Shown here: positions 1 to 64,000 of the stretch, in pieces | How the letters are laid out: each line of letters begins with the position of its first letter | Numbering within the stretch: position 1 is the first letter of the stretch | The notes under the pieces: model-generated | Told to the model about the DNA's origin: nothing | The model's input: the letters and a program-made list of their open reading frames with translations, nothing else | Database searches by the model: none | Translations under genes and position numbers: made by a program | Assembly: GCF_014334335.1 (NCBI RefSeq) | Contig: NZ_JACSEU010000001.1 | Span: 1,054,001-1,118,000 of the forward strand | Length of the DNA: 64,000 bases | Origin: Treponema sp. Marseille-Q3903 | Lineage (GTDB): Bacteria > Spirochaetota > Spirochaetia > Treponematales > Treponemataceae | Direction of reading: 5' to 3'

Positions 1-1
1 G

Positions 2-1348
2 ATTGAACAGCTCAAAAATGCCATAAGAAAAGGGACAATCGCACGGACTTTTGTTCCATTTGTTATGGGAAGTGCGCGTCACAACCAGGGAGTTCAACTG
101 CTTATAGATGCAATCGTCGATTATCTTCCAGCTCCTACAGATGTTCCTTTTGCAAAAGGAATTAAGATTAAAAAAGACCAACAGGAAGTTATAGAAGTTC
201 CTTGTGACGCAACAAAAATGCCGCTCGGTCTTGTATTTAAAATTCAATACGACCGCGAAATGGGCTCCCTTTGTTACGTTCGCATGTATTCGGGAAAAAT
301 CAATTCAGGCATGCAGCTTTACAACATCAACAAAAAGAAGCGGGAGCGCGTAAACAGAATATTGCGCATGCATGCAGATAAATCTGAACAGATCGACAAC
401 ATACAAGCCGGCGACATAGCTGTTTTTATAGGACTAAAATTCGCTCAGACAGGTGACACAATCGGGACAGAAGCGTTCAATGTGCTTCTTGAGCAGCCTA
501 AATTTCCACAGCCTGTCATCTCCGTCGCACTTGAACCTGAGTCTATGTCTGAAAAAGATAAGATGAATGAAACACTCGAAATTTTGAGCCGTGAAGATCC
601 GACGTTCACAAGTCATGAAGATCCTGAAACTGGGCAGCTTATAATTTCGGGGATGGGTGAACTTCATCTTGACGTTCTTGTGACACGTATGAAAGATGAT
701 TTTGGTGTAAAATGCAATGTCGGCGCTCCTCAAGTTACATATCGAGAGTCTGTCGGCAGCAGTGCACAGGCATCTGAAAAATTTGAAAAGATTCTTGGCG
801 GAAAAGAAAATACAGCTGGAATCACAATTCAAGTTGAAAAACGCGAGCAGGGCAGCGGAAACTCTTATGAAGTTACGTGCCATCATGCAAATGTTCCAGA
901 TGAAATTATGGAAGCTCTTGAGAATGGCTTTAAATCTGCTCTAAATTCGGGAATTGTTTACGGCTATCCGTGTACAGACATTGGAATAAAAGTGACAAAT
1001 ATAGAATATGATGAACTGACTTCAACGACTTTTGCCTTTGAAGCATGTGCATCGCAAGTCTTTGACAAAGCTTGTAAAGCGGCAGACCCACAGATACTGG
1101 AACCGGTTATGAACGTCGATATCTCGTGTCCAAAAGAGTTTGTAGGACCGGCATCAAGCCAGCTGAGTCAGCGCGGTGGAAACATCATTGGACAGGATTC
1201 AAAAGCTTCAGGAGAAGTAATCCACGCACAGGCACCGATGGCAAACATGTTCGGTTTTACAACAAATCTCCGCTCTGTTACGCAGGGACGGGCAAGTTTC
1301 AGCATGGAGTTCAGCCACTTTCAAGTAAAAATCGGTGGGCTGGGTTAA
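2..1348 (+). CDS. fusA: Elongation factor G, C-terminal part (gene starts before the window)
   Basis: This is the last 448 residues of a translational GTPase that drives ribosomal translocation. The frame is open from base 2, so the first in-window ATG at 65 is internal. The visible part begins at the end of the G domain (FVPFVMGSA), runs through domain II and domain III (SGMGELHLDVL), then domains IV and V, and ends with the EF-G signature QGRASFSMEFSHF. The GTP-binding motifs lie upstream of the window. Domain IV is fairly divergent from textbook EF-G, which fits the spirochaete-type second EF-G (spdEFG class). I cannot say which paralogue it is without the N-terminus. EF-G identity is very secure. 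Confidence 0.93.
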   Translation: MEQLKNAIRKGTIARTFVPFVMGSARHNQGVQLLIDAIVDYLPAPTDVPFAKGIKIKKDQQEVIEVPCDATKMPLGLVFKIQYDREMGSLCYVRMYSGKINSGMQLYNINKKKRERVNRILRMHADKSEQIDNIQAGDIAVFIGLKFAQTGDTIGTEAFNVLLEQPKFPQPVISVALEPESMSEKDKMNETLEILSREDPTFTSHEDPETGQLIISGMGELHLDVLVTRMKDDFGVKCNVGAPQVTYRESVGSSAQASEKFEKILGGKENTAGITIQVEKREQGSGNSYEVTCHHANVPDEIMEALENGFKSALNSGIVYGYPCTDIGIKVTNIEYDELTSTTFAFEACASQVFDKACKAADPQILEPVMNVDISCPKEFVGPASSQLSQRGGNIIGQDSKASGEVIHAQAPMANMFGFTTNLRSVTQGRASFSMEFSHFQVKIGGLG

Positions 1349-1381
1349 ACAGACTGAAGTTTTTAGGCTATAATGAAAGTG

Positions 1382-1672
1382 ATGAAAAACTTGATCCTTA
1401 TTGATGATCACAAAATGCTTAGAAAAGGAATTTCTGCATATTTTACTGAAAATTCGAAGTGGAATGTGATTGCGGAAGCAGAAAGCCTTGATGATATGCC
1501 TGATATTCTGAAAAAAATCGGAGAAAATCCTTACATGTTAAACAAAACTGATGGAGACAGAGTTCAAAATATTGCCGATAATTCTGAGCGAGTTTTTCAA
1601 TCTGCAACAAAATGTTCGGATTCTGATAATGAAGAAAATTGCACGGTCGCTGTTGTTGACATTCAGATAATC
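1382..1672 (+). pseudogene. Truncated LuxR/NarL-type response regulator receiver domain
   Basis: The first ~95 codons read like the start of a CheY-like receiver: a beta-1 strand followed by the acidic pair (ILIDDHKMLRKGI), then a later beta-3 strand ending in the presumed phospho-Asp (VAVVDIQ). Directly after that the frame changes character and runs antisense through the neighbouring minus-strand gene until a stop at 1706-1708. The rest of the receiver and the whole DNA-binding domain are missing. A TATAAT box (1369-1374) sits 7 nt before ATG 1382, so it may still be transcribed as a leaderless message. I read it as a remnant created by a rearrangement near 1660-1675. Confidence 0.6.
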
Positions 1673-2186
1673 TGTACTGCCTGTAATCTTCGCCGCTTTT
1701 TATTTTAAATGCTTTTTTTATCGCTCTAAGACCATCTGTTCCGCCACAATCTTCTATAATCCCAAGTCCGGTTCCTTCTAAAACAACAGGAAGAGAAGTT
1801 GTTGGAATGTCTGTAAGGAAATCGTCTTTTTCAAGCGTCAATTTGATTTTCCAGCCGTCACCAAAATCATAAAAAAAGTCTATTTCATGATTTTTTTTAT
1901 TCAAAAACTTGATAATTTTTACGGAATATGCCTCAAAACGTTCCGGAGGCTGTATTCCAAGTTCTTTAAGCATAAATTCATCATCAGCGCAATCCATTTG
2001 CTTGTCAATATAACTTTCAATTTCTATATTGCCCACAAATCTCAACATTTCCTTTATGCTTTCTTGAGATACCCCTGCTTGTCTAAGTTCTTTTTCTTTT
2101 TGTTTTTGTCGGTCAATCTCAAATTTGTACAAGTGGCTTCCGTTCATATTGAACATAACCATGAGCGCAAACGCAAGATTTTCCAT
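1443..2186 (-). pseudogene. pRiA4b ORF-3-like family protein, truncated at both ends
   Basis: The middle of this 247-codon frame has hallmarks of the plasmid pRiA4b ORF-3 family (PF07929): an HLYKFEI segment, the YDFGDGWKIKLTLEK core, and an EGTG...EDCGG segment. The family is of unknown function and common in mobile or accessory DNA. The usual N-terminal beta strands are missing. After about SGEDYRQYR (near 1660-1675) the frame continues only as the antisense of the response-regulator remnant, so the last ~75 codons are not real family sequence. Both genes therefore break at the same place. I infer a decayed gene, not a functional one. Confidence 0.55.
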
Positions 2187-2200
2187 TGTTGTATTCGGGC

Positions 2201-2492
2201 TTATGATAAAGCGGTCACCGGTTTTTGTGTATTTATATTCTTTTTTATCTCTTTAATTTTAGATATATGCGTCAATACAAAAAGAATATCGTTCTCTTTA
2301 AGTTTTGTGTCGCCTTTTGGAAAAATAATCTGCCCATTGCGAACAATTGAACTTATCAAAACATCTTTATCAAAGTTGAGCTCAGATATTTTTTTACCGA
2401 CATTTGCAGATCTTTCGTCAACAGTAACTTCAAACATATCTATCTCGCTTGACTTTAAAGAATGAAGTTCAACTGTGTGAGGAGAATCATTT
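2201..2492 (-). pseudogene. C-terminal TrkA-C (RCK_C) domain remnant of a cation:proton antiporter
   Basis: The frame holds one TrkA-C domain: VGKKISELNFDKDVLISSIVRN, then an IIFPKGDTKLKENDILFVLT-type end. This matches the C-terminus of NhaP2/CvrA-type K+/H+ antiporters. The frame stays open upstream of ATG 2437 to a stop at about 2493, and the extra residues look like linker, so the membrane part has been lost. No ribosome binding site precedes ATG 2437. It is flanked by two other gene fragments, which supports debris. A free-standing RCK_C protein cannot be fully excluded. Confidence 0.55.
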
Positions 2493-2507
2493 TATCCCTC
2501 GTAAATA

Positions 2508-2716
2508 TTATATTTTTTTTTCGGGCGGCTTTTGCTCAATTGCATTTCGCAAAAACAGGCTTTGCGTAACTCCGGCTTTCGCCGCCGACTGCAAAACGTA
2601 CGCAAAATAGCGTACATTTTGCATTTTGCTCGCAGTGTTGAAACACCGCTTCGCAATTACTCCAATCCTTGCCGCATGTTTTTTTTTGCAGCGGCGTATT
2701 GCGTTACAAGACTTAA
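2508..2716. repeat. Intergenic G+C-richer block with inverted repeats, possible dispersed repeat
   Basis: This block is richer in G+C than its surroundings and contains an imperfect inverted repeat, GCAAAACGTACGC then AAAATA then GCGTACATTTTGC (around 2590-2622, one mismatch), plus a small GTGTT/AACAC hairpin near 2635-2650. Open frames on both strands cross it, but they have no ribosome binding site and look like by-products of the composition. I see no gene here. It may be a genome-dispersed intergenic repeat, which needs a whole-genome comparison to confirm. Confidence 0.35.
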
Positions 2717-3154
2717 TCATCGTTCCGCCATGTATCGTTTGATTTCTTCATTAGTTAACTTTCGGACTTGCGTGTTAGGATATTCTTTATAGCCTTCAAC
2801 TCTAAAAACGCTTTTCATCTGCCTGCATCTTTTGCCGTGATTTTTTTTGAGGAATACAGACAATTCTTCGTCATCAGAAAATATTTTATAAGAAAGTCGA
2901 CCTTTTTCAGATTCAATTTCATAAATTCCGCATGATTTTTTTGAAGTGTAGTCGGCAGTCCTAAGGTAGAGTTTTGCAATTTCCAACGACTTAAATGGAA
3001 AGTTCCACCGCTGAAGTCCTCGCTTTTCGTCGTGTTCAATGCAGATACAGCGCCCGCAAGTTCCGCAAATGTACTGCGTATGATTTTCCAAACATTCCAA
3101 AGGATTTAGCAATGGAGTTATCCTGTTTTTATCTGAATAACATTCCTCACACAT
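2717..3154 (-). CDS. Small conserved-type protein with an N-terminal zinc ribbon
   Basis: A 145-residue protein of unknown function. It starts MCEEC and contains a second knuckle, CGTCGRCICIEHD (about residues 31-43), so Cys and His residues could bind zinc. The rest is an alpha/beta domain rich in charged residues, with no membrane segment or signal peptide. A good Shine-Dalgarno (AGGAG, reading on the minus strand just upstream of 3154) supports the start. It is transcribed away from tRNA-Leu. Its left neighbours are gene debris, so it lies at the edge of a rearranged patch. It is a plausible real gene, but I cannot assign a role. Confidence 0.65.
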   Translation of the reverse strand: MCEECYSDKNRITPLLNPLECLENHTQYICGTCGRCICIEHDEKRGLQRWNFPFKSLEIAKLYLRTADYTSKKSCGIYEIESEKGRLSYKIFSDDEELSVFLKKNHGKRCRQMKSVFRVEGYKEYPNTQVRKLTNEEIKRYMAER

Positions 3155-3221
3155 TTTTGTCTCCTATCAAAACATCCGAAATAAAGTATAGCACATTTAT
3201 CATAAAAAATTATATAATATA

Positions 3222-3250
3222 TTGACACTGCGTATTGTTTAGGATATATT
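3222..3250 (+). promoter_or_regulatory. Sigma70-type promoter of tRNA-Leu
   Basis: TTGACA at 3222-3227 and TATATT at 3245-3250 are separated by 17 bp. The tRNA begins 16 nt after the -10 box, a typical distance for a stable RNA gene. Confidence 0.75.
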
Positions 3251-3265
3251 AACTTTCACATTCAC

Positions 3266-3347
3266 GCGGAGGTGGTGGAATTGGTAGACACGTTAGCTTG
3301 AGGTGCTAATGACGTAAGTCGTGCCTGTTCAAGTCAGGTCCCCCGCA
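3266..3347 (+). tRNA. tRNA-Leu(GAG)
   Basis: A class II tRNA with a long variable arm (GAC GTAA GTC stem-loop). The anticodon loop TTGAGGT gives anticodon GAG, reading CUC/CUU leucine codons. The T arm is GCCTG-TTCAAGT-CAGGT and the discriminator is A3347. The 3' CCA is not encoded and must be added enzymatically. One oddity is that the acceptor stem GCGGAGG/CCCCCGC has an A-C mismatch at its fifth pair. An intrinsic terminator follows at once, so it is a single-gene unit. Confidence 0.93.
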
Positions 3348-3350
3348 TAA

Positions 3351-3386
3351 AGAGAATTGTCGGTTTCGGCAGTTCTCTTTTTTTTT
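3351..3386 (+). terminator. Intrinsic terminator after tRNA-Leu
   Basis: A 12-bp stem (AGAGAATTGTCG pairing with CGGCAGTTCTCT through two G-U pairs) with a short loop is followed by a run of about nine T. Confidence 0.85.
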
Positions 3387-3496
3387 CACTTTTCAAGATT
3401 TCACATCCCCATGCGGGGTTATCTTAGCGAAGCTGTTTATGGATAAGAGATTATTCTTAGATTGCCAAATAAAATCAAATTTTCCGAATTATTTAA

Positions 3497-3525
3497 TTGA
3501 CTTATGAGTTTTCCTGCCGTAAAAT
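3497..3525 (+). promoter_or_regulatory. Sigma70-type promoter of the msmK-like gene
   Basis: TTGACT (3497-3502) and TAAAAT (3520-3525) are spaced 17 bp apart. The predicted leader of about 57 nt holds a small hairpin (CGGC-GAAAT-GCCG) inside a GAGT/ACTC pair just before the AGGAGG ribosome binding site. Confidence 0.6.
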
Positions 3526-3588
3526 TAATTTAATAATATAACCCAGAGTTCGGCGAAATGCCGGACAAAAAACTCAGGAGGCCAAAAA

Positions 3589-4710
3589 ATGGCAAAAGTA
3601 GAACTTAAAGGTATTGGTAAAATTTACGATGGCAGTGTTCGTGCCGTAGATAATGCTAATATCACAATTGAAGACAAAGAATTCTGTGTATTCGTAGGAC
3701 CATCTGGTTGTGGAAAGTCAACAACTCTCCGTATGGTTGCAGGACTCGAAGACATTTCTGAAGGTAAATTGTTCATCGACGGTGTTGAAATGAACGATGT
3801 TCCTCCAAAAGATCGTGACATCGCTATGGTATTCCAGAACTATGCTCTTTATCCTCACATGACAGTTTATGATAACATGGCATTTGGATTGAAGATTCGT
3901 AAGATGGACAAGGCAGAAATTGACCGTCGTGTTCGCGATGCTGCAAAACAGCTCGACCTTACACAGTATCTTGATAGAAAACCAAAGGCTCTTTCAGGCG
4001 GACAGCGTCAGCGTGTTGCTGTAGGACGTGCAATCGTACGTAATCCTAAAGTATTCTTGTTTGACGAACCTCTTTCTAACCTTGATGCTAAACTCCGTGT
4101 AACAATGCGTTCGGAATTAGCAGCTCTTCACAACAGACTTCAGGCAACAATGATTTACGTAACTCATGACCAGATCGAAGCTATGACTCTCGGTACAAAA
4201 ATCGTTGTAATGAAAGACGGTATTATTCAGCAGATTGGTGCTCCATTGTATCTGTACAACAATCCAATCAACAAATTCGTTGCTGGATTTATTGGAACAC
4301 CTCCAATGAACTTCCTTACTGTAAAAGTTCTTGAAAAGAACGGAAAAATCGTTTGTGATGAAGGTTCTTTCGAAATCAACCCAACAACTGAACAGGCTAA
4401 ATTCCTTAAAGATTATGTAAATAAGGAAGTTTCTTTCGGTATTCGTCCGGAAGATTTGAAATACGTAGATAAACCTGCTGCAAAAGATGATATGCAGATG
4501 AAGATCACTAACAAAGAGCCTCTTGGTGCTGAAACACACTTGTATCTTGTGTCTAACAAGGGACAGTCAATCATCGCTAAGACTACAGCTTCTGCAGAAT
4601 TCAGACTTGGAGATTCTGTAAACATCGTTCCAAACATGGAAAAAGCAAAATTCTTTGCTATGGATGAAGGTGAATTGAACATCTGTGATAAGATTGAAAA
4701 GAAATGGTAA
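3589..4710 (+). CDS. msmK: MsmK/UgpC/MalK-type sugar ABC importer ATPase
   Basis: A 373-residue ATP-hydrolysing subunit for carbohydrate ABC importers, acting at the inner face of the membrane. It has Walker A GPSGCGKST (about residue 37), a Q-loop, the signature LSGGQRQRVAVGRA, Walker B FLFDEPLSNLDAKLR, and the H-loop in YVTHDQIEAMT. The second half is the TOBE/regulatory region of the MalK class. A strong AGGAGG lies 8 nt before the ATG. It has its own promoter and terminator and no permease or binding-protein neighbours, so it is an orphan. Such ATPases are known in other bacteria to serve several importers. The importer at 19785-23410 lacks an ATPase and is a good candidate partner. Confidence 0.9.
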   Translation: MAKVELKGIGKIYDGSVRAVDNANITIEDKEFCVFVGPSGCGKSTTLRMVAGLEDISEGKLFIDGVEMNDVPPKDRDIAMVFQNYALYPHMTVYDNMAFGLKIRKMDKAEIDRRVRDAAKQLDLTQYLDRKPKALSGGQRQRVAVGRAIVRNPKVFLFDEPLSNLDAKLRVTMRSELAALHNRLQATMIYVTHDQIEAMTLGTKIVVMKDGIIQQIGAPLYLYNNPINKFVAGFIGTPPMNFLTVKVLEKNGKIVCDEGSFEINPTTEQAKFLKDYVNKEVSFGIRPEDLKYVDKPAAKDDMQMKITNKEPLGAETHLYLVSNKGQSIIAKTTASAEFRLGDSVNIVPNMEKAKFFAMDEGELNICDKIEKKW

Positions 4711-4751
4711 TTTTTTATAAAAAATAAAACTACTTTTTAGTCTTGTATACA

Positions 4752-4796
4752 AAAAGAGGATTCCTGACTTTTATGTCGGGGGTTCTCTTTTTTTTT
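4752..4796 (+). terminator. Intrinsic terminator after the msmK-like gene
   Basis: A long stem (AAAAGAGGATTCCTGAC with GTCGGGGGTTCTCTTTT, with some G-U pairs) and a six-base loop run into a T tract of nine. Confidence 0.85.
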
Positions 4797-4897
4797 ATAA
4801 AAAGATTTTTCAATTGATTTCGCTCTCACATTTCATTTGTAGTCCGATTGTCGCCAGACTTATTTATACCCAATCAATTTACCGCCAGATTGCTTAA

Positions 4898-4926
4898 TTG
4901 AAATCGGCATATATTTTTTATATAAT
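4898..4926 (+). promoter_or_regulatory. Consensus-like promoter of argH, at the start codon
   Basis: TTGAAA (4898-4903) and TATAAT (4921-4926) are separated by exactly 17 bp. The argH ATG at 4934 starts 8 nt after the box, so transcription should begin on or next to the start codon and leave no room for a Shine-Dalgarno. Upstream in-frame starts would lie inside the promoter and can be discarded. Confidence 0.75.
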
Positions 4927-4933
4927 GATTTAC

Positions 4934-6367
4934 ATGACATCACACGGAACTATAACAACAGATAATCACGCCGCTCTTTGGCATGGGCGTTTTACGGAAG
5001 GACCGAATGCTGCTGCCGTAGAATTCGAAACATCTATATTTGAAGATATGCGTATGGCAGTTGTCGACATTGAAGGGAGCATCGCTCATGCAAAAATGCT
5101 TTTTAAACAAGGCTTGATTTCTGAAGCCGAGAAAAAACTGATTATAGATGGTCTTGAATCAATCAAAGACGATTTGAATTCTGGTAAAGACAAAGCCGGA
5201 AATCCGTTTACAGTAGATTTATCTGCCGAAGATATCCACTCTTTTATTGAAGCTGTTTTGACAGACAGAATTGGCGAAGCCGGTAAAAAAATTCACACGG
5301 GGCGCAGCCGTAATGACCAGATTGCTTTAGATGAACGCCTTTACCTTCGCCAACAGATTAGAATTCTAAAAAGCGAGATTATAAAACTTCTCGAAGTGCT
5401 TAAAGAAATCGCTTCTGAAAACATAAACACTTTAATTCCTGGCTTTACTCACATGCAACATGCGCAGCCGGTGACTCTCGCTCATCATGTTTTAGCGTGG
5501 GCATGGATGTTTGTGCGTGATTATTCACGCCTTTGTGACGCTGCAAAACGAGCCGACGTTTCTCCAATCGGTTCTGGGGCTCTTGCAGGAAGTGGGCTTC
5601 CATTAAATAGAAAATATGAGGCAGAGCTACTTGGGTTTTCAGAAATAACCGAAAATTCTATAGACACTGTTTCCGACCGCGATTATTATCTTGAAACCGT
5701 ATCTGTTCTTTCTATTTTACAGATGCATCTTTCTCGTGCATGCGAAGAAATTGTCTTGTGGTCAACTGTTGAATTCGGTTTTATAGATTTGAGTGAAAAA
5801 TGGTCTACAGGAAGTTCCATAATGCCTCAGAAAAAAAATCCTGACTTTGCCGAACTTATACGCGGCAAAACCGGAACTGTTTATGGAGATATGATCGCTC
5901 TTTTTACAATGATGAAAGCACTCCCTTTGTCTTACGACCGCGACATGCAGGAAGATAAAGCGAGCTTCTTTGATGCCTATGATACTGTTCTCAATTCTGT
6001 AAAAGTCTTTACAGAGATGATACGCACTGCAAAATGGAATAAAAGTGTTATGGCTCTAGGTTGTGACGGTGGTTACCTAAACGCAACTGATGTCGCAGAT
6101 TATCTTGTAAGAAAAGGGCTCCCTTTTAGAACCGCACATGGAGTTTCTGCAAGTCTTGTCAGGCTTGCTATTGAAAAAAAATGCAGGCTCGAAGAACTCG
6201 ATTTTTCAGATTATCGGAACGCTTCAGAACTGTTTGATAAAGATATTTTTGAAAAAATTACTCCCGTTGCTTGTGTGATTGCAAGAAATACTGATGGAGG
6301 TCCCGCTCCAAAAAAGGTAAAAAATCAGATAGATAAACTTTCAGAATTCATAAAAATGAATAAATAA
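4934..6367 (+). CDS. argH: Argininosuccinate lyase
   Basis: This enzyme splits argininosuccinate into arginine and fumarate, the last step of arginine synthesis, in the cytosol. The 477-residue protein has the fumarase/aspartase superfamily signature GSSIMPQKKNPD (around residue 293, with the catalytic Ser loop), the conserved early motif HTGRSRNDQ, and the QPVTLAHH segment with the catalytic His. I chose ATG 4934 (MTSHGTITTDNHAALWHGRF) because the -10 box lies at 4921-4926. There is no Shine-Dalgarno, so the message is probably leaderless. No other arg genes are in the window. Length and motifs are normal for the family. Confidence 0.95.
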   Translation: MTSHGTITTDNHAALWHGRFTEGPNAAAVEFETSIFEDMRMAVVDIEGSIAHAKMLFKQGLISEAEKKLIIDGLESIKDDLNSGKDKAGNPFTVDLSAEDIHSFIEAVLTDRIGEAGKKIHTGRSRNDQIALDERLYLRQQIRILKSEIIKLLEVLKEIASENINTLIPGFTHMQHAQPVTLAHHVLAWAWMFVRDYSRLCDAAKRADVSPIGSGALAGSGLPLNRKYEAELLGFSEITENSIDTVSDRDYYLETVSVLSILQMHLSRACEEIVLWSTVEFGFIDLSEKWSTGSSIMPQKKNPDFAELIRGKTGTVYGDMIALFTMMKALPLSYDRDMQEDKASFFDAYDTVLNSVKVFTEMIRTAKWNKSVMALGCDGGYLNATDVADYLVRKGLPFRTAHGVSASLVRLAIEKKCRLEELDFSDYRNASELFDKDIFEKITPVACVIARNTDGGPAPKKVKNQIDKLSEFIKMNK

Positions 6368-6495
6368 TTTTTAATGCCGCAGTTTCACGTAACTTCATTT
6401 TTAGATACTGTTTGATTTTGACGAATATACCGAAAAATAACGAATTGCCTCTATAGCGAAAATATCATGAGTTGCTGATAAATATAATCCAAGTA

Positions 6496-6524
6496 TTGAA
6501 TAAATTCCAAAAGTTATATACTAT
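6496..6524 (+). promoter_or_regulatory. Probable promoter of the rpsP operon
   Basis: TTGAAT (6496-6501) and TACTAT (6519-6524) are spaced 17 bp apart in the 233-nt gap after argH. An overlapping TATGAT at 6522-6527 is an alternative -10. The leader of about 70 nt ends in a GGAGG ribosome binding site. I see no hairpin leader peptide or other structure in the rest of the gap. Confidence 0.5.
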
Positions 6525-6600
6525 GATAGTTCAATATACACTTAAATTGATACACTTAAATTGCAAATTTGGTGCTAAATCAGCGCCATGGAGGAAATAA

Positions 6601-6852
6601 ATGGTCAAAATCAGACTTAAAAAATTTGGTACAAAAAAACGTCCATGCTACCGCGTAGTTGTTCAGGACTCACGCAAGCCTCGCGACGGTGTCTGTATCG
6701 AAGAAATTGGAACTTTCCAGCCAATTGCAAAGGAAGATTCTCAAGTTTCAATCGATATGGATCGTGCTAAACACTGGATCAGCGTTGGTGCACAGCCGAC
6801 AGACATCGTTAAGAAATTGATGAATGTTCAGGCTGCAAAACAGGCAAAGTAA
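6601..6852 (+). CDS. rpsP: Small ribosomal subunit protein bS16
   Basis: This is an 83-residue ribosomal protein that helps assemble the 30S body. It opens with the family-typical [29 protein letters not shown] and has the IGTFQP motif. GGAGG lies 7 nt before the ATG. It is the first gene of the rpsP-khpA-rimM-trmD-rplS unit, whose order is widely conserved in bacteria and couples ribosomal proteins to ribosome and tRNA maturation. Confidence 0.97.
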
Positions 6853-6871
6853 TTTACAGAGGAGCTAGAAA

Positions 6872-7108
6872 ATGGAAAAAGACCTGATTGAATACATCGC
6901 AAAATCATTGGTCGATGATCCGTCAGCTGTATCTGTAAATGAAACTGAAGGCGAAAAAGGCATGGTGCTCCAGCTTAAAGTTGCTGATGGCGATATTGGC
7001 AAGGTAATCGGTAAATACGGTAGAATTGCTAAAGCTATGAGAACAGTTTTGAGTGCTTCAGCTGTAAAAGACGGTAAGCGTTACAGTCTTGATATTCTTG
7101 ATAACTAG
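6872..7108 (+). CDS. khpA: KhpA-type KH-domain RNA-binding protein
   Basis: A 78-residue single-KH protein (the YlqC/KhpA family). The GxxG RNA-contact loop is visible in IGKVIGKYGRIAKAMR. It binds RNA and, in Gram-positive bacteria, partners KhpB in cell-envelope and sRNA functions. A role in spirochaetes is not established. A GGAG ribosome binding site lies upstream and the gap to rpsP is only 19 nt, so it is cotranscribed. Its position between rpsP and rimM is the standard one. Confidence 0.93.
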   Translation: MEKDLIEYIAKSLVDDPSAVSVNETEGEKGMVLQLKVADGDIGKVIGKYGRIAKAMRTVLSASAVKDGKRYSLDILDN

Positions 7109-7119
7109 GAATATTGCTG

Positions 7120-7662
7120 ATGGGTAAAGCACAGTTGGTGGTTGGCTTCATTCGGGGATCTCACGGATTTCAGGGTGAATGTAAAGTAGAGAGCGCTTCC
7201 GGAGAATATGAGCATCTGCTCAAATTGAAAGATGTTGCTTTAAAACATGGCGACGTACTGAAAGAAACAAAGGTTGAATCGGTTTCTCTAGGGCATGATG
7301 TTGCTTATGTTAAGTTTTTGGGCATAGATTCCGACGAAGATGTACGAAAGTACAGAGGTTGGGAAATATCAGTCCCAAGAAAATATTGCAAGCCTTTGAA
7401 AAAAGACGAGTGGTATATCGAAGATTTACGAAATTGTTCCCTTATATTTGAAGGGAAAGACGATCCGGCAGTGTTTGATGCACCTAAAGTGTTAGGTAAA
7501 ATCACAGACGTTATGGAAGGCGGCGGGGGTAACTTGTTAGAAGCAGTCCTTACCGATAGTTGTGACCGAAAAGTTCTGATACCTTTCAACAAAGAATTTA
7601 TTGGAAAGGTTGATATCGAGAACCGAACGGTGCAATTGATGCACCTCTGGATTCTGGAGTAA
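7120..7662 (+). CDS. rimM: Ribosome maturation factor RimM
   Basis: RimM binds protein S19 and helps mature the 3' domain of 16S rRNA. The 180-residue protein has the N-terminal RimM barrel (LVVGFIRGSHGFQGECKV) and a C-terminal PRC-barrel with the DEWYIEDLRNCSL and VLGKITDVMEGGGGNLLEA motifs, then VLIPFNKEFI. ATG 7120 is preferred over TTG 7114 because AGGA at 7107-7110 is spaced correctly for it. It starts 11 nt after khpA and ends 4 nt before trmD. Confidence 0.94.
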   Translation: MGKAQLVVGFIRGSHGFQGECKVESASGEYEHLLKLKDVALKHGDVLKETKVESVSLGHDVAYVKFLGIDSDEDVRKYRGWEISVPRKYCKPLKKDEWYIEDLRNCSLIFEGKDDPAVFDAPKVLGKITDVMEGGGGNLLEAVLTDSCDRKVLIPFNKEFIGKVDIENRTVQLMHLWILE

Positions 7663-7666
7663 TTCC

Positions 7667-8452
7667 ATGAAATTTACAGTGCTGACCTTATTTCCTGATA
7701 TCGTGAAAGTTTTTTTTGAAAACTCAATCATGGCTAAAGCGGTTGAAAAGGAAATTATTGCTTACGATCTGGTGAACATCAGAGATTTTGCTCTTGATAA
7801 ACACCATACATGTGATGACGGAACGTACGGAGGCGGAGCAGGCCAGTTGATGATGCCTGAACCACTTTCAAAAGCACTCGACAGTGTGAATGCCCGCAAA
7901 AAGTATGTAATATACGTTACTCCAAGCGGAAAGCAATTGACACAGAAAGTTGCTGAAGAACTCAGTCACAAAGACGAATTAGTCTTCATCTGTGGTCGCT
8001 ACGAAGGTATAGACCAGAGAATTATTGATTCTTACGTTGATGCAGAAATCTCAATCGGAGATTATGTGATGTCATCGGGAGAAGTTGCAGTGACAGTGAT
8101 AATCGACACTGTTTACCGTTTAATAGACGGAGTAATTTCACCAGAATCACTTGAAGAAGAAAGCTTTTGTGATGGACTTTTGGAATATCCACAGTATACT
8201 CATCCCGAAGAATGGAATGGTATGAAGGTTCCCTCTGTTTTGCTCAGCGGAAATCATGAAAAAATCCGAAAGTGGCGGCTTAAAAAGCGGTTGATGAAAA
8301 CTTTATTGAACAGACCCGACTTAATCTGTTCTGCAAGGCAAAACGGTCAACTTTCTCAAGAAGCTGAAAAAATGATTGAGGAAATATGTGAGCAGTCTTT
8401 TGAAAAGAAGATGAAAAAGCATCGTTCTAAGAAAGCTGCCAAAACTAACTAA
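7667..8452 (+). CDS. trmD: tRNA (guanine-N1)-methyltransferase TrmD
   Basis: TrmD uses S-adenosylmethionine to make m1G37 in tRNAs, which prevents +1 frameshifting. The 261-residue protein has the SPOUT trefoil-knot motifs: [40 protein letters not shown] and [10 protein letters not shown]. The C-terminal tail is Lys-rich ([11 protein letters not shown]). It is tightly packed between rimM and rplS. Confidence 0.97.
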
Positions 8453-8462
8453 GGAAATCATT

Positions 8463-8927
8463 ATGGATCTTATTAAAACAATTGAAGAATCACAGAAGCG
8501 TCCTGGAGCTCAGGAATTCAATGTTGGCGATACTGTAAAAGTTTACTTTAAAATCGTTGAAGGTAGAACTGAACGTATCCAAGTTTTTGAAGGTATCGTT
8601 CTTTGCAAAAAGAATGAAGGTGCAAGACAGACTTTCACTGTTAGAAAAATTTCTTATGGGGTAGGAGTAGAACGTGTATTCCCTTATAACAGTCCTCGTA
8701 TTGTAAAGGTTGAAGTAGTTCGACCTGGTAAAGTACGCCGTGCTAAACTCTATTACTTGCGCGACAAGATCGGTAAGGATGCTAAAGTTAAAACTTTGGT
8801 TGGTGCAAAAATCACAGCTGCTATGGAAGCTCGTAATGCGCGTGCAGAAGCTGCCGCTGCTGCAACAGAAGCTAAAATTAAAGAAGAAAGAGCAGAAGCC
8901 GCTGCAGAGGCAAAAAAAGAAGATTAA
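8463..8927 (+). CDS. rplS: Large ribosomal subunit protein bL19 with an Ala/Glu/Lys-rich tail
   Basis: bL19 sits at the 30S-50S interface. The first ~115 residues are the standard fold ([16 protein letters not shown], then [10 protein letters not shown], and [21 protein letters not shown]). About 40 extra residues follow, almost all A, E, K and R, beyond the usual length of about 115; they are predicted to be helical and flexible. It is the last gene before a strong terminator, and so ends the rpsP unit. Confidence 0.96.
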
Positions 8928-8952
8928 TCTTTCTGCTTAATATTAGCTATAG

Positions 8953-8990
8953 AAGGAGATTGCTCTATTGGGTAATCTCCTTTTTTTTTA
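8953..8990 (+). terminator. Intrinsic terminator after rplS, overlapping the next promoter
   Basis: A perfect stem AAGGAGATT/AATCTCCTT and a nine-T run end the rpsP operon. TTGGGT (8968-8973) lies inside the hairpin and is followed 17 bp later by TAAAAT (8991-8996), forming the probable promoter of the next gene. Confidence 0.85.
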
Positions 8991-9002
8991 TAAAATAAAA
9001 CT

Positions 9003-10049
9003 GTGAATACTGGAACAGCAATAATCAATTTAAGTCAATTTTCGCGTTTTGGTGTAAATCGTCACATTTTGCGAGACGGCTCATCTGTGAATGTCAAAGT
9101 GCTCGCCGACAAAGGCAATGGACAGTATTTGGGAACTGTCGCAGGCGCACGCGTAAACATTCATTCGTCAAAACCACTTGCAGTCGGCTCATCATTTAGC
9201 GCAACTGTCAGCGTAAAAGGCGGAGATATCGTCATCACGCCAAAACAAAACGATACTCAAATTGAGCTTTCAAAAACAGTCGGAAATTCATCTGCATCGG
9301 AAATTCTCATTTCACTTGGGATTGAACCTGATTTGCTTTCTTCAAATATTGTTCGGCAGATGAAACAAATCGGAATGAAATTAGATGCGTCGCTTTTGAA
9401 CCGGATAAAAAATCTCTCTATAAAATTTGGAAATGGTCGCGAAAAAAAAGCGGCTGAAGTTTTGATGATGCTAGCTGAGCGTGGAGTTGATTTTGAAGAA
9501 TCAGATGTCGTAAGTCTTTTGGCAATGCTTGAAGAATATGATGGAGATTTCTGCAATTTTGATAAAAAAAATCGAGACAGCGAAAATTGGAAAAAAATTC
9601 TCAATAAAATAAATAAAGTTCGAGGCAGTTGGTTTATTTTTCCTTTTGAGCTTGTAAGATATTCGGATTCACAAGTTGTCGGAAATGTCGGGAAAGGCTG
9701 CATCAGAATATTGATGTCAAAACTTGAGACTCTTAAGATGATCAACGTATCTTATACGCCTCAATTTAAAAAAAAAGACAGTTATGATGGCTGCGATCAA
9801 AAAAATCAAAAATATCTTTTTAACTTAAACTATAAAAACAAAAAATGCACAGGGATAAAGTTTTGTGTTTGCGAAATTGGCGGCAAGTCAAAAACCGGAT
9901 CGGAAAATCAGGCATACCTTTCTGAAAAATTTTCAAAGTGTCTGCGCAAAGTCGGAATTTTTTGCCCGGTTGAATGGGAAAATGAAGAAACCATAGAAGG
10001 TTTTGCTGCCGAAACTGAAGAGTTTTATTCTTTCGGAGGCGATTTTTGA
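9003..10049 (+). CDS. Uncharacterised FliK/YlqG-position protein
   Basis: This 348-residue protein has no enzyme motif or membrane segment that I recognise. Its position after rplS and directly before an FlhB C-domain gene mirrors the ylqG-ylqH pair of Bacillus, where YlqG is FliK-like. The N-terminal third has a small beta-barrel-like pattern (VNVKVLADKGNGQYLGTVAG...LAVGSSFSATVSV), as seen at the start of FliK-like proteins. The start is GTG 9003, lying 6 nt after a TAAAAT box with no Shine-Dalgarno, so it is probably leaderless. The stop overlaps the next start by 4 nt. The link to flagellar hook-length control is inferred from context only. Confidence 0.6.
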   Translation: MNTGTAIINLSQFSRFGVNRHILRDGSSVNVKVLADKGNGQYLGTVAGARVNIHSSKPLAVGSSFSATVSVKGGDIVITPKQNDTQIELSKTVGNSSASEILISLGIEPDLLSSNIVRQMKQIGMKLDASLLNRIKNLSIKFGNGREKKAAEVLMMLAERGVDFEESDVVSLLAMLEEYDGDFCNFDKKNRDSENWKKILNKINKVRGSWFIFPFELVRYSDSQVVGNVGKGCIRILMSKLETLKMINVSYTPQFKKKDSYDGCDQKNQKYLFNLNYKNKKCTGIKFCVCEIGGKSKTGSENQAYLSEKFSKCLRKVGIFCPVEWENEETIEGFAAETEEFYSFGGDF

Positions 10050-10315
10050 GCGATTTTGAATCATCATCAAAAAAAATTAAAAAAGCAGTCGCATTAAAAT
10101 ATCCGGAAGGTGTGGAAGCTCCAATAATAGTCGCAAAAGGCGAAGGAAAATCTGCAAACCATATTATAAAATTGGCAAAAGAAAATCAGATACAAATCGA
10201 AGAAGATGCGGCACTCGTTGATTTGCTCGGTTTTCAAAGCGTCGGGAGCGTTGTCCCAGAAGAATCATGGAAAGCGCTTGCAGCGATTTTTTCATTCATC
10301 ATGGAAGAAAGATAG
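10046..10315 (+). CDS. FlhB C-terminal-domain protein (EscU/YscU switch-like, YlqH type)
   Basis: An 89-residue stand-alone version of the cytoplasmic domain of FlhB, the export switch of the flagellar secretion system. It matches the fold from AVALKYPEGVEAPIIVAKGEGKSANHIIKLAKENQIQIEEDAALVDLL. The autocleavage motif NPTH is replaced by a segment with no Asn-Pro, and the FlhB membrane helices are absent. It overlaps the preceding gene by 4 nt (ATGA type), so the two are translationally coupled. Such small FlhB2-like genes occur beside rplS clusters in several phyla. Function is inferred, not shown. Confidence 0.8.
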   Translation: MSDFESSSKKIKKAVALKYPEGVEAPIIVAKGEGKSANHIIKLAKENQIQIEEDAALVDLLGFQSVGSVVPEESWKALAAIFSFIMEER

Positions 10316-10331
10316 ATTTCGCGGAGAAAAG

Positions 10332-10688
10332 ATGAATAAAAAACAAATTGGAGATTACGGCGAAGACAAAGCTTGCAAATACCTTTCTGAAAAAGGCTAT
10401 GACATAATCGAACGCAACTGGCGGACAAGAACAGGAGAAATTGATATAATATCGTATAAAGATGAAACATTGGTGTTTGTCGAAGTTAAAACACTTCCGA
10501 ACGGCACTTATGACATTATAAAAAAGGAGTTAAATTCACAGAAATTAAAAAGAATTATAAAAACGTCTAAACGTTTTCTGTTAAATCATCGAGAATATAG
10601 TAACAGCTACATCAGATATGATGTTGTTGTTATTGACATGCCGGGACTTGAGCCTGTGTATCATATTAAAAATGCTTTTACAGAATAA
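10332..10688 (+). CDS. yraN: UPF0102/YraN family endonuclease-fold protein
   Basis: A 118-residue protein with the restriction-endonuclease-like core GEDKACKYLSEKGYDIIERNWR, then GEIDIISYKDETLVFVEVK. The E, D and ExK residues match the PD-(D/E)xK metal-binding site. The physiological substrate of YraN proteins is not firmly known. ATG 10332 is chosen over upstream starts because the family begins here and a GCGGAGAAAAG ribosome binding site precedes it. Confidence 0.88.
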   Translation: MNKKQIGDYGEDKACKYLSEKGYDIIERNWRTRTGEIDIISYKDETLVFVEVKTLPNGTYDIIKKELNSQKLKRIIKTSKRFLLNHREYSNSYIRYDVVVIDMPGLEPVYHIKNAFTE

Positions 10689-10710
10689 TGTAATGATATT
10701 GGGAGATTCT

Positions 10711-10911
10711 ATGATTTCTGGTGGAAAATCTACAGGGACAACAACTTTGGTTATCGACAAAACAGAGGAAATTGACTTGTCGCCTAGGATTTTAGAGTTA
10801 AGGAAGAAAATTCAAAGTCAGGAGTATCTTGATAACGCCATTCAGAGAATCGCTCAGGTAATAAGCAATCATCTGATAGAATACCCTGATGAATTGAAAC
10901 TTAGGGATTAG
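10711..10911 (+). CDS. FlgM-like small protein (possible anti-sigma28)
   Basis: A 66-residue protein. The pattern DKTEEIDLSPRILELRKKIQ, then QEYLDNAIQRIAQVI resembles the C-terminal sigma28-binding region of FlgM (the D-x-V-x-LS segment, then an IA-x-K helix). FlgM holds the flagellar sigma factor inactive until the hook-basal body is complete. A GGGAG ribosome binding site lies 5 nt before ATG 10711; the longer open frame upstream overlaps yraN and is not needed. The next gene begins 2 nt after the stop. The call rests on a short, weak match and on flagellar-type neighbours. Confidence 0.45.
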   Translation: MISGGKSTGTTTLVIDKTEEIDLSPRILELRKKIQSQEYLDNAIQRIAQVISNHLIEYPDELKLRD

Positions 10912-10913
10912 AG

Positions 10914-11399
10914 ATGGAACGACGGAAAAATAAAAAATATTCAAACAATTGGAACAATCAAAAAAAGTCAGAGCAAAACAAAGCTGAACAGTACAGAGAA
11001 CTCAATAATAAGAAAGATTTTCATTTAAAAAAAGCGGTATACGAAGATTCTGAAGCAGAAAAAAAAATACAACAGGCAATTAAAGAAATAAAATCACGTG
11101 AAGTTATCTGTCCAAAATGCGGTCAACCTATCACTGATGTTTCAAGCGCAATCACAGATAAAGAAAGCGGAAAACCGGCGCATTTCGACTGCATTTTGAA
11201 TCAGCTGAAGCAAACAGAACAAGTCGGCGAAAATGAAAAAATCGCTTATATCGGGCAGGGACGCTTTGCTGTCATCTATTATGAAAACCCCAGAGATCAG
11301 CGTCATTTTACAATAAAGAAAATTATTGAGTGGGAAGAACGCGACAAAAAGCCTGAATGGCGTTCAGAATTAAGCGGGTTGTACAGCCAAATTAATTAA
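10914..11399 (+). CDS. Uncharacterised protein with a central zinc ribbon
   Basis: A 161-residue protein of unknown role. The first ~60 residues are very rich in K, N, Q and E and probably disordered, followed by a zinc-ribbon-like site CPKCGQPI with HFDC about 30 residues later. The C-terminal part is a mixed alpha/beta stretch (GRFAVIYYENPRDQRHFTIKKIIEWEER). It follows the FlgM-like gene by 2 nt and precedes a terminator, so it ends the operon. It has no signal peptide. I do not recognise the family. Confidence 0.75.
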   Translation: MERRKNKKYSNNWNNQKKSEQNKAEQYRELNNKKDFHLKKAVYEDSEAEKKIQQAIKEIKSREVICPKCGQPITDVSSAITDKESGKPAHFDCILNQLKQTEQVGENEKIAYIGQGRFAVIYYENPRDQRHFTIKKIIEWEERDKKPEWRSELSGLYSQIN

Positions 11400-11429
11400 A
11401 GTATATTTTCTTTAGATTGATATTTTAGC

Positions 11430-11462
11430 AAAAGCTGTGTGTTTATCCGCACGGCTTTTTTT
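11430..11462 (+). terminator. Intrinsic terminator before earP
   Basis: A 12-bp stem (AAAAGCTGTGTG with CGCACGGCTTTT, two G-U pairs) and a loop of six are followed by T residues. Confidence 0.8.
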
Positions 11463-11475
11463 ATAGCAGGGATTT

Positions 11476-12708
11476 ATGCAGATTACGGTTTTATGTAAAG
11501 TTGTTGATAATTTTGGAGATATTGGAGTTTGCTGGAGGATGGTAAAGCAGCTAAAAATAGTTGCGCCAAAATATGACATAAACTTTGTCGTTGACGACTT
11601 GAAATCTTTTAGTAAAATTTGTAGCGATGTCCACTCCGATAAAGATTTTCAAATTGTCCGAAATATAAAAGTTTACAATTGGAACGCTCGTGATTTTTGC
11701 TACAAGGAATTTTCTAAAAATGATGGCGAAAAATTATCTGTGATTTTAGAAAATTTTCAATGTGGACGCCCTGACTGGATGGAAAAAATTCTTTTTGATG
11801 ATAAACTCGCTCAAACTGTCCACATAATCATGATAGATTATCTTTCTGCTGAAAAATATGCTCAAGATTTTCATTGTTCAAAATCGCTTACCAGAAGCGC
11901 AAAAGTTCAAAAGGTAAATTTTATGCCCGGTTTTACAGAAAAAACAGGGGGACTTGTGCTTGGAGGGCTTTGGGATAAATCAGGTAAATCAAGTAAATCA
12001 GATAAATCAGGTAAATCAGGTAAATCAGGTAAATCGATAGCTAAAATTGATAAATGTTATCATTTAGAAAATCAATCACAAAATCAATTTCAAAATGAAA
12101 ATTGTCTTCCAAAACAAAAAAAAATACTCGTGTTTACGTATAAAAGAGACTGGACTGCGCTTGCAAAATCTTTGGAAAACAATTTTGTGTACGTTGCACA
12201 AGGAGTTGGCAGAGATAGTTTTGTTGAGTCGTGGGAAAAAGTTTTTTTTCAAAAACGGCGAACTTCTGCTTCTAAATTATGCGAGCTCGAGTTTATGGAT
12301 CAGGAGCAGTGGGATAATTTTATGATGTCCTGCGATATTTTGATAATCCGCGGTGAAGATTCTATGTCTCGTGCTTGTCTTTCAGGTATTCCGTTTATCT
12401 GGCATGCATATCCTCAAAGCGACGAGTATCAGATTGTAAAAGTAAATTCTCTGCTTGAGAGAATTGCTCGCCATTTTAAGAGTGAAGATTTTAAAATTAT
12501 ACAAGATGTATGGCTTGATTTTAATAAACCGAAATATGAAGTCAGTGACGTAGAGTTTGAAAAGAAATGTCGTAACTTTATTGAAAATGCAGATAAACTT
12601 AAATATGGTTTTATAGACTTTGCAAATGATATCAGAAAAAACGGCGACCTTTGTGCTAACTTAATGACATTCATTGAGAAAACTGCTATAATAGAAAAAC
12701 AAATTTGA
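11476..12708 (+). CDS. earP: EF-P arginine rhamnosyltransferase EarP
   Basis: EarP transfers rhamnose from TDP-beta-L-rhamnose onto a conserved arginine of EF-P, which activates EF-P for rescuing ribosomes stalled at polyproline. The 410-residue protein has the family's N-terminal DNFGDIGVCWRM motif (binding-site Asp and aromatic) and the C-terminal nucleotide-sugar site IRGEDSMSRACLSGIPFIWHAYPQ. Its target gene efp starts 26 nt downstream, as in other EarP organisms. An unusual Ser/Gly/Lys-rich insertion at about residues 167-187 is encoded by a 9-bp tandem repeat. The terminator upstream and CAGGGA ribosome binding site support the start. Confidence 0.92.
   Translation: MQITVLCKVVDNFGDIGVCWRMVKQLKIVAPKYDINFVVDDLKSFSKICSDVHSDKDFQIVRNIKVYNWNARDFCYKEFSKNDGEKLSVILENFQCGRPDWMEKILFDDKLAQTVHIIMIDYLSAEKYAQDFHCSKSLTRSAKVQKVNFMPGFTEKTGGLVLGGLWDKSGKSSKSDKSGKSGKSGKSIAKIDKCYHLENQSQNQFQNENCLPKQKKILVFTYKRDWTALAKSLENNFVYVAQGVGRDSFVESWEKVFFQKRRTSASKLCELEFMDQEQWDNFMMSCDILIIRGEDSMSRACLSGIPFIWHAYPQSDEYQIVKVNSLLERIARHFKSEDFKIIQDVWLDFNKPKYEVSDVEFEKKCRNFIENADKLKYGFIDFANDIRKNGDLCANLMTFIEKTAIIEKQI
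11974..12036 (+). repeat. 9-bp minisatellite inside earP
   Basis: Seven tandem 9-bp units of the type GGTAAATCA (with GATAAATCA, AGTAAATCA and GGTAAATCG variants) encode a run of S-G-K/S-D-K/S-S-K tripeptides. Because the unit is a multiple of three, length changes keep the frame and would only lengthen or shorten a flexible, basic linker between the two Rossmann-like halves of EarP. Confidence 0.9.
12664..12692 (+). promoter_or_regulatory. Promoter for efp inside the end of earP
   Basis: ATGACA (12664-12669) and TATAAT (12687-12692) are spaced 17 bp apart. The expected start leaves a leader of about 35 nt with an AGAGG ribosome binding site, so efp can be expressed without earP. Confidence 0.65.
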
Positions 12709-12734
12709 TAAAATATTTTTAGAGGTTTTATATT

Positions 12735-13304
12735 ATGCTAATGACATCAGAATTAAAAGTTGGAACTGCTTTCATGTATGAAGGTAATGCTCTTATTGTA
12801 CAGAAGATGCTTGGTCAGCGTTCAGGTCGTTCTGGAATGGTAACAAGTCTGCGTGTAAAGAATCTTGTTACAAACTCTACAATGGATCTCGCTATCGATG
12901 CCGGTGAAAAATTTGATGAAGTAGACCTTGAACCACATGTAACAAAACTTTCTTATATCGATGGTGACACATTTGTATTTATGGATCAGGACACTTACGA
13001 ACAGTTTGAACTTCCAAAATCTGACCTTGGCGACTATGCAGGATACATCACTCCCGATGATGACTTGGAAGTAAACCTTACATTTTACGAAGGAAAACCT
13101 GTCGGTATCGATCTTCCTGTCCGCGTTACACGCACAGTTACATATTGTGAGCCAGGTGTAAAAGGCGATACTTCAGGAAAATCGTTGAAACCGGCTACAC
13201 TAGATACAGGAATTGAAGTTCGCGTTCCATTGTTTATCAACACTGATGATAAAATCGTAATTGATACTCGAGATGGTTCTTTCCTCGAACGCTCAAAGAA
13301 CTAA
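12735..13304 (+). CDS. efp: Elongation factor P (arginine type)
   Basis: EF-P binds between the P and E sites and helps form Pro-Pro bonds. The 189-residue protein has the three-domain OB/KOW layout and the C-terminal signature LKPATLDTGIEVRVPLFI. The domain I loop reads GQRSGRSGM, so Arg (residue 32 from ATG 12735) sits where Lys is found in E. coli; this matches the EarP substrate type. ATG 12735 is 9 nt from AGAGG; ATG 12741 is the alternative. The upstream gene encodes the matching modifying enzyme. Confidence 0.96.
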   Translation: MLMTSELKVGTAFMYEGNALIVQKMLGQRSGRSGMVTSLRVKNLVTNSTMDLAIDAGEKFDEVDLEPHVTKLSYIDGDTFVFMDQDTYEQFELPKSDLGDYAGYITPDDDLEVNLTFYEGKPVGIDLPVRVTRTVTYCEPGVKGDTSGKSLKPATLDTGIEVRVPLFINTDDKIVIDTRDGSFLERSKN

Positions 13305-13352
13305 GATTGATAAAATCTTATGTTGAATTGTATTGTATAGTTGAGGTTAAAA

Positions 13353-13910
13353 ATGAAAAAGAATTTTGGAAAACAGACTTATATGTATCCAATGCCTGTT
13401 CTTATCATTGCAACGTACAATGAAGACGGGACTCCAAACGTTATGAACGCTGCATGGGGCGGAATCCATGACACAAATCAAATAATGCTTTGTGTTCATC
13501 CTGCGCACAAAACTGCAAAAAATTTCCTTGAAAAGAAAGCTTTTACAGTCAGCATGGCAGATGCAAAGCACGTAAAAGAATGCGATTATGTTGGAATTGT
13601 CAGCGGAAACGATGTAAAAGATAAGCTTGCAAAAGCCGGTTTTACAGTTTCAAAGGCTGAGTTTGTCGACGCTCCTGTCATCAACGAGCTTCCAATGTGT
13701 ATAGAATGCACTGTTGTAAGCTATGATACATCGACAGGCTGCATGGTTGCCGATATCGAGAATATCAGTGCAGAGGATTCAATTTTGACAAATGGTAAAA
13801 TCGACCCTGCAAAACTTGAGCCGATAACGTTTGACCCGGTGAATCATACTTATATAAAACTTGGAGAAGTTGTTGGAAAAGCATTTTCCGACGGTAAGAT
13901 GATAAAATAA
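13353..13910 (+). CDS. Flavin reductase-like FMN-binding protein
   Basis: A 185-residue protein of the split-barrel flavin reductase family (PF01613), which binds FMN and typically hands reduced flavin or electrons to a partner. It shows the family start YPMPVLIIATYNEDGTPNVMNAAWGG, the CVHPAHKTAKNF flavin-contact segment and the late YIKLGEVVGKAF strand. ATG 13353 has a GAGG ribosome binding site. Its substrate and partner are unknown; no oxidoreductase genes lie nearby. It shares a bidirectional terminator with rpsU. Confidence 0.85.
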   Translation: MKKNFGKQTYMYPMPVLIIATYNEDGTPNVMNAAWGGIHDTNQIMLCVHPAHKTAKNFLEKKAFTVSMADAKHVKECDYVGIVSGNDVKDKLAKAGFTVSKAEFVDAPVINELPMCIECTVVSYDTSTGCMVADIENISAEDSILTNGKIDPAKLEPITFDPVNHTYIKLGEVVGKAFSDGKMIK

Positions 13911-13920
13911 ATAGTGTAAA

Positions 13921-13955
13921 AAAAAAGCCTGATTCTTAGAATCAGGCTTTTTTTT
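13921..13955. terminator. Bidirectional terminator between the flavin reductase gene and rpsU
   Basis: A perfect 15-bp inverted repeat AAAAAAGCCTGATTC / GAATCAGGCTTTTTT with a 3-nt loop carries A on one side and T on the other, and serves both converging genes. Confidence 0.9.
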
Positions 13956-13965
13956 AGTTCTCTAA

Positions 13966-14172
13966 TTAGAAATCTTTTTTTTCTGTCTTGCGTCTCTTAT
14001 TCAAGAGTTTTCGTGCGAGAGTTGTTTTTTTCTGATGGAGAAGTGCAGAAGGTTTTTCAAAATATTCACGCTTTTTGAATTCGCGGATGATGCCTTCTTT
14101 TTCAACCATACGTTTAAAACGTTTGATAGCTTTTTCAAGGTTTTCTGAATCATCAACACTGATAGTTGCCAT
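13966..14172 (-). CDS. rpsU: Small ribosomal subunit protein bS21
   Basis: A 68-residue basic protein of the 30S platform that helps initiation. It starts [28 protein letters not shown] and has the family core [16 protein letters not shown] 14172 is the start because AAGGAGGT lies 10 nt upstream; a GTG at 14184 would overlap that site. It stands alone, convergent with the flavin reductase gene and divergent from hsp20. Confidence 0.95.
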
Positions 14173-14219
14173 AGTAAATGTCACCTCCTTTTTTCCGGTG
14201 AGTCCGTAAAAACAATAAT

Positions 14220-14248
14220 ATTCTATAGAAAAAAAACTAATTAATCAA
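14220..14248 (-). promoter_or_regulatory. Promoter of rpsU
   Basis: On the minus strand TTGATT (14248-14243) and TAGAAT (14225-14220) are 17 bp apart, giving a leader of about 40 nt before the rpsU Shine-Dalgarno. Confidence 0.6.
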
Positions 14249-14520
14249 TATAAAAATCAGCTTTTACAATTATAAAAAATTATCTTTTTTGCCTGAGTGA
14301 TTTTTTTTAGTGCATTTGGACCCAAAATTGTTGCATTGTGTCGTCCTAGTGTATCAAAATGACACCTTTTGAAAAGATATTTTGACACATTTAGATGATA
14401 TTGGCACATCAGCTGAAAAATTTTTGCGGCACGTTGTATAAATGCCATTTTTTTTCCGATTGGAGACTATTTTATAAAAAAACTAAACAATTTATGTTTT
14501 TTTTCATTTTATATTACACA
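14249..14520. other. Divergent rpsU-hsp20 spacer with repeated TGACAC motifs
   Basis: This is part of a 408-nt gene-free gap. It is A/T-rich and contains several TGACAC/TGTGTC-type motifs: TGTGTC near 14338, GTGTATC-AAAA-TGACAC near 14350-14367, and TTTGACACA near 14383-14391. They lie about 130-185 bp upstream of the sigma54-type site, which is the usual range for enhancer-binding activators. A 63-codon minus-strand frame (14257-14448) has no ribosome binding site and no family resemblance, so I do not call it a gene. Confidence 0.35.
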
Positions 14521-14536
14521 TGGCATAGATATTGCA
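14521..14536 (+). promoter_or_regulatory. Sigma54-type -24/-12 promoter ahead of hsp20
   Basis: TGGCATAGATATTGCA keeps the invariant GG (-24) and GC (-12) with exactly 10 nt between them, the strict sigma54 spacing. It lies 45-60 nt before the hsp20 ATG. No convincing sigma70 pair lies at this place; TTACAC-17-TAATGT is much weaker. No CIRCE operator is present. Confidence 0.55.
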
Positions 14537-14580
14537 TAATGTTTAGTGTAAATGTTCAATAAAACAACAGGAGGTTTGAT

Positions 14581-15036
14581 ATGAACGAATTATCACTTTT
14601 TAATAACTTTTTTGATGGTATGACAGATGATGGTTATATGTTTCCATCTTTCAACTTGAAAAAAGCATTTCAGACTCCAAAGGTAGATGTAAAAAAATCT
14701 GAAAAAGAATACACACTCCAGATGGATCTGCCTGGTAGAAGTGAAAAAGATGTAGATATCGAGTTGAATAACAATGTTTTGACAATATCTTCAAGCAAGG
14801 AAACTAAGACAGAAGATAAGTCTGACAAACACGATAAGGACAACAAAGAATGCAAAAATTCTGAGAAGTGGCTTATCCGTGAACGCACATATTCAGAGTT
14901 TACAAGAAGTTTTACTCTGCCTGAAGATGTTGATGGTGAAAAGCTTTCTGCAAATGTTTCTAACGGAATACTTACAGTTGTAATGCCTCGCAAGGCAATT
15001 CCATCACCAAAAAAGATTGCGATCACATCTTTGTAA
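14581..15036 (+). CDS. hsp20: Small heat-shock protein, Hsp20/alpha-crystallin family
   Basis: An ATP-independent holdase that binds unfolding proteins. The 151-residue protein has an N-terminal arm (LSLFNNFFDGM), an alpha-crystallin domain (about residues 36-138; PKVDVKKSEKEYTLQMDLPG, then FTRSFTLPEDVD, then LSANVSNGILTVVMPR) and a C-terminal tail with a Lys-Ile anchor. A highly charged K/D/E insertion (about residues 78-95) lies in the beta5-beta6 loop. AGGAGG precedes the ATG. The gene is monocistronic, with a sigma54-type promoter and a terminator. Confidence 0.93.
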   Translation: MNELSLFNNFFDGMTDDGYMFPSFNLKKAFQTPKVDVKKSEKEYTLQMDLPGRSEKDVDIELNNNVLTISSSKETKTEDKSDKHDKDNKECKNSEKWLIRERTYSEFTRSFTLPEDVDGEKLSANVSNGILTVVMPRKAIPSPKKIAITSL

Positions 15037-15058
15037 AATCCGCTGTTAGACGGTAAAT

Positions 15059-15099
15059 AAAATCCGCTGAGACTGATTGGTTTCGGCGGATTTTTTTTA
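15059..15099 (+). terminator. Intrinsic terminator after hsp20, overlapping the next promoter
   Basis: A stem of about 15 bp (AAATCCGCTGAGAC with GGTTTCGGCGGATTT, with G-U pairs) and a T run. TTGGTT (15078-15083) in the 3' arm and TATAAT (15100-15105) just after the T tract form the promoter of the next gene. Confidence 0.8.
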
Positions 15100-15111
15100 T
15101 ATAATCAAGCT

Positions 15112-16359
15112 ATGTCCAAATCACTTTCTAAAGCTTTATTAAATGAATATATTCCAAAACTTATAAAATTATGGAAAGGAAAAAATCTCAAAAATCCCGA
15201 ACGTTCATCTCTTAATAAAAATGAAATTACGAGTGTTGCTCAATCACTTTTAAAGCTTCAACGTGGACTTACCGGAGATAAGCATCTTGCAGGAGCCGGC
15301 TATATGCAAGACAACTTTTTGCTTGGCGCATATCTTCTCTATTACTGGCCGGTTTCTTTTTTGCAGCTCCTTACGATTTGCGCAGATGCAGAAAAAAAAA
15401 TGCAGGAAATTTACATCACTGTGCAAGATGAAACCCGTCCAATCAGAATTTTAGATCTTGGTTGTGGGCCGGGAGCTGCCTGTTGTGCAATTTTAAGTTT
15501 TTTCAGCAGATTCGGAGAAAAGAAAATCAGTTCTGATGTTTATCTTTCCGATTCAAGTTCCAAAGCATTAGACATCGCAGAAAAATTGGTTGAATCTAAT
15601 CCTCATTCGGATAATATTTTCGTTGAAAAAAGTGTTGACAATTTGGAAGATAGAGCTTTTTTTGACTCGTTTGCAGACAAAAAATTTGACGTAATCGTCA
15701 TGAGCCATTCTCTGAATGAACTTTGGAAAAACGATGTCGACAAAATTGAAAAAAGAATCGATTTTATTGAAAATTGCATAAATCATCTTAACGAAAATGG
15801 CGTGGTCATCATAAATGAACCATCAGTTTTGGACACAAGTCGTGCGCTGCTTGAGACCAGAAATGGATTGGTAAAGCGAGGTGCACATATTGTCTGTCCA
15901 TGTATTTGCAATGCAGAATGCCCCGCTTTGATTGCAGGACCGAATCATACGTGCCACTGTGAAAACGCATGGAATGTTGATGCGATAGTTTCAGCGATCG
16001 CAAAGGAAGCAAAGCTTGACAGGGAATCTGTGAAGATGACATATTTTGTTTTTGAAAGAAAATCAAATTCTGTTTGTGAGCTTGAAAAATCCGATTTTCT
16101 CTGCGGCAGAATAGTGTCTGACGGCATGCTTAATAAATCGGGGAGAGTGAGATTTTTATTGTGCAATGGAAAAGAGCGTGTGTCTGTTTCCGCAAAAAAT
16201 ATGGAAGCCCATGCACAGAGCGAAGGTTTTTTCAACCTAAAACGTTACACACTTGTCGAAATAGAAAATCCGGAAAAACGCGGAGACGAAAACAATATTT
16301 CATGGGGAATCGGAGCTGAGACAAAAATCCGCATAATAAAAACTCTTGAAGAATTGTAA
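15112..16359 (+). CDS. Rsm22-like methyltransferase with a Cys cluster
   Basis: A 415-residue protein of the Rsm22/mS35-associated family, linked to small-ribosomal-subunit assembly. It has a SAM-binding motif I (ILDLGCGPGAACCA, near residue 116), VIVMSHSLNEL as a later strand, and a Cys/His cluster CPCICNAECPAL...HTCHCENAW (about residues 263-284) that could hold a metal or Fe-S cluster, as in other family members. ATG 15112 lies 6 nt after a TATAAT box with no Shine-Dalgarno, so it is probably leaderless. Whether it methylates anything in bacteria is not known. Confidence 0.8.
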   Translation: MSKSLSKALLNEYIPKLIKLWKGKNLKNPERSSLNKNEITSVAQSLLKLQRGLTGDKHLAGAGYMQDNFLLGAYLLYYWPVSFLQLLTICADAEKKMQEIYITVQDETRPIRILDLGCGPGAACCAILSFFSRFGEKKISSDVYLSDSSSKALDIAEKLVESNPHSDNIFVEKSVDNLEDRAFFDSFADKKFDVIVMSHSLNELWKNDVDKIEKRIDFIENCINHLNENGVVIINEPSVLDTSRALLETRNGLVKRGAHIVCPCICNAECPALIAGPNHTCHCENAWNVDAIVSAIAKEAKLDRESVKMTYFVFERKSNSVCELEKSDFLCGRIVSDGMLNKSGRVRFLLCNGKERVSVSAKNMEAHAQSEGFFNLKRYTLVEIENPEKRGDENNISWGIGAETKIRIIKTLEEL

Positions 16360-16536
16360 TCGATTTTTGGGATTTAAGAGATTTAATCGGCGATTTTCGC
16401 ATCTGATGTATCTCACTTTCGGATTTGCTTAAATTTAAAAATACTTCTGAAATTGAACAGGAAAAATAGGGGAAATTAGGAGTAAATTTCCCCTATTTTA
16501 TTGATAATCCGATTTTATAATGATATAATGCCTTGT

Positions 16537-17835
16537 ATGATTGAAAAGCCGCCTTCAATAGAGCCAAAACCTGATGTTATCATCTCTTTATTTTGCAACG
16601 CTGAATATAAAAAGTATTTTGACAGAGTTGAAAAAGACTATCTTTATTGGGATAAAGTAAAATACAACGCACCTAATGGCATAAACCCTGAAGACTTTTG
16701 GATCGCTGTAAAAATGCAACGCTTATCAAACGCCATTTCATTCGGGAAATATGTATTTAGCTATAAGATAAACGATTACATGCAACAATATCTTCATGAA
16801 TTTGATATGAATTTTGGCGGTACGCTATCTTCCGATAATATTATCACAGAGAGAACAAAGCAATATTACCTACTTAGCTCAATAATGGAAGAAGCTATCG
16901 CTTCAAGCCAGATGGAAGGTGCATCGACAACAAGGAAAGTCGCAAAAGAAATGCTTAGAAAACAGCAAAAACCAAAAGATGCAAGCCAGCAAATGATTTT
17001 GAACAATTATAGAACAATCAGATTTTTATCAGAAAAAAAAGATTCTCCTCTATCTAAAGAACTGCTGCTTGAAATCCACAGAAAAATTTCAGAAAAAACA
17101 TTGGATAATCCTGAAGATGTCGGAAACTTTCGGACAACGAATGATATTGTGGTGTCAAATAAACTGACAGGCGAAGTGGCTCATTATCCGCCTGATTGTG
17201 ATGAAATCGAATTGATTATAGAGCAGCTGTGTGATTTTGCAAACAATGATAAAACTTTTGTCCACCCAATCATTAAGGCAATCATAATTCATTTTATGAT
17301 ATCGTTTCTTCACCCTTTTGTTGACGGCAATGGCAGAACAGCCAGATCTTTGTTTTATTGGTATATGTTAAAAAAAGGTTATTGGTTAACAGAGTTTCTC
17401 TCTATTTCGAGGATTATATATTCAACTAAAAGCAAATACGAAAAAGTTTTTTTGTATACCGAACAAGACGATTACAATCTGGGATATTTTATAAATTATA
17501 ATCTTGTTGTTTTGAACAAGGCTTACAAAGAACTGAAAGCTTATCTTGACAGAAAATCAAAAGAACACTCAGCATTGTTTGAGTTTAAAAATGTCACCGG
17601 CATAAATGAAAGACAAGCTAAAATTCTCAAGATTGCAACAAAGAAACCTGAAAATATTTTTATATGCAAAGACTTGGAAACTGAATTAGGGGTTTCTGTA
17701 AAGACAATCAGAGCAGATTTAGAAGGTCTTGTCAAAAAGGATTTGTTAAAAACAATCCATTTAAACAAACGCTTGACCGGATATATTCGAACAGATGATT
17801 TTGAAGATAAATTGAAGGAATTTAGCGGAAATTAA
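16537..17835 (+). CDS. Fic/AMPylase family protein with inhibitory motif and C-terminal winged helix
   Basis: Fic proteins transfer AMP (or other groups) to target hydroxyls. The 432-residue protein has an N-terminal Fic_N region, the inhibitory helix motif S-x3-E-G (SSQMEG, about residues 122-127), the catalytic motif HPFVDGNGRTAR (about residues 258-269), and a C-terminal helix-turn-helix (KDLETELGVSVKTIRADLEGLVKKDLL). All catalytic residues are intact. ATG 16537 follows TATAAT (16524-16529) by 7 nt, with no Shine-Dalgarno. It stands alone beside the tRNA-Pro array, which suggests accessory DNA. The target is unknown; no antitoxin partner is seen. Confidence 0.88.
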   Translation: MIEKPPSIEPKPDVIISLFCNAEYKKYFDRVEKDYLYWDKVKYNAPNGINPEDFWIAVKMQRLSNAISFGKYVFSYKINDYMQQYLHEFDMNFGGTLSSDNIITERTKQYYLLSSIMEEAIASSQMEGASTTRKVAKEMLRKQQKPKDASQQMILNNYRTIRFLSEKKDSPLSKELLLEIHRKISEKTLDNPEDVGNFRTTNDIVVSNKLTGEVAHYPPDCDEIELIIEQLCDFANNDKTFVHPIIKAIIIHFMISFLHPFVDGNGRTARSLFYWYMLKKGYWLTEFLSISRIIYSTKSKYEKVFLYTEQDDYNLGYFINYNLVVLNKAYKELKAYLDRKSKEHSALFEFKNVTGINERQAKILKIATKKPENIFICKDLETELGVSVKTIRADLEGLVKKDLLKTIHLNKRLTGYIRTDDFEDKLKEFSGN

Positions 17836-17898
17836 TGGAAAATTTCCCTTAATTTCCCGGATTCAGCGTATGGTGCGGTGTGCAATCATACATAAAAT

Positions 17899-18658
17899 TC
17901 GGGCAAACTGGATTCGAACCAGCCTATAATCGAAAAACCGTTAAAAAACGAGCACCTTAGTGGTCGTTTTAGGTTCATCGAAAGAACGGCGTGCGAGCAG
18001 ATTTATCTGCTCGTGGTTCGACAATTAAAACAAATTGAAAAGTTAGTTACGAAAGTAGGAAAATGATAACAAAGTGGAAACTCGGGCAAACTGGATTTGA
18101 ACCCGCCTATAATCGAAGAACCGTTAAAAAACGAGCACCTTAGTGGTCGTTTTAGGTTCATCGAAAGAACGGCGTGCGAGCAGATTTATCTGCTCGTGGT
18201 TCGACAATTAAAACAAATTGAAAAGTTAGTTACGAAAGTAGGAAAATGATAACAAAGTGGAAACTCGGGCAAACTGGATTCGAACCAGCCTATAATCGAA
18301 GAACCGTTAAAAAACGAGCACCTTAGTGGTCGTTTTAGGTTCATCGAAAGAACGGCGTGCGAGCAGATTTATCTGCTCGTGGTTCGACAATTAAAACAAA
18401 TTGAAAAGTTAGTTACGAAAGTAGGAAAATGATAACAAAGTGGAAACTCGGGCAAACTGGATTCGAACCAGCCTATAATCGAAGAACCGTTAAAAAACGA
18501 GCACCTTAGTGGCCGCTTTAGGTTCATCGAAAGAACGGCGTGCGAGCAGATTTATCTGCAGAACGGCGTGCGAGCAGATTTATCTGCTCGTGGTTCGACA
18601 ATTAAAACAAATTGAAAAGTTAGTTACGAAAGTAGGAAAATGATAACAAAGTGGAAAC
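17899..18658 (-). repeat. Tandem array of four 183-bp units, each beginning with the tRNA-Pro 3' end
   Basis: Copies of the last ~25 nt of the adjacent tRNA-Pro gene (T arm plus 3' acceptor strand) recur at 17899, 18082, 18265 and 18448, with the intact tRNA beginning at 18659. The first three units are exactly 183 bp; the fourth is 211 bp because of an internal 28-bp duplication near 18531-18586. Each unit also carries (a) a hairpin CGAGCAGAT-TT-ATCTGCTCG and (b) a terminator-like hairpin that ends in T6 only on the minus strand (17943-17970 and +183 steps). Unit 4 has two A-to-G changes (minus strand) in that stem, both turning A-U into G-U. The units are otherwise nearly identical. There is no open frame. 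Confidence 0.93.
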
Positions 18659-18731
18659 TCGGGCAAACTGGATTCGAACCAGCGACCTCAACGTCCCGAA
18701 CGTCGCGCGCTACCAACTGCGCTATTGCCCG
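18659..18731 (-). tRNA. tRNA-Pro(CGG)
   Basis: The acceptor stem is CGGGCAA/TTGCCCG, with the C1-G72 pair and A73 expected for bacterial tRNA-Pro. The anticodon loop TTCGGGA gives CGG, reading CCG codons. The T arm is GCTGG-TTCGAAT-CCAGT. CCA is not encoded. Downstream of its 3' end lie four partial copies of its own 3' end. Upstream, the tRNA-Asp terminator separates the two genes. Confidence 0.93.
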
Positions 18732-18744
18732 TAAATAAATCAAT

Positions 18745-18776
18745 AAAAAAGCCTTCCACAATAAAGCGGAAGGCTT
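18745..18776 (-). terminator. Intrinsic terminator between tRNA-Asp and tRNA-Pro
   Basis: On the minus strand AAGCCTTCC / GGAAGGCTT form a perfect 9-bp stem followed by TTTTTT, just after tRNA-Asp. This implies that tRNA-Pro has its own promoter or depends on read-through. Confidence 0.8.
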
Positions 18777-18778
18777 AG

Positions 18779-18852
18779 CGCGAGCGGGGGGGCTCGAACC
18801 CCCGATCTCCGGCGTGACAGGCCAGCGCGATAACCAGCTTCGCTACGCCCGC
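18779..18852 (-). tRNA. tRNA-Asp(GTC)
   Basis: The acceptor stem is GCGGGCG/CGCTCGC (one G-U pair) with discriminator G. The anticodon loop CTGTCAC gives GTC. The T arm is GGGGG-TTCGAGC-CCCCC. CCA is not encoded. A terminator follows. Confidence 0.94.
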
Positions 18853-18922
18853 GTGATTGACGTCATATTATACTAAAAAGAAATTTGTGTCAACTTCTTC
18901 TCAATAATATTTTCCAAAAAAG

Positions 18923-19603
18923 TTATTTTTTTCCAAAATATTCAGGAAATTTTTTTCGTATTTCGTCTTCTTGAGTGTAATGACGCTCTAAATGTGTGTT
19001 GATCGCCTTTCTTGCCATCTCACTGTTTCTGCTTTTAAAAGCTTCAAGAATCATTCTGTGCTCTTTTATAATGCGTTCAGGATTGAATGAATTAAGGTGA
19101 AGTTGCCGTATTCTGTCGTAATGAACGTTCACTGTGCGAACCATGTGATAACTGAGCATCTTATCTGTTATTTCGTACATCATTTTATGAAATTTATTAT
19201 CTAGTTCCATGATTTTATCGCGATTATTTTTTGAATAATAGAATTCCTGAAGTGTGACATTTTCTTCCAATTTTTGGACTTCTTCTTCTGTCGCTTTTTG
19301 GCATGCCATTTCTGTGATTGCTGATTCTATTGTAACTCGAACAAAAACCGCTTCTTCTACAAGTGTCATGTTGATTAAACTTACGAGGCTTCCTTTTTGC
19401 GGAAGTATTTCGATGATTTTTGTTGAAGATAATTCCTGCATCGCTTCATGGACAGGTGTACGCGAAAGGTGCAATTCATCTGCAATCTCTTTTTCGCTGA
19501 TCATGCTGCCCGGCTTTAACTCAAGATTTACAATGTTTTCTCTGATTACACGAAGGGCAAAATCTCTGTTTGACTCTTTCGTTTGCTTTTCAGTATGTTT
19601 CAT
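18923..19603 (-). CDS. GntR-family transcriptional regulator (FadR subfamily, FCD domain)
   Basis: A 226-residue DNA-binding repressor or activator. It has an N-terminal winged helix (ALRVIRENIVNLELKPGSMISEKEIADELHLSRTPVHEA is the span, residues 16-54) and a C-terminal all-helical FCD ligand-binding domain with Asp/His metal-site residues (LDNKFHKMMYEI, then KEHRMILEAF). It is divergent from the sugar-importer operon, whose promoter carries a palindrome, so it probably controls that operon. Its own promoter, TTGACT-17-TAAAAT (19639-19611), sits 7 nt before the ATG, so its message is probably leaderless. The effector, perhaps a sugar acid, is unknown. Confidence 0.9.
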   Translation of the reverse strand: MKHTEKQTKESNRDFALRVIRENIVNLELKPGSMISEKEIADELHLSRTPVHEAMQELSSTKIIEILPQKGSLVSLINMTLVEEAVFVRVTIESAITEMACQKATEEEVQKLEENVTLQEFYYSKNNRDKIMELDNKFHKMMYEITDKMLSYHMVRTVNVHYDRIRQLHLNSFNPERIIKEHRMILEAFKSRNSEMARKAINTHLERHYTQEDEIRKKFPEYFGKK

Positions 19604-19610
19604 TTTGTCT

Positions 19611-19639
19611 ATTTTAGAAGAGTACGTTTATATAGTCAA
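19611..19639 (-). promoter_or_regulatory. Promoter of the gntR gene
   Basis: TTGACT and TAAAAT (minus strand) are spaced 17 bp apart. The ATG begins 8 nt after the -10 box, so there is no room for a leader. Confidence 0.7.
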
Positions 19640-19696
19640 TAAAAGATTCTTCTTAAATTTTTATTGTATTTTTTTTATGAAAATATGATATTTCTC

Positions 19697-19748
19697 TTGA
19701 CATTTATTAAATCTGATTTATTATTTTATTAGCACAAGCGTACTAGTA
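19697..19748 (+). promoter_or_regulatory. Importer operon promoter with a palindromic operator candidate
   Basis: TTGACA (19697-19702) and TATTAT (19719-19724) are 16 bp apart. The palindrome TACTAGTA (19741-19748), within a longer imperfect GTACTAGTATG, lies about 10 nt after the expected start of transcription, a good place for a GntR repressor to block. The leader then runs to GGGGA before the first permease. Confidence 0.5.
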
Positions 19749-19784
19749 TGTAAGTGCGAAACCAAATAAATAACGGGGAAGCTA

Positions 19785-20753
19785 ATGTTTAATAAGAAAA
19801 AGAAAACACATGAAGCATTCGAGAAAACAGACTTAAATGGAAACTCTCAAATTTCTAAAAAGTATTTAAAAAAATACTGGCAGTTCTACGCTTTGATGCT
19901 CATCCCGGTAATCTATTACATCATCTTTCGTTATATTCCTATGGCGGGTAATATAATTGCTTTCAGGCGTTATAGGGCAGGTCACAGCATTTTTGGTGAT
20001 GAGTGGAGCGGATTAAAGTACTTCCGTCAGTTTATTCGTGATATGACTTTCTGGCGTGCATTTAAAAACACACTTGTGCTCAATATTTCTTATCTTCTTG
20101 TGCGTTTCCCTCTGACTTTATTATTTGCTCTTTTGCTCAATGAAATTAAAACAATGTGGTGGAAAAAGTTCGTTCAGACTGTATCGTACCTTCCTCACTT
20201 TATATCAATGGTTATTGTAACAGGTATGATTCGGGAACTTGTTTCTATAAACGGACCATTGAATGCGATTATTGCACATTTTGGTGGAGAACCGACATCT
20301 TTCATTGCACATTCAAAATACTTTCCTGCAATATTTGTAATCTCAGGTGTATGGCAGGCGCTCGGTTGGGGAACAATCCTTTACCTTGCGGCAATTGCTG
20401 GCATCAATCCGTCATTGTATGAAGCAGCCGAAGTTGACGGTGCAAATCATCTTCAGCGTGTATGGCACGTAACAATCCCATCTATTTTGCCGACAATTAC
20501 AACTCTTCTCATACTTGATATAGGAGGTCTTGTCGGTTCCGGTGGCGCGTTCGAAAAAGTATTTCTTTTGTACAACCCTATGATTTATGAAAGTGCAGAT
20601 ATTGTCTCTACATTCGTATTCAGGCTTGGTCTTGGTTCCGGCAACTACAGTTATGCAACTGCTGTCGGTTTGTTTGAATCCCTGTTGAATCTCATTCTTC
20701 TTACCGGAGCAAACAAGATATCTAAGAAAGTAACAGGCGCAGGTTTGTGGTAG
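19785..20753 (+). CDS. lplB: Sugar ABC importer permease, LplB type
   Basis: A 322-residue inner-membrane permease with a short charged N-tail and about six membrane segments (starting LMLIPVIYYIIF near residue 39). The EAA loop that docks the ATPase reads YEAAEVDGANHLQRVWHVTIPSI (about residues 212-234). The family imports oligosaccharides, often from plant or mucin polysaccharide breakdown. It is the first gene of a permease-permease-binding protein operon without an ATPase gene. GGGGA precedes the ATG. Confidence 0.92.
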   Translation: MFNKKKKTHEAFEKTDLNGNSQISKKYLKKYWQFYALMLIPVIYYIIFRYIPMAGNIIAFRRYRAGHSIFGDEWSGLKYFRQFIRDMTFWRAFKNTLVLNISYLLVRFPLTLLFALLLNEIKTMWWKKFVQTVSYLPHFISMVIVTGMIRELVSINGPLNAIIAHFGGEPTSFIAHSKYFPAIFVISGVWQALGWGTILYLAAIAGINPSLYEAAEVDGANHLQRVWHVTIPSILPTITTLLILDIGGLVGSGGAFEKVFLLYNPMIYESADIVSTFVFRLGLGSGNYSYATAVGLFESLLNLILLTGANKISKKVTGAGLW

Positions 20754-20784
20754 TCTGGAAAGATCAGGAAAACAGGGGATTAAA

Positions 20785-21675
20785 ATGAGAAAAAATAATT
20801 TAAAGGTTGGAGAATCTGCTGGATATATCTGTTTTAAATATATAAACACAATTATAATGTTGTTTATATGTGCGATCACTCTTTATCCGTTTTTGTATCT
20901 TGTAGCACAGTCCTTTTCATCTGAAGAGGCGATTACAAAAGGTGTTGTGACTCTATTCCCAGTTGGGTTCAATATCGGAACATATAAATCTGTGCTTGAA
21001 AAAGGTGACTTTTTAAGAAGTTATAAAAATACGCTTATTTATTCTGTTTTAGGTACATTTTTTTCGCTCGTGTTGAGCAGTTGTCTTGCGTATCCGCTCT
21101 CTAAAAAAGAGTTGCGCGGTCAGAAAGTTCTAACAAAGTTTGTAATATTTACAATGTATTTTGGCGGAGGATTGATTCCTAACTACGTTTTGATGCAGAG
21201 ACTTCATCTTATAAATCACGTATCAGGATTTTTGATTCCTTCTTTGATCAGCACTTATTACGTAGTTTTGATGAAATCATTTTTTGCAGAGACTCCTCAT
21301 GAACTTGAAGAAGCCGGTCAGCTCGACGGTCTTAGTCCTGTCGGCATATTCGTAAAGATTGTTCTTCCTCTCTCAATGCCAATCGTTGCAACTATGATTT
21401 TGTTTAATGCAGTAGGGTACTGGAACAACTGGTACAACGCATTCCTTTACCTTGACAAAAAAGATATGTGGCCTGTCGCTTACTATCTTAAAACAATCAT
21501 CAGCGGCGCATCTACTTCAGCTGACCCTGGAGAAGCAACTGCTGAAAAAATGCAGATAGCTGCAAATATAAAATCTTGTTCTATGGTTCTTATGACTCTT
21601 CCTATCATCTGTGTCTATCCGTTTGTGTCTAAATACTACGTTGAAGGCATGATGTTAGGTGGCGTAAAGGAATAG
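20785..21675 (+). CDS. lplC: Sugar ABC importer permease, LplC/YtcP type
   Basis: This is the second 296-residue membrane subunit of the importer. Six hydrophobic segments are visible, with the first at TIIMLFICAITLYPFLYLVAQSF as a span (about residues 30-52). The EAA loop reads LEEAGQLDGLSPVGIFVKIVLPLS. The SSEEAITKG segment after helix 1 is typical of the YtcP/LplC family. It starts 31 nt after the first permease with an AGGGGA-like site, so it is cotranscribed. Confidence 0.92.
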   Translation: MRKNNLKVGESAGYICFKYINTIIMLFICAITLYPFLYLVAQSFSSEEAITKGVVTLFPVGFNIGTYKSVLEKGDFLRSYKNTLIYSVLGTFFSLVLSSCLAYPLSKKELRGQKVLTKFVIFTMYFGGGLIPNYVLMQRLHLINHVSGFLIPSLISTYYVVLMKSFFAETPHELEEAGQLDGLSPVGIFVKIVLPLSMPIVATMILFNAVGYWNNWYNAFLYLDKKDMWPVAYYLKTIISGASTSADPGEATAEKMQIAANIKSCSMVLMTLPIICVYPFVSKYYVEGMMLGGVKE

Positions 21676-21709
21676 TAAACAATAAAAAGACATAGTAGGA
21701 GGATAAACT

Positions 21710-23410
21710 ATGAAAAAAATTGTAACATTGATGGTTGCAATTACATGTACAGCTTTACTTCTTGTTTCTTGCAAGGGAAAAAATGCTGATGTAAAAAATG
21801 CCGGTGAAGCTGTCGGCTATACTTATGGCGAAGGAAAAACTTTCCACTCAGACGAGCCTGTAACTTATTCTATATCTTTCAGCGATGCTTCATGGTATCC
21901 ACTTGTAGATGACTGGAAAACTGAAGGTATTTTCAAAGATATTGAAAAACTTACAAATGTTCATCTCGATATTACAGCTTACGACAGCGGTGACTACACT
22001 CAGAAAGTAAATCTTGCTATAAACTCAGGCTCTGCGACATACATTATTCCAAAAATATACACAGAAGAACAGTACATTGCAGGTGGCGGAATTGTTCCTG
22101 TATCTGATTACACAAAATATATGCCAAACTTCACTGCGTTTGTAGAAAAATACAACATGCATCCGGATCTAGACACAATCAAGCAGAACGACGGTAAATT
22201 CTACCGCCTTCCAGGACTTCATCAGGCTGCTCTTCAGGACTACACTATTATGGTTCGTGACGATATTTTTGCAGCTGCTGGCTATGATGTTCGTGAGCTT
22301 GAAAAAGATTGGACTTGGGAAAAACTCCATGACGTCCTCCTCGGTGTAAAAAAATACATGGTTTCAAAAGGAATGTGCAGTGAATCTGATTATATCTGGT
22401 CTGACCCATGGTGTGGACAATCTGGAAAAGGAACAGGCGGAAACCTCCTCAAGTTGATGGGTTCTTCTTACAATGTTATCTCCGGCTGGGCTATTGATGG
22501 CACAAATGGCGGTATCAAATTCGATCCGAAAAAGAAAGAATTCTATTCATCATCTATCAGCGATGATTTCAAGAAATTTATTTCAGTTGCAAACAGTTTT
22601 ATAAAAGACGGAATCCTCGACCCTGAAACATTCACACAGTCTGATGATGCTGCTAACAATAAATTCTACAATGGAAAAACAGTTCTTAAATCAACAAACA
22701 GAAGCTCTATGAGCAACGATATTCTCAGCTTGAAGAAAATCAGCGGAGACAGCGCTTCGGCTTATGTGACAGTTTATCCGGCTGGAACAATCAAAGACTT
22801 GGCAGAAACTTCACGACTTGAATGCGGCGTTATGGTTTCACAAAAAGCTCTCAAAGAACTTGGAATGTCTGACTTTGTAAAGATGATGCGTTTTGTTGAC
22901 TGGCTGTTCTATTCTTCTGAAGGATACTCTTTGGTAAAATGGGGACCTGAGGGAAAAACATGGCACTATGTTGATCTAGACGGAAAGAAAATCAAAAAAC
23001 TTCTCCCTGGTTTCAAATGCGGAGGGCTAGGTATTTCCGGCAGCGATACTGACATTGATATTCGCCTAAAATGGGGTTATGCAGGCGGTAACTATTTCTA
23101 CGGTCACTCAACAGCAGAATCAACAGATAACTTCACTCCAGAAGTTCAGGATTTGTACGCTCGCTACGGAAAATACAAGACAGTTGCAACTGTTGATCCG
23201 AAAGCTAAACCGACTGAAGATCAGCGCGAACAGTTGAACCTCTGGGGTGTACCACTTACAGACAACATCAATGCATGGACATTGAAATTTATAACTGGAC
23301 AGAAAGATATCAATAAAGATTGGAATGATTATGTTTCAAGTTGTAAAAACCTTAATGTCGACAGCATTGTAAACATGACAAACGATATTTATAAAAAACA
23401 GGCTAAATAG
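21710..23410 (+). CDS. lplA: Extracellular solute-binding lipoprotein, LplA type
   Basis: A 566-residue sugar-binding protein of the importer. The lipoprotein signal (KIVTLMVAITCTALLLVSC) places the lipidated Cys at residue 21, so it is anchored at the outer face of the inner membrane. The large family-1-like fold is consistent with LplA proteins, which bind complex saccharides. AGGAGG is close to the ATG. It is the last gene of the operon; the hairpin at 23427-23456 follows. The ligand cannot be told from sequence. Confidence 0.9.
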   Translation: MKKIVTLMVAITCTALLLVSCKGKNADVKNAGEAVGYTYGEGKTFHSDEPVTYSISFSDASWYPLVDDWKTEGIFKDIEKLTNVHLDITAYDSGDYTQKVNLAINSGSATYIIPKIYTEEQYIAGGGIVPVSDYTKYMPNFTAFVEKYNMHPDLDTIKQNDGKFYRLPGLHQAALQDYTIMVRDDIFAAAGYDVRELEKDWTWEKLHDVLLGVKKYMVSKGMCSESDYIWSDPWCGQSGKGTGGNLLKLMGSSYNVISGWAIDGTNGGIKFDPKKKEFYSSSISDDFKKFISVANSFIKDGILDPETFTQSDDAANNKFYNGKTVLKSTNRSSMSNDILSLKKISGDSASAYVTVYPAGTIKDLAETSRLECGVMVSQKALKELGMSDFVKMMRFVDWLFYSSEGYSLVKWGPEGKTWHYVDLDGKKIKKLLPGFKCGGLGISGSDTDIDIRLKWGYAGGNYFYGHSTAESTDNFTPEVQDLYARYGKYKTVATVDPKAKPTEDQREQLNLWGVPLTDNINAWTLKFITGQKDINKDWNDYVSSCKNLNVDSIVNMTNDIYKKQAK

Positions 23411-23417
23411 TTTATAT

Positions 23418-24290
23418 TTAGATTTTGGAATTACGCCGTTGTTTTGGCGTAATTCCTCTGACTTTTTTATAAGTTCTTATAAAATGGCTGGCATCCGTAA
23501 ATCCTGTTTCCTGGCTGATATAATCTAGTGTTTTGTCGGTGTAGAGCAGGAGGGTGTCAGCCTTACAAATTCTGATAAATTCTATATATTCCTTGCATGT
23601 TTTTCCAAATTGAGTTTTAAATTGCTTTGCAAAGTTTGAATAACACATCCCGCATTTTGACGCCAACTTTTCTATATTTATATTTTCTGCAGAGTGAGTG
23701 TCTATATATTCCAAAACAGAAAAATCTTTGTTGCTGAATTGGTCGTAAGTTGTCTTTGAAGAAAATTGAAAACCGTGCCTGAGCCATATTCTTATCAGCT
23801 CAGTTACAATAAGACTTATCATTGAGGCAACTTTTATATCGTACCCAAACTGTTTGTGTGTTGTTTCCCAGATGCAGTACTCAAAATACATTTTTACAGG
23901 ATTAAAACGAAGGTCGTGAGCGGTAAGGAGGTTTGCTGCCTCTTCATCTAAATTGGCTTTGTCCAGAAGTTTTGGAAGTTTTGGGGAGCCGGGCGTTGTG
24001 TTTGAAAGAATCATGTCGTCGAATTTGATCACATAAAAATAAGGTTTATCCGGATGGTCTTCTTTTACCGGATAATCGAGGAATGCGTGAATCTGTTTTG
24101 GATGAAAAATAATCATATCGCCAGGATTCATCGTGAACTGCTTGCCGTCTACTTCCGCGAACAAAACTCCGCTGACGAGGTAGACCATTTCTGTAAAGTA
24201 GTGCCAGTGCGGTTTTACATATTTCCAGTCCCCAGAAAAAGCTTGAAACGGTGCGTTCAGACTGTCGCTGTATTCAAATAAATCATCCAT
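23418..24290 (-). CDS. AraC-family regulator with N-terminal cupin
   Basis: A 290-residue sugar-type regulator. The N-terminal cupin has KPHWHYFTEMVYLVSG (about residues 24-39) and GDMIIFHPKQIHAF. The C-terminal pair of helix-turn-helix motifs spans about residues 190-287: INIEKLASKCGMCYSNFAKQFK and LDYISQETGFTDASHFIRTYKK. AAGGGGA precedes ATG 24290. It is convergent with the importer operon and divergent from the exporter genes, so either could be its target. The last codons encode an arm of a terminator hairpin. Confidence 0.92.
   Translation of the reverse strand: MDDLFEYSDSLNAPFQAFSGDWKYVKPHWHYFTEMVYLVSGVLFAEVDGKQFTMNPGDMIIFHPKQIHAFLDYPVKEDHPDKPYFYVIKFDDMILSNTTPGSPKLPKLLDKANLDEEAANLLTAHDLRFNPVKMYFEYCIWETTHKQFGYDIKVASMISLIVTELIRIWLRHGFQFSSKTTYDQFSNKDFSVLEYIDTHSAENINIEKLASKCGMCYSNFAKQFKTQFGKTCKEYIEFIRICKADTLLLYTDKTLDYISQETGFTDASHFIRTYKKVRGITPKQRRNSKI
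23427..23456. terminator. Putative two-way terminator hairpin inside the araC 3' end
   Basis: An 11-bp perfect stem GGAATTACGCC / GGCGTAATTCC with an 8-nt loop lies 17 nt after the lplA stop and inside the last codons of the convergent araC gene. The T tract is not immediate, with the nearest T run a few bases on, so strength is uncertain. Confidence 0.55.
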
Positions 24291-24406
24291 GAAAAATCCC
24301 CTTTTAAAAATTTTTGAATAGAGATTTATACAATTTTTCTCCTCTTTTTTTATAGCACTTTATCATTTCAAATGCTAGTATTTGTTATCTGATTTGAGGA
24401 ATTGAG

Positions 24407-26140
24407 ATGGAAAAAAAGAATAGTGCTTTTACATGGATTTGGTCTTATGTACGCAGATATAGATTTATGATGCTTGTCGGAATGTCTATGAGCATCGTCG
24501 TTGCGGCACTCAATATGGTGAATCCTGTTGTCACAGGAAAGATTGTAGACAAAGTGATAAGAGGCGGACAACATAATTTACTTTTTAAACTGGCTGCGAT
24601 AATGATTTTGACAACTTTGCTAAAGTCTATTTTTAGGTATTCATATCAGACTATTTTTGAACATTGCTCGCAAAACGTTATTCTTAAAATGAGAGAAGAT
24701 TTATATGCGCAAATTCAAACGCTCGATTTCAGCTGGTATGACAAATCCCCTGCCGGTAATGTTTTAACTCTTCTTACATCAGATCTTGATAAAGTCAGGC
24801 ATTTTGTCGCTTGGGTAATTTATCAGATAATTGAGAACGGTCTTATATATATTTTCTCAATTGTCACGCTTTCGTCTATAAATTGGAAACTCACTGTCGC
24901 ATTTCTTGTAATTGCACCGCCTGTTCTCTTTCTTGTTCAAAAATTTAAAATAAAAATACGACCTGCCCACATGCTTGTTCGTGACCAGTTTGCGGTTTTA
25001 AACACTCGTGTTGGCGAAAATATTGAAGGAAATCGCGTTGTAAAGGCTTTTGTCCGCGAAGATTATGAGACAAAGCTTTTTGACAAAGAAAATGAGAGTT
25101 TTTGCAAAGTTTCAGTTGAGAATGCCGATGTACGAGTGAAATATACGCCTTGGATAGACGCTCTTTGTCAGGCGCTTCCTGTTGTTCTCATCTTGTTTGG
25201 CGGTTATCTTGTAATAAATGATGAAATGACAATGGGTGAACTTGTGACATTCAACGGTTTGATGTGGGCGTTTATTCAGCCGATCAATATGTTCGGAATG
25301 CTCGTTGATAATACTCAAAACTTTGGAGCTTCTGCGGACAGGCTTTACGAACTTAACTGCGCCCAAAGCAAGATAAAAAGTCCAAAAGGAAAAGAGTCTG
25401 CTAGTGAATCTTTGATAGAAGGGCGTGTTGAATTTTTAAACGTCAATTTTTCGTATAACGAAACTCCTGTGATCCAGAATATGAGTTTTGCGATTGAGCC
25501 TGGAACAACAGTCGGAATCTTGGGACCTACAGGAAGCGGAAAATCTACAATCGCAAACTTGATGTGCCGCTACTACGATGTAGATTCTGGTTCTATTTTA
25601 ATAGATGGAAAAGATGTCCGCGAATATAACCTTCAGGATTTGAGGCGAAACGTGGGAATAACTATGCAAGAGGCGTTTCTTTTCAGCGATACTGTCGAGG
25701 GGAATATAGCGTTTGCCGACAAGGATGTTTCTATGGAGCAAGTGGAAAAAGCGGCTGAGCTTGCAAGAGTAAAAGAGTTTATTGGGGATCTCACAGATGG
25801 ATATGACACAATCGTTGGAGAGCGAGGAGTTGGCTTAAGCGGTGGACAAAAACAGCGAATCGCGCTTGCTCGTCTTTTCCTCGCAAATCCAAAAATAATG
25901 ATTCTCGATGATACAACTAGCGCAGTAGATAACGACACTGAGTATAAAATCAGACATTCAATCAAAATTCAGGCAAAAGGGCACACTACATTTATAATAA
26001 GCCACAGAATATCCTCTTTTGAAAATTGTGATGTGATTCTTGTCATTCAGAACGGACAGATTGTCCAAAAAGGAAGTCACGAACAGCTTATCAATTGTGA
26101 TGGTTACTATCACGATGTTTATCTTGAACAGATTGGATAA
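24407..26140 (+). CDS. Heterodimeric ABC exporter half, degenerate-site subunit
   Basis: A 577-residue fused membrane (about residues 1-320, six helices) and ATPase protein. Walker A GPTGSGKST lies near residue 373, and the signature LSGGQKQR is canonical. The residue after Walker B is Asp (IMILDDTTSAVD) instead of catalytic Glu. In heterodimeric exporters such as BmrCD/TM287-288 types, one subunit carries this change. The partner gene starts 19 nt later. Exported substrates in this class are drugs or lipids/peptides; none can be named here. Confidence 0.92.
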   Translation: MEKKNSAFTWIWSYVRRYRFMMLVGMSMSIVVAALNMVNPVVTGKIVDKVIRGGQHNLLFKLAAIMILTTLLKSIFRYSYQTIFEHCSQNVILKMREDLYAQIQTLDFSWYDKSPAGNVLTLLTSDLDKVRHFVAWVIYQIIENGLIYIFSIVTLSSINWKLTVAFLVIAPPVLFLVQKFKIKIRPAHMLVRDQFAVLNTRVGENIEGNRVVKAFVREDYETKLFDKENESFCKVSVENADVRVKYTPWIDALCQALPVVLILFGGYLVINDEMTMGELVTFNGLMWAFIQPINMFGMLVDNTQNFGASADRLYELNCAQSKIKSPKGKESASESLIEGRVEFLNVNFSYNETPVIQNMSFAIEPGTTVGILGPTGSGKSTIANLMCRYYDVDSGSILIDGKDVREYNLQDLRRNVGITMQEAFLFSDTVEGNIAFADKDVSMEQVEKAAELARVKEFIGDLTDGYDTIVGERGVGLSGGQKQRIALARLFLANPKIMILDDTTSAVDNDTEYKIRHSIKIQAKGHTTFIISHRISSFENCDVILVIQNGQIVQKGSHEQLINCDGYYHDVYLEQIG

Positions 26141-26158
26141 GGTTAAGGCAGGTAAAAT

Positions 26159-27916
26159 ATGGCTCGCAACAAATTTGACGCGGATGAAGAAATAGAACAG
26201 AAATTTAATCCTCACATTGTTATGAGGCTTATGAAATGGATTAAACCTTACACAAAATGGATGGTTTTATCTTGCATAATTATGCTTGTTTCATCAGCTA
26301 TATCTCTTACAAGTCCGTACTTGACGCGTATGGCGATAGATAAAGCTATTCCAAACAAAGATTACAAGATGCTTGCTATAATCTCGGCGATTTTGCTTGC
26401 GTCAACTCTGCTCGTAAGAATTTTGCTTGCGAAAAAACTTAAAATCATGACGCGCGTTGCCCAGAGAATTATTGTTAATATTCGAAAAGATGTTTTTATA
26501 AAACTTCAGTCGCTTCCGTTCAGTTATTTTGACAGCAGGCCGCATGGAAAAATCTTGATACGCGTTGTAAATTATGTCAACTCGCTTTCTGAACTGCTTT
26601 CTAACGGAATTATACAGCTTATAAGCGATCTGTTTACTCTCATTGTAATAATTGGGTTTATGGTTGCAATCGATGTGAAACTGACTCTGGTCGCTATGGC
26701 TGTTCTCCCTGTTTTGTTTATCATTCTTTTTTCAATGAAAAAAAAGCAGCACGAAGCATGGAAACAGGAAAGTTACAAACGTTCTAATTTGACAGCTTAT
26801 CTTTCTGAAAGTTTGAACGGAATGAAAATTACACAATCTTTTGCGCGCGAAGACGTGAATCAGAGTATTTTTGACGCTCTTTGCCGCAAATGTAAAAAAG
26901 TTTGGATTCATGCAGTGAACATAAACAACATCATCTGGCCTTGTGTAGATATTCTTTCGACTCTGGGGGTAACTCTTGTCTACATAGCAGGGATCAACTG
27001 GGTAGGAGAGACTGTCACTATTGGAACTCTTGTAGCGTTCGCAGGATATATATGGCGTTTCTGGCAGCCTATTCAAAACCTTGGAAACTTTTATAATTCA
27101 ATGGTGACGACAGGAGCATACATTGAGCGCATTTTTGAGCTCCTCGATGAAAAAGATGATATCACAGACAAGCCTGACGCTGTCGAGCTTCCTCCAATCC
27201 GAGGTCATGTTTGCTTTGACCACGTGAATTTCAGCTATGAGCCGGAAAATCCTGTTTTGAAAGATATTGATTTTACTATAACTCCAGGCATGACTGTAGC
27301 CATTGTAGGTCCAACAGGAGCTGGAAAAACTACAATCGTAAACCTTTTGAGCCGCTTTTATAATCCTGATGATGGAAAAATTTTAATCGACGAGCTTGAT
27401 ATTCAAGATTTGCAGATTAAGTCTATAAGAAAACAAGTCGGTGTAATGCTTCAAGATTCTTTTCTTTTTAGCGGAACAATTATGGAAAATATTCGCTATG
27501 GTTGCCTTGACGCAACTGATGAACAAGTTATAAATGCCGCAAAGAGCGTCCAAGCGCATGAATTTATTTCCGCATTTCCAGATGGTTACAACACAAAACT
27601 TAGCGCGAACGGAGGAGGGCTTAGCCAGGGGCAAAAGCAGCTTATCAGTTTTGCGCGCGTATTGCTAAGTGACCCACGCATCCTTATTCTTGACGAAGCT
27701 ACATCTTCCGTAGACACTCACACAGAAAAAGCGCTGCAAAAAGGGCTTGGACAACTTTTAAAAGGCCGTACAAGCTTTATCATTGCGCATCGTCTCTCCA
27801 CAATCCGCAATGCAGACATTATCTTTTATGTTGACCACGGTGAGATTGTTGAGAGAGGAAACCATCATCAGCTTGTTGAGTTGGGTGGAAACTACGCCAA
27901 AATGGTCAATTTTTAG
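26159..27916 (+). CDS. Heterodimeric ABC exporter half, catalytic subunit
   Basis: A 585-residue partner of the previous gene with the same membrane-ATPase layout. Walker A GPTGAGKTT lies near residue 383, and Walker B has the catalytic Glu (ILILDEATSSVD). The signature is altered to LSQGQ. Combined, the Glu of this subunit and the LSGGQ of its partner make one normal ATP site; the Asp of the partner and this LSQGQ make a degenerate one. This complementarity supports a heterodimer. AGGCAGG lies before the ATG. Confidence 0.92.
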   Translation: MARNKFDADEEIEQKFNPHIVMRLMKWIKPYTKWMVLSCIIMLVSSAISLTSPYLTRMAIDKAIPNKDYKMLAIISAILLASTLLVRILLAKKLKIMTRVAQRIIVNIRKDVFIKLQSLPFSYFDSRPHGKILIRVVNYVNSLSELLSNGIIQLISDLFTLIVIIGFMVAIDVKLTLVAMAVLPVLFIILFSMKKKQHEAWKQESYKRSNLTAYLSESLNGMKITQSFAREDVNQSIFDALCRKCKKVWIHAVNINNIIWPCVDILSTLGVTLVYIAGINWVGETVTIGTLVAFAGYIWRFWQPIQNLGNFYNSMVTTGAYIERIFELLDEKDDITDKPDAVELPPIRGHVCFDHVNFSYEPENPVLKDIDFTITPGMTVAIVGPTGAGKTTIVNLLSRFYNPDDGKILIDELDIQDLQIKSIRKQVGVMLQDSFLFSGTIMENIRYGCLDATDEQVINAAKSVQAHEFISAFPDGYNTKLSANGGGLSQGQKQLISFARVLLSDPRILILDEATSSVDTHTEKALQKGLGQLLKGRTSFIIAHRLSTIRNADIIFYVDHGEIVERGNHHQLVELGGNYAKMVNF

Positions 27917-27954
27917 TTTTTGTGATATATTAGTTTAGGGACGAAACTTAAAAA

Positions 27955-29091
27955 TTGAAAATTGCGCATATTTCAGATCTTCATTTAGGAAAACGGCTCA
28001 ACGAGTTTTCTTTGTTGGAAGATCAGCGTTACATCTTAAACGAAATAATCAAAATAATTGATGATTCTCAAGTTGATTGCGTTATCATTGCGGGCGATGT
28101 TTATGACAAATCTATTCCTCCGGTTGAAGCGGTAGAGATTTTTGATAATTTTTTGACTTGCCTTGCGCGTCGAAAACTTCATGTCTTGATCATAAGCGGA
28201 AATCACGATTCTGCGGAGCGAATGACTTTTGGGGCAAAACTTATGTCTGCAAGCGGTATCCATTTTGCACCTGTTTATAAAGGAAAAACAGAACAAGTTA
28301 TCCTTGAAGATAAGTACGGTAAAATAAATTTTTACCTTCTTCCATTTGTAAAACCTTCAGTTGTACGTCCTTTTTTTCCAGAGGAAAAGATTGAAACTTA
28401 TACAGATGCTATCAGACTGATTGTAAAAAATATGAATGTCGATAAATCGCAGCGAAATGTGATTGTCGCGCATCAGTTTGTTACCGGAGCCGAGCGTTGT
28501 GAATCTGAAGAGATATGTGTCGGCGGCTCTGAAAATGTCGACGCTTCTGTTTTTGATGATTTTGATTACGTTGCACTCGGGCATATCCACGGCTCGCAAA
28601 AAATTTTAAAAGAAACTGTCAGGTATTGTGGGTCTCCTCTAAAATATTCATTTTCTGAATGCGATCATAAAAAAAGCATCCCCATCGTTGAAATAAACGA
28701 AAAAAGCAACGTTAAAATTGATTTTGCACCGCTTGTTCCAAAACTAGACCTACGTGAGATTCGCGGAAAATATGATGAAATAATGCTGAAAAAAAACTAT
28801 GAAAATACAAATACTGAAGACTATTTGCACATCACTCTTACAGATGAATATGACATTCCTGAGGGATTTGCAAGGCTCAGCTCAGTCTTCAAAAATCTTA
28901 TGAAACTTGACTACGACAATAAACGCACAAAATCTGTCGGCGAGATAGACTCAGACTTTGAAAATGAAACGCTTTCTCCTCTCGAGTTGTTCCAAAAGTT
29001 TTATAATCTTCAGAATAATCAGCATGTAAACGACGAGCAGAATCAAATTCTCACAAGTCTTATTTCCGAGATTTGGGGAGGTTCAAAATGA
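27955..29091 (+). CDS. sbcD: DNA double-strand break repair nuclease subunit SbcD (Mre11-like)
   Basis: A 378-residue metallophosphoesterase that, with SbcC, cuts hairpins and protein-blocked DNA ends. The phosphoesterase motifs are in order: HISDLHLGK (residues 4-12), IIAGDVYDKS, ISGNHDSAERM, VAHQFV and ALGHIHGSQ. The start is a TTG at 27955, since the family begins MKIAHISDLHLG here. The stop overlaps the sbcC start (ATGA), so both subunits are made together. Confidence 0.95.
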   Translation: MKIAHISDLHLGKRLNEFSLLEDQRYILNEIIKIIDDSQVDCVIIAGDVYDKSIPPVEAVEIFDNFLTCLARRKLHVLIISGNHDSAERMTFGAKLMSASGIHFAPVYKGKTEQVILEDKYGKINFYLLPFVKPSVVRPFFPEEKIETYTDAIRLIVKNMNVDKSQRNVIVAHQFVTGAERCESEEICVGGSENVDASVFDDFDYVALGHIHGSQKILKETVRYCGSPLKYSFSECDHKKSIPIVEINEKSNVKIDFAPLVPKLDLREIRGKYDEIMLKKNYENTNTEDYLHITLTDEYDIPEGFARLSSVFKNLMKLDYDNKRTKSVGEIDSDFENETLSPLELFQKFYNLQNNQHVNDEQNQILTSLISEIWGGSK

Positions 29092-31886
29092 GGCCGCTTA
29101 AAATTGTGATAACAGGTTTTGGAACTTACTGCAACCGTACTCAAATAGATTTAGAGGCGTTTGGAAAATCAGGGCTTTACCTGATAACAGGCGACACCGG
29201 TTCCGGTAAAACAACAATCTTTGATGCGATCACGTTTGCATTGTACGGCGAACCGAGCGGAACTTTTCGTTCAACTTCAATGATGCGCTCTTCGTATGCG
29301 ACTCCTGATATTCCGACAGAAGTTGAACTCGATTTTGAATTTCGAGGGAAATTATACAAAATCAAGCGAAATCCAGAATATGAAAGAAAATCAATACGCG
29401 GAGATTCTCTTACAACGCAGGCAGCCGGAGTAGAATTCACTCTTCCCGATGGAAAAATTCTGACAAAAAAGGCAGAAGTCAGCGAAAAAATAATAGAGCT
29501 GCTCGGAATTAACCGTGAACAGTTTTCCCAAATTGTCATGATTGCTCAGGGAGATTTTCAGAAGCTTCTTGCAGAAAAGACCGAAGACAGACAGGCAATT
29601 TTGAGAAAAATTTTTAAAACAGATAATTTTCAAATACTTCAGGAAAAACTTTCTGAGATGGAACACTCTTTGAAAGCTCTGTGTTTAAAAAATTCGGAAA
29701 GTTTAAACCAATATATGAATGATGTCCGTTGCGATGAAAAAAGTGAATTTTTAACTGAACTTGAAAATGCGAAAAAGTCTGAAATTGCATGGAATGAAAA
29801 AATTGGGATTATAAATAAAATAATTTCAGAAGATGAAAAAACAATAGAAAAGCTCTGTGGGCAAAGGGCGCAAAACCAAAAAAATCTCGATAAGTTTAAT
29901 GTTGAGCTTTCCGAAGTTGAAAATATTAAAATCGATATTGAAAACTTAAAAAAAACAGAGCAGCAAATTCTGCAAAAAAAATATCAGCTTGAGATATTAA
30001 AAAAATGCGTTGAAGAAAAATCTCAAATTGTCAAAAAAAATGCAGAAAAAACTGAAAAACTTGCGCTCATAAAAAATGATATTCAAAAATACGATGAGCT
30101 TGAGAAGTCTTTTTCCGAATTGAATAAATTGAAAGGCGATTCACTTGTTTTGGAAAAAAAATGCGACGAATTGTCAAACGAAAAAGTTCTCAAAACTGAT
30201 TTTTTAAAAAAACTTGAAGATGAAAACAGAACGCTTTTAGATGCCGGAGAAAAGCGTGCAGAATACAATGCTGCAATCGGAAAACTTGAAAATCAGATGG
30301 CAGAATTTATTGAACTTGAAGAATGCTTTTCGATTGCCGAAAAAAAATCAGCTGATTATAAAAAAATACAGGAAGAGTATTTAAAAGTATCTGATTTCGC
30401 AGAAAAAATAGCGGTAGAATATCGGCAGAAAAATAAAGAATTCCTTGACTCACAGGCTGGAATTCTTGCAAAAGAGTTGAAAGACAATCATCCTTGTCCG
30501 GTCTGCGGCTCTGTCCATCATCCAAACCCTGCAAAAGTTCCTCAGTCTGTTGTTTCTGATAAAGAACTTGAGCGGCTGCGGATAAAATCTGAAACTGCGG
30601 AAAAAGAATACCGTCGGACAAGCGAAAACGCTGCAGTTCTAAAAAATGAATGTGAAGAGATTTTCAAAAAGCTTTCCAAAGATTGCAAAAAAGTTTATGA
30701 AACAAAAGATTTTGAACTCGAAGATTTTGATGAAAACTCTCTGCCCGAGCAAAAATCTAAACTTTTGGAATTGTGTGAAAATACAAAAGTTTTAATCGAT
30801 AAAAATAAAAATCTTCTCGATTCGGAATTAAAAAAAATTGAGCGACATCAGCTGCTCGAAGGAAAAATTCCTATAGAAAAAGAGCAGCTCGAAAAACTTG
30901 AGAAAGAGCTTGGACAGTTGAACAATCATCTTATCCAAAATAAAACTAAAATCGAAGCAGATGAAAAATCTGTTGAACAGATGAAAAAAAATCTTCAATT
31001 TTCGGACAGAAGATCCGCCGTAAATGAAATCGAAAAAATTGAAGAAAGTATAAAAAATGCAGAGAGCGAACAAAATCAAGCTCTAGAAAAATTTATTGAA
31101 GAACAAAATGACATAAAAGCCCTTGAAGGAAAAGCGGAAGAACTTAAAAAACGCACGGAAAAAAAAGATATTTCAAAAGAAGTCGAGTTGATTCAGAGCT
31201 TTGAAAAACTGAAAAACGAAAAAGAGCAGCTGGAAGAAGAATATTCAAAACTTTATTCGCAAAATCAGTCAAATAAAAGTGCACTGGAAAATATTTTGGT
31301 TGCTTCGGAATCTTTCACAAAAAAACAAAGAGAGTTTCAACTCGTTTCAGCGCTCTCGAACACGGCCAACGGTAAACTCGCACAGAGAAAAGCTAAAATC
31401 ATGCTCGAAACATACGTTCAGATGACTTATTTTGACAGAATCATCGCTCACGCAAACAAACGTTTTTTGATAATGTCTGACGGGCAATATGAACTTACAC
31501 GAAAAAAAATTGTCGCAGATGCGCGCTCTCAAGCCGGTCTTGATTTGAACGTGATAGATCACTGGAAAGGCGACGAACGCGACGTAAAAACTCTTTCAGG
31601 AGGAGAATCTTTTCAAGCTTCTCTTTCGCTTGCTTTGGGACTGTCAGACGAGATTGCCTGTTCTTCAGGTGGAATAAAGATTGATACGATGTTTGTAGAC
31701 GAAGGCTTTGGCACGCTCGACGCCGATGCACTCCAAAAGGCTTACAGCGCACTTGCCGGCATTTCCGAAAACGGCAGACTTGTCGGAATCATATCTCACG
31801 TCGATTATCTTAAAGAAAAGATAGACAGGCAGATTGTCGTCACTAAATCTCGTACAGGCGGAAGTTCTGTTACGTTGAAAGTCTGA
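29088..31886 (+). CDS. sbcC: DNA repair ATPase SbcC (Rad50-like)
   Basis: A 932-residue SMC-type ATPase. The N-terminal Walker A is GDTGSGKTT (near residue 37). Two long coiled coils flank the zinc hook CPVC (near residue 470). The C-terminal signature LSGGESFQASLSLALGLSD is near residue 834, and Walker B is MFVDEGFGTLD. ATG 29088 overlaps the sbcD stop. The coding strand is very A-rich through the coiled coils, as expected for K/E-rich helices. Confidence 0.95.
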   Translation: MRPLKIVITGFGTYCNRTQIDLEAFGKSGLYLITGDTGSGKTTIFDAITFALYGEPSGTFRSTSMMRSSYATPDIPTEVELDFEFRGKLYKIKRNPEYERKSIRGDSLTTQAAGVEFTLPDGKILTKKAEVSEKIIELLGINREQFSQIVMIAQGDFQKLLAEKTEDRQAILRKIFKTDNFQILQEKLSEMEHSLKALCLKNSESLNQYMNDVRCDEKSEFLTELENAKKSEIAWNEKIGIINKIISEDEKTIEKLCGQRAQNQKNLDKFNVELSEVENIKIDIENLKKTEQQILQKKYQLEILKKCVEEKSQIVKKNAEKTEKLALIKNDIQKYDELEKSFSELNKLKGDSLVLEKKCDELSNEKVLKTDFLKKLEDENRTLLDAGEKRAEYNAAIGKLENQMAEFIELEECFSIAEKKSADYKKIQEEYLKVSDFAEKIAVEYRQKNKEFLDSQAGILAKELKDNHPCPVCGSVHHPNPAKVPQSVVSDKELERLRIKSETAEKEYRRTSENAAVLKNECEEIFKKLSKDCKKVYETKDFELEDFDENSLPEQKSKLLELCENTKVLIDKNKNLLDSELKKIERHQLLEGKIPIEKEQLEKLEKELGQLNNHLIQNKTKIEADEKSVEQMKKNLQFSDRRSAVNEIEKIEESIKNAESEQNQALEKFIEEQNDIKALEGKAEELKKRTEKKDISKEVELIQSFEKLKNEKEQLEEEYSKLYSQNQSNKSALENILVASESFTKKQREFQLVSALSNTANGKLAQRKAKIMLETYVQMTYFDRIIAHANKRFLIMSDGQYELTRKKIVADARSQAGLDLNVIDHWKGDERDVKTLSGGESFQASLSLALGLSDEIACSSGGIKIDTMFVDEGFGTLDADALQKAYSALAGISENGRLVGIISHVDYLKEKIDRQIVVTKSRTGGSSVTLKV

Positions 31887-31909
31887 ATTTTATATGATAG
31901 GATATCTTT

Positions 31910-33037
31910 ATGAATTTAAATGAGTTTCACGCCGCTGCTTATCAAAAAAAATCTTCAAAACCTGTTGACCAGCGCCTTGAGAATGCGACTGATTTTCTAA
32001 AAGAGGGTGGGCTTTTAAAAGTTTCGGTAGACAAACCTGAAGCTGATGGCAAAGACTCCGTTTACCGTCGCGTCGCAAAATTCCTTCTTTTGATTGGAGA
32101 AGACGAAGCTGCAAAAATTCTACCTCATCTTTCTGAAACTCAAATTGAAAAGATAATCCCGGAAATTGCTTCAATTCGCTCTGTAGACAAGGACGAAGCA
32201 GCCGTAATTCTTGAAGAATTCAATGGGCTATTAAATAAAGCTCGCGAAGAAGGCGGCATAGAAACTGCCCGCGAAATGCTCGAAAAGGCTTATGGCAAAA
32301 AACGTGCCGATCAAATGCTTAAAAAAGCGATTCCATTGGAAGGAAAAATTCCTTTTGATTATCTAAAAGACGCTGACAGCGAGCGCGTTTACCTTCTTTT
32401 GAAAGACGAAAATGTCGGAGTTCAGTCGCTAGTCCTTTCATACCTTGAGCCAAAAAAAGCTGCTTCAATCATAAATATGATGAAGAATGATGAAAAAAAA
32501 GATGTTGTAATGCGGCTTGCAAAGATGGAACCTGTCTCTCCCGATGTCCTGCGCCGTGTTGACCAGGCTATGCATGAAAAATCACTGAGTCAGACTGTAG
32601 AGCGAGCAGAAAATATAGATGGTAGAAATGCTCTTGCGCAGATTCTAAAAAAAATGGATGTAGGCTCTGAAAACGATATCCTTTCTTACCTTTCAAAAGA
32701 GGATCCCGACCTCGGACAAGATTTGAGAAGCAGGCTTTTTACAATAGATGACGTCGTAAAATCCGATGACAGGTTTGTTCAAAAAGAACTGCGTGAAATG
32801 ACGGAAGTTGAAATTGCGTATTTAATTGCAGGAAAAAATGAAGAATTCCGAAAAAAAATTTTAAGCAATATTTCTTCCGGGCGTCGCACTGAAGTTTTGG
32901 AACAGGAAGATATTTTAAAACCTATGCGCCGTTCTGAATGTGAAAGAATTACATCTGAATTTTTTAGCAAACTCCGGCGCGCTTTTGAGGCCGGGCATCT
33001 TATAATCAAAGATAGAAACGAAGACGTATTTGTCTAA
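31910..33037 (+). CDS. fliG1: Second, divergent FliG (spirochaete FliG1 type)
   Basis: A 375-residue FliG homologue. The middle and C-terminal armadillo-type helices are recognisable (SLVLSYLEPKKAASIINMM, then MDVGSENDILSYLSKEDPDLGQDLRSRLFTIDDVVKSDD as a span). The canonical EHPQ motif is replaced by DENVGVQ, and the torque-helix region and last 100 residues are altered. Spirochaetes are known to carry two FliGs, of which FliG1 is not the main torque protein. An N-terminal extension of ~45 residues is present. It follows sbcC by 23 nt, outside the flagellar operon. Confidence 0.85.
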   Translation: MNLNEFHAAAYQKKSSKPVDQRLENATDFLKEGGLLKVSVDKPEADGKDSVYRRVAKFLLLIGEDEAAKILPHLSETQIEKIIPEIASIRSVDKDEAAVILEEFNGLLNKAREEGGIETAREMLEKAYGKKRADQMLKKAIPLEGKIPFDYLKDADSERVYLLLKDENVGVQSLVLSYLEPKKAASIINMMKNDEKKDVVMRLAKMEPVSPDVLRRVDQAMHEKSLSQTVERAENIDGRNALAQILKKMDVGSENDILSYLSKEDPDLGQDLRSRLFTIDDVVKSDDRFVQKELREMTEVEIAYLIAGKNEEFRKKILSNISSGRRTEVLEQEDILKPMRRSECERITSEFFSKLRRAFEAGHLIIKDRNEDVFV

Positions 33038-33067
33038 CAAGTCCAATTTCACTATAATTACATCGTT

Positions 33068-36000
33068 ATGTTCGATTTTTTAGATGCTTGCAATATTGGA
33101 AAAGTTTACAAAGATTTTATACTTATTTCTGTCGATGACATTCCTGACTATTCAGCAAAAGGTGTATATCTGCGTCACAGAAAAACAGGACTTGAAATCT
33201 ATCATATAGTAAAAAATGATAAAGAGAATCTCTTCGCATTCGCATTCAGGACAATTGAAAAGAATTCAAAAGGAGCTGCTCACATTATGGAACATTCTGT
33301 TTTGTGCGGCAGTGAAAAATATCAGCTAAAAGAACCTTTTTCTACACTTGTGAGCACAAGTTTAAACACTTTTTTGAACGCCCTTACGTATCCCGATAAA
33401 ACTGTTTATCCCGGCGCATCTGTAGTTCGCTCTGACTATTTCAATATCATGGACGTTTATGCCGATGCTGTGTTTTTTCCAAAACTTGACCATGCGACTT
33501 TTCTTCAAGAAGGACACCGCCTTGAGATGGACGAAAATGGAAAATTGAGCATTCAGGGGGTTGTCTACAATGAGATGAAAGGAAATTATTCTTCATTTCA
33601 GCCGATTGCATTCAGTGAGCAGATAAGCGCAATGTTTCCAAAAAGTTATCCTGCCTTTGATTCAGGAGGGGATCCGCTCGATATTCCGTCGCTCACATAT
33701 CAGGAGTTTCTCGATTTTCATCAGAAATTTTACAATCCTGACAACTGCCTTCTCTTTTTGTACGGAGATATTCCGACAGAACAGCAACTTGATTTTATCG
33801 ATGAACGTTTTATCGGGCGAATAATTGAAAAATACAAATGCAAGAATGATATTCTTCATGCTGATTCAAAACTTCCTGTGATAGATCCTGAAATTGCAGA
33901 ACTTCAAAAATTGACTCTTGTAAAAAAATCTACAGAGGTGCGTTCTGTAGCGCCTGAGACAGGTTCAACAGGCGAATTAGTTACGATGAGCTGGTACACC
34001 GGGACAGCTGATATTGAAAAATATTTTCTTTCGGAAGTGATATGTGGAAATGACAGTTCACCTCTTTCAATTGCGCTGAAGAATTCCGAATTTGGTGATG
34101 AGATTTCTTGCGGCAACTTCGGACAGTTCGATCAGGAATTTTTTACAGCAGGTCTTTGGGGTGTAAAAAAAGATGATGAGCAAAAAGTATTCGATTTGAT
34201 TGAAAAAACGATGAGCGACCTTTATAAAAACGGAATTGCACAAGAAGATATAGATTCAGCCGTTATGGGAATAGATTTTACTCTTCGCGAAGTAAACAGG
34301 AATTGGGGACCACCTTCAATTCAGATTATGGAAAAGGTCCTTAAATCTTGGGTAAACGGCAAATCATGTGTGAACCGGCTCTCACCGATCACTTCATTTG
34401 AAAAGTTAAAAACTAAGCTTAAAGAAGACAAAAGTTTTACAAAAAAACTTATCAAAAAATATTTTATCGATAATAAAGTTGTAGTAAAGTTCGTTGCAGA
34501 GCCGTCTAAAGAATATTTTTCAAAACGTTCAGATGCGGAAAAGAATTTGATTGAAAAGTTTTCAAAAGATATAGATAAGGCAAAACTTAAAAAAGACCTC
34601 GACGAACTTCATTCATACCAAAACCACATCGAGACTCCGGAAGAAACAGCGTGTATTCCGACAACAAAACTCTGTGAACTTGATCCGAAAATAGATATTG
34701 CAGAAACAAAACTTGAATTTGTATGCGGCGCCGACGGTTCAGATATTCCACTTTTTGTAAGTGAGGAAGATACAAACGGTCTTTTTTATATAGATTTGCT
34801 CTTCCCATTTGACAGACTTGCACCAAACTACTATCAGCATATTCCGTTTCTTTCAAGCATAATTACAAATATCGGGTGGAACGGCAAAAGATGGGACGAC
34901 TGTATTGCAGAATCAGCCTGTGTGATGGGAGATGTCTGGGGGCGCACATGCTGCGGTTCTGTTCCCGATTCACCTGATTGCAAAGAATACGCGGCAAAAT
35001 ATTCGGATTACAATTTTTGTGGAAGGAATTGGATTGGAATCAGCTGCAAAGCTCTTACTGACATGGCAAAACAAACCCTCAAACTCCTCGCTGAAATTAT
35101 AACTACAATGGACTTTGATGATAAAAAACGTTTTGACAGCCTTATTCAAGAACTCAAAGCGGAAAAGAAAGCAGGTCTCGTCTCTTCCGGTCGCGACTAT
35201 TCTGTAAAGCGAACGCGAGCTGCATCATCTGTACATCAAGCTCTAAATGAAATAATGTGGGGAATATCACAGCTTGAGACTGTAAAAAATTACAACAAAA
35301 AAACATCTGCTAAAACATTAAAAACTTTTGAATATATTTACAAAGAATGTATCAAATCAGGCGGAATTATTCACATCACAGCTGATAAAGATTCCCTTTT
35401 AAAGATAAAACCTATGCTTAGCGATTTTGCAAAAGAGGCAAAAATAACAAAACTTTTGCCTGCCGTTGAACACACTTTCGATGATTACAAACATTACATT
35501 GTTCAGTTTGAAGATGCCGTTCAAGACAACGCACTTCAGATTATTCAAGTTGAATCGCAGACAGGATACGCCGCCGCCAGTTCAAAAGCATCAGGGTTTA
35601 TGACAAAAGAAGCTGCCGCAGAAGTTGTGTTTACATCATGGTTTTCAAATCACACTTTGTGGGATAAAGTCAGAACTATAGGCGGAGCTTACGGGGCGGG
35701 TGCATGGACAGACAACAGCGACCGCACTTTAGTCATGACTTCATACCGTGATCCTGCCCCTGAAAAATCAGTCGAGGTATTTATAGATTCTCTAAAAGAA
35801 ATATCAAACAAACAGATTCCCGCAGAAGATATTGAAAAGACAATCGTAAGCTGTTATGGAGACGCAATTGTTCCATCTTGCCCAAAAGACAGAGGCTCAC
35901 GCAGTTTTGAAGGAATGCTCTATGGAAACCCGCAATCTTTCAAGCAAAAAAGGGTAGATTATCTTTTGTCTGTCACACCTGAAGATATTGAAAAAGCTGC

Positions 36001-36100
36001 AAAACGATTGTACAAAAATGTTTCCGAATCATGCACTAAATCTGTTTTTTGCGATAAAAAAATCAATATAGGTGGAAAAAAAATAAATATTCCATTATAA
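33068..36100 (+). CDS. M16C insulinase-family metallopeptidase (presequence protease type)
   Basis: A 1010-residue protease. The inverted zinc motif HxxEH is present as HIMEHSVLCGSEKY (about residues 74-87), with a distal Glu about 75 residues on in the VVYNEMKGNYS segment. Length and the two large halves match PreP/Cym1-type enzymes, which clear short peptides. No signal peptide is seen, so it is cytosolic. TATAAT (33053-33058) lies 9 nt before ATG 33068 with no Shine-Dalgarno, so the message has at most a very short leader. Confidence 0.9.
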   Translation: MFDFLDACNIGKVYKDFILISVDDIPDYSAKGVYLRHRKTGLEIYHIVKNDKENLFAFAFRTIEKNSKGAAHIMEHSVLCGSEKYQLKEPFSTLVSTSLNTFLNALTYPDKTVYPGASVVRSDYFNIMDVYADAVFFPKLDHATFLQEGHRLEMDENGKLSIQGVVYNEMKGNYSSFQPIAFSEQISAMFPKSYPAFDSGGDPLDIPSLTYQEFLDFHQKFYNPDNCLLFLYGDIPTEQQLDFIDERFIGRIIEKYKCKNDILHADSKLPVIDPEIAELQKLTLVKKSTEVRSVAPETGSTGELVTMSWYTGTADIEKYFLSEVICGNDSSPLSIALKNSEFGDEISCGNFGQFDQEFFTAGLWGVKKDDEQKVFDLIEKTMSDLYKNGIAQEDIDSAVMGIDFTLREVNRNWGPPSIQIMEKVLKSWVNGKSCVNRLSPITSFEKLKTKLKEDKSFTKKLIKKYFIDNKVVVKFVAEPSKEYFSKRSDAEKNLIEKFSKDIDKAKLKKDLDELHSYQNHIETPEETACIPTTKLCELDPKIDIAETKLEFVCGADGSDIPLFVSEEDTNGLFYIDLLFPFDRLAPNYYQHIPFLSSIITNIGWNGKRWDDCIAESACVMGDVWGRTCCGSVPDSPDCKEYAAKYSDYNFCGRNWIGISCKALTDMAKQTLKLLAEIITTMDFDDKKRFDSLIQELKAEKKAGLVSSGRDYSVKRTRAASSVHQALNEIMWGISQLETVKNYNKKTSAKTLKTFEYIYKECIKSGGIIHITADKDSLLKIKPMLSDFAKEAKITKLLPAVEHTFDDYKHYIVQFEDAVQDNALQIIQVESQTGYAAASSKASGFMTKEAAAEVVFTSWFSNHTLWDKVRTIGGAYGAGAWTDNSDRTLVMTSYRDPAPEKSVEVFIDSLKEISNKQIPAEDIEKTIVSCYGDAIVPSCPKDRGSRSFEGMLYGNPQSFKQKRVDYLLSVTPEDIEKAAKRLYKNVSESCTKSVFCDKKINIGGKKINIPL

Positions 36101-36145
36101 TCTAAAGGAATACAGAATAGCCTTTCAAAGGAGATTTGTCGTTTT

Positions 36146-36367
36146 ATGGATAAAAAAATGAAACAGTGTCTTAAAATGATGCGCGATTTAGTTTCTGATG
36201 TACAAGGGGCTCCATTTCCAAGCAATGATTTGAAGCCTGAACTTTATGAAATCTGGTATGAACATGCTCAAAAAGCAGCCGTTGAATGTTTTGAATATAT
36301 CAATGATAACTTTCCTGACGAGCAAAAAGCAACACATGAGTCTATAGATAAGCTTTTCAGAGACTGA
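36146..36367 (+). CDS. Uncharacterised small protein
   Basis: A 73-residue charged, helical protein of unknown role (MDKKMKQCLKMMRDLVSDVQ start). AAAGGAG precedes the ATG at a good distance, and an intrinsic terminator begins 35 nt after the stop, so it is very probably expressed, possibly with the M16 gene 45 nt upstream. It has no membrane segment, Cys pair or known motif. Confidence 0.7.
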   Translation: MDKKMKQCLKMMRDLVSDVQGAPFPSNDLKPELYEIWYEHAQKAAVECFEYINDNFPDEQKATHESIDKLFRD

Positions 36368-36402
36368 TATGAATAAATCTGCCGGTATCATGAATCTTTT
36401 TG

Positions 36403-36440
36403 AAACGGTTTCTTCTATTGTAGAAGAGCCGTTTTTTTTA
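36403..36440 (+). terminator. Intrinsic terminator after the small protein gene
   Basis: AAACGG-t-TTCTTCTA pairs with TAGAAGA-g-CCGTTT across a 3-nt loop, followed by eight T. Confidence 0.85.
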
Positions 36441-36541
36441 TTCTTTTTGCAAAAGTATTATATTGGTTTATCTATAGTATCTATCATTAATGTTTTTCCA
36501 TTAGCTGCCGAAAATTTAATTGGTAAAGGTATTTTTACAAT

Positions 36542-37717
36542 ATGGCAACAAAGATAAAAAAATCAAACGACTACAAATTCGGGCTGATAGGTACAAATAA
36601 AAAAAATGGATTAAACGTATGGCGTTTTATTTTTAACGCAGTTGATTCTATGACTGGTGCCGAAAATATGTTTTATATAGAACTCGAAATTCTAAATCCT
36701 TGGGTTTCTCAAAATGAGGTGATTTTAGGATTTAAAACAAGAGTCAATTTTACTCAAGAAGACCTTCAATATGCGCTTGCCGGAACTGAATCTGCTAAAA
36801 GTTTGACAACAGAGTCTATTGTGCAACCATCTTATTGCGCAGTCAGAATCGGAAAATTCGGGAAAAACGGAAAAGAATTGTGCAGCTATTTCCCAATAAA
36901 AGATTTAAAGACAAATTCAAAACCTTTCGAAGTTACTATCAACAATAAATATTTCAGTTCGGAAAAAATAAGCGGTTTCATAGATGTTCCCGAGAAAAAT
37001 ATCAAATCACACCCGGAGTATTTTTCAGATACAGGCTATGCAAAATGGAATTTAACTTACGATTTTGAACACGATTATATCGACGGCTATAAAAAAGACG
37101 ATTTTAGGTGGTTCCCGTTTGGTCTTAGGACGTCGTATTCAGGAACTTTGAATTTTAACGGAATCGATTATGAAGTCGACCCGAAACGCTGCAACGGCTA
37201 TATGGAACGATTTTGGGGAAAGACAATCGTAGATCCTTATTTTTCAATTTCTGCGGAAAATCTAACTAGTGTCATCACTGGAAAAACTCTGATGAATTCT
37301 TCATTTGCCTTAAAAGGTATTTTCGAAGACCGCGTTTCATTTATTGGAAAGTTTGAAGATATCGATATCAAGCTATGTGCAGACGGCGGAAAACGCCAGT
37401 ACAATACTGTTTGGAATTGCGTCCAAATGCCAGAATCCGATAACCCTGACGAAAACCTTCTTCACTGGTCTGTGAGTTTGAACAATAAAACGTGGGTAAT
37501 CGACATCGATGTATTTTGTAAAATAAAAGAGCTTGTAAATAGATTGCTTGAATTACCTGAAGGTTCGAGAAAGATTTTAAACTTGCTTGAAGGCGGTTCA
37601 GGAACAGGTGAGATTAAGCTCTACAAAAAAATTGGGAATACGCTTGAACAGATAGAACACGCAAATCTTGTAAAAGTTGTTTGTGGGTTCGGACACTCCG
37701 AAGCCGGCGAATTTTAA
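36542..37717 (+). CDS. Uncharacterised 391-residue protein, possibly lipocalin/tocopherol-cyclase-like
   Basis: I do not recognise this family securely. The sequence is beta-rich with many aromatic residues. It has motifs such as CNGYMERFWGKTIVDPYFSI and YAKWNLTYDFE that recall the GYxE-x-NWG pattern of tocopherol-cyclase/CrtC-type lipocalin folds. No signal peptide is present. ATG 36542 has only a weak upstream AAAGG. It stands alone between a terminator and clpB. Treat any enzymatic role as a guess. Confidence 0.6.
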   Translation: MATKIKKSNDYKFGLIGTNKKNGLNVWRFIFNAVDSMTGAENMFYIELEILNPWVSQNEVILGFKTRVNFTQEDLQYALAGTESAKSLTTESIVQPSYCAVRIGKFGKNGKELCSYFPIKDLKTNSKPFEVTINNKYFSSEKISGFIDVPEKNIKSHPEYFSDTGYAKWNLTYDFEHDYIDGYKKDDFRWFPFGLRTSYSGTLNFNGIDYEVDPKRCNGYMERFWGKTIVDPYFSISAENLTSVITGKTLMNSSFALKGIFEDRVSFIGKFEDIDIKLCADGGKRQYNTVWNCVQMPESDNPDENLLHWSVSLNNKTWVIDIDVFCKIKELVNRLLELPEGSRKILNLLEGGSGTGEIKLYKKIGNTLEQIEHANLVKVVCGFGHSEAGEF

Positions 37718-37841
37718 TTTTATAAAAACAAAAAAATCAGCCTCATTTGTCATATCCTTCTGAAAATTTGCCTTTTTATTGTTTTATTATTATTTTTGAC
37801 ATTGAATGAAGAATTTTAAAAGATTTTTCAGGGGAGTCGAA

Positions 37842-40427
37842 ATGAATTATGAAAATTTTACAATAAAAACGCAAGAAGCAATTCAGGAAGCTTCTTCAAT
37901 CGCAAACAAAAATGACAATTCCGAAATTGGAACGGAACACGTTCTTGAAGCTTTGCTTGAACAGCAAGACGGACTTGTAGCTCCAATTGTCGACAGAATT
38001 GGAGTACCTTCTTCGGAACTTCTAAAAAAAGTAAAAGATTTAGTTTACTCAAATCCAAAAGTGAGTGGCGCTGCACAAATTTATTTTTCTTCTCCGATGC
38101 AAAAAGTTCTTGCAAAAGCGGAAAATGAGATGAATGCGCTCCATGATCAATATCTTTCAACTGAGCACATTCTTTTAGCAATGTCTGATTCTGATGATAA
38201 AACAGGCGACTTATTGAGAAAATCTGGAATAAATCACAAGACAATTCTTGAGTCTCTAAAATCTGTTCGTGGCAACCAGACTGTAGATTCTCAAGACCCT
38301 GAATCAAAATCTCGTGCGCTCGAAAAATATTGCCGAGACCTAACTGCTCTTGCACGTCAGGATAAGATTGATCCTGTAATCGGTCGAGATGAAGAGATCC
38401 GCCGCGTCATGCAAGTTTTGTGTCGACGTACAAAAAACAATCCCGTGATAATCGGGGAGCCGGGCGTCGGAAAAACTGCAATTGTTGAAGGTTTGGCGAG
38501 AAGAATCGCCAGCGGTGATGTGCCTGAAAGTTTGAAAAATAAGCGGCTGCTAGCCCTCGATTTAGGAAGCCTTGTCGCAGGTGCAAAATTCCGTGGAGAA
38601 TTTGAAGAGCGTCTTAAAGCGCTTATAACCGAAGTTCAGAAGTCGGAAGGACAGATTATTTTATTTATAGATGAATTGCACACTTTGGTCGGTGCGGGCG
38701 CTAGTGAAGGCAGCATGGATGCAAGCAATCTCTTAAAACCTGCTCTCGCTCGCGGTGAGTTACGTGCAATCGGTGCGACAACTCTAGATGAGTATCGTAA
38801 ATATATAGAAAAAGACGCCGCTCTTGAACGCCGTTTTCAGCAAGTTTATTGCGCAGAACCTTCCGTAGAAGACACAATCGCAATCCTCCGTGGACTTCGT
38901 GAAAAATATGAAATTCATCACGGAGTCAGAATTGAAGATGAAGCTCTCGTTGCTGCTGCAACGCTCTCTAACCGCTACATCACAAATCGTTATATGCCTG
39001 ATAAAGCTATTGACCTTGTCGATGAAGCTGCGAGCCGTCTTAAGATGGAGATCGAAAGTCAGCCTACGGAGCTCGACCAAGTTGAAAGAAAAATGCTTCA
39101 GCTTCAGATTGAAAAACAATCTTTGAGCAAGGAGGATGATGAAGCGAGCCGTGAACGCCTTGAAAAACTTGAAAAAGAACTTGCGGAGATAACTGCAAAA
39201 CGTGATGCGATGAAACTTCAGTGGCAGAATGAAAAAAACAGCATCGACAAAGGAAAACATCTTAAAGAGCAACTTGAACAGGCTCGCTTTAACGAAGAAA
39301 AATTTACTCGTGAAGGCAACCTGGAAAAAGCCGCAGAGCTTAAGTACAGCACAATCCCGACATTGCAAAAGCAGCTTGAAGATGCGTTGAAAAGTGAAAA
39401 AGAAAAAGCTGATTCAGGTCGTGAGAGCTTGCTCCGCCAGGAAGTTACGGAAGAAGATATTGCTAAAGTTGTTTCGACGTGGACAGGTATTCCTGTTTCA
39501 AAGATGTTGACCGGCGAAAAACAAAAATACCTTCAGTTGGAAGATGTTTTGCACAAGCGAGTTATCGGTCAGAACGAAGCTGTTCAGGTTGTCGCAGATG
39601 CAATCCGCCGTAACCGTTCCGGTCTCAACGACCCTAACAGACCTCTCGGAAGTTTTATGTTCATCGGACCAACAGGAGTCGGTAAGACAGAGCTTGCAAA
39701 AACTTTGGCAGACTTTTTGTTCAACGATGAAAAAGCGCTCACTCGAATTGATATGAGCGAATATATGGAAAAGTTCAGCGTCACACGCCTTATCGGAGCG
39801 CCACCGGGATATGTCGGTTATGATGAAGGCGGTCAGCTTACAGAAGCCGTTCGCAGAAGACCTTACAGCGTAATTCTGTTTGATGAAGTTGAGAAAGCGC
39901 ATCCTGATGTGTTTAATGTTTTGCTTCAAGTGTTGGACGACGGTCGTCTCACCGATGGTCAGGGTAGGATTGTAGACTTTAAAAATACAATCATCATCAT
40001 GACAAGCAACCTCGGTAGCGATTTAATTCTTGAGGCTGACACTCAAAAGAAACTCGACGAATTAAAGGGCAGTATCAACACTCTTTTGCGACAGACATTT
40101 CGTCCTGAATTCTTAAACCGTATTGATGAAATTGTGATGTTCCAGCAGCTTTCAAAAGACTGCATAAGTTCTATCATAAAACTTCAGCTCGATAGAGTTT
40201 CAAGCCGGCTTGCCGACCGCAAGATTAAACTTGATTTTGATCAGACTGCAATCGACTTCCTTGCTGCCAAAGGATATGATCCGACTATGGGAGCTCGTCC
40301 TGTAAAGAGAGCGATTCAGACGTATGTTGAAAATCCTCTCGCTCGTGAACTTCTTGCCGGAAATGTAAAAGACGGCGACACAATTAAAGTTCGTGGAGCT
40401 AACGGACAGATTGTTTTTACTAAGTAA
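37842..40427 (+). CDS. clpB: ClpB disaggregase
   Basis: An 861-residue hexameric AAA+ chaperone that threads aggregated proteins, working with DnaK. It has an N-domain pair (residues 1-145), AAA-1 with Walker A GEPGVGKT (near 205), a middle coiled coil (about 400-520), and AAA-2 with Walker [10 protein letters not shown] (near 608) and the pore motif [12 protein letters not shown] 37842 follows AGGGGAG; the upstream ATG 37806 lacks a site and is unlike the family. No CIRCE element is visible. Confidence 0.96.
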
Positions 40428-40574
40428 CTCGATCAGCCTCTGATTTTCTGTGAAGTTTTGTTCAAGCGCTTAATGGCACGGGTTTACACTGATTTTGCAA
40501 ATTATGTGCACTCTCCGTGTTTGTCCGTGCTATATGCGTTTAAAAACAGCGCTGTAAAAAAAAGGAAATTGTGC

Positions 40575-40580
40575 TATAAT
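40575..40580 (+). promoter_or_regulatory. -10 box directly upstream of the nadE start codon
   Basis: TATAAT lies 6 nt before ATG 40587. The -35 region is poor. This decides the nadE start: the longer frame from 40458 would begin upstream of the promoter. Confidence 0.6.
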
Positions 40581-40586
40581 ATCGCC

Positions 40587-42587
40587 ATGAACTACGGATT
40601 TTTACGGGTCGCTTGTGCCAGTCCAGAGCTTGTCGTTGCCGATTGCGAGACAAACGCAAAAAATATTATAAAAACTGCCAAAGAGCTTGGCGAAAAATGT
40701 TCGTCTGTAATCGTCTTCCCTGAGCTTTCGATAACAGGTTACACTTGTGGCGACTTATTTTTCCAAAAAACTCTCCAAAATTCGTCTGTCGAACAGCTGG
40801 AAAAAATCGCAGAGTCGACATCAGACTTAAATGCGCTGATATTTGTCGGTCTTCCTTTTTCTCAAACAGAAGGAATATACAATGTCGCAGCTGCAATCCA
40901 TCACGGAAAAATCATCGCCCTTATAGCAAAATCTTATCTGCCAAATTATGGTGAATTTTATGAAAGACGACAGTTTACTCCGTTCCTACAGAACATGCAG
41001 ACTCGCTATGTTTCAATCGGGAAATTTGAAGATATTCCTTTTGGAACAGACATCATAATAAAAGATAAAAAAAATCCTCAGATTGCAGTCGCTTGTGAAA
41101 TCTGCGAAGATTTATGGGTTCCTTTTCCGCCTTCAACGCGTCACACTTTAGCAGGAGCAACTATCATCGCGAATCTTTCTGCCGGGAATGAGATAATCGG
41201 TAAGGCTGACTATCGCCGTCTCCTTGTAAAAACGCAGAGCTCTCGTTCAATGTGTGCGTACATTTATGCAAATGCGGGCTGCGATGAATCTACTCAAGAT
41301 ATGGTTTTTGCAGGTCATAATTTGATTTTTGAAAACGGAACTCTTCTTGCACAGTCAAAACTTTTCAGCGGAGATTCGATTATTGCAGATGTTGATATTG
41401 AACGGATTTGTCAGGAACGCCGTCATTCTACGAGCTATAGTTTTTCTGCAAACAACAGCGTTATAGGTTTTGAGGATTATGTTGAACTTACTGTCGACCT
41501 TTTGCCGGAAAACTCTCATTCGATAGGATTTGGGGAAAAGTCTGTTTCTAAAAAAGAAGATAAAAACTTGTTCAGATATATCGATGCGCATCCGTTTGTT
41601 CCATCAGATAAAACAGAACGCACAGTAAGATGTGAAGAAGTCATAAACATTCAATCTCATGGACTTGCAAAACGCCTCAAGCACATAAATTGTAAATCTG
41701 CTGTGATAGGTTTGAGCGGGGGACTTGATTCAACTCTCGCTCTTCTTGTCACTTGCCATGCATTTGACATTTGCAAAATCAACAGGAGCGGAATCACCGC
41801 CATCACTATGCCTTGTTTTGGGACAACAGACAGAACTTACAACAACGCATGCAAACTCGCAAAAGAATGCGGCGTCATTCTAAAAGAGATTCGTATAGAA
41901 AACAGCGTCCGCAGCCATTTTTTTGATATCGGACAAGATGAAAAAAAACACGATGTCACTTATGAAAATTGTCAGGCGAGGGAAAGAACTCAAGTTTTGA
42001 TGGACTATGCAAATAAGACTGGTGGAATTGTTGTAGGGACTGGCGACCTTTCTGAACTAGCGCTCGGATGGTGCACTTACAACGGAGACCACATGTCTAT
42101 GTACGGCGTAAATTCCTCAGTTCCAAAGACCCTTGTCCGCTATCTTGTTGAATTGTTTGCAGAGCAGGCTCTTTCAGAAGGCAGAAAAGAATATTCGGAC
42201 GTTTTATTTGATATTCTTGATTCTCCTGTGTCGCCGGAGCTCATCCCACCTGCAGATGGAAAAATCAGCCAGATAACTGAAGATTTGGTTGGACCGTATG
42301 AACTTCACGATTTTTATCTTTATTATTTGCTTCGATTTGGTTTTTCGCCTTCAAAAATCTACTTTCTTGCTCGCAATTCGGAGCTTGCAAAAAAATATGA
42401 TGCGGATTTTATGAAAAAATGGCTCAAAACTTTTTATAAACGATTTTTCAGCCAACAATTCAAACGTTCGTGCATGCCCGATGGCGTAAAAATCGGGACA
42501 GTAAATCTATCTCCTCGTGGAGATTGGAGAATGCCAAGCGATGCGAGTGCTTCGATCTGGCTCAAAGAGGTCGATGAGCTTTGTTGA
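40587..42587 (+). CDS. nadE: Glutamine-dependent NAD+ synthetase
   Basis: This 666-residue enzyme makes NAD+ from deamido-NAD+, using ammonia released from glutamine. The N-terminal nitrilase-type glutaminase has its Glu (FPELSITGY, near residue 46), Lys (AKSYLPNYGEF) and Cys (VACEICEDLW, near 170) triad. The C-terminal ATP-pyrophosphatase has SGGLDSTLAL (near 377). ATG 40587 is chosen because of the adjacent TATAAT; no Shine-Dalgarno is present, so it is probably leaderless. Confidence 0.95.
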   Translation: MNYGFLRVACASPELVVADCETNAKNIIKTAKELGEKCSSVIVFPELSITGYTCGDLFFQKTLQNSSVEQLEKIAESTSDLNALIFVGLPFSQTEGIYNVAAAIHHGKIIALIAKSYLPNYGEFYERRQFTPFLQNMQTRYVSIGKFEDIPFGTDIIIKDKKNPQIAVACEICEDLWVPFPPSTRHTLAGATIIANLSAGNEIIGKADYRRLLVKTQSSRSMCAYIYANAGCDESTQDMVFAGHNLIFENGTLLAQSKLFSGDSIIADVDIERICQERRHSTSYSFSANNSVIGFEDYVELTVDLLPENSHSIGFGEKSVSKKEDKNLFRYIDAHPFVPSDKTERTVRCEEVINIQSHGLAKRLKHINCKSAVIGLSGGLDSTLALLVTCHAFDICKINRSGITAITMPCFGTTDRTYNNACKLAKECGVILKEIRIENSVRSHFFDIGQDEKKHDVTYENCQARERTQVLMDYANKTGGIVVGTGDLSELALGWCTYNGDHMSMYGVNSSVPKTLVRYLVELFAEQALSEGRKEYSDVLFDILDSPVSPELIPPADGKISQITEDLVGPYELHDFYLYYLLRFGFSPSKIYFLARNSELAKKYDADFMKKWLKTFYKRFFSQQFKRSCMPDGVKIGTVNLSPRGDWRMPSDASASIWLKEVDELC

Positions 42588-43507
42588 GTTACCAACACGC
42601 ATACCACGCAGGAAACCACGCCGATATCCTCAAGCATTTTGTTTTGACATTTGTATTAAAATCTCTAAATAAAAAAGAAAATCCATATACTTTTTTTGAC
42701 ACTCACAGCGGAAGCGGTCTTTATGATTTTGAAGATAACAGGAGTTTAAAAACTGGCGAAGCGTCTTGCGGAATCAAAAAATTGTTGAAAGCGCTCGATG
42801 ACACTCCTTGTTTTGATTTTCCCGATTTTTTAGATTACATAGATATTGTAAAAACGTATGCAAAGAAAAATCTTTATCCCGGTTCACCTTTAATCGAAAG
42901 AGATTTTATGCGTTCCCAAGACTTTTTAATTCTTTCGGAGCTACACCCGCAGGAAATAGAGAACCTCAGGGAAAATATAAATGATAGTTTTTATAAAAAA
43001 TCGGAAGACAGTGATTTTCCGTCTGTCATGATTCACAAGAGAGACGGTTGGGAAATGCTCAAAGCTCTGACCCCGCCTCATACAAAGCGAGGCGCCGTCT
43101 TAATTGATCCGAGCTATGAAGAGTCTGAAGATTATGAACTTGCTGCAAAAACAATATGTGAGGTTTTCAAAAAATGGAGCAATGGGATATTTTTGTTGTG
43201 GTATCCGCTCCTAGCTCACCGTGAAACAGAGATAAATTCAATGCTTGAAAATATAAAAAGCGATGTCAGACGCGTAAATAAAAATACCGAAATCGTAAAT
43301 CTCAAACTTTGTGTTTTTGATAAAGATAGACATGTCGAAAAATCTCTTGACATGGTGCTCTCCGATGAAGATAAAAAAAATCCGCCGCGTTTATATGGCA
43401 GTGGAATGATTGTCATAAATGCTCCATGGAAACTTAAAGAAAATGGGGAAAAAGTCGTTGAGTTTCTTAAAAATGTAATCTCGTTCCAATCTCAAGAGGA
43501 AAGTTGA
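42581..43507 (+). CDS. rlmJ: 23S rRNA A2030 N6-methyltransferase RlmJ
   Basis: A 308-residue SAM-dependent enzyme. It has the RlmJ signature LSYQHAYHAGNHADILKH at the N-terminus and the catalytic-type motif LIDPSYE where many N6-adenine enzymes have (D/N)PPY. The start is TTG 42581, within the end of nadE (7-nt overlap), so translation is likely coupled. Its 3' end overlaps the convergent outer-membrane-type gene by 41 nt. Confidence 0.92.
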   Translation: MLSYQHAYHAGNHADILKHFVLTFVLKSLNKKENPYTFFDTHSGSGLYDFEDNRSLKTGEASCGIKKLLKALDDTPCFDFPDFLDYIDIVKTYAKKNLYPGSPLIERDFMRSQDFLILSELHPQEIENLRENINDSFYKKSEDSDFPSVMIHKRDGWEMLKALTPPHTKRGAVLIDPSYEESEDYELAAKTICEVFKKWSNGIFLLWYPLLAHRETEINSMLENIKSDVRRVNKNTEIVNLKLCVFDKDRHVEKSLDMVLSDEDKKNPPRLYGSGMIVINAPWKLKENGEKVVEFLKNVISFQSQEES

Positions 43508-44012
43508 AACGGAACGACTGTGAATCAAAATCAGCATTGTTTCCCAAAATCATCGAATATGACGGGACTATATTCTGCTGCACATAGATTTCTATGTAGT
43601 TGTCTATCAAAAGCCTGTTTAGCCCTGCAAAAAAACGCACTCCGGTTTCAAACTTCCAGTTTTTTATATCTGTCACAAGAGCGGCAGACGCCCCGACTCC
43701 TGAATAAAAATTTAATGTGTTTTCTATTTGAAAGTTTATTGCCCAATAATCAAAAAAAACTGATGGACCGAACGTAAATGACGAATTGTGAAAACCTGCG
43801 TTTAATCCGGCTCCAATTGCGGCAAAAAGCCTATCGAATTTAAATGTTCCGATCGCTGAAAAATCAATTTTTGGATTTTTTGCACCATCTTGATTTATCA
43901 AAAAACTCGGTGTGAGATTGAATTGGGCTCCAGCTCCGAGCGAAAATGCGCTGACCTCCGCTGCGATAAAAACAACCGCTGCGATAAATGTTTTTTTAGA
44001 AAAAAGTTTCAT
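43467..44012 (-). CDS. Small outer-membrane beta-barrel-like protein
   Basis: A 181-residue protein. The N-terminus is a signal peptide (KLFSKKTFIAAVVFIAAEVSA), with cleavage likely after residue 21. The rest alternates hydrophobic and polar residues with Gly and aromatics (VFFDYWAINFQIENTLNFYSGVGA is typical) and ends in a terminal Phe (GTRLHF), as in outer-membrane barrels. I see no specific family. ATG 44012 has a GGA ribosome binding site; TTG 44015 is the alternative. The gene overlaps the end of rlmJ. Confidence 0.7.
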   Translation of the reverse strand: MKLFSKKTFIAAVVFIAAEVSAFSLGAGAQFNLTPSFLINQDGAKNPKIDFSAIGTFKFDRLFAAIGAGLNAGFHNSSFTFGPSVFFDYWAINFQIENTLNFYSGVGASAALVTDIKNWKFETGVRFFAGLNRLLIDNYIEIYVQQNIVPSYSMILGNNADFDSQSFRFNFPLEIGTRLHF

Positions 44013-44083
44013 CAATATTCCGTTATCTGTCGTATTTTTGATAATTCTTCTCCGACAATATATTCAAAAAGGCAAAGCCTATG

Positions 44084-44494
44084 TTATTTTTCTTGTTTTT
44101 TTTGTGATAATTTATGTTTGATTTTTTGGAAAAGGCGCTTGAAGAAAAGATATATTTTATAAAAAAATCCCGGATTTCGGAGGCGATTGAGCCTTTTGTA
44201 GCCTTCCATCAGCTCGGAATCTGTAAAATCTTTTCGCTGGTTGTTCTCCTCAATCTCCATCTCTAGCTGGTCTATGTCTGTAATGTTATCTACAATGTTT
44301 GCGTTTATGCTCGTCCAGCCAAGCTGAATAGCTGATTGAAGTCGGCGTTCTCCTGCAATCAATTCATAACGGCTGTTCAAAGTGATTGGATTTAATAGCC
44401 CGTAAGTCCTTAGGCTGTCTTTCAAATCTTCAAGGTTTCCGAGGTCTTTGCGAACTCGTTTTTTTATCTTTATATCTTTAATCTGTACAAGCAT
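44084..44494 (-). CDS. Single-domain ParB/Srx-fold protein
   Basis: A 136-residue protein with only the ParB N-terminal domain (PF02195): IKDIKIKKRVRKDLGNLEDLKDSL, then ELIAGERRLQSAIQLGW with the CTP-binding GERR box. The helix-turn-helix and dimer domains of chromosomal ParB are absent; instead, a basic amphipathic tail (YLFFKRLFQKIKHKLSQKK) is present, which could touch membrane or nucleic acid. GGAGGG precedes the ATG. It follows PBP1A by 25 nt on the same strand, so the two are probably cotranscribed. Confidence 0.8.
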   Translation of the reverse strand: MLVQIKDIKIKKRVRKDLGNLEDLKDSLRTYGLLNPITLNSRYELIAGERRLQSAIQLGWTSINANIVDNITDIDQLEMEIEENNQRKDFTDSELMEGYKRLNRLRNPGFFYKIYLFFKRLFQKIKHKLSQKKQEK

Positions 44495-44519
44495 AATTCC
44501 CTCCGATGCAACTTCAATT

Positions 44520-47066
44520 TTATTCCATCAAATAGTTATAATCAAGGGCGTTGTCTTTTGTCTCCGGCTCTTCTTCATTTTCATCATCGCTGTCGGAAGT
44601 GTCTGATGCAGAAAGCGGTTTGTTGAGGTCATAAGTGAGAGGCGTAAAATCGTAATCAAGGCTGAATTTTTGCCCTGATTTATACATCAGTTTTTCGAGA
44701 CGTATCAACGAAAGTTTTGAAGTTGAAGAATTTGAGTGAATTTGGCAAACTTCTGTCGGTTGAGTTCCTTCAAGATACCATTGCGTTGTTTTGTGATCTC
44801 CGCACGCTTCTGTTAAAAGTTGACCGCTTTCGCTACAGACTGTAACTTGAATTACGCCTGAAGCAGGTTTTATCCAGTCTTTGTAAGGTAAGTCTGCATG
44901 AACTTTGCCAAAATATTCGCCCCATGCATGACCTGCAAGTGTAGAACCTGTAATTCTCAATCCAAGTGATTGACCGGGTCTGTCAAATCCAAACCAAAAT
45001 GCAGCCGAATAATAAGGAGTGATTCCGCAAGTCCATGCATCTGCCCAGTTTTGTGTTGTTCCTGTTTTTCCACCGGCAGGCATGTGATAAAAATTTCCAT
45101 TCGCGCCGTGGTATTCAAAACGCCACCTTTGTTTAGCAAGTGTACCAACGCCATTGTTTACAGTCTGTTCAAGAAGCTTAGTCATGACAAAAGCGTTTTG
45201 AGGTGAAATAACTTGAATCTTTTCACCTTTTGCGGCCTGTTCTTTGCGAATTTCAAGCTCAGGGTTCAAAATTACGTTTCCATTTTTATCCTCGACAGTC
45301 CTGATCGCCATTGGTTTTATATCTTTACCGCCGTTTGCAAAAATAGCGTAAGCACGTGCCATTTCAACGGGTCGAACAGAACATACACCGAGCCCGAGAG
45401 GGTAAACAGGGTCAAAAGAGCGTGAAGAAATTTCGTCTTTTGGAATACCTAAAAGCGCAACTGCTCTGTTTATCGCCGCTTCAAAACCTATACCGTCGAG
45501 CACTTTAAGAGACGGAACGTTCATCGAACGAATCAAAGCATAATATAAAGGTACGTTTCCTACCCATTCTCCGAGGAAGTTCAAAGGAATGTAAGGCTTT
45601 CCATCTGCTGTGTGAAATACAACCATGCTGTCGGAAATCTGGGTAGTCGGAGTAAATTTTCTTGAATCAATCGCGGCTGAATAATAGAGAGGCTTGAACG
45701 CTGAACCCGGTTGAATTTTAGCCTGGGTCGCTCGAATAAACTGATTATCTGAATCAAACTTGCTTCCACCTACAAGGGCGTCGATGTAACCGTTTGAGTG
45801 GTCAAGCGCAATCATAGTTCCTTCAATCGTCGTCTTTTCTTCATTCTGTTTAGCTAGCGCCGTAGCCCGATTTACTATATTCACTTTGAGTTTGTCTGTT
45901 CCAGTCATCATTGAAACGACGTCAATAACAGGTGTGATTTTATTTATAAAAGTGCTGTTTGCAACTATTTCAGCGCGCTGTTCGCTGACTTTTAATTCAG
46001 GGATGTTGAGAAGAAGAGCCATCATCTCTGTAAGCGGAATATAAGTGTTGAATGCGACATCGGTTTTAGAAGAGTGTTCTTTTTTATAGCGTTCATTCGC
46101 GGTTTCAATCCATTCTGTCATAACATTTTGCGCAATCTGCTGGTGAGCTAGGTTTACTGTCGTGTTTACAGTGAATCCTGAAGTGTAAATATCGTCGGAA
46201 CCGTAAATCATTCCTGTCAGTTCCCTGCGCACGTATTCACTGAACCACGGAGCTTTGTCATCGCGCATCATATATGCCGATGTCGACGTACGAGTGTAGT
46301 CAAAATTTGACCAATAGTTTTCAAAAGATTCATCGGCTTGCTGTTGTGTTATAAAACCGGACGCAACCATTGATTTTAAAACATATTTTTGACGGTCCAT
46401 CGCTCTGTTCGGATGGTCAAAAGGATTGTAAAATGCCGGGTTTGAAAGCTGAATTACGAGAATCGCAGCTTCGGCAGGCGTAATCTCAGTCGCCGAATGT
46501 CCAAAATAATATTTAGAAGCGGCATTTACACCGTATGTGCCACCGCCAAAGTAGATTTTATTCAGATAAAGTTCCAGAATCTCGTTTTTAGAGTAACGGC
46601 GTTCCATCTGAATCGCCCACCAAAGTTCCTTGAGTTTTCGCAAAATACTTTTGTCTGCACGATCGCAATAAAGCGTACCGGCAATCTGTTGAGTCAATGT
46701 CGAACCTCCACCTAGTGAACGACCTGTAAGGATGCCCGCAACGCCTCGAAAAATCGCTTTTAGGTTGTACCCGTTATGAGAAAAGAAGACCCTGTCTTCA
46801 CGTGTGATCAAGGCATCTACCATGTGCTGAGGAAGATTGTTGTAAGCGATGATTTCGCGTTTTTCATCAGATGCAAATTCTGTGATTATTTCGCCGTTTA
46901 TATCAAGAAGTTTTGTAGGAAGCGCTGTATCAAAATCTTTTATATATTCGGAATTTATTATATTTTTAGTTTCTGAAAGAGACCAGCCGAGAATCGCTCC
47001 CAGAATTATTGTATTAAGCAAAAAAAGTGCACTAAAAATAATTCCCGATTTTTTTATTTTTATCAT
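44520..47066 (-). CDS. pbpA: Bifunctional penicillin-binding protein 1A
   Basis: An 848-residue membrane-anchored peptidoglycan synthase. It has one N-terminal membrane helix (GIIFSALFLLNTIILGAI), the glycosyltransferase domain with EDRVFFSHNG and GGGSTLTQQ, then the transpeptidase domain with SxxK (GSAFKP, near residue 459), SMN (near 513) and KTGTT (near 665). The C-terminal tail is acidic (SDSDDENEEEPETKD). The promoter TTGTAT-17-TATAAT (47103-47075) ends 8 nt before the ATG, so the message is probably leaderless. Confidence 0.93.
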   Translation of the reverse strand: MIKIKKSGIIFSALFLLNTIILGAILGWSLSETKNIINSEYIKDFDTALPTKLLDINGEIITEFASDEKREIIAYNNLPQHMVDALITREDRVFFSHNGYNLKAIFRGVAGILTGRSLGGGSTLTQQIAGTLYCDRADKSILRKLKELWWAIQMERRYSKNEILELYLNKIYFGGGTYGVNAASKYYFGHSATEITPAEAAILVIQLSNPAFYNPFDHPNRAMDRQKYVLKSMVASGFITQQQADESFENYWSNFDYTRTSTSAYMMRDDKAPWFSEYVRRELTGMIYGSDDIYTSGFTVNTTVNLAHQQIAQNVMTEWIETANERYKKEHSSKTDVAFNTYIPLTEMMALLLNIPELKVSEQRAEIVANSTFINKITPVIDVVSMMTGTDKLKVNIVNRATALAKQNEEKTTIEGTMIALDHSNGYIDALVGGSKFDSDNQFIRATQAKIQPGSAFKPLYYSAAIDSRKFTPTTQISDSMVVFHTADGKPYIPLNFLGEWVGNVPLYYALIRSMNVPSLKVLDGIGFEAAINRAVALLGIPKDEISSRSFDPVYPLGLGVCSVRPVEMARAYAIFANGGKDIKPMAIRTVEDKNGNVILNPELEIRKEQAAKGEKIQVISPQNAFVMTKLLEQTVNNGVGTLAKQRWRFEYHGANGNFYHMPAGGKTGTTQNWADAWTCGITPYYSAAFWFGFDRPGQSLGLRITGSTLAGHAWGEYFGKVHADLPYKDWIKPASGVIQVTVCSESGQLLTEACGDHKTTQWYLEGTQPTEVCQIHSNSSTSKLSLIRLEKLMYKSGQKFSLDYDFTPLTYDLNKPLSASDTSDSDDENEEEPETKDNALDYNYLME

Positions 47067-47074
47067 GGTCTACC

Positions 47075-47103
47075 ATTATAGAGAAAAAAGAATATAGATA
47101 CAA
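47075..47103 (-). promoter_or_regulatory. Promoter of the PBP1A gene
   Basis: On the minus strand TTGTAT (47103-47098) and TATAAT (47080-47075) are spaced 17 bp apart, only 8 nt before the start codon. Confidence 0.75.
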
Positions 47104-47207
47104 GTTACAAGTTTTTCGTATGTATTTGTAGAAGAACTTCAACCTTGCTGATAAGAATCAGCTAGAGTTATCAAAATAAGATTTTTAATTTGACATAAAA
47201 TTAAACT

Positions 47208-47234
47208 AAACAATTTTTTTCAGCTTCCGAAAAT
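47208..47234 (+). promoter_or_regulatory. Possible sigma28-type promoter of the flgB operon
   Basis: TAAA (47208-47211), 15 nt, then TCCGAAAA (47227-47234) match the flagellar sigma consensus TAAA-N15-GCCGATAA at 6 of 8 positions in the -10 half. The flgB start is 43 nt further on. No good sigma70 pair competes, although a TATAAT stands at 47256-47261. Confidence 0.4.
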
Positions 47235-47276
47235 CAAAGTAGATGTAAACAAATTATAATTGGAGGAAAGCCAAAT

Positions 47277-47693
47277 ATGAACAGTTTTACGCGCTCAATT
47301 GACTTATTGCAGCGTGAAATGGATGTAACTTCACTTCGTTATCAGGTCAGTGCAAACAATCTTGCAAACAGTGAAGTTCCAAATTTCAAACGCTCTACAG
47401 TCAATTTTGAAAGTGAGCTGAAACGCGCACTTAATTCGGAAAAAATCGCTGCACAGGGACCACATCTCAACGTTACAGATGAAAGACACATTCAGATTAA
47501 TACACCTTATGATTACCGAGATGTTTCTCCTCGCCGTGTAGTCGATTATGTCTCTACATCAAAAGCGAATGGAAACAATGTTGACGCTGAGTACGAAGCA
47601 AACAACATTTTACAGATTCAGATGCAGTACAGACTTTTGACACAGTTGGCAGGTTTTGAATTTGAACAGCTGAATACTGCAATGAAAAAATAA
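47277..47693 (+). CDS. flgB: Flagellar basal-body rod protein FlgB
   Basis: A 138-residue proximal rod subunit of the periplasmic flagellum. It has the rod/hook N-terminal motif LRYQVSANNLANSEVPNFKR and a C-terminal heptad helix (NNILQIQMQYRLLTQLAGFE). GGAGG lies 9 nt before the ATG. It is the first gene of the basal-body operon. The protein is exported by the flagellar secretion system without a cleaved signal. Confidence 0.96.
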   Translation: MNSFTRSIDLLQREMDVTSLRYQVSANNLANSEVPNFKRSTVNFESELKRALNSEKIAAQGPHLNVTDERHIQINTPYDYRDVSPRRVVDYVSTSKANGNNVDAEYEANNILQIQMQYRLLTQLAGFEFEQLNTAMKK

Positions 47694-47803
47694 TTTTGAT
47701 TTGCTAGCCGCATAGTAAATGTGCAATGGCTGCAGCACTCGGAGTTTTTGCGAAATCATTTTCGAGTTTAAAAGTTTATCAGTTTTTTAAGGAGTAAAAC
47801 GGT

Positions 47804-48262
47804 ATGGGAATGTTCACTAGTATAAATATTGCTGCAACTGGAATGTCTGCAGAAAGGCTTCGCAGCGACGTAATTTCAAACAATATTGCAAACGCCTCAA
47901 CGACTCGTACTCAGGAAGGCGGCGCATTTAAAAAATCGACAGTTGTATTGAGACCTGTTTCAGATAAATCTGCGCAGTGGCGCACTCCGTTTGTCCCTTC
48001 GGATTTAGACAACGGTCCTGGAAAAGGTGTCAAAGTGATGGAAATCACAAAAGATACATCTCAGGGACGGCTTGTATACGACCCAGATCATCCCGACGCT
48101 TTTAAAAGCGGTCCGAACAAAGGGTATGTTGAATATCCTAATGTAAATATTGTAAATGAAATGGTAGATTTAATATCTGCGAGCCGTGCATACGAAGCCA
48201 ACGCAACAGTTATAGACGGTGCAAAAGATATGTTTAAAGCGGCACTTGATATCGGAAGATAA
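47804..48262 (+). CDS. flgC: Flagellar basal-body rod protein FlgC
   Basis: A 152-residue rod subunit. The start MGMFTSINIAATGMSAERLRSDVISNNIANASTTRT is shown here by its span; the C-terminal YPNVNIVNEMVDLISASRAYEANATV is the classic FlgC end. AAGGAG lies upstream. The gap of 110 nt to flgB holds no hairpin that I can see. Confidence 0.97.
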   Translation: MGMFTSINIAATGMSAERLRSDVISNNIANASTTRTQEGGAFKKSTVVLRPVSDKSAQWRTPFVPSDLDNGPGKGVKVMEITKDTSQGRLVYDPDHPDAFKSGPNKGYVEYPNVNIVNEMVDLISASRAYEANATVIDGAKDMFKAALDIGR

Positions 48263-48291
48263 GCGGTGTAGACTCTTGACAGGGTGGTGCT

Positions 48292-48690
48292 ATGAAAATA
48301 CCAGAATTAGATTTCGGCAAAGTTCAGTTGAATAGAACTGATGTAAACCATTTTGGAAATGGAAAAATAAAATCTGTCACACAAAATCTCTACAGTTCTG
48401 AGCCTGTCTCTAAAACAGCGGGGATCGATAGAAAATCTCAGGCAGCTTCAGTTCAGCCTGCATCTCAGACAAAGTCTTTTCAGGATTATCTTATTGAAGC
48501 GGTCAGCACTGTCAACACTCAGCAGATAGAAGTTGCTGATATTCAGGAAAAACTTATCACAAACCCTGATGATGTTGACATTCACGATGTTACAATCGCT
48601 ATGTCAAAGGCAAGAATGTCGTTGAACCTTGCTCAAACTGTTATCGACAGAATTGTCTCAGGCTGGAACGATATAACTACAACGAGGTAA
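48292..48690 (+). CDS. fliE: Flagellar hook-basal body protein FliE
   Basis: A 132-residue protein that joins the MS ring to the rod. The conserved region is at the C-terminus (FQDYLIEAVSTVNTQQIEVADIQEKLITN, then DVHDVTIAMSKARMSLNLAQTV type). The first ~60 residues are a low-conservation extension compared with the ~105-residue enterobacterial form. The GGGTGGTG site is weak, but the start fits the 29-nt gap. Confidence 0.93.
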   Translation: MKIPELDFGKVQLNRTDVNHFGNGKIKSVTQNLYSSEPVSKTAGIDRKSQAASVQPASQTKSFQDYLIEAVSTVNTQQIEVADIQEKLITNPDDVDIHDVTIAMSKARMSLNLAQTVIDRIVSGWNDITTTR

Positions 48691-48732
48691 TTTGCAAAAA
48701 GTGTCTAACTATCGTTAGTAAATAGTTTTTTA

Positions 48733-48761
48733 TTGTCAAATTTGTTTTTTTGTGCTACAAT
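48733..48761 (+). promoter_or_regulatory. Internal promoter between fliE and fliF
   Basis: TTGTCA (48733-48738) and TACAAT (48756-48761) are spaced 17 bp apart in the 126-nt fliE-fliF gap. This would allow fliFGHIJ expression apart from the rod genes. Confidence 0.6.
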
Positions 48762-48816
48762 TAATCAAATTTACTATTAAATTTAGTATTTTTGAATTCG
48801 TTCACGGGAGGGACAG

Positions 48817-50523
48817 ATGAACGAATGGCTTAAAAAGGTAACCGATTCAATCAAAAACATGTGGTCGAAGTGGAAACCGATACAAAAAGTCATATTATTT
48901 GGCATTATAATCGTTGTAATTGTCGCAATTGTTGCGGCGGCAAGGCTGTCTGCAAAGCCTTCTACTGTGCGTCTTTTTAATTCACCTGTAACCGATGAAA
49001 CTTCCAGAACAAAAATTATGGACAGGCTTTCTCAGGAAAATATTGACGCTTGGACAACAAGTGATGGCTACATATCCGTCGCCGATGATAGGACCGCACG
49101 CAAAATGCGTGAGATCCTGATCAGCGAAAACCTCGTTCCTTCTTCTGTAGATCCATGGGCAGGTTTTTTTGACAGAAGCTGGTCAACAACAGATTCGGAT
49201 CAGAACGTAAAACTTAAAAACTCAATCCAAAGACAGCTCAGACAGCATATCGAATCGATCTCCGATATTCAAATGGCTGATGTAAACATCGTTCTCCCAG
49301 AAGATAAATTGTTTACTGCTGATCAAAATCCTGTGAGCGCGAGTATCCTTTTAAAAGTGAAACCCGGCAGCACTCTATATCAAGATAAAAAAAGACTTCT
49401 TGGAATTCAAAATTTCGTTCTCTCAGCAATTGAGGGGCTCAAAGCGGAAAATCTTGTCATCACCGACAATGAAGGCAATCAGATAAACGATTTTGAAAGC
49501 ATGGCGGAATACGACCGTTTAACTCTGATTGAAAAGACAGAAAAATTTAAACTTCAGCAGGCTGCAAAAATTCGCGCCAAAGTTTTGAACCTTTTTGTAA
49601 ATACTTATACGGAAGACCGCTGCCGAGACATGGTTGTCACAATCGAGATGGATACTTCCGAAAAAACTAAAGACAAAACAGAATATAAGCCGTTTATAGT
49701 CCGTGAGGACAATCCTGATACTCCATACGATGATTCCGAAATAAAAGACGGCGTTGTAATTTCTGAACAGAAAGTAAATAAAGAATGGCAGGGAACAGGA
49801 TATAACCCGGAAGGTCCTGCCGGTGTTGAAGGTCAAAATCCACCTGTTTATAGCGATAATTCAAACGTGATCGGCAAGTCTGTTGAGACCGGTACAACTA
49901 CAAACTATGCGTACAATCAAGAACGCACGACAGAAAATACGGCGCCAAAGATTGACCGCATTTCTGTTTCTGTAAACCTTGATGGGAAGTGGAAAATCTC
50001 TAAAGATGAAAAAGGAAATCCGCTCATTGATGAAGAGGGGCATTTTAAACGCGTATACACGCCGATTTCCGAAGAGGATTTAAAAAAAGCCGAAGACAGC
50101 ATAAAAGGGGCGGTTGGATACAATCGTTCACGCGGTGACTTAGTCGTAGTTACAAATATTGCATACGATAGAGATACAGAATTTGAAGAAGAAGAAGCCG
50201 CTTATTTTTCAGCATTGCAGAGAAAACGAACGATTCTTCTTGTTCTTGTTGCTGTTGCTGTTGTCCTCGTCGGCTTTATCTTATTCCGTATTATCAGTCG
50301 TGAAATGGAACGCCGCCGCCGCGAAAGAGAAGCGAGACTTCTTGCAGAGCAGCAGGCAGCACGCGAGAGAGCACTTTGGGAAGCAAAAGACGATGGAATG
50401 GAAGTTACAATGTCTGTCGAAGAGACAAGGCGCATGGAACTTTTGGAGAACGCAGTTTCTATGGCAAAAGAGCATCCTGAAGACGTTGCAATGCTCATCA
50501 GAACTTGGTTGATGGAGGAGTAG
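48817..50523 (+). CDS. fliF: Flagellar MS-ring protein FliF
   Basis: A 568-residue membrane protein that forms the MS ring. It has an N-terminal helix (VILFGIIIVVIVAIVAAARL, about residues 26-45), the two ring-building motifs (including SADNPVSASILLKVKPG-type and the AEGL...NLVITDNEGN regions), and a C-terminal helix (TILLVLVAVAVVLVGFILF, near residue 473). The cytoplasmic tail that binds FliG follows it (RRMELLENAVSMAKEHPEDVAMLIRTWL). GGGAGGG precedes the ATG. Confidence 0.96.
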   Translation: MNEWLKKVTDSIKNMWSKWKPIQKVILFGIIIVVIVAIVAAARLSAKPSTVRLFNSPVTDETSRTKIMDRLSQENIDAWTTSDGYISVADDRTARKMREILISENLVPSSVDPWAGFFDRSWSTTDSDQNVKLKNSIQRQLRQHIESISDIQMADVNIVLPEDKLFTADQNPVSASILLKVKPGSTLYQDKKRLLGIQNFVLSAIEGLKAENLVITDNEGNQINDFESMAEYDRLTLIEKTEKFKLQQAAKIRAKVLNLFVNTYTEDRCRDMVVTIEMDTSEKTKDKTEYKPFIVREDNPDTPYDDSEIKDGVVISEQKVNKEWQGTGYNPEGPAGVEGQNPPVYSDNSNVIGKSVETGTTTNYAYNQERTTENTAPKIDRISVSVNLDGKWKISKDEKGNPLIDEEGHFKRVYTPISEEDLKKAEDSIKGAVGYNRSRGDLVVVTNIAYDRDTEFEEEEAAYFSALQRKRTILLVLVAVAVVLVGFILFRIISREMERRRREREARLLAEQQAARERALWEAKDDGMEVTMSVEETRRMELLENAVSMAKEHPEDVAMLIRTWLMEE

Positions 50524-50524
50524 T

Positions 50525-51637
50525 ATGGCAGACGAAGCAGCAGAAAAAACGTCATCGAGCCCTAAGCCAGTTCCAAAACCTGGTCAGTTAAAACCTGCTG
50601 GTTCTGGAAGCGGAAAAAAAGGGTCGGCAAAAGATTATAAAAGTTTAACAGGTCGTCAAAAAGCGGCGATTTTCCTTATTTCGCTTGGCCCTGAAGTTTC
50701 TGCGGAAATTATGAAACACCTTCGCGAAGATGAAGTTGAGACGCTGACATTTGAAATCGCACGTCAGGAAAAAGTAAACCCCGAGTTTAAAGATGCCGTC
50801 CTCGAAGAATTTCAGGAGTTGATGAATGCACAAAACTTCATCACGACAGGTGGTATCGACTATGCTCGAGAACTTTTGGAAAAATCTCTCGGTTCACAAA
50901 AAGCTATCGATATCATCAACAGGCTTACTTCAAGCCTTCAAGTTCGTCCGTTCGACTTTATCCGTCGTACAGACCCTGCGCACCTTTTGAACTTTATCCA
51001 GCAGGAATATCCTCAGACTATCGCGTTGATTCTCGCTTATCTTGAACCTGGAAAAGCAGCTGTCATCATGCAGAACCTCCCTGAAGATATGCAGGCAGAA
51101 GTTTCAAAACGACTCGCAACGATGGACCGTACATCTCCTGATGTATTGCGTGACGTTGAACGCGTATTGGAAAAGAAACTTTCTACTTTGTCTTCGGAAG
51201 ACTATACAGCGGCTGGTGGTGTTGAAGCTATCGTTGAAATTTTGAACCTTGTTGACCGTTCGTCTGAAAAGTCTATCATCGAATCACTCGAAGAAGATGA
51301 TCCTGATTTGGCAGAAGAGATTAAAAAGCGAATGTTCGTATTCGAAGATATCGTTATGCTCGACGACCGTGCAATTCAGAAAGTTCTGCGTGATGTTGAC
51401 CAACAGGAACTGGCAAAAGCGCTTAAATCTGTCGATACTGAAGTACAAGATAAAATCTTCCGCAATATGTCTAAACGTGCCGCATCTATGCTCAAAGAAG
51501 ATATGGAATTTATGGGACCTGTCCGCTTAAAAGACGTTGAAGAATCTCAGCAGAAGATTGTATCTATCATCAGACGACTCGAAGATAACGGAGATATCGT
51601 TATTGCTCGCTCCGGCGAAGATGAACTTGTTACCTGA
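50525..51637 (+). CDS. fliG: Flagellar motor switch protein FliG (canonical, FliG2 type)
   Basis: A 370-residue rotor protein that contacts the stator. It has a spirochaete-style Pro/Ser/Lys-rich N-terminal extension (~40 residues), the N-domain (GRQKAAIFLISLGPEVSAEI), the EHPQ-like QEYPQT motif, and the torque helix region (FEDIVMLDDRAIQKVLRDVD), with charged residues in the normal places. It overlaps no gene but starts 1 nt after the fliF stop, so it is translationally coupled. It contrasts with the divergent copy at 31910. Confidence 0.97.
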   Translation: MADEAAEKTSSSPKPVPKPGQLKPAGSGSGKKGSAKDYKSLTGRQKAAIFLISLGPEVSAEIMKHLREDEVETLTFEIARQEKVNPEFKDAVLEEFQELMNAQNFITTGGIDYARELLEKSLGSQKAIDIINRLTSSLQVRPFDFIRRTDPAHLLNFIQQEYPQTIALILAYLEPGKAAVIMQNLPEDMQAEVSKRLATMDRTSPDVLRDVERVLEKKLSTLSSEDYTAAGGVEAIVEILNLVDRSSEKSIIESLEEDDPDLAEEIKKRMFVFEDIVMLDDRAIQKVLRDVDQQELAKALKSVDTEVQDKIFRNMSKRAASMLKEDMEFMGPVRLKDVEESQQKIVSIIRRLEDNGDIVIARSGEDELVT

Positions 51638-51658
51638 GTCGCATAATAGGAAGTCAAT

Positions 51659-52591
51659 ATGGCAAAAACTGTATTTCGCCCGGGAGAGGCAAAAAATCTT
51701 GAAAATAAAGTAATGCTTCCTCTTTTCAAAGACTATACTCCTGTGGAAACAGATGTTGAAGAAGTTGTTGAAGAATACAAGGGACCTACTGCCGACGATT
51801 TGCGCAAAGAAGCTGAGCGATTTAGAGCTAATTTTGAACTTGAAAAAAAACAGATGATAACTGAAGCGCAATCTAAAGCTGAAAAAATCATAAAAGATGC
51901 CGAAGAGACTGCTTTTTTGGAAGTAAAACGTCAGACAGATCAGGCTGCCGTTATTAAAACAGATGCGGAAAACGAAGCTGAAAAAATTATAGAAAAAGCA
52001 AAAGCGGAAGCCGGGCAAATTATAGCTGATGCCAATTCTCAAAGAGAAAAACTTACGAGCGACGCACATCTTGAAGGTTTTAACCAAGGACAAAAAGAAG
52101 GCTACGACAGCGGTTATGCGGAAGTTGAACGCCTTATAAATAGAATGCACAAGATTCTTGAATCAGTTATGGCTCGCCGTGAAGAAATTCTTCAGGATAC
52201 TGAAAGTCAAATTGTTGAGCTTGTCATCTTGATGGCACGTAAAGTTGTAAAAATTCTTTCCGAAAATCAGAAAAATGTCATCATGGCGAATACTCTTGCA
52301 GCCCTTAAAAAAGTTAAGACTCGCGGCTCTGTAACGCTTAGGGTAAATATAGAAGATGTAAAACTTACATCGGCTCATGCTCAAGAATTTATTCAGCATG
52401 TTGAAAACGTCAAGGGAATAACTGTTCAAGAAGATTCTTCTGTCGAAAAAGGCGGATGTATAGTTGAAACAGATTTTGGCGCAATCGATGCTAGAATTTC
52501 TAGCCAGCTTACGGAACTTGAAAACAAGATTCTTGAAGTATCTCCATTGAAAACAATCAAACGACAGGATTCTCTCACCGGAGCAGATTGA
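51659..52591 (+). CDS. fliH: Flagellar export ATPase regulator FliH
   Basis: A 310-residue dimeric protein that recruits FliI. A long coiled coil rich in A, E and K covers about residues 50-150, followed by the FliH/HrpE domain (VELVILMARKVVKILSE, then VKLTSAHAQEFIQHVENV). It is longer than the ~235-residue E. coli form. The stop TGA overlaps the fliI ATG. Confidence 0.9.
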   Translation: MAKTVFRPGEAKNLENKVMLPLFKDYTPVETDVEEVVEEYKGPTADDLRKEAERFRANFELEKKQMITEAQSKAEKIIKDAEETAFLEVKRQTDQAAVIKTDAENEAEKIIEKAKAEAGQIIADANSQREKLTSDAHLEGFNQGQKEGYDSGYAEVERLINRMHKILESVMARREEILQDTESQIVELVILMARKVVKILSENQKNVIMANTLAALKKVKTRGSVTLRVNIEDVKLTSAHAQEFIQHVENVKGITVQEDSSVEKGGCIVETDFGAIDARISSQLTELENKILEVSPLKTIKRQDSLTGAD

Positions 52592-54009
52592 TGAAATCCA
52601 CATATACTGGGGAATTTAATTTTTCAAAATATCTCGAAAAAGTAATTGATGCAGAGACTATTTTGTACACAGGTCGTGTAACAGCAGTGCGTGGGCTCGA
52701 AGTTGAAAGCGAAGGACCTCGCTCTGTGATCGGCGAAATGTGTATCATAAAATTGCAAAATGGTGTTGTTTTACAGGCAGAGGTTGTCGGGCTCGATGAT
52801 AAAATAGTTCACCTTGCACCGTTTGGTGAGACAAAAGGAATAGAAGTCGGTTGTGAAGTTGTAGCAACCGGTCAGACGCTGATGGTTCCTGTGGGAAAAA
52901 ATCTTCTTGGACGTATGTTAAACGTCACAGGTCATCCGTGCGATGATAAAGGAGAGCTTGTTCCAGAAACTTATTATCCCGCAGTCGCAAATCCGCCTTC
53001 CCCAAATGAGAGAACTGATATAAACCGTAGGATCACAACTGGAGTTCGCTCAATCGACTCTCTTCTTACAGTTGGAAAAGGTCAGCGCCTTGGCATTTTT
53101 GCAGGTTCCGGAGTTGGAAAATCTACTATGTTGAGCATCATCGCGCGAAATACAAATGCAGATGTAAATGTGATAGGGCTGATAGGGGAACGTGGACGTG
53201 AAGTTTTAGACTTTGTAAAACGAGATCTTGGTGAAGAGGGGATGAAACGTTCAGTGCTTGTCGTTGCAACATCTGATGAACCTTCAATCTGTCGTCTTCG
53301 CGCAGCTCAAGTTTGTACAGCAATTGCAGAATATTTTCGTGACCAGGGAAAAGACGTAATGCTGATGATGGATTCTGTCACGCGTTTTGCTCATGCTCAG
53401 CGTGAAATCGGGCTTGCAAACGGTGAACCTGCCGCTCAAAAAGGTTATCCGCCGAGTGTTTTTGATATGATTCCAAAACTCCTTGAGCGCTCAGGAACAA
53501 ATTTAAAAGGTTCAATCACAGCGTTCTATACAGTTCTCGTAGATGGAGATGATATGAACGAGCCGATTACGGATAAAGTTCGAGGTACGCTCGATGGACA
53601 TATTGTTTTAAGTCGAAAACTTGCACAGGCAAATCATTATCCGGCAGTTGATATTCTCCAGTCTGTTTCCAGGCTTTCAAGGCGTGTAACAGGAATGCAG
53701 ACACGCAAAGCAGTTGGGCAAACTCGCGCTTGGATGGCAACTTATCAGGAGAATGAAACGATGATTTCAGCAGGAATTTACCAAAAAGGTAATTCCACTT
53801 CGATAGATGAAGCGATAGATAAACATGAAGCAATTGAAGAGTTTTTAAAGCAGGACGAATATGAACCTTGCCCTATGGAAGAAACTCTTAAAAAATTCTC
53901 AGAATTGACAGGAATAGACATTCCAGAGGATGAATACGTCGAAAATCCGGCGAGTTTAATTCCGTCAACTGCACAGATTGTCGATGCAAGCAAGCGTTAT
54001 ACCGAATAA
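52591..54009 (+). CDS. fliI: Flagellum-specific export ATPase FliI
   Basis: A 472-residue hexameric ATPase that unfolds or delivers export substrates. Walker A is GSGVGKST (near residue 171), Walker B is MLMMDSVTRFAHA, and the F1-beta-like signature PSVFDMIPKLLERSG is present. ATG 52591 overlaps the fliH stop by one base; TTG 52588 is a less likely start. Confidence 0.97.
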   Translation: MKSTYTGEFNFSKYLEKVIDAETILYTGRVTAVRGLEVESEGPRSVIGEMCIIKLQNGVVLQAEVVGLDDKIVHLAPFGETKGIEVGCEVVATGQTLMVPVGKNLLGRMLNVTGHPCDDKGELVPETYYPAVANPPSPNERTDINRRITTGVRSIDSLLTVGKGQRLGIFAGSGVGKSTMLSIIARNTNADVNVIGLIGERGREVLDFVKRDLGEEGMKRSVLVVATSDEPSICRLRAAQVCTAIAEYFRDQGKDVMLMMDSVTRFAHAQREIGLANGEPAAQKGYPPSVFDMIPKLLERSGTNLKGSITAFYTVLVDGDDMNEPITDKVRGTLDGHIVLSRKLAQANHYPAVDILQSVSRLSRRVTGMQTRKAVGQTRAWMATYQENETMISAGIYQKGNSTSIDEAIDKHEAIEEFLKQDEYEPCPMEETLKKFSELTGIDIPEDEYVENPASLIPSTAQIVDASKRYTE

Positions 54010-54033
54010 TTTTATTTTTTGGTGCTGATATAG

Positions 54034-54456
54034 ATGAAAAAATTTTCTTTTGAGCTTCAGAAAATTCTTGATTACCGTAATTTTGAAAAACAGCAGGCAG
54101 AAGGTGAGCTTGCAAAATCTATTTCTGTTGAAAATGAAATAAATGAAAAACTAAAATATATTGCCGAGCAGTATGCGGCTTCAAAAGCTATGATAAAAGG
54201 CTCGCTTAATTTTGATGATGTGATGAGTCAAAGCCAATATAAAAATCTCTTGAATTATCAAAAAGAAGAATTGTTAAAACAACTTGCAGAGGCAAAACTG
54301 ATTACGGAACAAAAAAGGGAAGTTCTCAGGCAATGCATAAAAAAAACGACTGCTCTTGAAAAACTCCGCGATAATCAAAAAGCTGATTGGAAAGCAGCTG
54401 CTGATTATGAAGAAGCAGAACTCCTTGACGATGCAAACTCAAAAATCAATATTTAA
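54034..54456 (+). CDS. fliJ: Flagellar export chaperone FliJ
   Basis: A 140-residue, almost fully helical coiled-coil protein (FSFELQKILDYRNFEKQQAEGELAK start), as expected for FliJ, the central stalk and chaperone-escort of the FliI ring. It is the last gene of the operon. Its 3' end overlaps the convergent nucleoside kinase gene by 11 nt. Confidence 0.88.
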   Translation: MKKFSFELQKILDYRNFEKQQAEGELAKSISVENEINEKLKYIAEQYAASKAMIKGSLNFDDVMSQSQYKNLLNYQKEELLKQLAEAKLITEQKREVLRQCIKKTTALEKLRDNQKADWKAAADYEEAELLDDANSKINI

Positions 54457-56116
54457 ATGCACTGTCACCGATAAATTCACGGATGATCGAACGAGGAGGA
54501 ACTGCAGTCGGCGCAATAGTCGCAAAGTTATCTAAGAATGCTAGCAATCTTCTCGCTTCTGAATACTCTTTTTGACTCGGTTTTACTTGCCTCAAAAGTG
54601 GGTCAGCGTAAACACGCAAAACAGATAGTTCGTAATCGAGCGCAGTGTTTAATATTGCATCAGCATTGTTTTGAAATGGGAAAATATGAAGTTCTTCGCC
54701 CTTAGTTACGCTAGGCCACATTTCAATGGTCCCGGCTGCGCTTTTGCCGCGAAAGTTGTTGTCTCGAACAATGCGTCTGAGCAATCGGTTGTCACTCGTC
54801 GAGATTCTGTTGTGGTCATCTAAGTTTAGCTGTGTCAAAGCTGAAAGGTAGATATTAAACTTGAATTTTGAAGGAACTTTTGAAGTCAGTTTTTCATTTA
54901 ATCCGTGAATTCCTTCCATAATCAATATTTCATTTGGGGCTAGTTTTATCTTGTTGTCATCTTCGTAATAACTTGTCCCTGTGTGAAAATCATAAGATGG
55001 AATGTTGACTTCTTTTCCATCAAATAAATCGATGAGGTTTTGATTTAAAAGTTCAATGTTCAGCGACTCGAGGCATTCAAAATCCGGCTTTCCGTCTGGT
55101 CCAAGTGGTGTTTTATCGCGTCCGACATAATAGCAATCAAGGCTTATCACCTTTGGCATATATCCCATAGCCTGAAGTTCGAGCGCGAGTTTTTTTGCAG
55201 ACGTCGTTTTTCCTGATGACGACGGGCCTGCCATCAATACTATTCTGACTGTTCCTTTTCCTATTATCTGAGAGGCGATTTTAGATATATTTTTTTGTTG
55301 GTAAGTTTCTGTTATTTCTATGAAGTCATTTATTTTTCCGTCAGCGATAAGTGCGTTTAAGCTTGCGGCAGATGTGACGTTGATTCGTTTTCCCCACTCT
55401 TTGTATTTATGATAAATTTCAAAGAGTTTTGGTTCATCTTTAAACGGCATAAGAGTGTCAGGGTCGGAAGATTTTGGAAATCTGAGCAGGAATCCGTTTT
55501 GATACTTCATCAAGTCAAAGACTTTCAGCACGCCAATAGAAAGCACGAGCGGTTCAAAAAATAAATCAGAAAAATCTCCAATCGTGTTGATTTTTACCCC
55601 CGACATACAGTTGAAATTTAACTGTTTTCTTGTTTCCGTAAGGTTTAACTTTTCAAAAAGTTCTTCAGCTTCCTGATAAGAGATAATTGAAGTTGTAATT
55701 CTGATATTTTCTTTTATAAGCCTTTTCATCTCTTTTGTAAGAGCATCGAGCTCTTCTTGGCGAGTTTCAATTTCGTTTTCAAATGTGTAATAATATCCGT
55801 ATCCAAGACTGTGTCCAACTAACAAACGTCTATCAGGAAAAAGGTTGTGCGAAGCGGCTGCAAGAAGAAGACAAAGGGAACGGCGGTAGACTAAGGCTCC
55901 CGATTTTGTGTTGCTGAGGACAGGCTCAATTGTGCATTTATATTTTATGCGTGAATCAAGAGATTTTATCTCATTGTTGACACGTGCTGCATAAATTTTT
56001 TCAGATGGGAAATTGAACTTATCTGTTATTTCGTATATTGGCGTGTCGTACTTTACTTTAATACAATCAATTTTGTTATTCGGATTGATTAAAGAGACTG
56101 AGATATCGTTATTCAT
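54446..56116 (-). CDS. Nucleoside (uridine-type) kinase fused to TGS and ThrRS-editing-like domains
   Basis: A 556-residue three-part protein: a TGS-like N-terminal domain (residues 1-70), a ThrRS second-additional-domain-like part with the HSLGYGYYY motif (H near residue 101), and a C-terminal phosphoribulokinase/uridine kinase domain with Walker A GPSSSGKTT (near 296) and SLDCYYVGRDKTP. This fused form is widespread in Treponema, Thermotoga and Firmicutes and phosphorylates nucleosides. GAGG precedes the ATG. The fused non-kinase part has no known role. Confidence 0.9.
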   Translation of the reverse strand: MNNDISVSLINPNNKIDCIKVKYDTPIYEITDKFNFPSEKIYAARVNNEIKSLDSRIKYKCTIEPVLSNTKSGALVYRRSLCLLLAAASHNLFPDRRLLVGHSLGYGYYYTFENEIETRQEELDALTKEMKRLIKENIRITTSIISYQEAEELFEKLNLTETRKQLNFNCMSGVKINTIGDFSDLFFEPLVLSIGVLKVFDLMKYQNGFLLRFPKSSDPDTLMPFKDEPKLFEIYHKYKEWGKRINVTSAASLNALIADGKINDFIEITETYQQKNISKIASQIIGKGTVRIVLMAGPSSSGKTTSAKKLALELQAMGYMPKVISLDCYYVGRDKTPLGPDGKPDFECLESLNIELLNQNLIDLFDGKEVNIPSYDFHTGTSYYEDDNKIKLAPNEILIMEGIHGLNEKLTSKVPSKFKFNIYLSALTQLNLDDHNRISTSDNRLLRRIVRDNNFRGKSAAGTIEMWPSVTKGEELHIFPFQNNADAILNTALDYELSVLRVYADPLLRQVKPSQKEYSEARRLLAFLDNFATIAPTAVPPRSIIREFIGDSAFKY

Positions 56117-56191
56117 ATTGACCTCGTTGATAGCGTTTTATTTTGATATTCTCTCATTATATATTGAGATTTTTTAATTGTAAAAGAAATA

Positions 56192-56220
56192 TTGAATAAG
56201 TTTTTGTTTTGTGTTACATT
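56192..56220 (+). promoter_or_regulatory. Promoter of yebC
   Basis: TTGAAT (56192-56197) and TACATT (56215-56220) are spaced 17 bp apart, giving a leader of about 38 nt with AAGGAG. Confidence 0.6.
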
Positions 56221-56265
56221 AAGTGGATAATTCAGCATATTTATTAAACATATAAGGAGTTCCTA

Positions 56266-57009
56266 ATGTCAGGACATAGTAAATGGGCCACCATTAAACA
56301 CGCAAAAGGATTAGCCGATGCAAAACGTGGTAAGATTTTTACAAAATTTATTAAGGAAATTTCTATCGCCGCTCGTATGGGTGGTGGAGATCCAAACGCA
56401 AACCCTAGACTTCGTACAGTAATAATCAAGGCTCGCGCCGCTAACATGCCAAAAGACAATATTGACCGCGCGATTAAAAAGGGTACCGGTGAAGATGGTG
56501 GAGCGGCATACGAGGAATATCTGTATGAAGGCTACGCTCCTGGTGGAGTTGCTGTAATGGTTGAGGTTCTCTCTGACAATAAAAACCGCGCCGCGGCTGA
56601 CGTTAAGAATATCTTTACAAAGAACGGTGGAAACCTTGGAACTTCCGGTTCTGTATCTCGCATGTTCCAGAGGAAAGGCACAATCGAACTTGATGCAGAA
56701 AAAGTTTCGGAAGATGAGGTGATGGAAGTTGCTTTGGAAGCTGGCGCCGATGATATCGTAAATGACAGCGGTGTAATCACAGTTACTACAACTCCAGACG
56801 CTTTTTCTGGCGTTGCGGAAGCTCTTCAGGAAAAAGGATTTGAGACACTTTCTGCCGATGTTGGAATGGTTCCAGATGCCTACACTCCTGTTGATAAAGA
56901 GACTGCAGCTCGTGTCCAGAAATTGATTGACCGTCTTGAAGACAACGACGATGTTCAAAACGTATATCACACAGCTGAATACCCTGATGACTTTGAGCCA
57001 GAAGAGTGA
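56266..57009 (+). CDS. yebC: YebC/PmpR-family protein
   Basis: A 247-residue protein of the YebC family, described as a DNA-binding regulator and, more recently, as a factor easing ribosome stalling at polyproline. It starts with the signature MSGHSKWATIKHAKG and has RIGGGDPNANPRLR-type and GYAPGGVAV motifs. AAGGAG lies upstream. If the translation role holds, this genome has both EF-P and YebC. Confidence 0.95.
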   Translation: MSGHSKWATIKHAKGLADAKRGKIFTKFIKEISIAARMGGGDPNANPRLRTVIIKARAANMPKDNIDRAIKKGTGEDGGAAYEEYLYEGYAPGGVAVMVEVLSDNKNRAAADVKNIFTKNGGNLGTSGSVSRMFQRKGTIELDAEKVSEDEVMEVALEAGADDIVNDSGVITVTTTPDAFSGVAEALQEKGFETLSADVGMVPDAYTPVDKETAARVQKLIDRLEDNDDVQNVYHTAEYPDDFEPEE

Positions 57010-57076
57010 TAGTTGAAAGTTTCTTTGAAAAAGTTGCGGATGATTGAGGCAACCTCTTTGAAATCTGTAGTATTTT

Positions 57077-57112
57077 AATAAGCCCGTTACCTAGTGTAGC
57101 AGGCTTATTTTA
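57077..57112 (+). terminator. Terminator after yebC
   Basis: AATAAGCC/GGCTTATT forms an 8-bp stem with a partly paired inner loop, followed by TTTTAT. Confidence 0.7.
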
Positions 57113-57273
57113 TAAGTTGCACAATTTCATGGGATGATTGCGAAAAACTTAATTGGCACTTTGAAAACCATGGTGAAACCTGTCTCTGATTCCGCCGTAA
57201 CCCTAAATATGTATGGTGGGAAACCGACAAAAAATGAGCTTTGGCAACGAATTTAGAGTATAGAAGGATAGTG

Positions 57274-57798
57274 ATGCCACTTGGAAAGCAAATAAAAGCC
57301 AAATATATAATCCCAACATTCGTTACTTTATTGAGGTTGATTGCAGCGCCTATTTTCTATTATGAGTTTTTAAATAACTCTTGTGTCATAGCGTTTTCTA
57401 TTTTTATATTCGCGGCTCTGACAGATATTGCGGATGGTAAAATCGCCAGAAGCCTAAATGCGACAAGTACATTTGGGGCTTTTCTCGATGTTATTATAGA
57501 TTTTGTACTTATTATCACAGTTTTTTTAGCTTTTTTTAAGCAGAAATGGTATTGCATATTTGTGTTTATGCCGATTTCAATATCATTTATAAATTTTATT
57601 ATTGGATCGAGACTAAGAAAGCCGATATATGATCCGTTAGGAAAGTATATGGGAGCATTTGTAATGATTATAATCGGAATAACATTATTGTTTCCGTATG
57701 TTATAGTGAGAAAAATATTAATATATTTGCTTGCAATTTTTTTCGTCGTAAATATATTCAGCCGGACAATGTATTTAAAAAAAATTAATTCAGAATAA
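57274..57798 (+). CDS. CDP-alcohol phosphatidyltransferase
   Basis: A 174-residue inner-membrane enzyme, most likely phosphatidylglycerophosphate synthase (PgsA-like). The family motif D-x2-D-G-x2-A-R-x8-G-x3-D-x3-D is complete (DIADGKIAR ... GAFLDVIID, about residues 47-71). About five membrane helices are predicted. ATG 57274 has GAAGGA upstream; the longer start is not supported. Choline or inositol transfer cannot be excluded. Confidence 0.85.
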   Translation: MPLGKQIKAKYIIPTFVTLLRLIAAPIFYYEFLNNSCVIAFSIFIFAALTDIADGKIARSLNATSTFGAFLDVIIDFVLIITVFLAFFKQKWYCIFVFMPISISFINFIIGSRLRKPIYDPLGKYMGAFVMIIIGITLLFPYVIVRKILIYLLAIFFVVNIFSRTMYLKKINSE

Positions 57799-57849
57799 AA
57801 AGAGGTTAAGTTCGGGGAATAGAGCGGTACTTTGCGCTGGAAGGAATAA

Positions 57850-58011
57850 AAAAATAATCTGAATAATTCATTGGGCTACATTCATTATCTCATTTCTGAT
57901 TATAAAAAAGACCGCTGGTATCGCCGTGATGCATTAATTCAACTGCATGAAAAGTCCGATAACACAGTTTTCAAAGCCGACAAAGGGGACAAGCCACAAA
58001 TATATGTTTAA
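57850..58011 (+). pseudogene. Short coding remnant
   Basis: The frame ending at 58011 reads like protein (YIHYLISDYKKDRWYRRDALIQ and KADKGDKPQIYV), but has no start or ribosome binding site and opens only after a stop at 57849. A second protein-like piece (58133-58246, VYYGYIVAHAFSDMFSMRGK) lies downstream in another frame. Together they suggest decayed genes in the gap between the CDP-alcohol phosphatidyltransferase gene and the big lipoprotein gene. The family is unknown. Confidence 0.4.
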
Positions 58012-58302
58012 GCGAATGTTATACGGACTCGTCTCAAGGGTGTTTATATATATAAAAATTTACATATTTTAAACATGAATTGAAATTCTTGTGATATAAT
58101 CTTAGTTGATTGATGTGTTTTATGTATACAATGACGACGATTAAAGAGGACCATTTGTTCAGCATTGCCTGTTTACTATGGATATATTGTGGCTCACGCC
58201 TTTTCTGATATGTTCTCAATGAGAGGAAAAACAGGTCTTTAGATTATATTATGATTTTTTGTTTACAACCACTTGACACATTTTCTCTAATTACTCAAAA
58301 TT

Positions 58303-58363
58303 CACAGCACAGCACAGCACAGCACAGCACAGCACAGCACAGCACAGCACAGCACAGCACAGC
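58303..58363. repeat. Pentanucleotide microsatellite (AGCAC)11
   Basis: Eleven perfect AGCAC units (58306-58360) are flanked by CAC and AGC partial units. A TTGACA (58273-58278) with CAAAAT 17 bp later (58296-58301) lies directly upstream, so the repeat sits at or just after the probable transcription start of the lipoprotein gene at 58567. A five-base unit is not a multiple of three, so slippage would shift any frame through it and change leader length. Confidence 0.95.
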
Positions 58364-58368
58364 TATAA

Positions 58369-58546
58369 CTCTGCCCGAAACAATTTTTCGGGCTGCACGC
58401 ATTTTAAAGATTGCCGTGTCGAATACGGCAATGACATTAAGCCGCATTCTATTTTCTCAACAAGGACACAAGCCCATACTATAGGACGAACACAAACGCC
58501 TTATAGCATGGGCTTTAAATATTTTACATCTGCGGTCTATGACCGT
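58369..58546. other. Four consecutive hairpins in the leader of the large lipoprotein gene
   Basis: H1 58373-58393 (GCCCGAAA/TTTCGGGC), H2 58410-58432 (ATTGCCGT/ACGGCAAT), H3 58470-58515 (AAGCCCAT-a-CTATA with TATAG-c-ATGGGCTT), H4 58532-58546 (GCGGTC/GACCGT). H4 ends just before the AAGGA ribosome binding site. None has a classic T tract; H1 comes closest. This may be a structured 5' leader. No known riboswitch fold is recognised. Confidence 0.55.
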
Positions 58547-58566
58547 AAAAAAAAGGACTTTTTTGT

Positions 58567-61347
58567 ATGAAAAACATGTTTAAATCTCGAAAATTAGATT
58601 TAATAGGAATACTTGTACTTTTTACAGCAGTATTGCTTATGTTTAATTTTGCTTCTTGTAAAACTGAGATAGAAAGCACTACTACCTACTACACCGTAAC
58701 ATTTGATGCAGATGGTGGAAGCGAAGTTTCTTCTCAAAAGATAGAAAGCGGAAAGAAGGCAACTTCGCCGGACTCAACAAAAACCGGTTATTATTTAAGC
58801 GGTTGGTATAATGGAGAAACTGTTTTTGACTTTCGTACACCAATTACAAGCGACCTTACACTAAGAGCAAAATGGACGGCATATAAATACACGATCGTTT
58901 TCGACAAAAACGGCGGAACAGGTGACGATATGCAAAGTCTTTCCTGTACTTATGATAAAGATGTTGCTCTTACGATGAACTCATATACGGCGCCTGCAGG
59001 TAAAGTTTTTGTTGGCTGGGCACTTTCTAAAGATGCTGCAACTCCCGTGTATTCCAATGGCGAAACTATAAAAAACTTAACTTCAAAAAATGGAGCAGTT
59101 ATAACCCTTTATGCAATTTATGACACCGGCTATTCCGTGTTTTATGCTGATGGATTAACTTATGAGGATATTACAGTTCCAGCAGACAGTACAAAGTATA
59201 GCGCAGGTTCAACAGTAACGGTTTTGTTTGATGGAATTGGAAAACGCCTCGGTTATAATTTTGTAGGTTGGAGCGACGGCGAAAATACTTATACTTCCGG
59301 CGGCACAACTACTTTTCAGATGGGAAAAAGTAATGTTACGCTTACAGCACTTTGGGAAACTAATATCAAAGTTTCTTTCTCTGATGATTCAATAAATCTT
59401 TTGCCGCTAAAATCTGCCACAATAGATGTAACGGTAACTAATCCGGATTCCCTAAGCCTTACTTTTAGTGTAAGCTCGAGTTCATATTCTAATGTAAGTG
59501 CAAGTTGGGATCCAACAAACAAGCAGATTACGCTTACAAACAACTTGCCGTATCTTTTTGCTGATAAAATTACAATTACTTTTGAAAACACAACCTACGG
59601 AATTTCAAAAACACTAAATGTAACAAGTCTTGTCAGCGACTCTGACATAGACGGAACTCTTACTGTAAACTCTGCTGAAAGCACGGCACTTTCTGATTGG
59701 ACGCAGTTAACGTATAGCACAGAGAAAAAAGTCTATATCTACAAGTTGAACTGCTCAAAAGCGAATGTTGCGTACAGAATTTTAAATGCCGACAGTGTTT
59801 TTGCGATACGATCTGCTATGCAATCTGCCGGAATCACAGTGATTGACAGTAAATACCATTTGTTTGATTCTTCTTCAAATGAAATTGCAGGTATAGATGA
59901 TGGTGATTTAAGTGTTACTCCGGAAAAAAGTTGCACTTATTATCTTGTAGTTTATCCATATCGTTACGGTAACTCCAACCCTACACAATATGTTGGAAGC
60001 ACCGCAATCTATACTTATTCTGTAAGTGCCATAACATCGCTTTTGCTTTCTAAAAACGCTGTAACGCTTGATGCAGGCGGATATATAGATATACCTGTAA
60101 CTTACGCAGGGCCTGAAGGCTATAAAACTCCAAGTTTTGTGGTAACAGCAAGCGGTTCAAATAGTACCGGCTCAGAACCTACAAGCTATTCTTCTGGAAC
60201 AATGACTGACAATGGAAACGGAACCCGTACTTTAAAAATCAGGGCGATGAACCCGGGTGGAAGCAATACAATAACGCTTAAAGATTCAGTTTCCGCTCTT
60301 ACTGCTACATGCGCAGTAACCGTAAACCTTAATACAAGTTCTATTGACGCAATAATTAATATTGGAAGTGGAACTAGTACAACATTAAGTGATTACACAC
60401 AGGGAACATTTACAAACGAAAAAGGCTCATTTGTATACTCGCTAGCTCTTACAAGTGGTAAAAACTATTTTTTCGAATCTTCCGACTCAAATACAAGCAT
60501 ATTACCTTCAAACGTAGATAGCGTATTCATTCTGTATGATGCAGACGGTGCATATTTAAAAGCGTGGGATGATTTATTAACCTACGTTCCAGAAAGAAAC
60601 GGCACTTATTATTTAGTTTGTCGCCCTTATAATGCGAGTTCAAAAGGGAACTTTGCAGTCCATGTATATGAAACAAAACCGATTACCGGCCTCGCATTTT
60701 CACAAAATACTTTGAGCGTAAACTCCGGAACAACGGCAACGCTTACTGCAACTTACACAGTCCCGGCAGGCGCAAGTCCAGTTTTTAAAGTTTCTTCAAG
60801 TGCAGACCATGGAGAAAGTTACAGAGCAAGTGCAAGTTTTACCCAAAATGGAAGCGGCAGCGAAACTATTACGGTTTACGGAGCTCTTCCCGGAACTGCT
60901 ACAATTACCTTAACTGATAGTGTTTCTTTGTTAAGCATTCAATGTACTGTAACAGTCAGCATTGATGATTCTTCTGCAACAGATATTTCATCTAGTTCAA
61001 TCGGAAATGCGGCAAGCACAACACAAAGTGATTGGACACAAGTTGCTCTTACAAGTGCCGGTCAGGCAAGTGTCTATAAAATCTCACTTGAAGCAAATAA
61101 AAAGTATACTTTTGAAATAGCAGATTCAGGTTGTAACCCCGGCATGATGGTAAACGGAACAAAAGTTGATGCTATGTTTAGTTTATATGATTCAAGTTCC
61201 ACTGTTATAAGTCAGTTAGACGGTTCAAGTTCTGACGACAAAATTACAGTAACTCCGCAAAGTAATGTAAGCTATTACTTTATTGTAAGTCCATATGATC
61301 CCGGAAGAACGGGAGCTGCGGCATTCCACGTGTATGTGAGTGAATAA
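58567..61347 (+). CDS. Large surface-type lipoprotein with InlB B-repeats and beta-sandwich repeats
   Basis: A 926-residue lipoprotein; the signal ends FNFASC, with lipidated Cys31. Residues ~40-265 hold InlB-type (Listeria-Bacteroides) repeats: VTFDADGG...GYYLSGWYNGE, then IVFDKNGG...FVGWALSKD, and a third variant ending TALWE. Then come alternating Ig-like segments and three repeats of a ~125-residue domain (starting near 358, 592 and 800; each has SDW/YTQ, then YYLV/YYFIV-type strands), resembling PPC-like beta sandwiches. Ser/Thr content is very high. Likely an adhesin or carbohydrate-binding surface protein; the ligand is unknown. AGGA precedes the ATG. Confidence 0.85.
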   Translation: MKNMFKSRKLDLIGILVLFTAVLLMFNFASCKTEIESTTTYYTVTFDADGGSEVSSQKIESGKKATSPDSTKTGYYLSGWYNGETVFDFRTPITSDLTLRAKWTAYKYTIVFDKNGGTGDDMQSLSCTYDKDVALTMNSYTAPAGKVFVGWALSKDAATPVYSNGETIKNLTSKNGAVITLYAIYDTGYSVFYADGLTYEDITVPADSTKYSAGSTVTVLFDGIGKRLGYNFVGWSDGENTYTSGGTTTFQMGKSNVTLTALWETNIKVSFSDDSINLLPLKSATIDVTVTNPDSLSLTFSVSSSSYSNVSASWDPTNKQITLTNNLPYLFADKITITFENTTYGISKTLNVTSLVSDSDIDGTLTVNSAESTALSDWTQLTYSTEKKVYIYKLNCSKANVAYRILNADSVFAIRSAMQSAGITVIDSKYHLFDSSSNEIAGIDDGDLSVTPEKSCTYYLVVYPYRYGNSNPTQYVGSTAIYTYSVSAITSLLLSKNAVTLDAGGYIDIPVTYAGPEGYKTPSFVVTASGSNSTGSEPTSYSSGTMTDNGNGTRTLKIRAMNPGGSNTITLKDSVSALTATCAVTVNLNTSSIDAIINIGSGTSTTLSDYTQGTFTNEKGSFVYSLALTSGKNYFFESSDSNTSILPSNVDSVFILYDADGAYLKAWDDLLTYVPERNGTYYLVCRPYNASSKGNFAVHVYETKPITGLAFSQNTLSVNSGTTATLTATYTVPAGASPVFKVSSSADHGESYRASASFTQNGSGSETITVYGALPGTATITLTDSVSLLSIQCTVTVSIDDSSATDISSSSIGNAASTTQSDWTQVALTSAGQASVYKISLEANKKYTFEIADSGCNPGMMVNGTKVDAMFSLYDSSSTVISQLDGSSSDDKITVTPQSNVSYYFIVSPYDPGRTGAAAFHVYVSE

Positions 61348-61467
61348 AAAAATGAACAAAGAAATTTCATCGGATACAATCTTAGAACTTAACTTTACGG
61401 TATATAAAATAAAGCTTGTTGCATATCGGTTATAAAATCGATTCTCTGACAGATTTTATTTTTAAAA

Positions 61468-61541
61468 TTTGGGTATTGTACAATACCCAAAGGGCTTGAA
61501 AAAGCCCTTTGGAGCGAAGTCCTTGCGATGCTCGACTTCGC
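61468..61541. other. Three consecutive hairpins upstream of the small lipoprotein gene
   Basis: A 24-nt perfect palindrome TTTGGGTATTG-TA-CAATACCCAAA (61468-61491) shares its last bases with AAAGGGCTT/AAGCCCTTT (61489-61510), and GCGAAGTC/GACTTCGC (61514-61541) follows. The rest of the 232-nt gap after the large lipoprotein gene shows no gene. Confidence 0.6.
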
Positions 61542-61579
61542 CCCAAAATGAAAAATAAATAAAATCGTTGGAGGATTTT

Positions 61580-62038
61580 ATGAAAAGACTTTCTAAAATG
61601 GCAGCTATTTTTACTGCATTGATTATGGCGTTTGCATTCGTCGGTTGCAAACAATCAACAAATAATGATGACGGAAATTCTAGGTCAAAACTTGATGCAC
61701 CTACGAATTTAGTCATCAATTCTATGAAAGATAACACTGTTAGTTGTGCCGTTAATATTTCATTTAAATACAATGGAAAGGTTGGTTTAGACGGAGCAAC
61801 ATACGCGATTCTTGGTTACTCGCTTACAAATGATTCTTCTCAAGCTGTTTATGACAACAATACACACGTTCATGTCGAAGCTGGAGAAAATACAAGAACC
61901 GCAAATATCCCGTCAACGGACGCCCCATATTTAAAGCCGGCATCAGGAACAAAATACTATTTCTGGCTAAAAGTAGCAAGTGCCGCAAACAATGTTTCAG
62001 ACAGTGCATGGAGCAATGTTGCTGAATTCACATATTAA
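61580..62038 (+). CDS. Small lipoprotein, fibronectin-III-like
   Basis: A 152-residue lipoprotein (signal ending AFAFVGC, Cys23). The mature part is a single beta-sandwich of Fn3 style, with LDAPTNLVINSM as the first strand and KPASGTKYYFWLKVASAANN and DSAWSNVAEFTY as late strands. GGAGG lies 6 nt before ATG 61580. It follows the InlB-type lipoprotein on the same strand, with a hairpin cluster between. Confidence 0.8.
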   Translation: MKRLSKMAAIFTALIMAFAFVGCKQSTNNDDGNSRSKLDAPTNLVINSMKDNTVSCAVNISFKYNGKVGLDGATYAILGYSLTNDSSQAVYDNNTHVHVEAGENTRTANIPSTDAPYLKPASGTKYYFWLKVASAANNVSDSAWSNVAEFTY

Positions 62039-62173
62039 TAAAAATTAGATAGCTTGGGGTCTTGATGTTGAGAGTCGAGCCCCAATAAAATCCGCGGACT
62101 AGTATTGCCCTTAAGTCTTACCAATAATTTTGTATTTTGCAATTTTTACCGCGATTTATGATACAATAAAAAT

Positions 62174-62659
62174 ATGTGCAATAATAAAAGAGTTCTTGGA
62201 ATTGACCCCGGTCTTGCGAATACGGGATTTGGTGTTGTAGATTTTGTAGACGGTAGATACAAAATGGTGAGTTATGGATGCATCACCACTAGTTCAAAAG
62301 ATGCTCGCGGTGAACGGCTGATTAAAATCTACACAAGTTTATGCGCTGTTATAGACGAATTTCAGCCACAGGAAGCCGGAATGGAGACTCTTTTTTTTGC
62401 CCGTAATGCGACATCTGCTATGGGGGTTTCCGAGGCGAGAGGTGTTGTAACTCTTTGCCTTGCTCAGCACAGAATAAAACTTGGCGAGTATAAGCCCAAT
62501 CAGATTAAGCAGGCTGTAACAGGGACTGCCGCTGCAGATAAAGAGCTTGTTGAAAAATATGTAAAAATTCTGCTCGGCCTTGATGCTGAGCCAAAACCAG
62601 ACCACGCCGCAGACGCACTTGCATGCGCAATAACTCATTTGCATTATTCTGCAAGATAA
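62174..62659 (+). CDS. ruvC: Holliday junction resolvase RuvC
   Basis: A 161-residue endonuclease that cuts four-way junctions bound by RuvAB. Its acidic site residues are visible: LGIDPGLANTGFGVV (Asp11), METLFF (Glu), and DHAADALACAI (two Asp). TACAAT (62162-62167) ends 6 nt before the ATG, and no Shine-Dalgarno is present, so it is probably leaderless. It is followed by a G+C-rich element and then ruvA. Confidence 0.96.
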   Translation: MCNNKRVLGIDPGLANTGFGVVDFVDGRYKMVSYGCITTSSKDARGERLIKIYTSLCAVIDEFQPQEAGMETLFFARNATSAMGVSEARGVVTLCLAQHRIKLGEYKPNQIKQAVTGTAAADKELVEKYVKILLGLDAEPKPDHAADALACAITHLHYSAR

Positions 62660-62760
62660 AAGTGGGCGTTGCGGGCAGGGTGGAAGAAAAATTTGCCCGC
62701 TAGAAGGGGTGGCGCAAGACCACTTGTGGGCTGGAGCCAGGGGAAGACTTTCCCCTACTT
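62660..62760. repeat. G+C-rich hairpin element between ruvC and ruvA
   Basis: This ~100-nt block is far richer in G+C than its flanks and contains three hairpins: GCGGGCA...TGCCCGC, GTGG-CGCAAGA-CCAC and GGGGAA-GACT-TTCCCC. A 60-codon frame through it has no ribosome binding site. It looks like an inserted, dispersed intergenic repeat. Confidence 0.5.
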
Positions 62761-62793
62761 AATAAAAATCATTTTTTGCTATATAATTGTCTT

Positions 62794-63405
62794 ATGTTCA
62801 ATTCAATCAGCGGAATTATTACCGGAAAATTTCCAAAACAGCTTTTTTTAGACAACAACGGTGTTGAATGGGATATCTGTATGCCTGACTCAAATATCGA
62901 TATGATTGGCGGCGTTGGAAACGAAGTTAGGGTTTACACATGGCTTCAGCATACAGATCAACTTATGAATCTTTACGGATTTGCTACCGCAGATGAGCGA
63001 AGTTTGTTTTTTGACCTTCTTAAAGTTGATGGAATTGGCCCAAAAGGTGCTGTAAAAATAATGAGCTCTGTTTCGAGCGCTCGTTTGATGGATGTTCTTG
63101 AAAAAGGCGACATTGAAATGCTCGAAAAAATTCCTGGCGTTGGTAAAAAAACTGCCGGTAAAATGATGCTCGCACTCAAGGGAAAATTGTCGCTTTCAGA
63201 GCCTGCCTCTGTTTCAAAATCTAGTTCAAATCCTTTTTCGGATGTTGTCGCATCTCTAGCGAACATGGGTTACGACAAAACTCTGGCAAGTCAAAAAGTT
63301 ATTCAACTCAATCAGGAACTTTCTTCAAGTGCTGATTTTTCGGCAAAATCTCAAAAAGAAAAAGAAGAAATTATATTCAGAAAAGCGATTGTTGAGCTTG
63401 CTTAG
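62794..63405 (+). CDS. ruvA: Holliday junction DNA helicase subunit RuvA
   Basis: A 203-residue tetrameric junction-binding protein. It has the OB-type N-domain (FNSISGIITGKFPKQLFLDN), two HhH motifs (LLKVDGIGPKGAVKIM and LEKIPGVGKKTAGKMM), and a C-terminal RuvB-binding domain. ATG 62794 lies 6 nt after TATAAT (62782-62787), so an earlier in-frame start at 62776 is excluded. No Shine-Dalgarno. ruvB follows 9 nt after the stop. Confidence 0.96.
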   Translation: MFNSISGIITGKFPKQLFLDNNGVEWDICMPDSNIDMIGGVGNEVRVYTWLQHTDQLMNLYGFATADERSLFFDLLKVDGIGPKGAVKIMSSVSSARLMDVLEKGDIEMLEKIPGVGKKTAGKMMLALKGKLSLSEPASVSKSSSNPFSDVVASLANMGYDKTLASQKVIQLNQELSSSADFSAKSQKEKEEIIFRKAIVELA

Positions 63406-63414
63406 GGGATATAA

Positions 63415-64000
63415 ATGAAAGACGATGATGTTTCTGAAAGTACAAATTTTTCCTCAATCGTTCGCGCTGATTTACACGACTTTGATGATAATGATACAAC
63501 TTTGCGTCCTCAATTGCTCAAAGATTTTCTCGGTCAGGAAGGCGTAAAAAAGAATCTGAAAGTCTTTATAGAAGCCGCAAAACAACGCCAAGAACCACTC
63601 GATCATCTTCTTTTGATTGGTCCTCCGGGGCTTGGTAAAACGACTTTAGCTCAGATTACAGCTCACGAACTTGGAGTTGATTTTAAGGTGACTTCAGCCC
63701 CAGCGCTAGATAAGCCAAAAGACTTGGCTGGAATTTTGTCTACAATCACGGAGCGGACTGTTTTTTTTATTGACGAAATTCACCGTTTAAAGCCTGCGAT
63801 TGAAGAGATGCTTTACATAGCGATGGAAGATTTTGAACTCGACTGGATTATAGGTCAGGGAGCAGCGGCTAGAACTGTTCGCATTCCAATTCCGCCTTTT
63901 ACATTGATTGGAGCTACTACAAAGGCTGGAAGTGTAAGTTCGCCGCTTCGTTCACGTTTTGGGTTTATCCCACGGTTTGAATTTTATACTCAGGAAGAGC
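63415..64000 (+). CDS. ruvB: Holliday junction DNA helicase RuvB, N-terminal part (runs off the window)
   Basis: This is an AAA+ motor that drives branch migration with RuvA. The first 195 codons are visible: a short charged N-terminus, [19 protein letters not shown], Walker [10 protein letters not shown], Walker [10 protein letters not shown], and [25 protein letters not shown] lies 9 nt before ATG 63415. It is coupled to ruvA. Confidence 0.97.

Follow-up and report, generated by a model that had tools for sequence, protein, structure and literature searches.

Why should an intact tRNA gene be followed by four further copies of its own 3' end? In the window analysed here (64,000 nucleotides of the Treponema sp. 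Marseille-Q3903 genome, to which all positions refer), the tRNA-Pro(CGG) gene lies on the minus strand at 18659–18731, as identified by both ARAGORN and Rfam. It is succeeded on the same strand by four units which, from the tRNA outward, measure 211, 183, 183, and 183 bp (18448–18658, 18265–18447, 18082–18264, and 17899–18081). Tandem Repeats Finder places an array with a 183-bp period at 17895–18559 (3.6 copies, 98% matches). It also reports a duplication of 28 bp at 18532–18587, inside unit 1, whose length is accordingly 183 + 28 = 211 bp. The tRNA 3' end, here called X, recurs as a 23-nt copy that closes every unit (18448–18470, 18265–18287, 18082–18104, and 17899–17921). The copy at 18082–18104 carries two substitutions, and the one at 17899–17921 forms the end of the array. 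This anatomy confirms an earlier, sequence-only reading, which had described four units after an intact tRNA gene, three of them of 183 bp, each with about 25 nt of the tRNA 3' end, and an internal 28-bp duplication in the tRNA-proximal unit.

Between the tRNA end and X, the minus strand of each unit contains four further parts. A spacer (18599–18658 in unit 1) recurs in every unit; no hairpin-plus-T-run terminator is seen by eye in the unit 1 spacer. It is followed by H0, an inverted copy of the start of X that forms an arm of a predicted outer stem (18591–18598, 18380–18387, 18197–18204, and 18014–18021), by the hairpin H1 (18571–18590, 18360–18379, 18177–18196, and 17994–18013), and by the hairpin H2 (18471–18545, 18288–18362, 18105–18179, and 17922–17996). 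The array interior contains no open reading frame of 80 aa or more and matches no Rfam family at the gathering threshold, and the 183-bp unit has no match among plasmid or phage records. Ten matches to the H1 core, counted on both strands, represent five places in the array and one three-mismatch match elsewhere, against 0.06 expected.

A search of the genome with the 183-bp unit, as had been proposed for other tRNA genes, found its hairpin part again behind tRNA-Glu, at the start of a gene that we read as ffh, and at other places. At tRNA-Glu (L009), the 3' end of the tRNA gene recurs in three units of 125 bp, after which come units of 91 bp; at the ffh start (L014), units of 201 bp bear the start of that gene and match one another at 99%. 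The constant part of all these units, which we term E, is a non-coding sequence of about 100 bp that consists of H1 and H2. H1 combines a variable stem with loops that, by eye, come from a short list. H2 contains a GCC/GGC stem, a 4-bp stem, a GAACC/GGTTC-like stem, and an A-rich/T-rich stem in which a TTAAC stays unpaired. Most copies end in GGC at the 3' side, the commonest ends being TTAGGC, GTAGGC, and ATAGGC, and in 126 of 134 target clusters an A or a T follows the 3' end of the model.

E is widespread in the genus. A covariance model built from nine copies of the window's own genome (R1) detects E in 11 of the 24 same-genus genomes examined, but in none of 15 genomes from other genera of the order. 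With a broader model (R2), 46 of 98 same-genus genomes prove to contain E, the richest having at least 46 copies. The copy counts from both models are lower bounds, since no more than 124 (R1) or 50 (R2) candidates were scored per genome. A pattern scan of GTDB genomes yielded at least 120 stretches with E. Among the stretches listed, all but one carry titles of Treponema, Spirochaetaceae, or Spirochaetales, and the Treponema titles include T. bryantii, T. porcinum, JC4, C6A8, and assemblies from gut and rumen. The exception (L240) is an assembly labelled Alphaproteobacteria, for which mixed binning is the likely cause. All 123 pattern loci entered an nhmmer search and 83 of them the alignment A4. 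Copies below 30 bits, cut by the end of a locus, or with identical flanks were dropped, leaving 207 distinct copies, of which two more were set aside for short flanks and 205 were testable. E is therefore a real, structured DNA element in many genomes of the genus, and the array of the window is one tRNA-linked example. A chance local duplication, which the sequence-only reading had kept as its null case, is excluded by the H1-core matches and by the recurrence of the element elsewhere in the genome and in relatives. E goes unnamed in the titles and abstract openings of the matching literature outside subscription journals. We also noted E in three viral contigs (L249, L250, and L251) and within a prophage-like stretch of the window's genome (L011).

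In 52 of the 205 copies, from 35 source loci, a second copy of an upstream sequence (X2, the upstream one being X1) begins within 6 nt of the 3' edge of E, as compared with 0 of 2,050 shuffled flanks; the 52 include copies internal to arrays and a few (L009, L187, and L239) whose repeat is the next E. The other 153 copies have no X2 under this test. A wider search finds a strong flank repeat in 57 copies, and in 41 of these the repeat starts at offset 0 or 1 from the edge, so that the junction between E and X lies at the edge of the element. When flanks were swapped between loci, scores of 40 or more occurred in 19 of 3,000 pairings because many loci share tRNA ends.

The copied gene ends belong to five tRNA genes, namely tRNA-Leu(CAA), tRNA-Leu(TAA), tRNA-Val(TAC), tRNA-Pro(CGG), and tRNA-Glu(CTC), and to protein genes that we take to be fabF, pheS, and gdhA at their 3' ends and, in antisense, ffh and a DJ-1-like gene at their starts. 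At tRNA genes the copy begins mostly at the T arm, (A/G)GTTC. As a general target GTTC was discarded, being present at tRNA genes and weak elsewhere: TTC occupies positions 3–5 in 14 of 134 clusters, yet reaches up to 13 at another offset.

Where X is coding, the two copies can be compared codon by codon. Before the first stop, synonymous and nonsynonymous differences number 14:1 (L080) and 7:0 (L214) in fabF, 8:0 (L081) and 9:0 (L316) in pheS, and 9:3 (L297) and 2:0 (L286) in gdhA. Over the whole frame the ratios are poor for L158 (fabF, 6:7) and L165 (gdhA, 5:10) because the second copy matches well at first and then diverges. Two pairs at L014 are nearly identical, and for ffh at L201 the count along the entire stretch is 13 to 10. 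About six of 16 coding comparisons show clearly that synonymous differences prevail, in a set in which the best-scoring frame is in several cases probably not that of the gene and in which L299 is unframed. Judged by eye, X1 and X2 are followed by seemingly unrelated terminators at two tRNA loci (L111 and L093). Mainly synonymous differences and unrelated terminators thus suggest that, in several cases, both copies seemingly worked as gene ends through most of their separate history. Either copy may be the one that came in. For pheS in two sister genomes, the X1 copies agree at 44 of 46 sites, as against 36 of 46 for the X2 copies, and the closest sequence to one X2 is that of a relative without E (41 of 46); given these agreement counts, we dropped the idea that X1 is always the incomer.

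At least 8 nt are common to the left flank and the inverted target in 13 of 181 copies, against 2.3 expected. Eight of these 13 inverted copies lie directly beside H1 and at the edge of E, and the other five elsewhere. For four E units (two from the window, L080, and L059), single-stranded DNA is predicted to adopt a three-way fold in which the target closes the junction, with z-scores from -5.35 to -6.90; the H1 arm is weak in L059. In the predicted fold of the window unit, the outer stem is formed by TCGAACCA/TGGTTCGA.

Other structured inserts follow tRNA-Pro in relatives (L107, L110, L115, L116, L123, and L128). By eye, an inverted T arm (GGATTCGAA..) opens several of them, and in L110, L115, L123, and L128 the insert is succeeded by a copy of the tRNA end; E is absent by R2 from these four and by R1 from L107. 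In L116 (1641–1717), a pseudogene copy of tRNA-Pro contains E within its anticodon arm, and in L112 and L123 fragments of tRNA-Pro precede the intact gene, between tRNA-Asp and tRNA-Pro.

Comparison with relatives that lack E reveals plain insertions of about 97 bp with no clear target duplication by eye (L079/L310, L087/L322, and L086/L323). At gdhA, E occurs in either orientation, depending on the species. Some copies abut the end of a convergent gene: its stop trinucleotide is found at the E edge in 20 of 134 target clusters, whereas offsets 8–59 give a mean of 7.1 and a maximum of 14. In L319 (genome G039) the frame of the neighbouring gene, as we read it, enters E, which supplies its C-terminal residues and stop codon.

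On a balance that we put slightly above even, these observations are best explained if E is a mobile folded-DNA cassette site, attC-like in its logic, that is joined to gene ends by a putative recombinase acting in trans. A unit would then consist of a gene end X, a spacer or terminator, an inverted copy of the start of X, H1, and H2. E would be recognised as folded DNA, probably single-stranded, and its 3' edge would be joined to targets in or near gene ends, such as the T arms of tRNA genes, the 3' ends of coding sequences, stop codons, and, in antisense, the starts of genes. Where a gene end is part of the piece that is joined, the target would retain a working end and a second copy of that end would come to lie behind E. 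Tandem arrays like that of the window could arise from repeated joining or from recombination between units. Two suggestions of the sequence-only reading survive here in part. A tiny element using the tRNA 3' end as attachment site is in keeping with the presence of E at other tRNA genes and with the upstream repeat that begins at the E edge in a quarter of the copies, but protein-gene ends are targets too. Recombination between repeats, for its part, may account for the near-identical units of the window array, but not for the E family.

The alternative that survives best, though we still consider it unlikely, is that E is a MITE- or REP-like palindromic element inserted beside gene ends, and that the X copies are tandem duplications, produced by slippage or unequal recombination, that later diverged or were gene-converted. 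REP/BIME and MITE repeats are short, dispersed, non-coding, and palindromic, and some lie near stop codons; E shares all of these properties. The near-identical units of the window (98%) and of the ffh locus (99%) demonstrate that local amplification happens, and both the plain insertions and the 20 locus-strand groups with same-strand copies less than 400 bp apart (repeat spacings of 89 to 298 bp) fit this explanation. However, plain duplication predicts random breakpoints and not a junction concentrated at offset 0 or 1, and it predicts neutral decay of X2 and not the mainly synonymous differences of several coding pairs; the differing terminators of L111 and L093 argue against it as well. 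Gene-end copies at one fixed edge and an inverted copy of the target further set E apart from REP/BIME and MITE repeats. In addition, the Y1 transposase of TnpA-REP type (PF01797) that accompanies REP/RAYT systems is found in 2 of 11 E genomes and is absent from that of the window.

The folded-cassette reading also has to be distinguished from the insertion of genomic islands at tRNA 3' ends, where a copy of the target gene end comes to lie behind the element. E resembles these islands in this respect, its copy beginning at the T arm, but differs from them in also using the starts of protein genes. A tRNA-targeting integrative element would moreover carry its own integrase between the gene-end copies, whereas these are spaced 183–211 bp apart in the window, and the spacings of 89 to 298 bp across loci are too short for an integrase gene.

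Integron integrases are one candidate for a mover of E. In attC sites pairing is retained while sequence diverges, as it is in E, and the tandem arrays of E are cassette-like. The genome of the window encodes an intact integron integrase (TIGR02249, 487 bits; L272, G000:C1:681914-682861), which adjoins repeats that we read as classical attC sites; an exact attC scan was too strict and missed these repeats, and was left out of the assessment. Treponeme integrons are covered in PMC3607928, and PMC12901181 reports, for integrons, both the recognition of folded DNA and joining to sites outside the integron (attG). Still, we regard it as improbable that E is an integron attC or a close derivative of one that an integron integrase has carried to secondary, non-integron sites. 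According to PMC12901181, attC is defined by an R' core GTTRRRY, with the crossover after the G, and a complementary R'' of RYYYAAC, whereas the edge of E is mostly GGC followed by A or T, with the junction after this next base. E units also bear gene ends, whereas integron cassettes bear genes. Around the genome's own integrase, R2 gives no E at an E-value of 0.1 (L272 and L273) and R1 just a 16-bit match at 0.11, and with no convincing E found there by either model we rejected this identity. An integron integrase above the cut-off is present in 4 of 11 E genomes (so that 7 are without) and in 4 of 13 same-genus genomes lacking E, and none above the cut-off is found in T. bryantii XBD1002 (G015), which has at least 45 copies of E.

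The search for an integrase that uses this core, which the sequence-only reading had recommended, identified no tyrosine recombinase with a clean co-occurrence with E. A loose cluster is present in 7 of 7 E-rich genomes and also in 4 of 7 E-less ones, in a clustering that covered 41 of 75 matches and 13 of 14 genomes and omitted Xer-type pairs and some short matches. We rejected an E-rich-specific tyrosine recombinase on these grounds, as the largest cluster is not confined to E-rich genomes and identity among its members ranges over 24–99%. Among 37 loci searched for E beside an integrase gene, there is a single match (34 bits). IS91-type, Y1, and reverse-transcriptase movers were rejected too, being unmatched in most of the E genomes searched. 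None of the candidate enzymes is convincing, and the moving step is therefore one that we infer.

Is the conserved fold one of DNA or of RNA? Across 160 distinct copies of E, the 3,141 pair cells comprise 2,995 Watson–Crick pairs, 18 G.T, 30 A.C, and 98 others. By comparison, 18 distinct tRNA-Pro genes of the same genus (360 cells) show 345 Watson–Crick pairs, 14 G.T, and one A.C. In an alignment of 104 E matches (103 distinct rows), which was fitted to the model and is hence biased towards it, 15 of 20 pairs vary on both sides, and 340 cells are changed on both sides as against 5 on one. Shuffled alignments reach the covariation of E in 0 of 500 cases for four of five measures and in 6 of 500 for the fifth. 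The first alignment of nine rows shows no clear covariation by itself, as 67 of 500 shuffles reach its score. An RNA under selection would be expected to accept G.U pairs on its own strand; E hardly does so and displays no strand bias, so the nearly exclusive Watson–Crick change of its stems suggests that the fold is kept as DNA. Correction of palindromes during replication could also produce Watson–Crick-only covariation, without selection on the fold.

These pair types, set against those of tRNA-Pro, led us to reject the RNA reading of E, and we consider it very improbable that E is a structured RNA transcribed from the tRNA side, such as a tRNA-linked small RNA like RttR. The sequence-only reading had arrived at that explanation, and at an RNA-strand-specific covariation, from two A-to-G changes that keep G.U pairing in the tRNA direction. 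Both changes are located in the tRNA-proximal unit and do preserve that pairing, but they are exceptions in the family, and the inference from them fails because G.T is not commoner than A.C among the 160 copies. The location of E behind tRNA genes and the small RNA annotated at the same kind of place in E. coli would fit an RNA; however, the array matches no Rfam family even at an E-value of 1, and copies that abut a convergent stop codon, as in 20 of 134 clusters, are not expected of one. We give equally little credence to an IS91-like rolling-circle element, or a reverse-transcribed one, with a single fixed 3' end: E does have one fixed end and a variable left end, and the GTTC beside its junction at tRNA targets resembles the IS91 target, which is GTTC, but the Y2 transposase (PF04986) typical of IS91/ISCR elements is unmatched in all 24 same-genus genomes searched, although a helper might be encoded elsewhere, and RVT_1 occurs in 1 of 7 E-rich as against 4 of 7 E-less genomes and is missing from an E-rich assembly of two contigs with 99% completeness.

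The nearest known look-alike of the E arrays is an old puzzle, the tyrosine tRNA repeats of E. coli. The array at tyrV of E. coli K-12 comprises 3.1 copies of a 178-bp unit; each includes 19 nt from the end of tRNA-Tyr, and the unit contains a 10-nt inverted copy of that end. The tyrV/rttR unit is likewise predicted to form a three-way junction as single-stranded DNA (z -4.45). Of 5,426 E. coli genomes, 4,692 contain the repeat core, a genome-wide count giving between 1 and 10 places in each. As in the array of the window, tandem units thus stand behind a tRNA gene and contain its 3' end. The core sequences differ, however, and R2 matches no E there; rttR is annotated as a small RNA (RtT sRNA), and the array has no match to an RNA family of Rfam. 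The tyrV repeats and E are therefore alike in design and do not belong to one family, the three-way fold that they appear to share being a prediction in both.

We tentatively extend the folded-cassette reading to a wider proposal, which as a whole we rate as unlikely: folded-DNA cassettes mobilised in trans may exchange gene ends (3' ends with terminators, starts with leaders) between gut Treponema species, and the E. coli tyrT/RtT repeats may be a second, independent family of the same kind. On this wider proposal, the tyrT/RtT oddity would be a product of recombination rather than a tRNA accessory. If the folded-cassette reading is right, gene ends and their terminators would be movable as tiny, gene-free, non-coding cassettes, and tandem arrays behind tRNA genes in unrelated bacteria would have a testable origin. 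It would also carry a warning, as pronounced covariation downstream of a tRNA gene may reflect folded DNA and not an RNA, the mark of the former being Watson–Crick-only change.

The tyrV repeat core also occurs in 27 records of a plasmid collection (H21–H40), 13 from Escherichia, 12 from Klebsiella, and 2 from Salmonella, some of which are chromosome-sized. Elsewhere in the window, we observed two short tandem repeats, CACAG repeated 12.2 times at 58303–58363 and a 9-bp repeat within a reading frame at 11976–12035.
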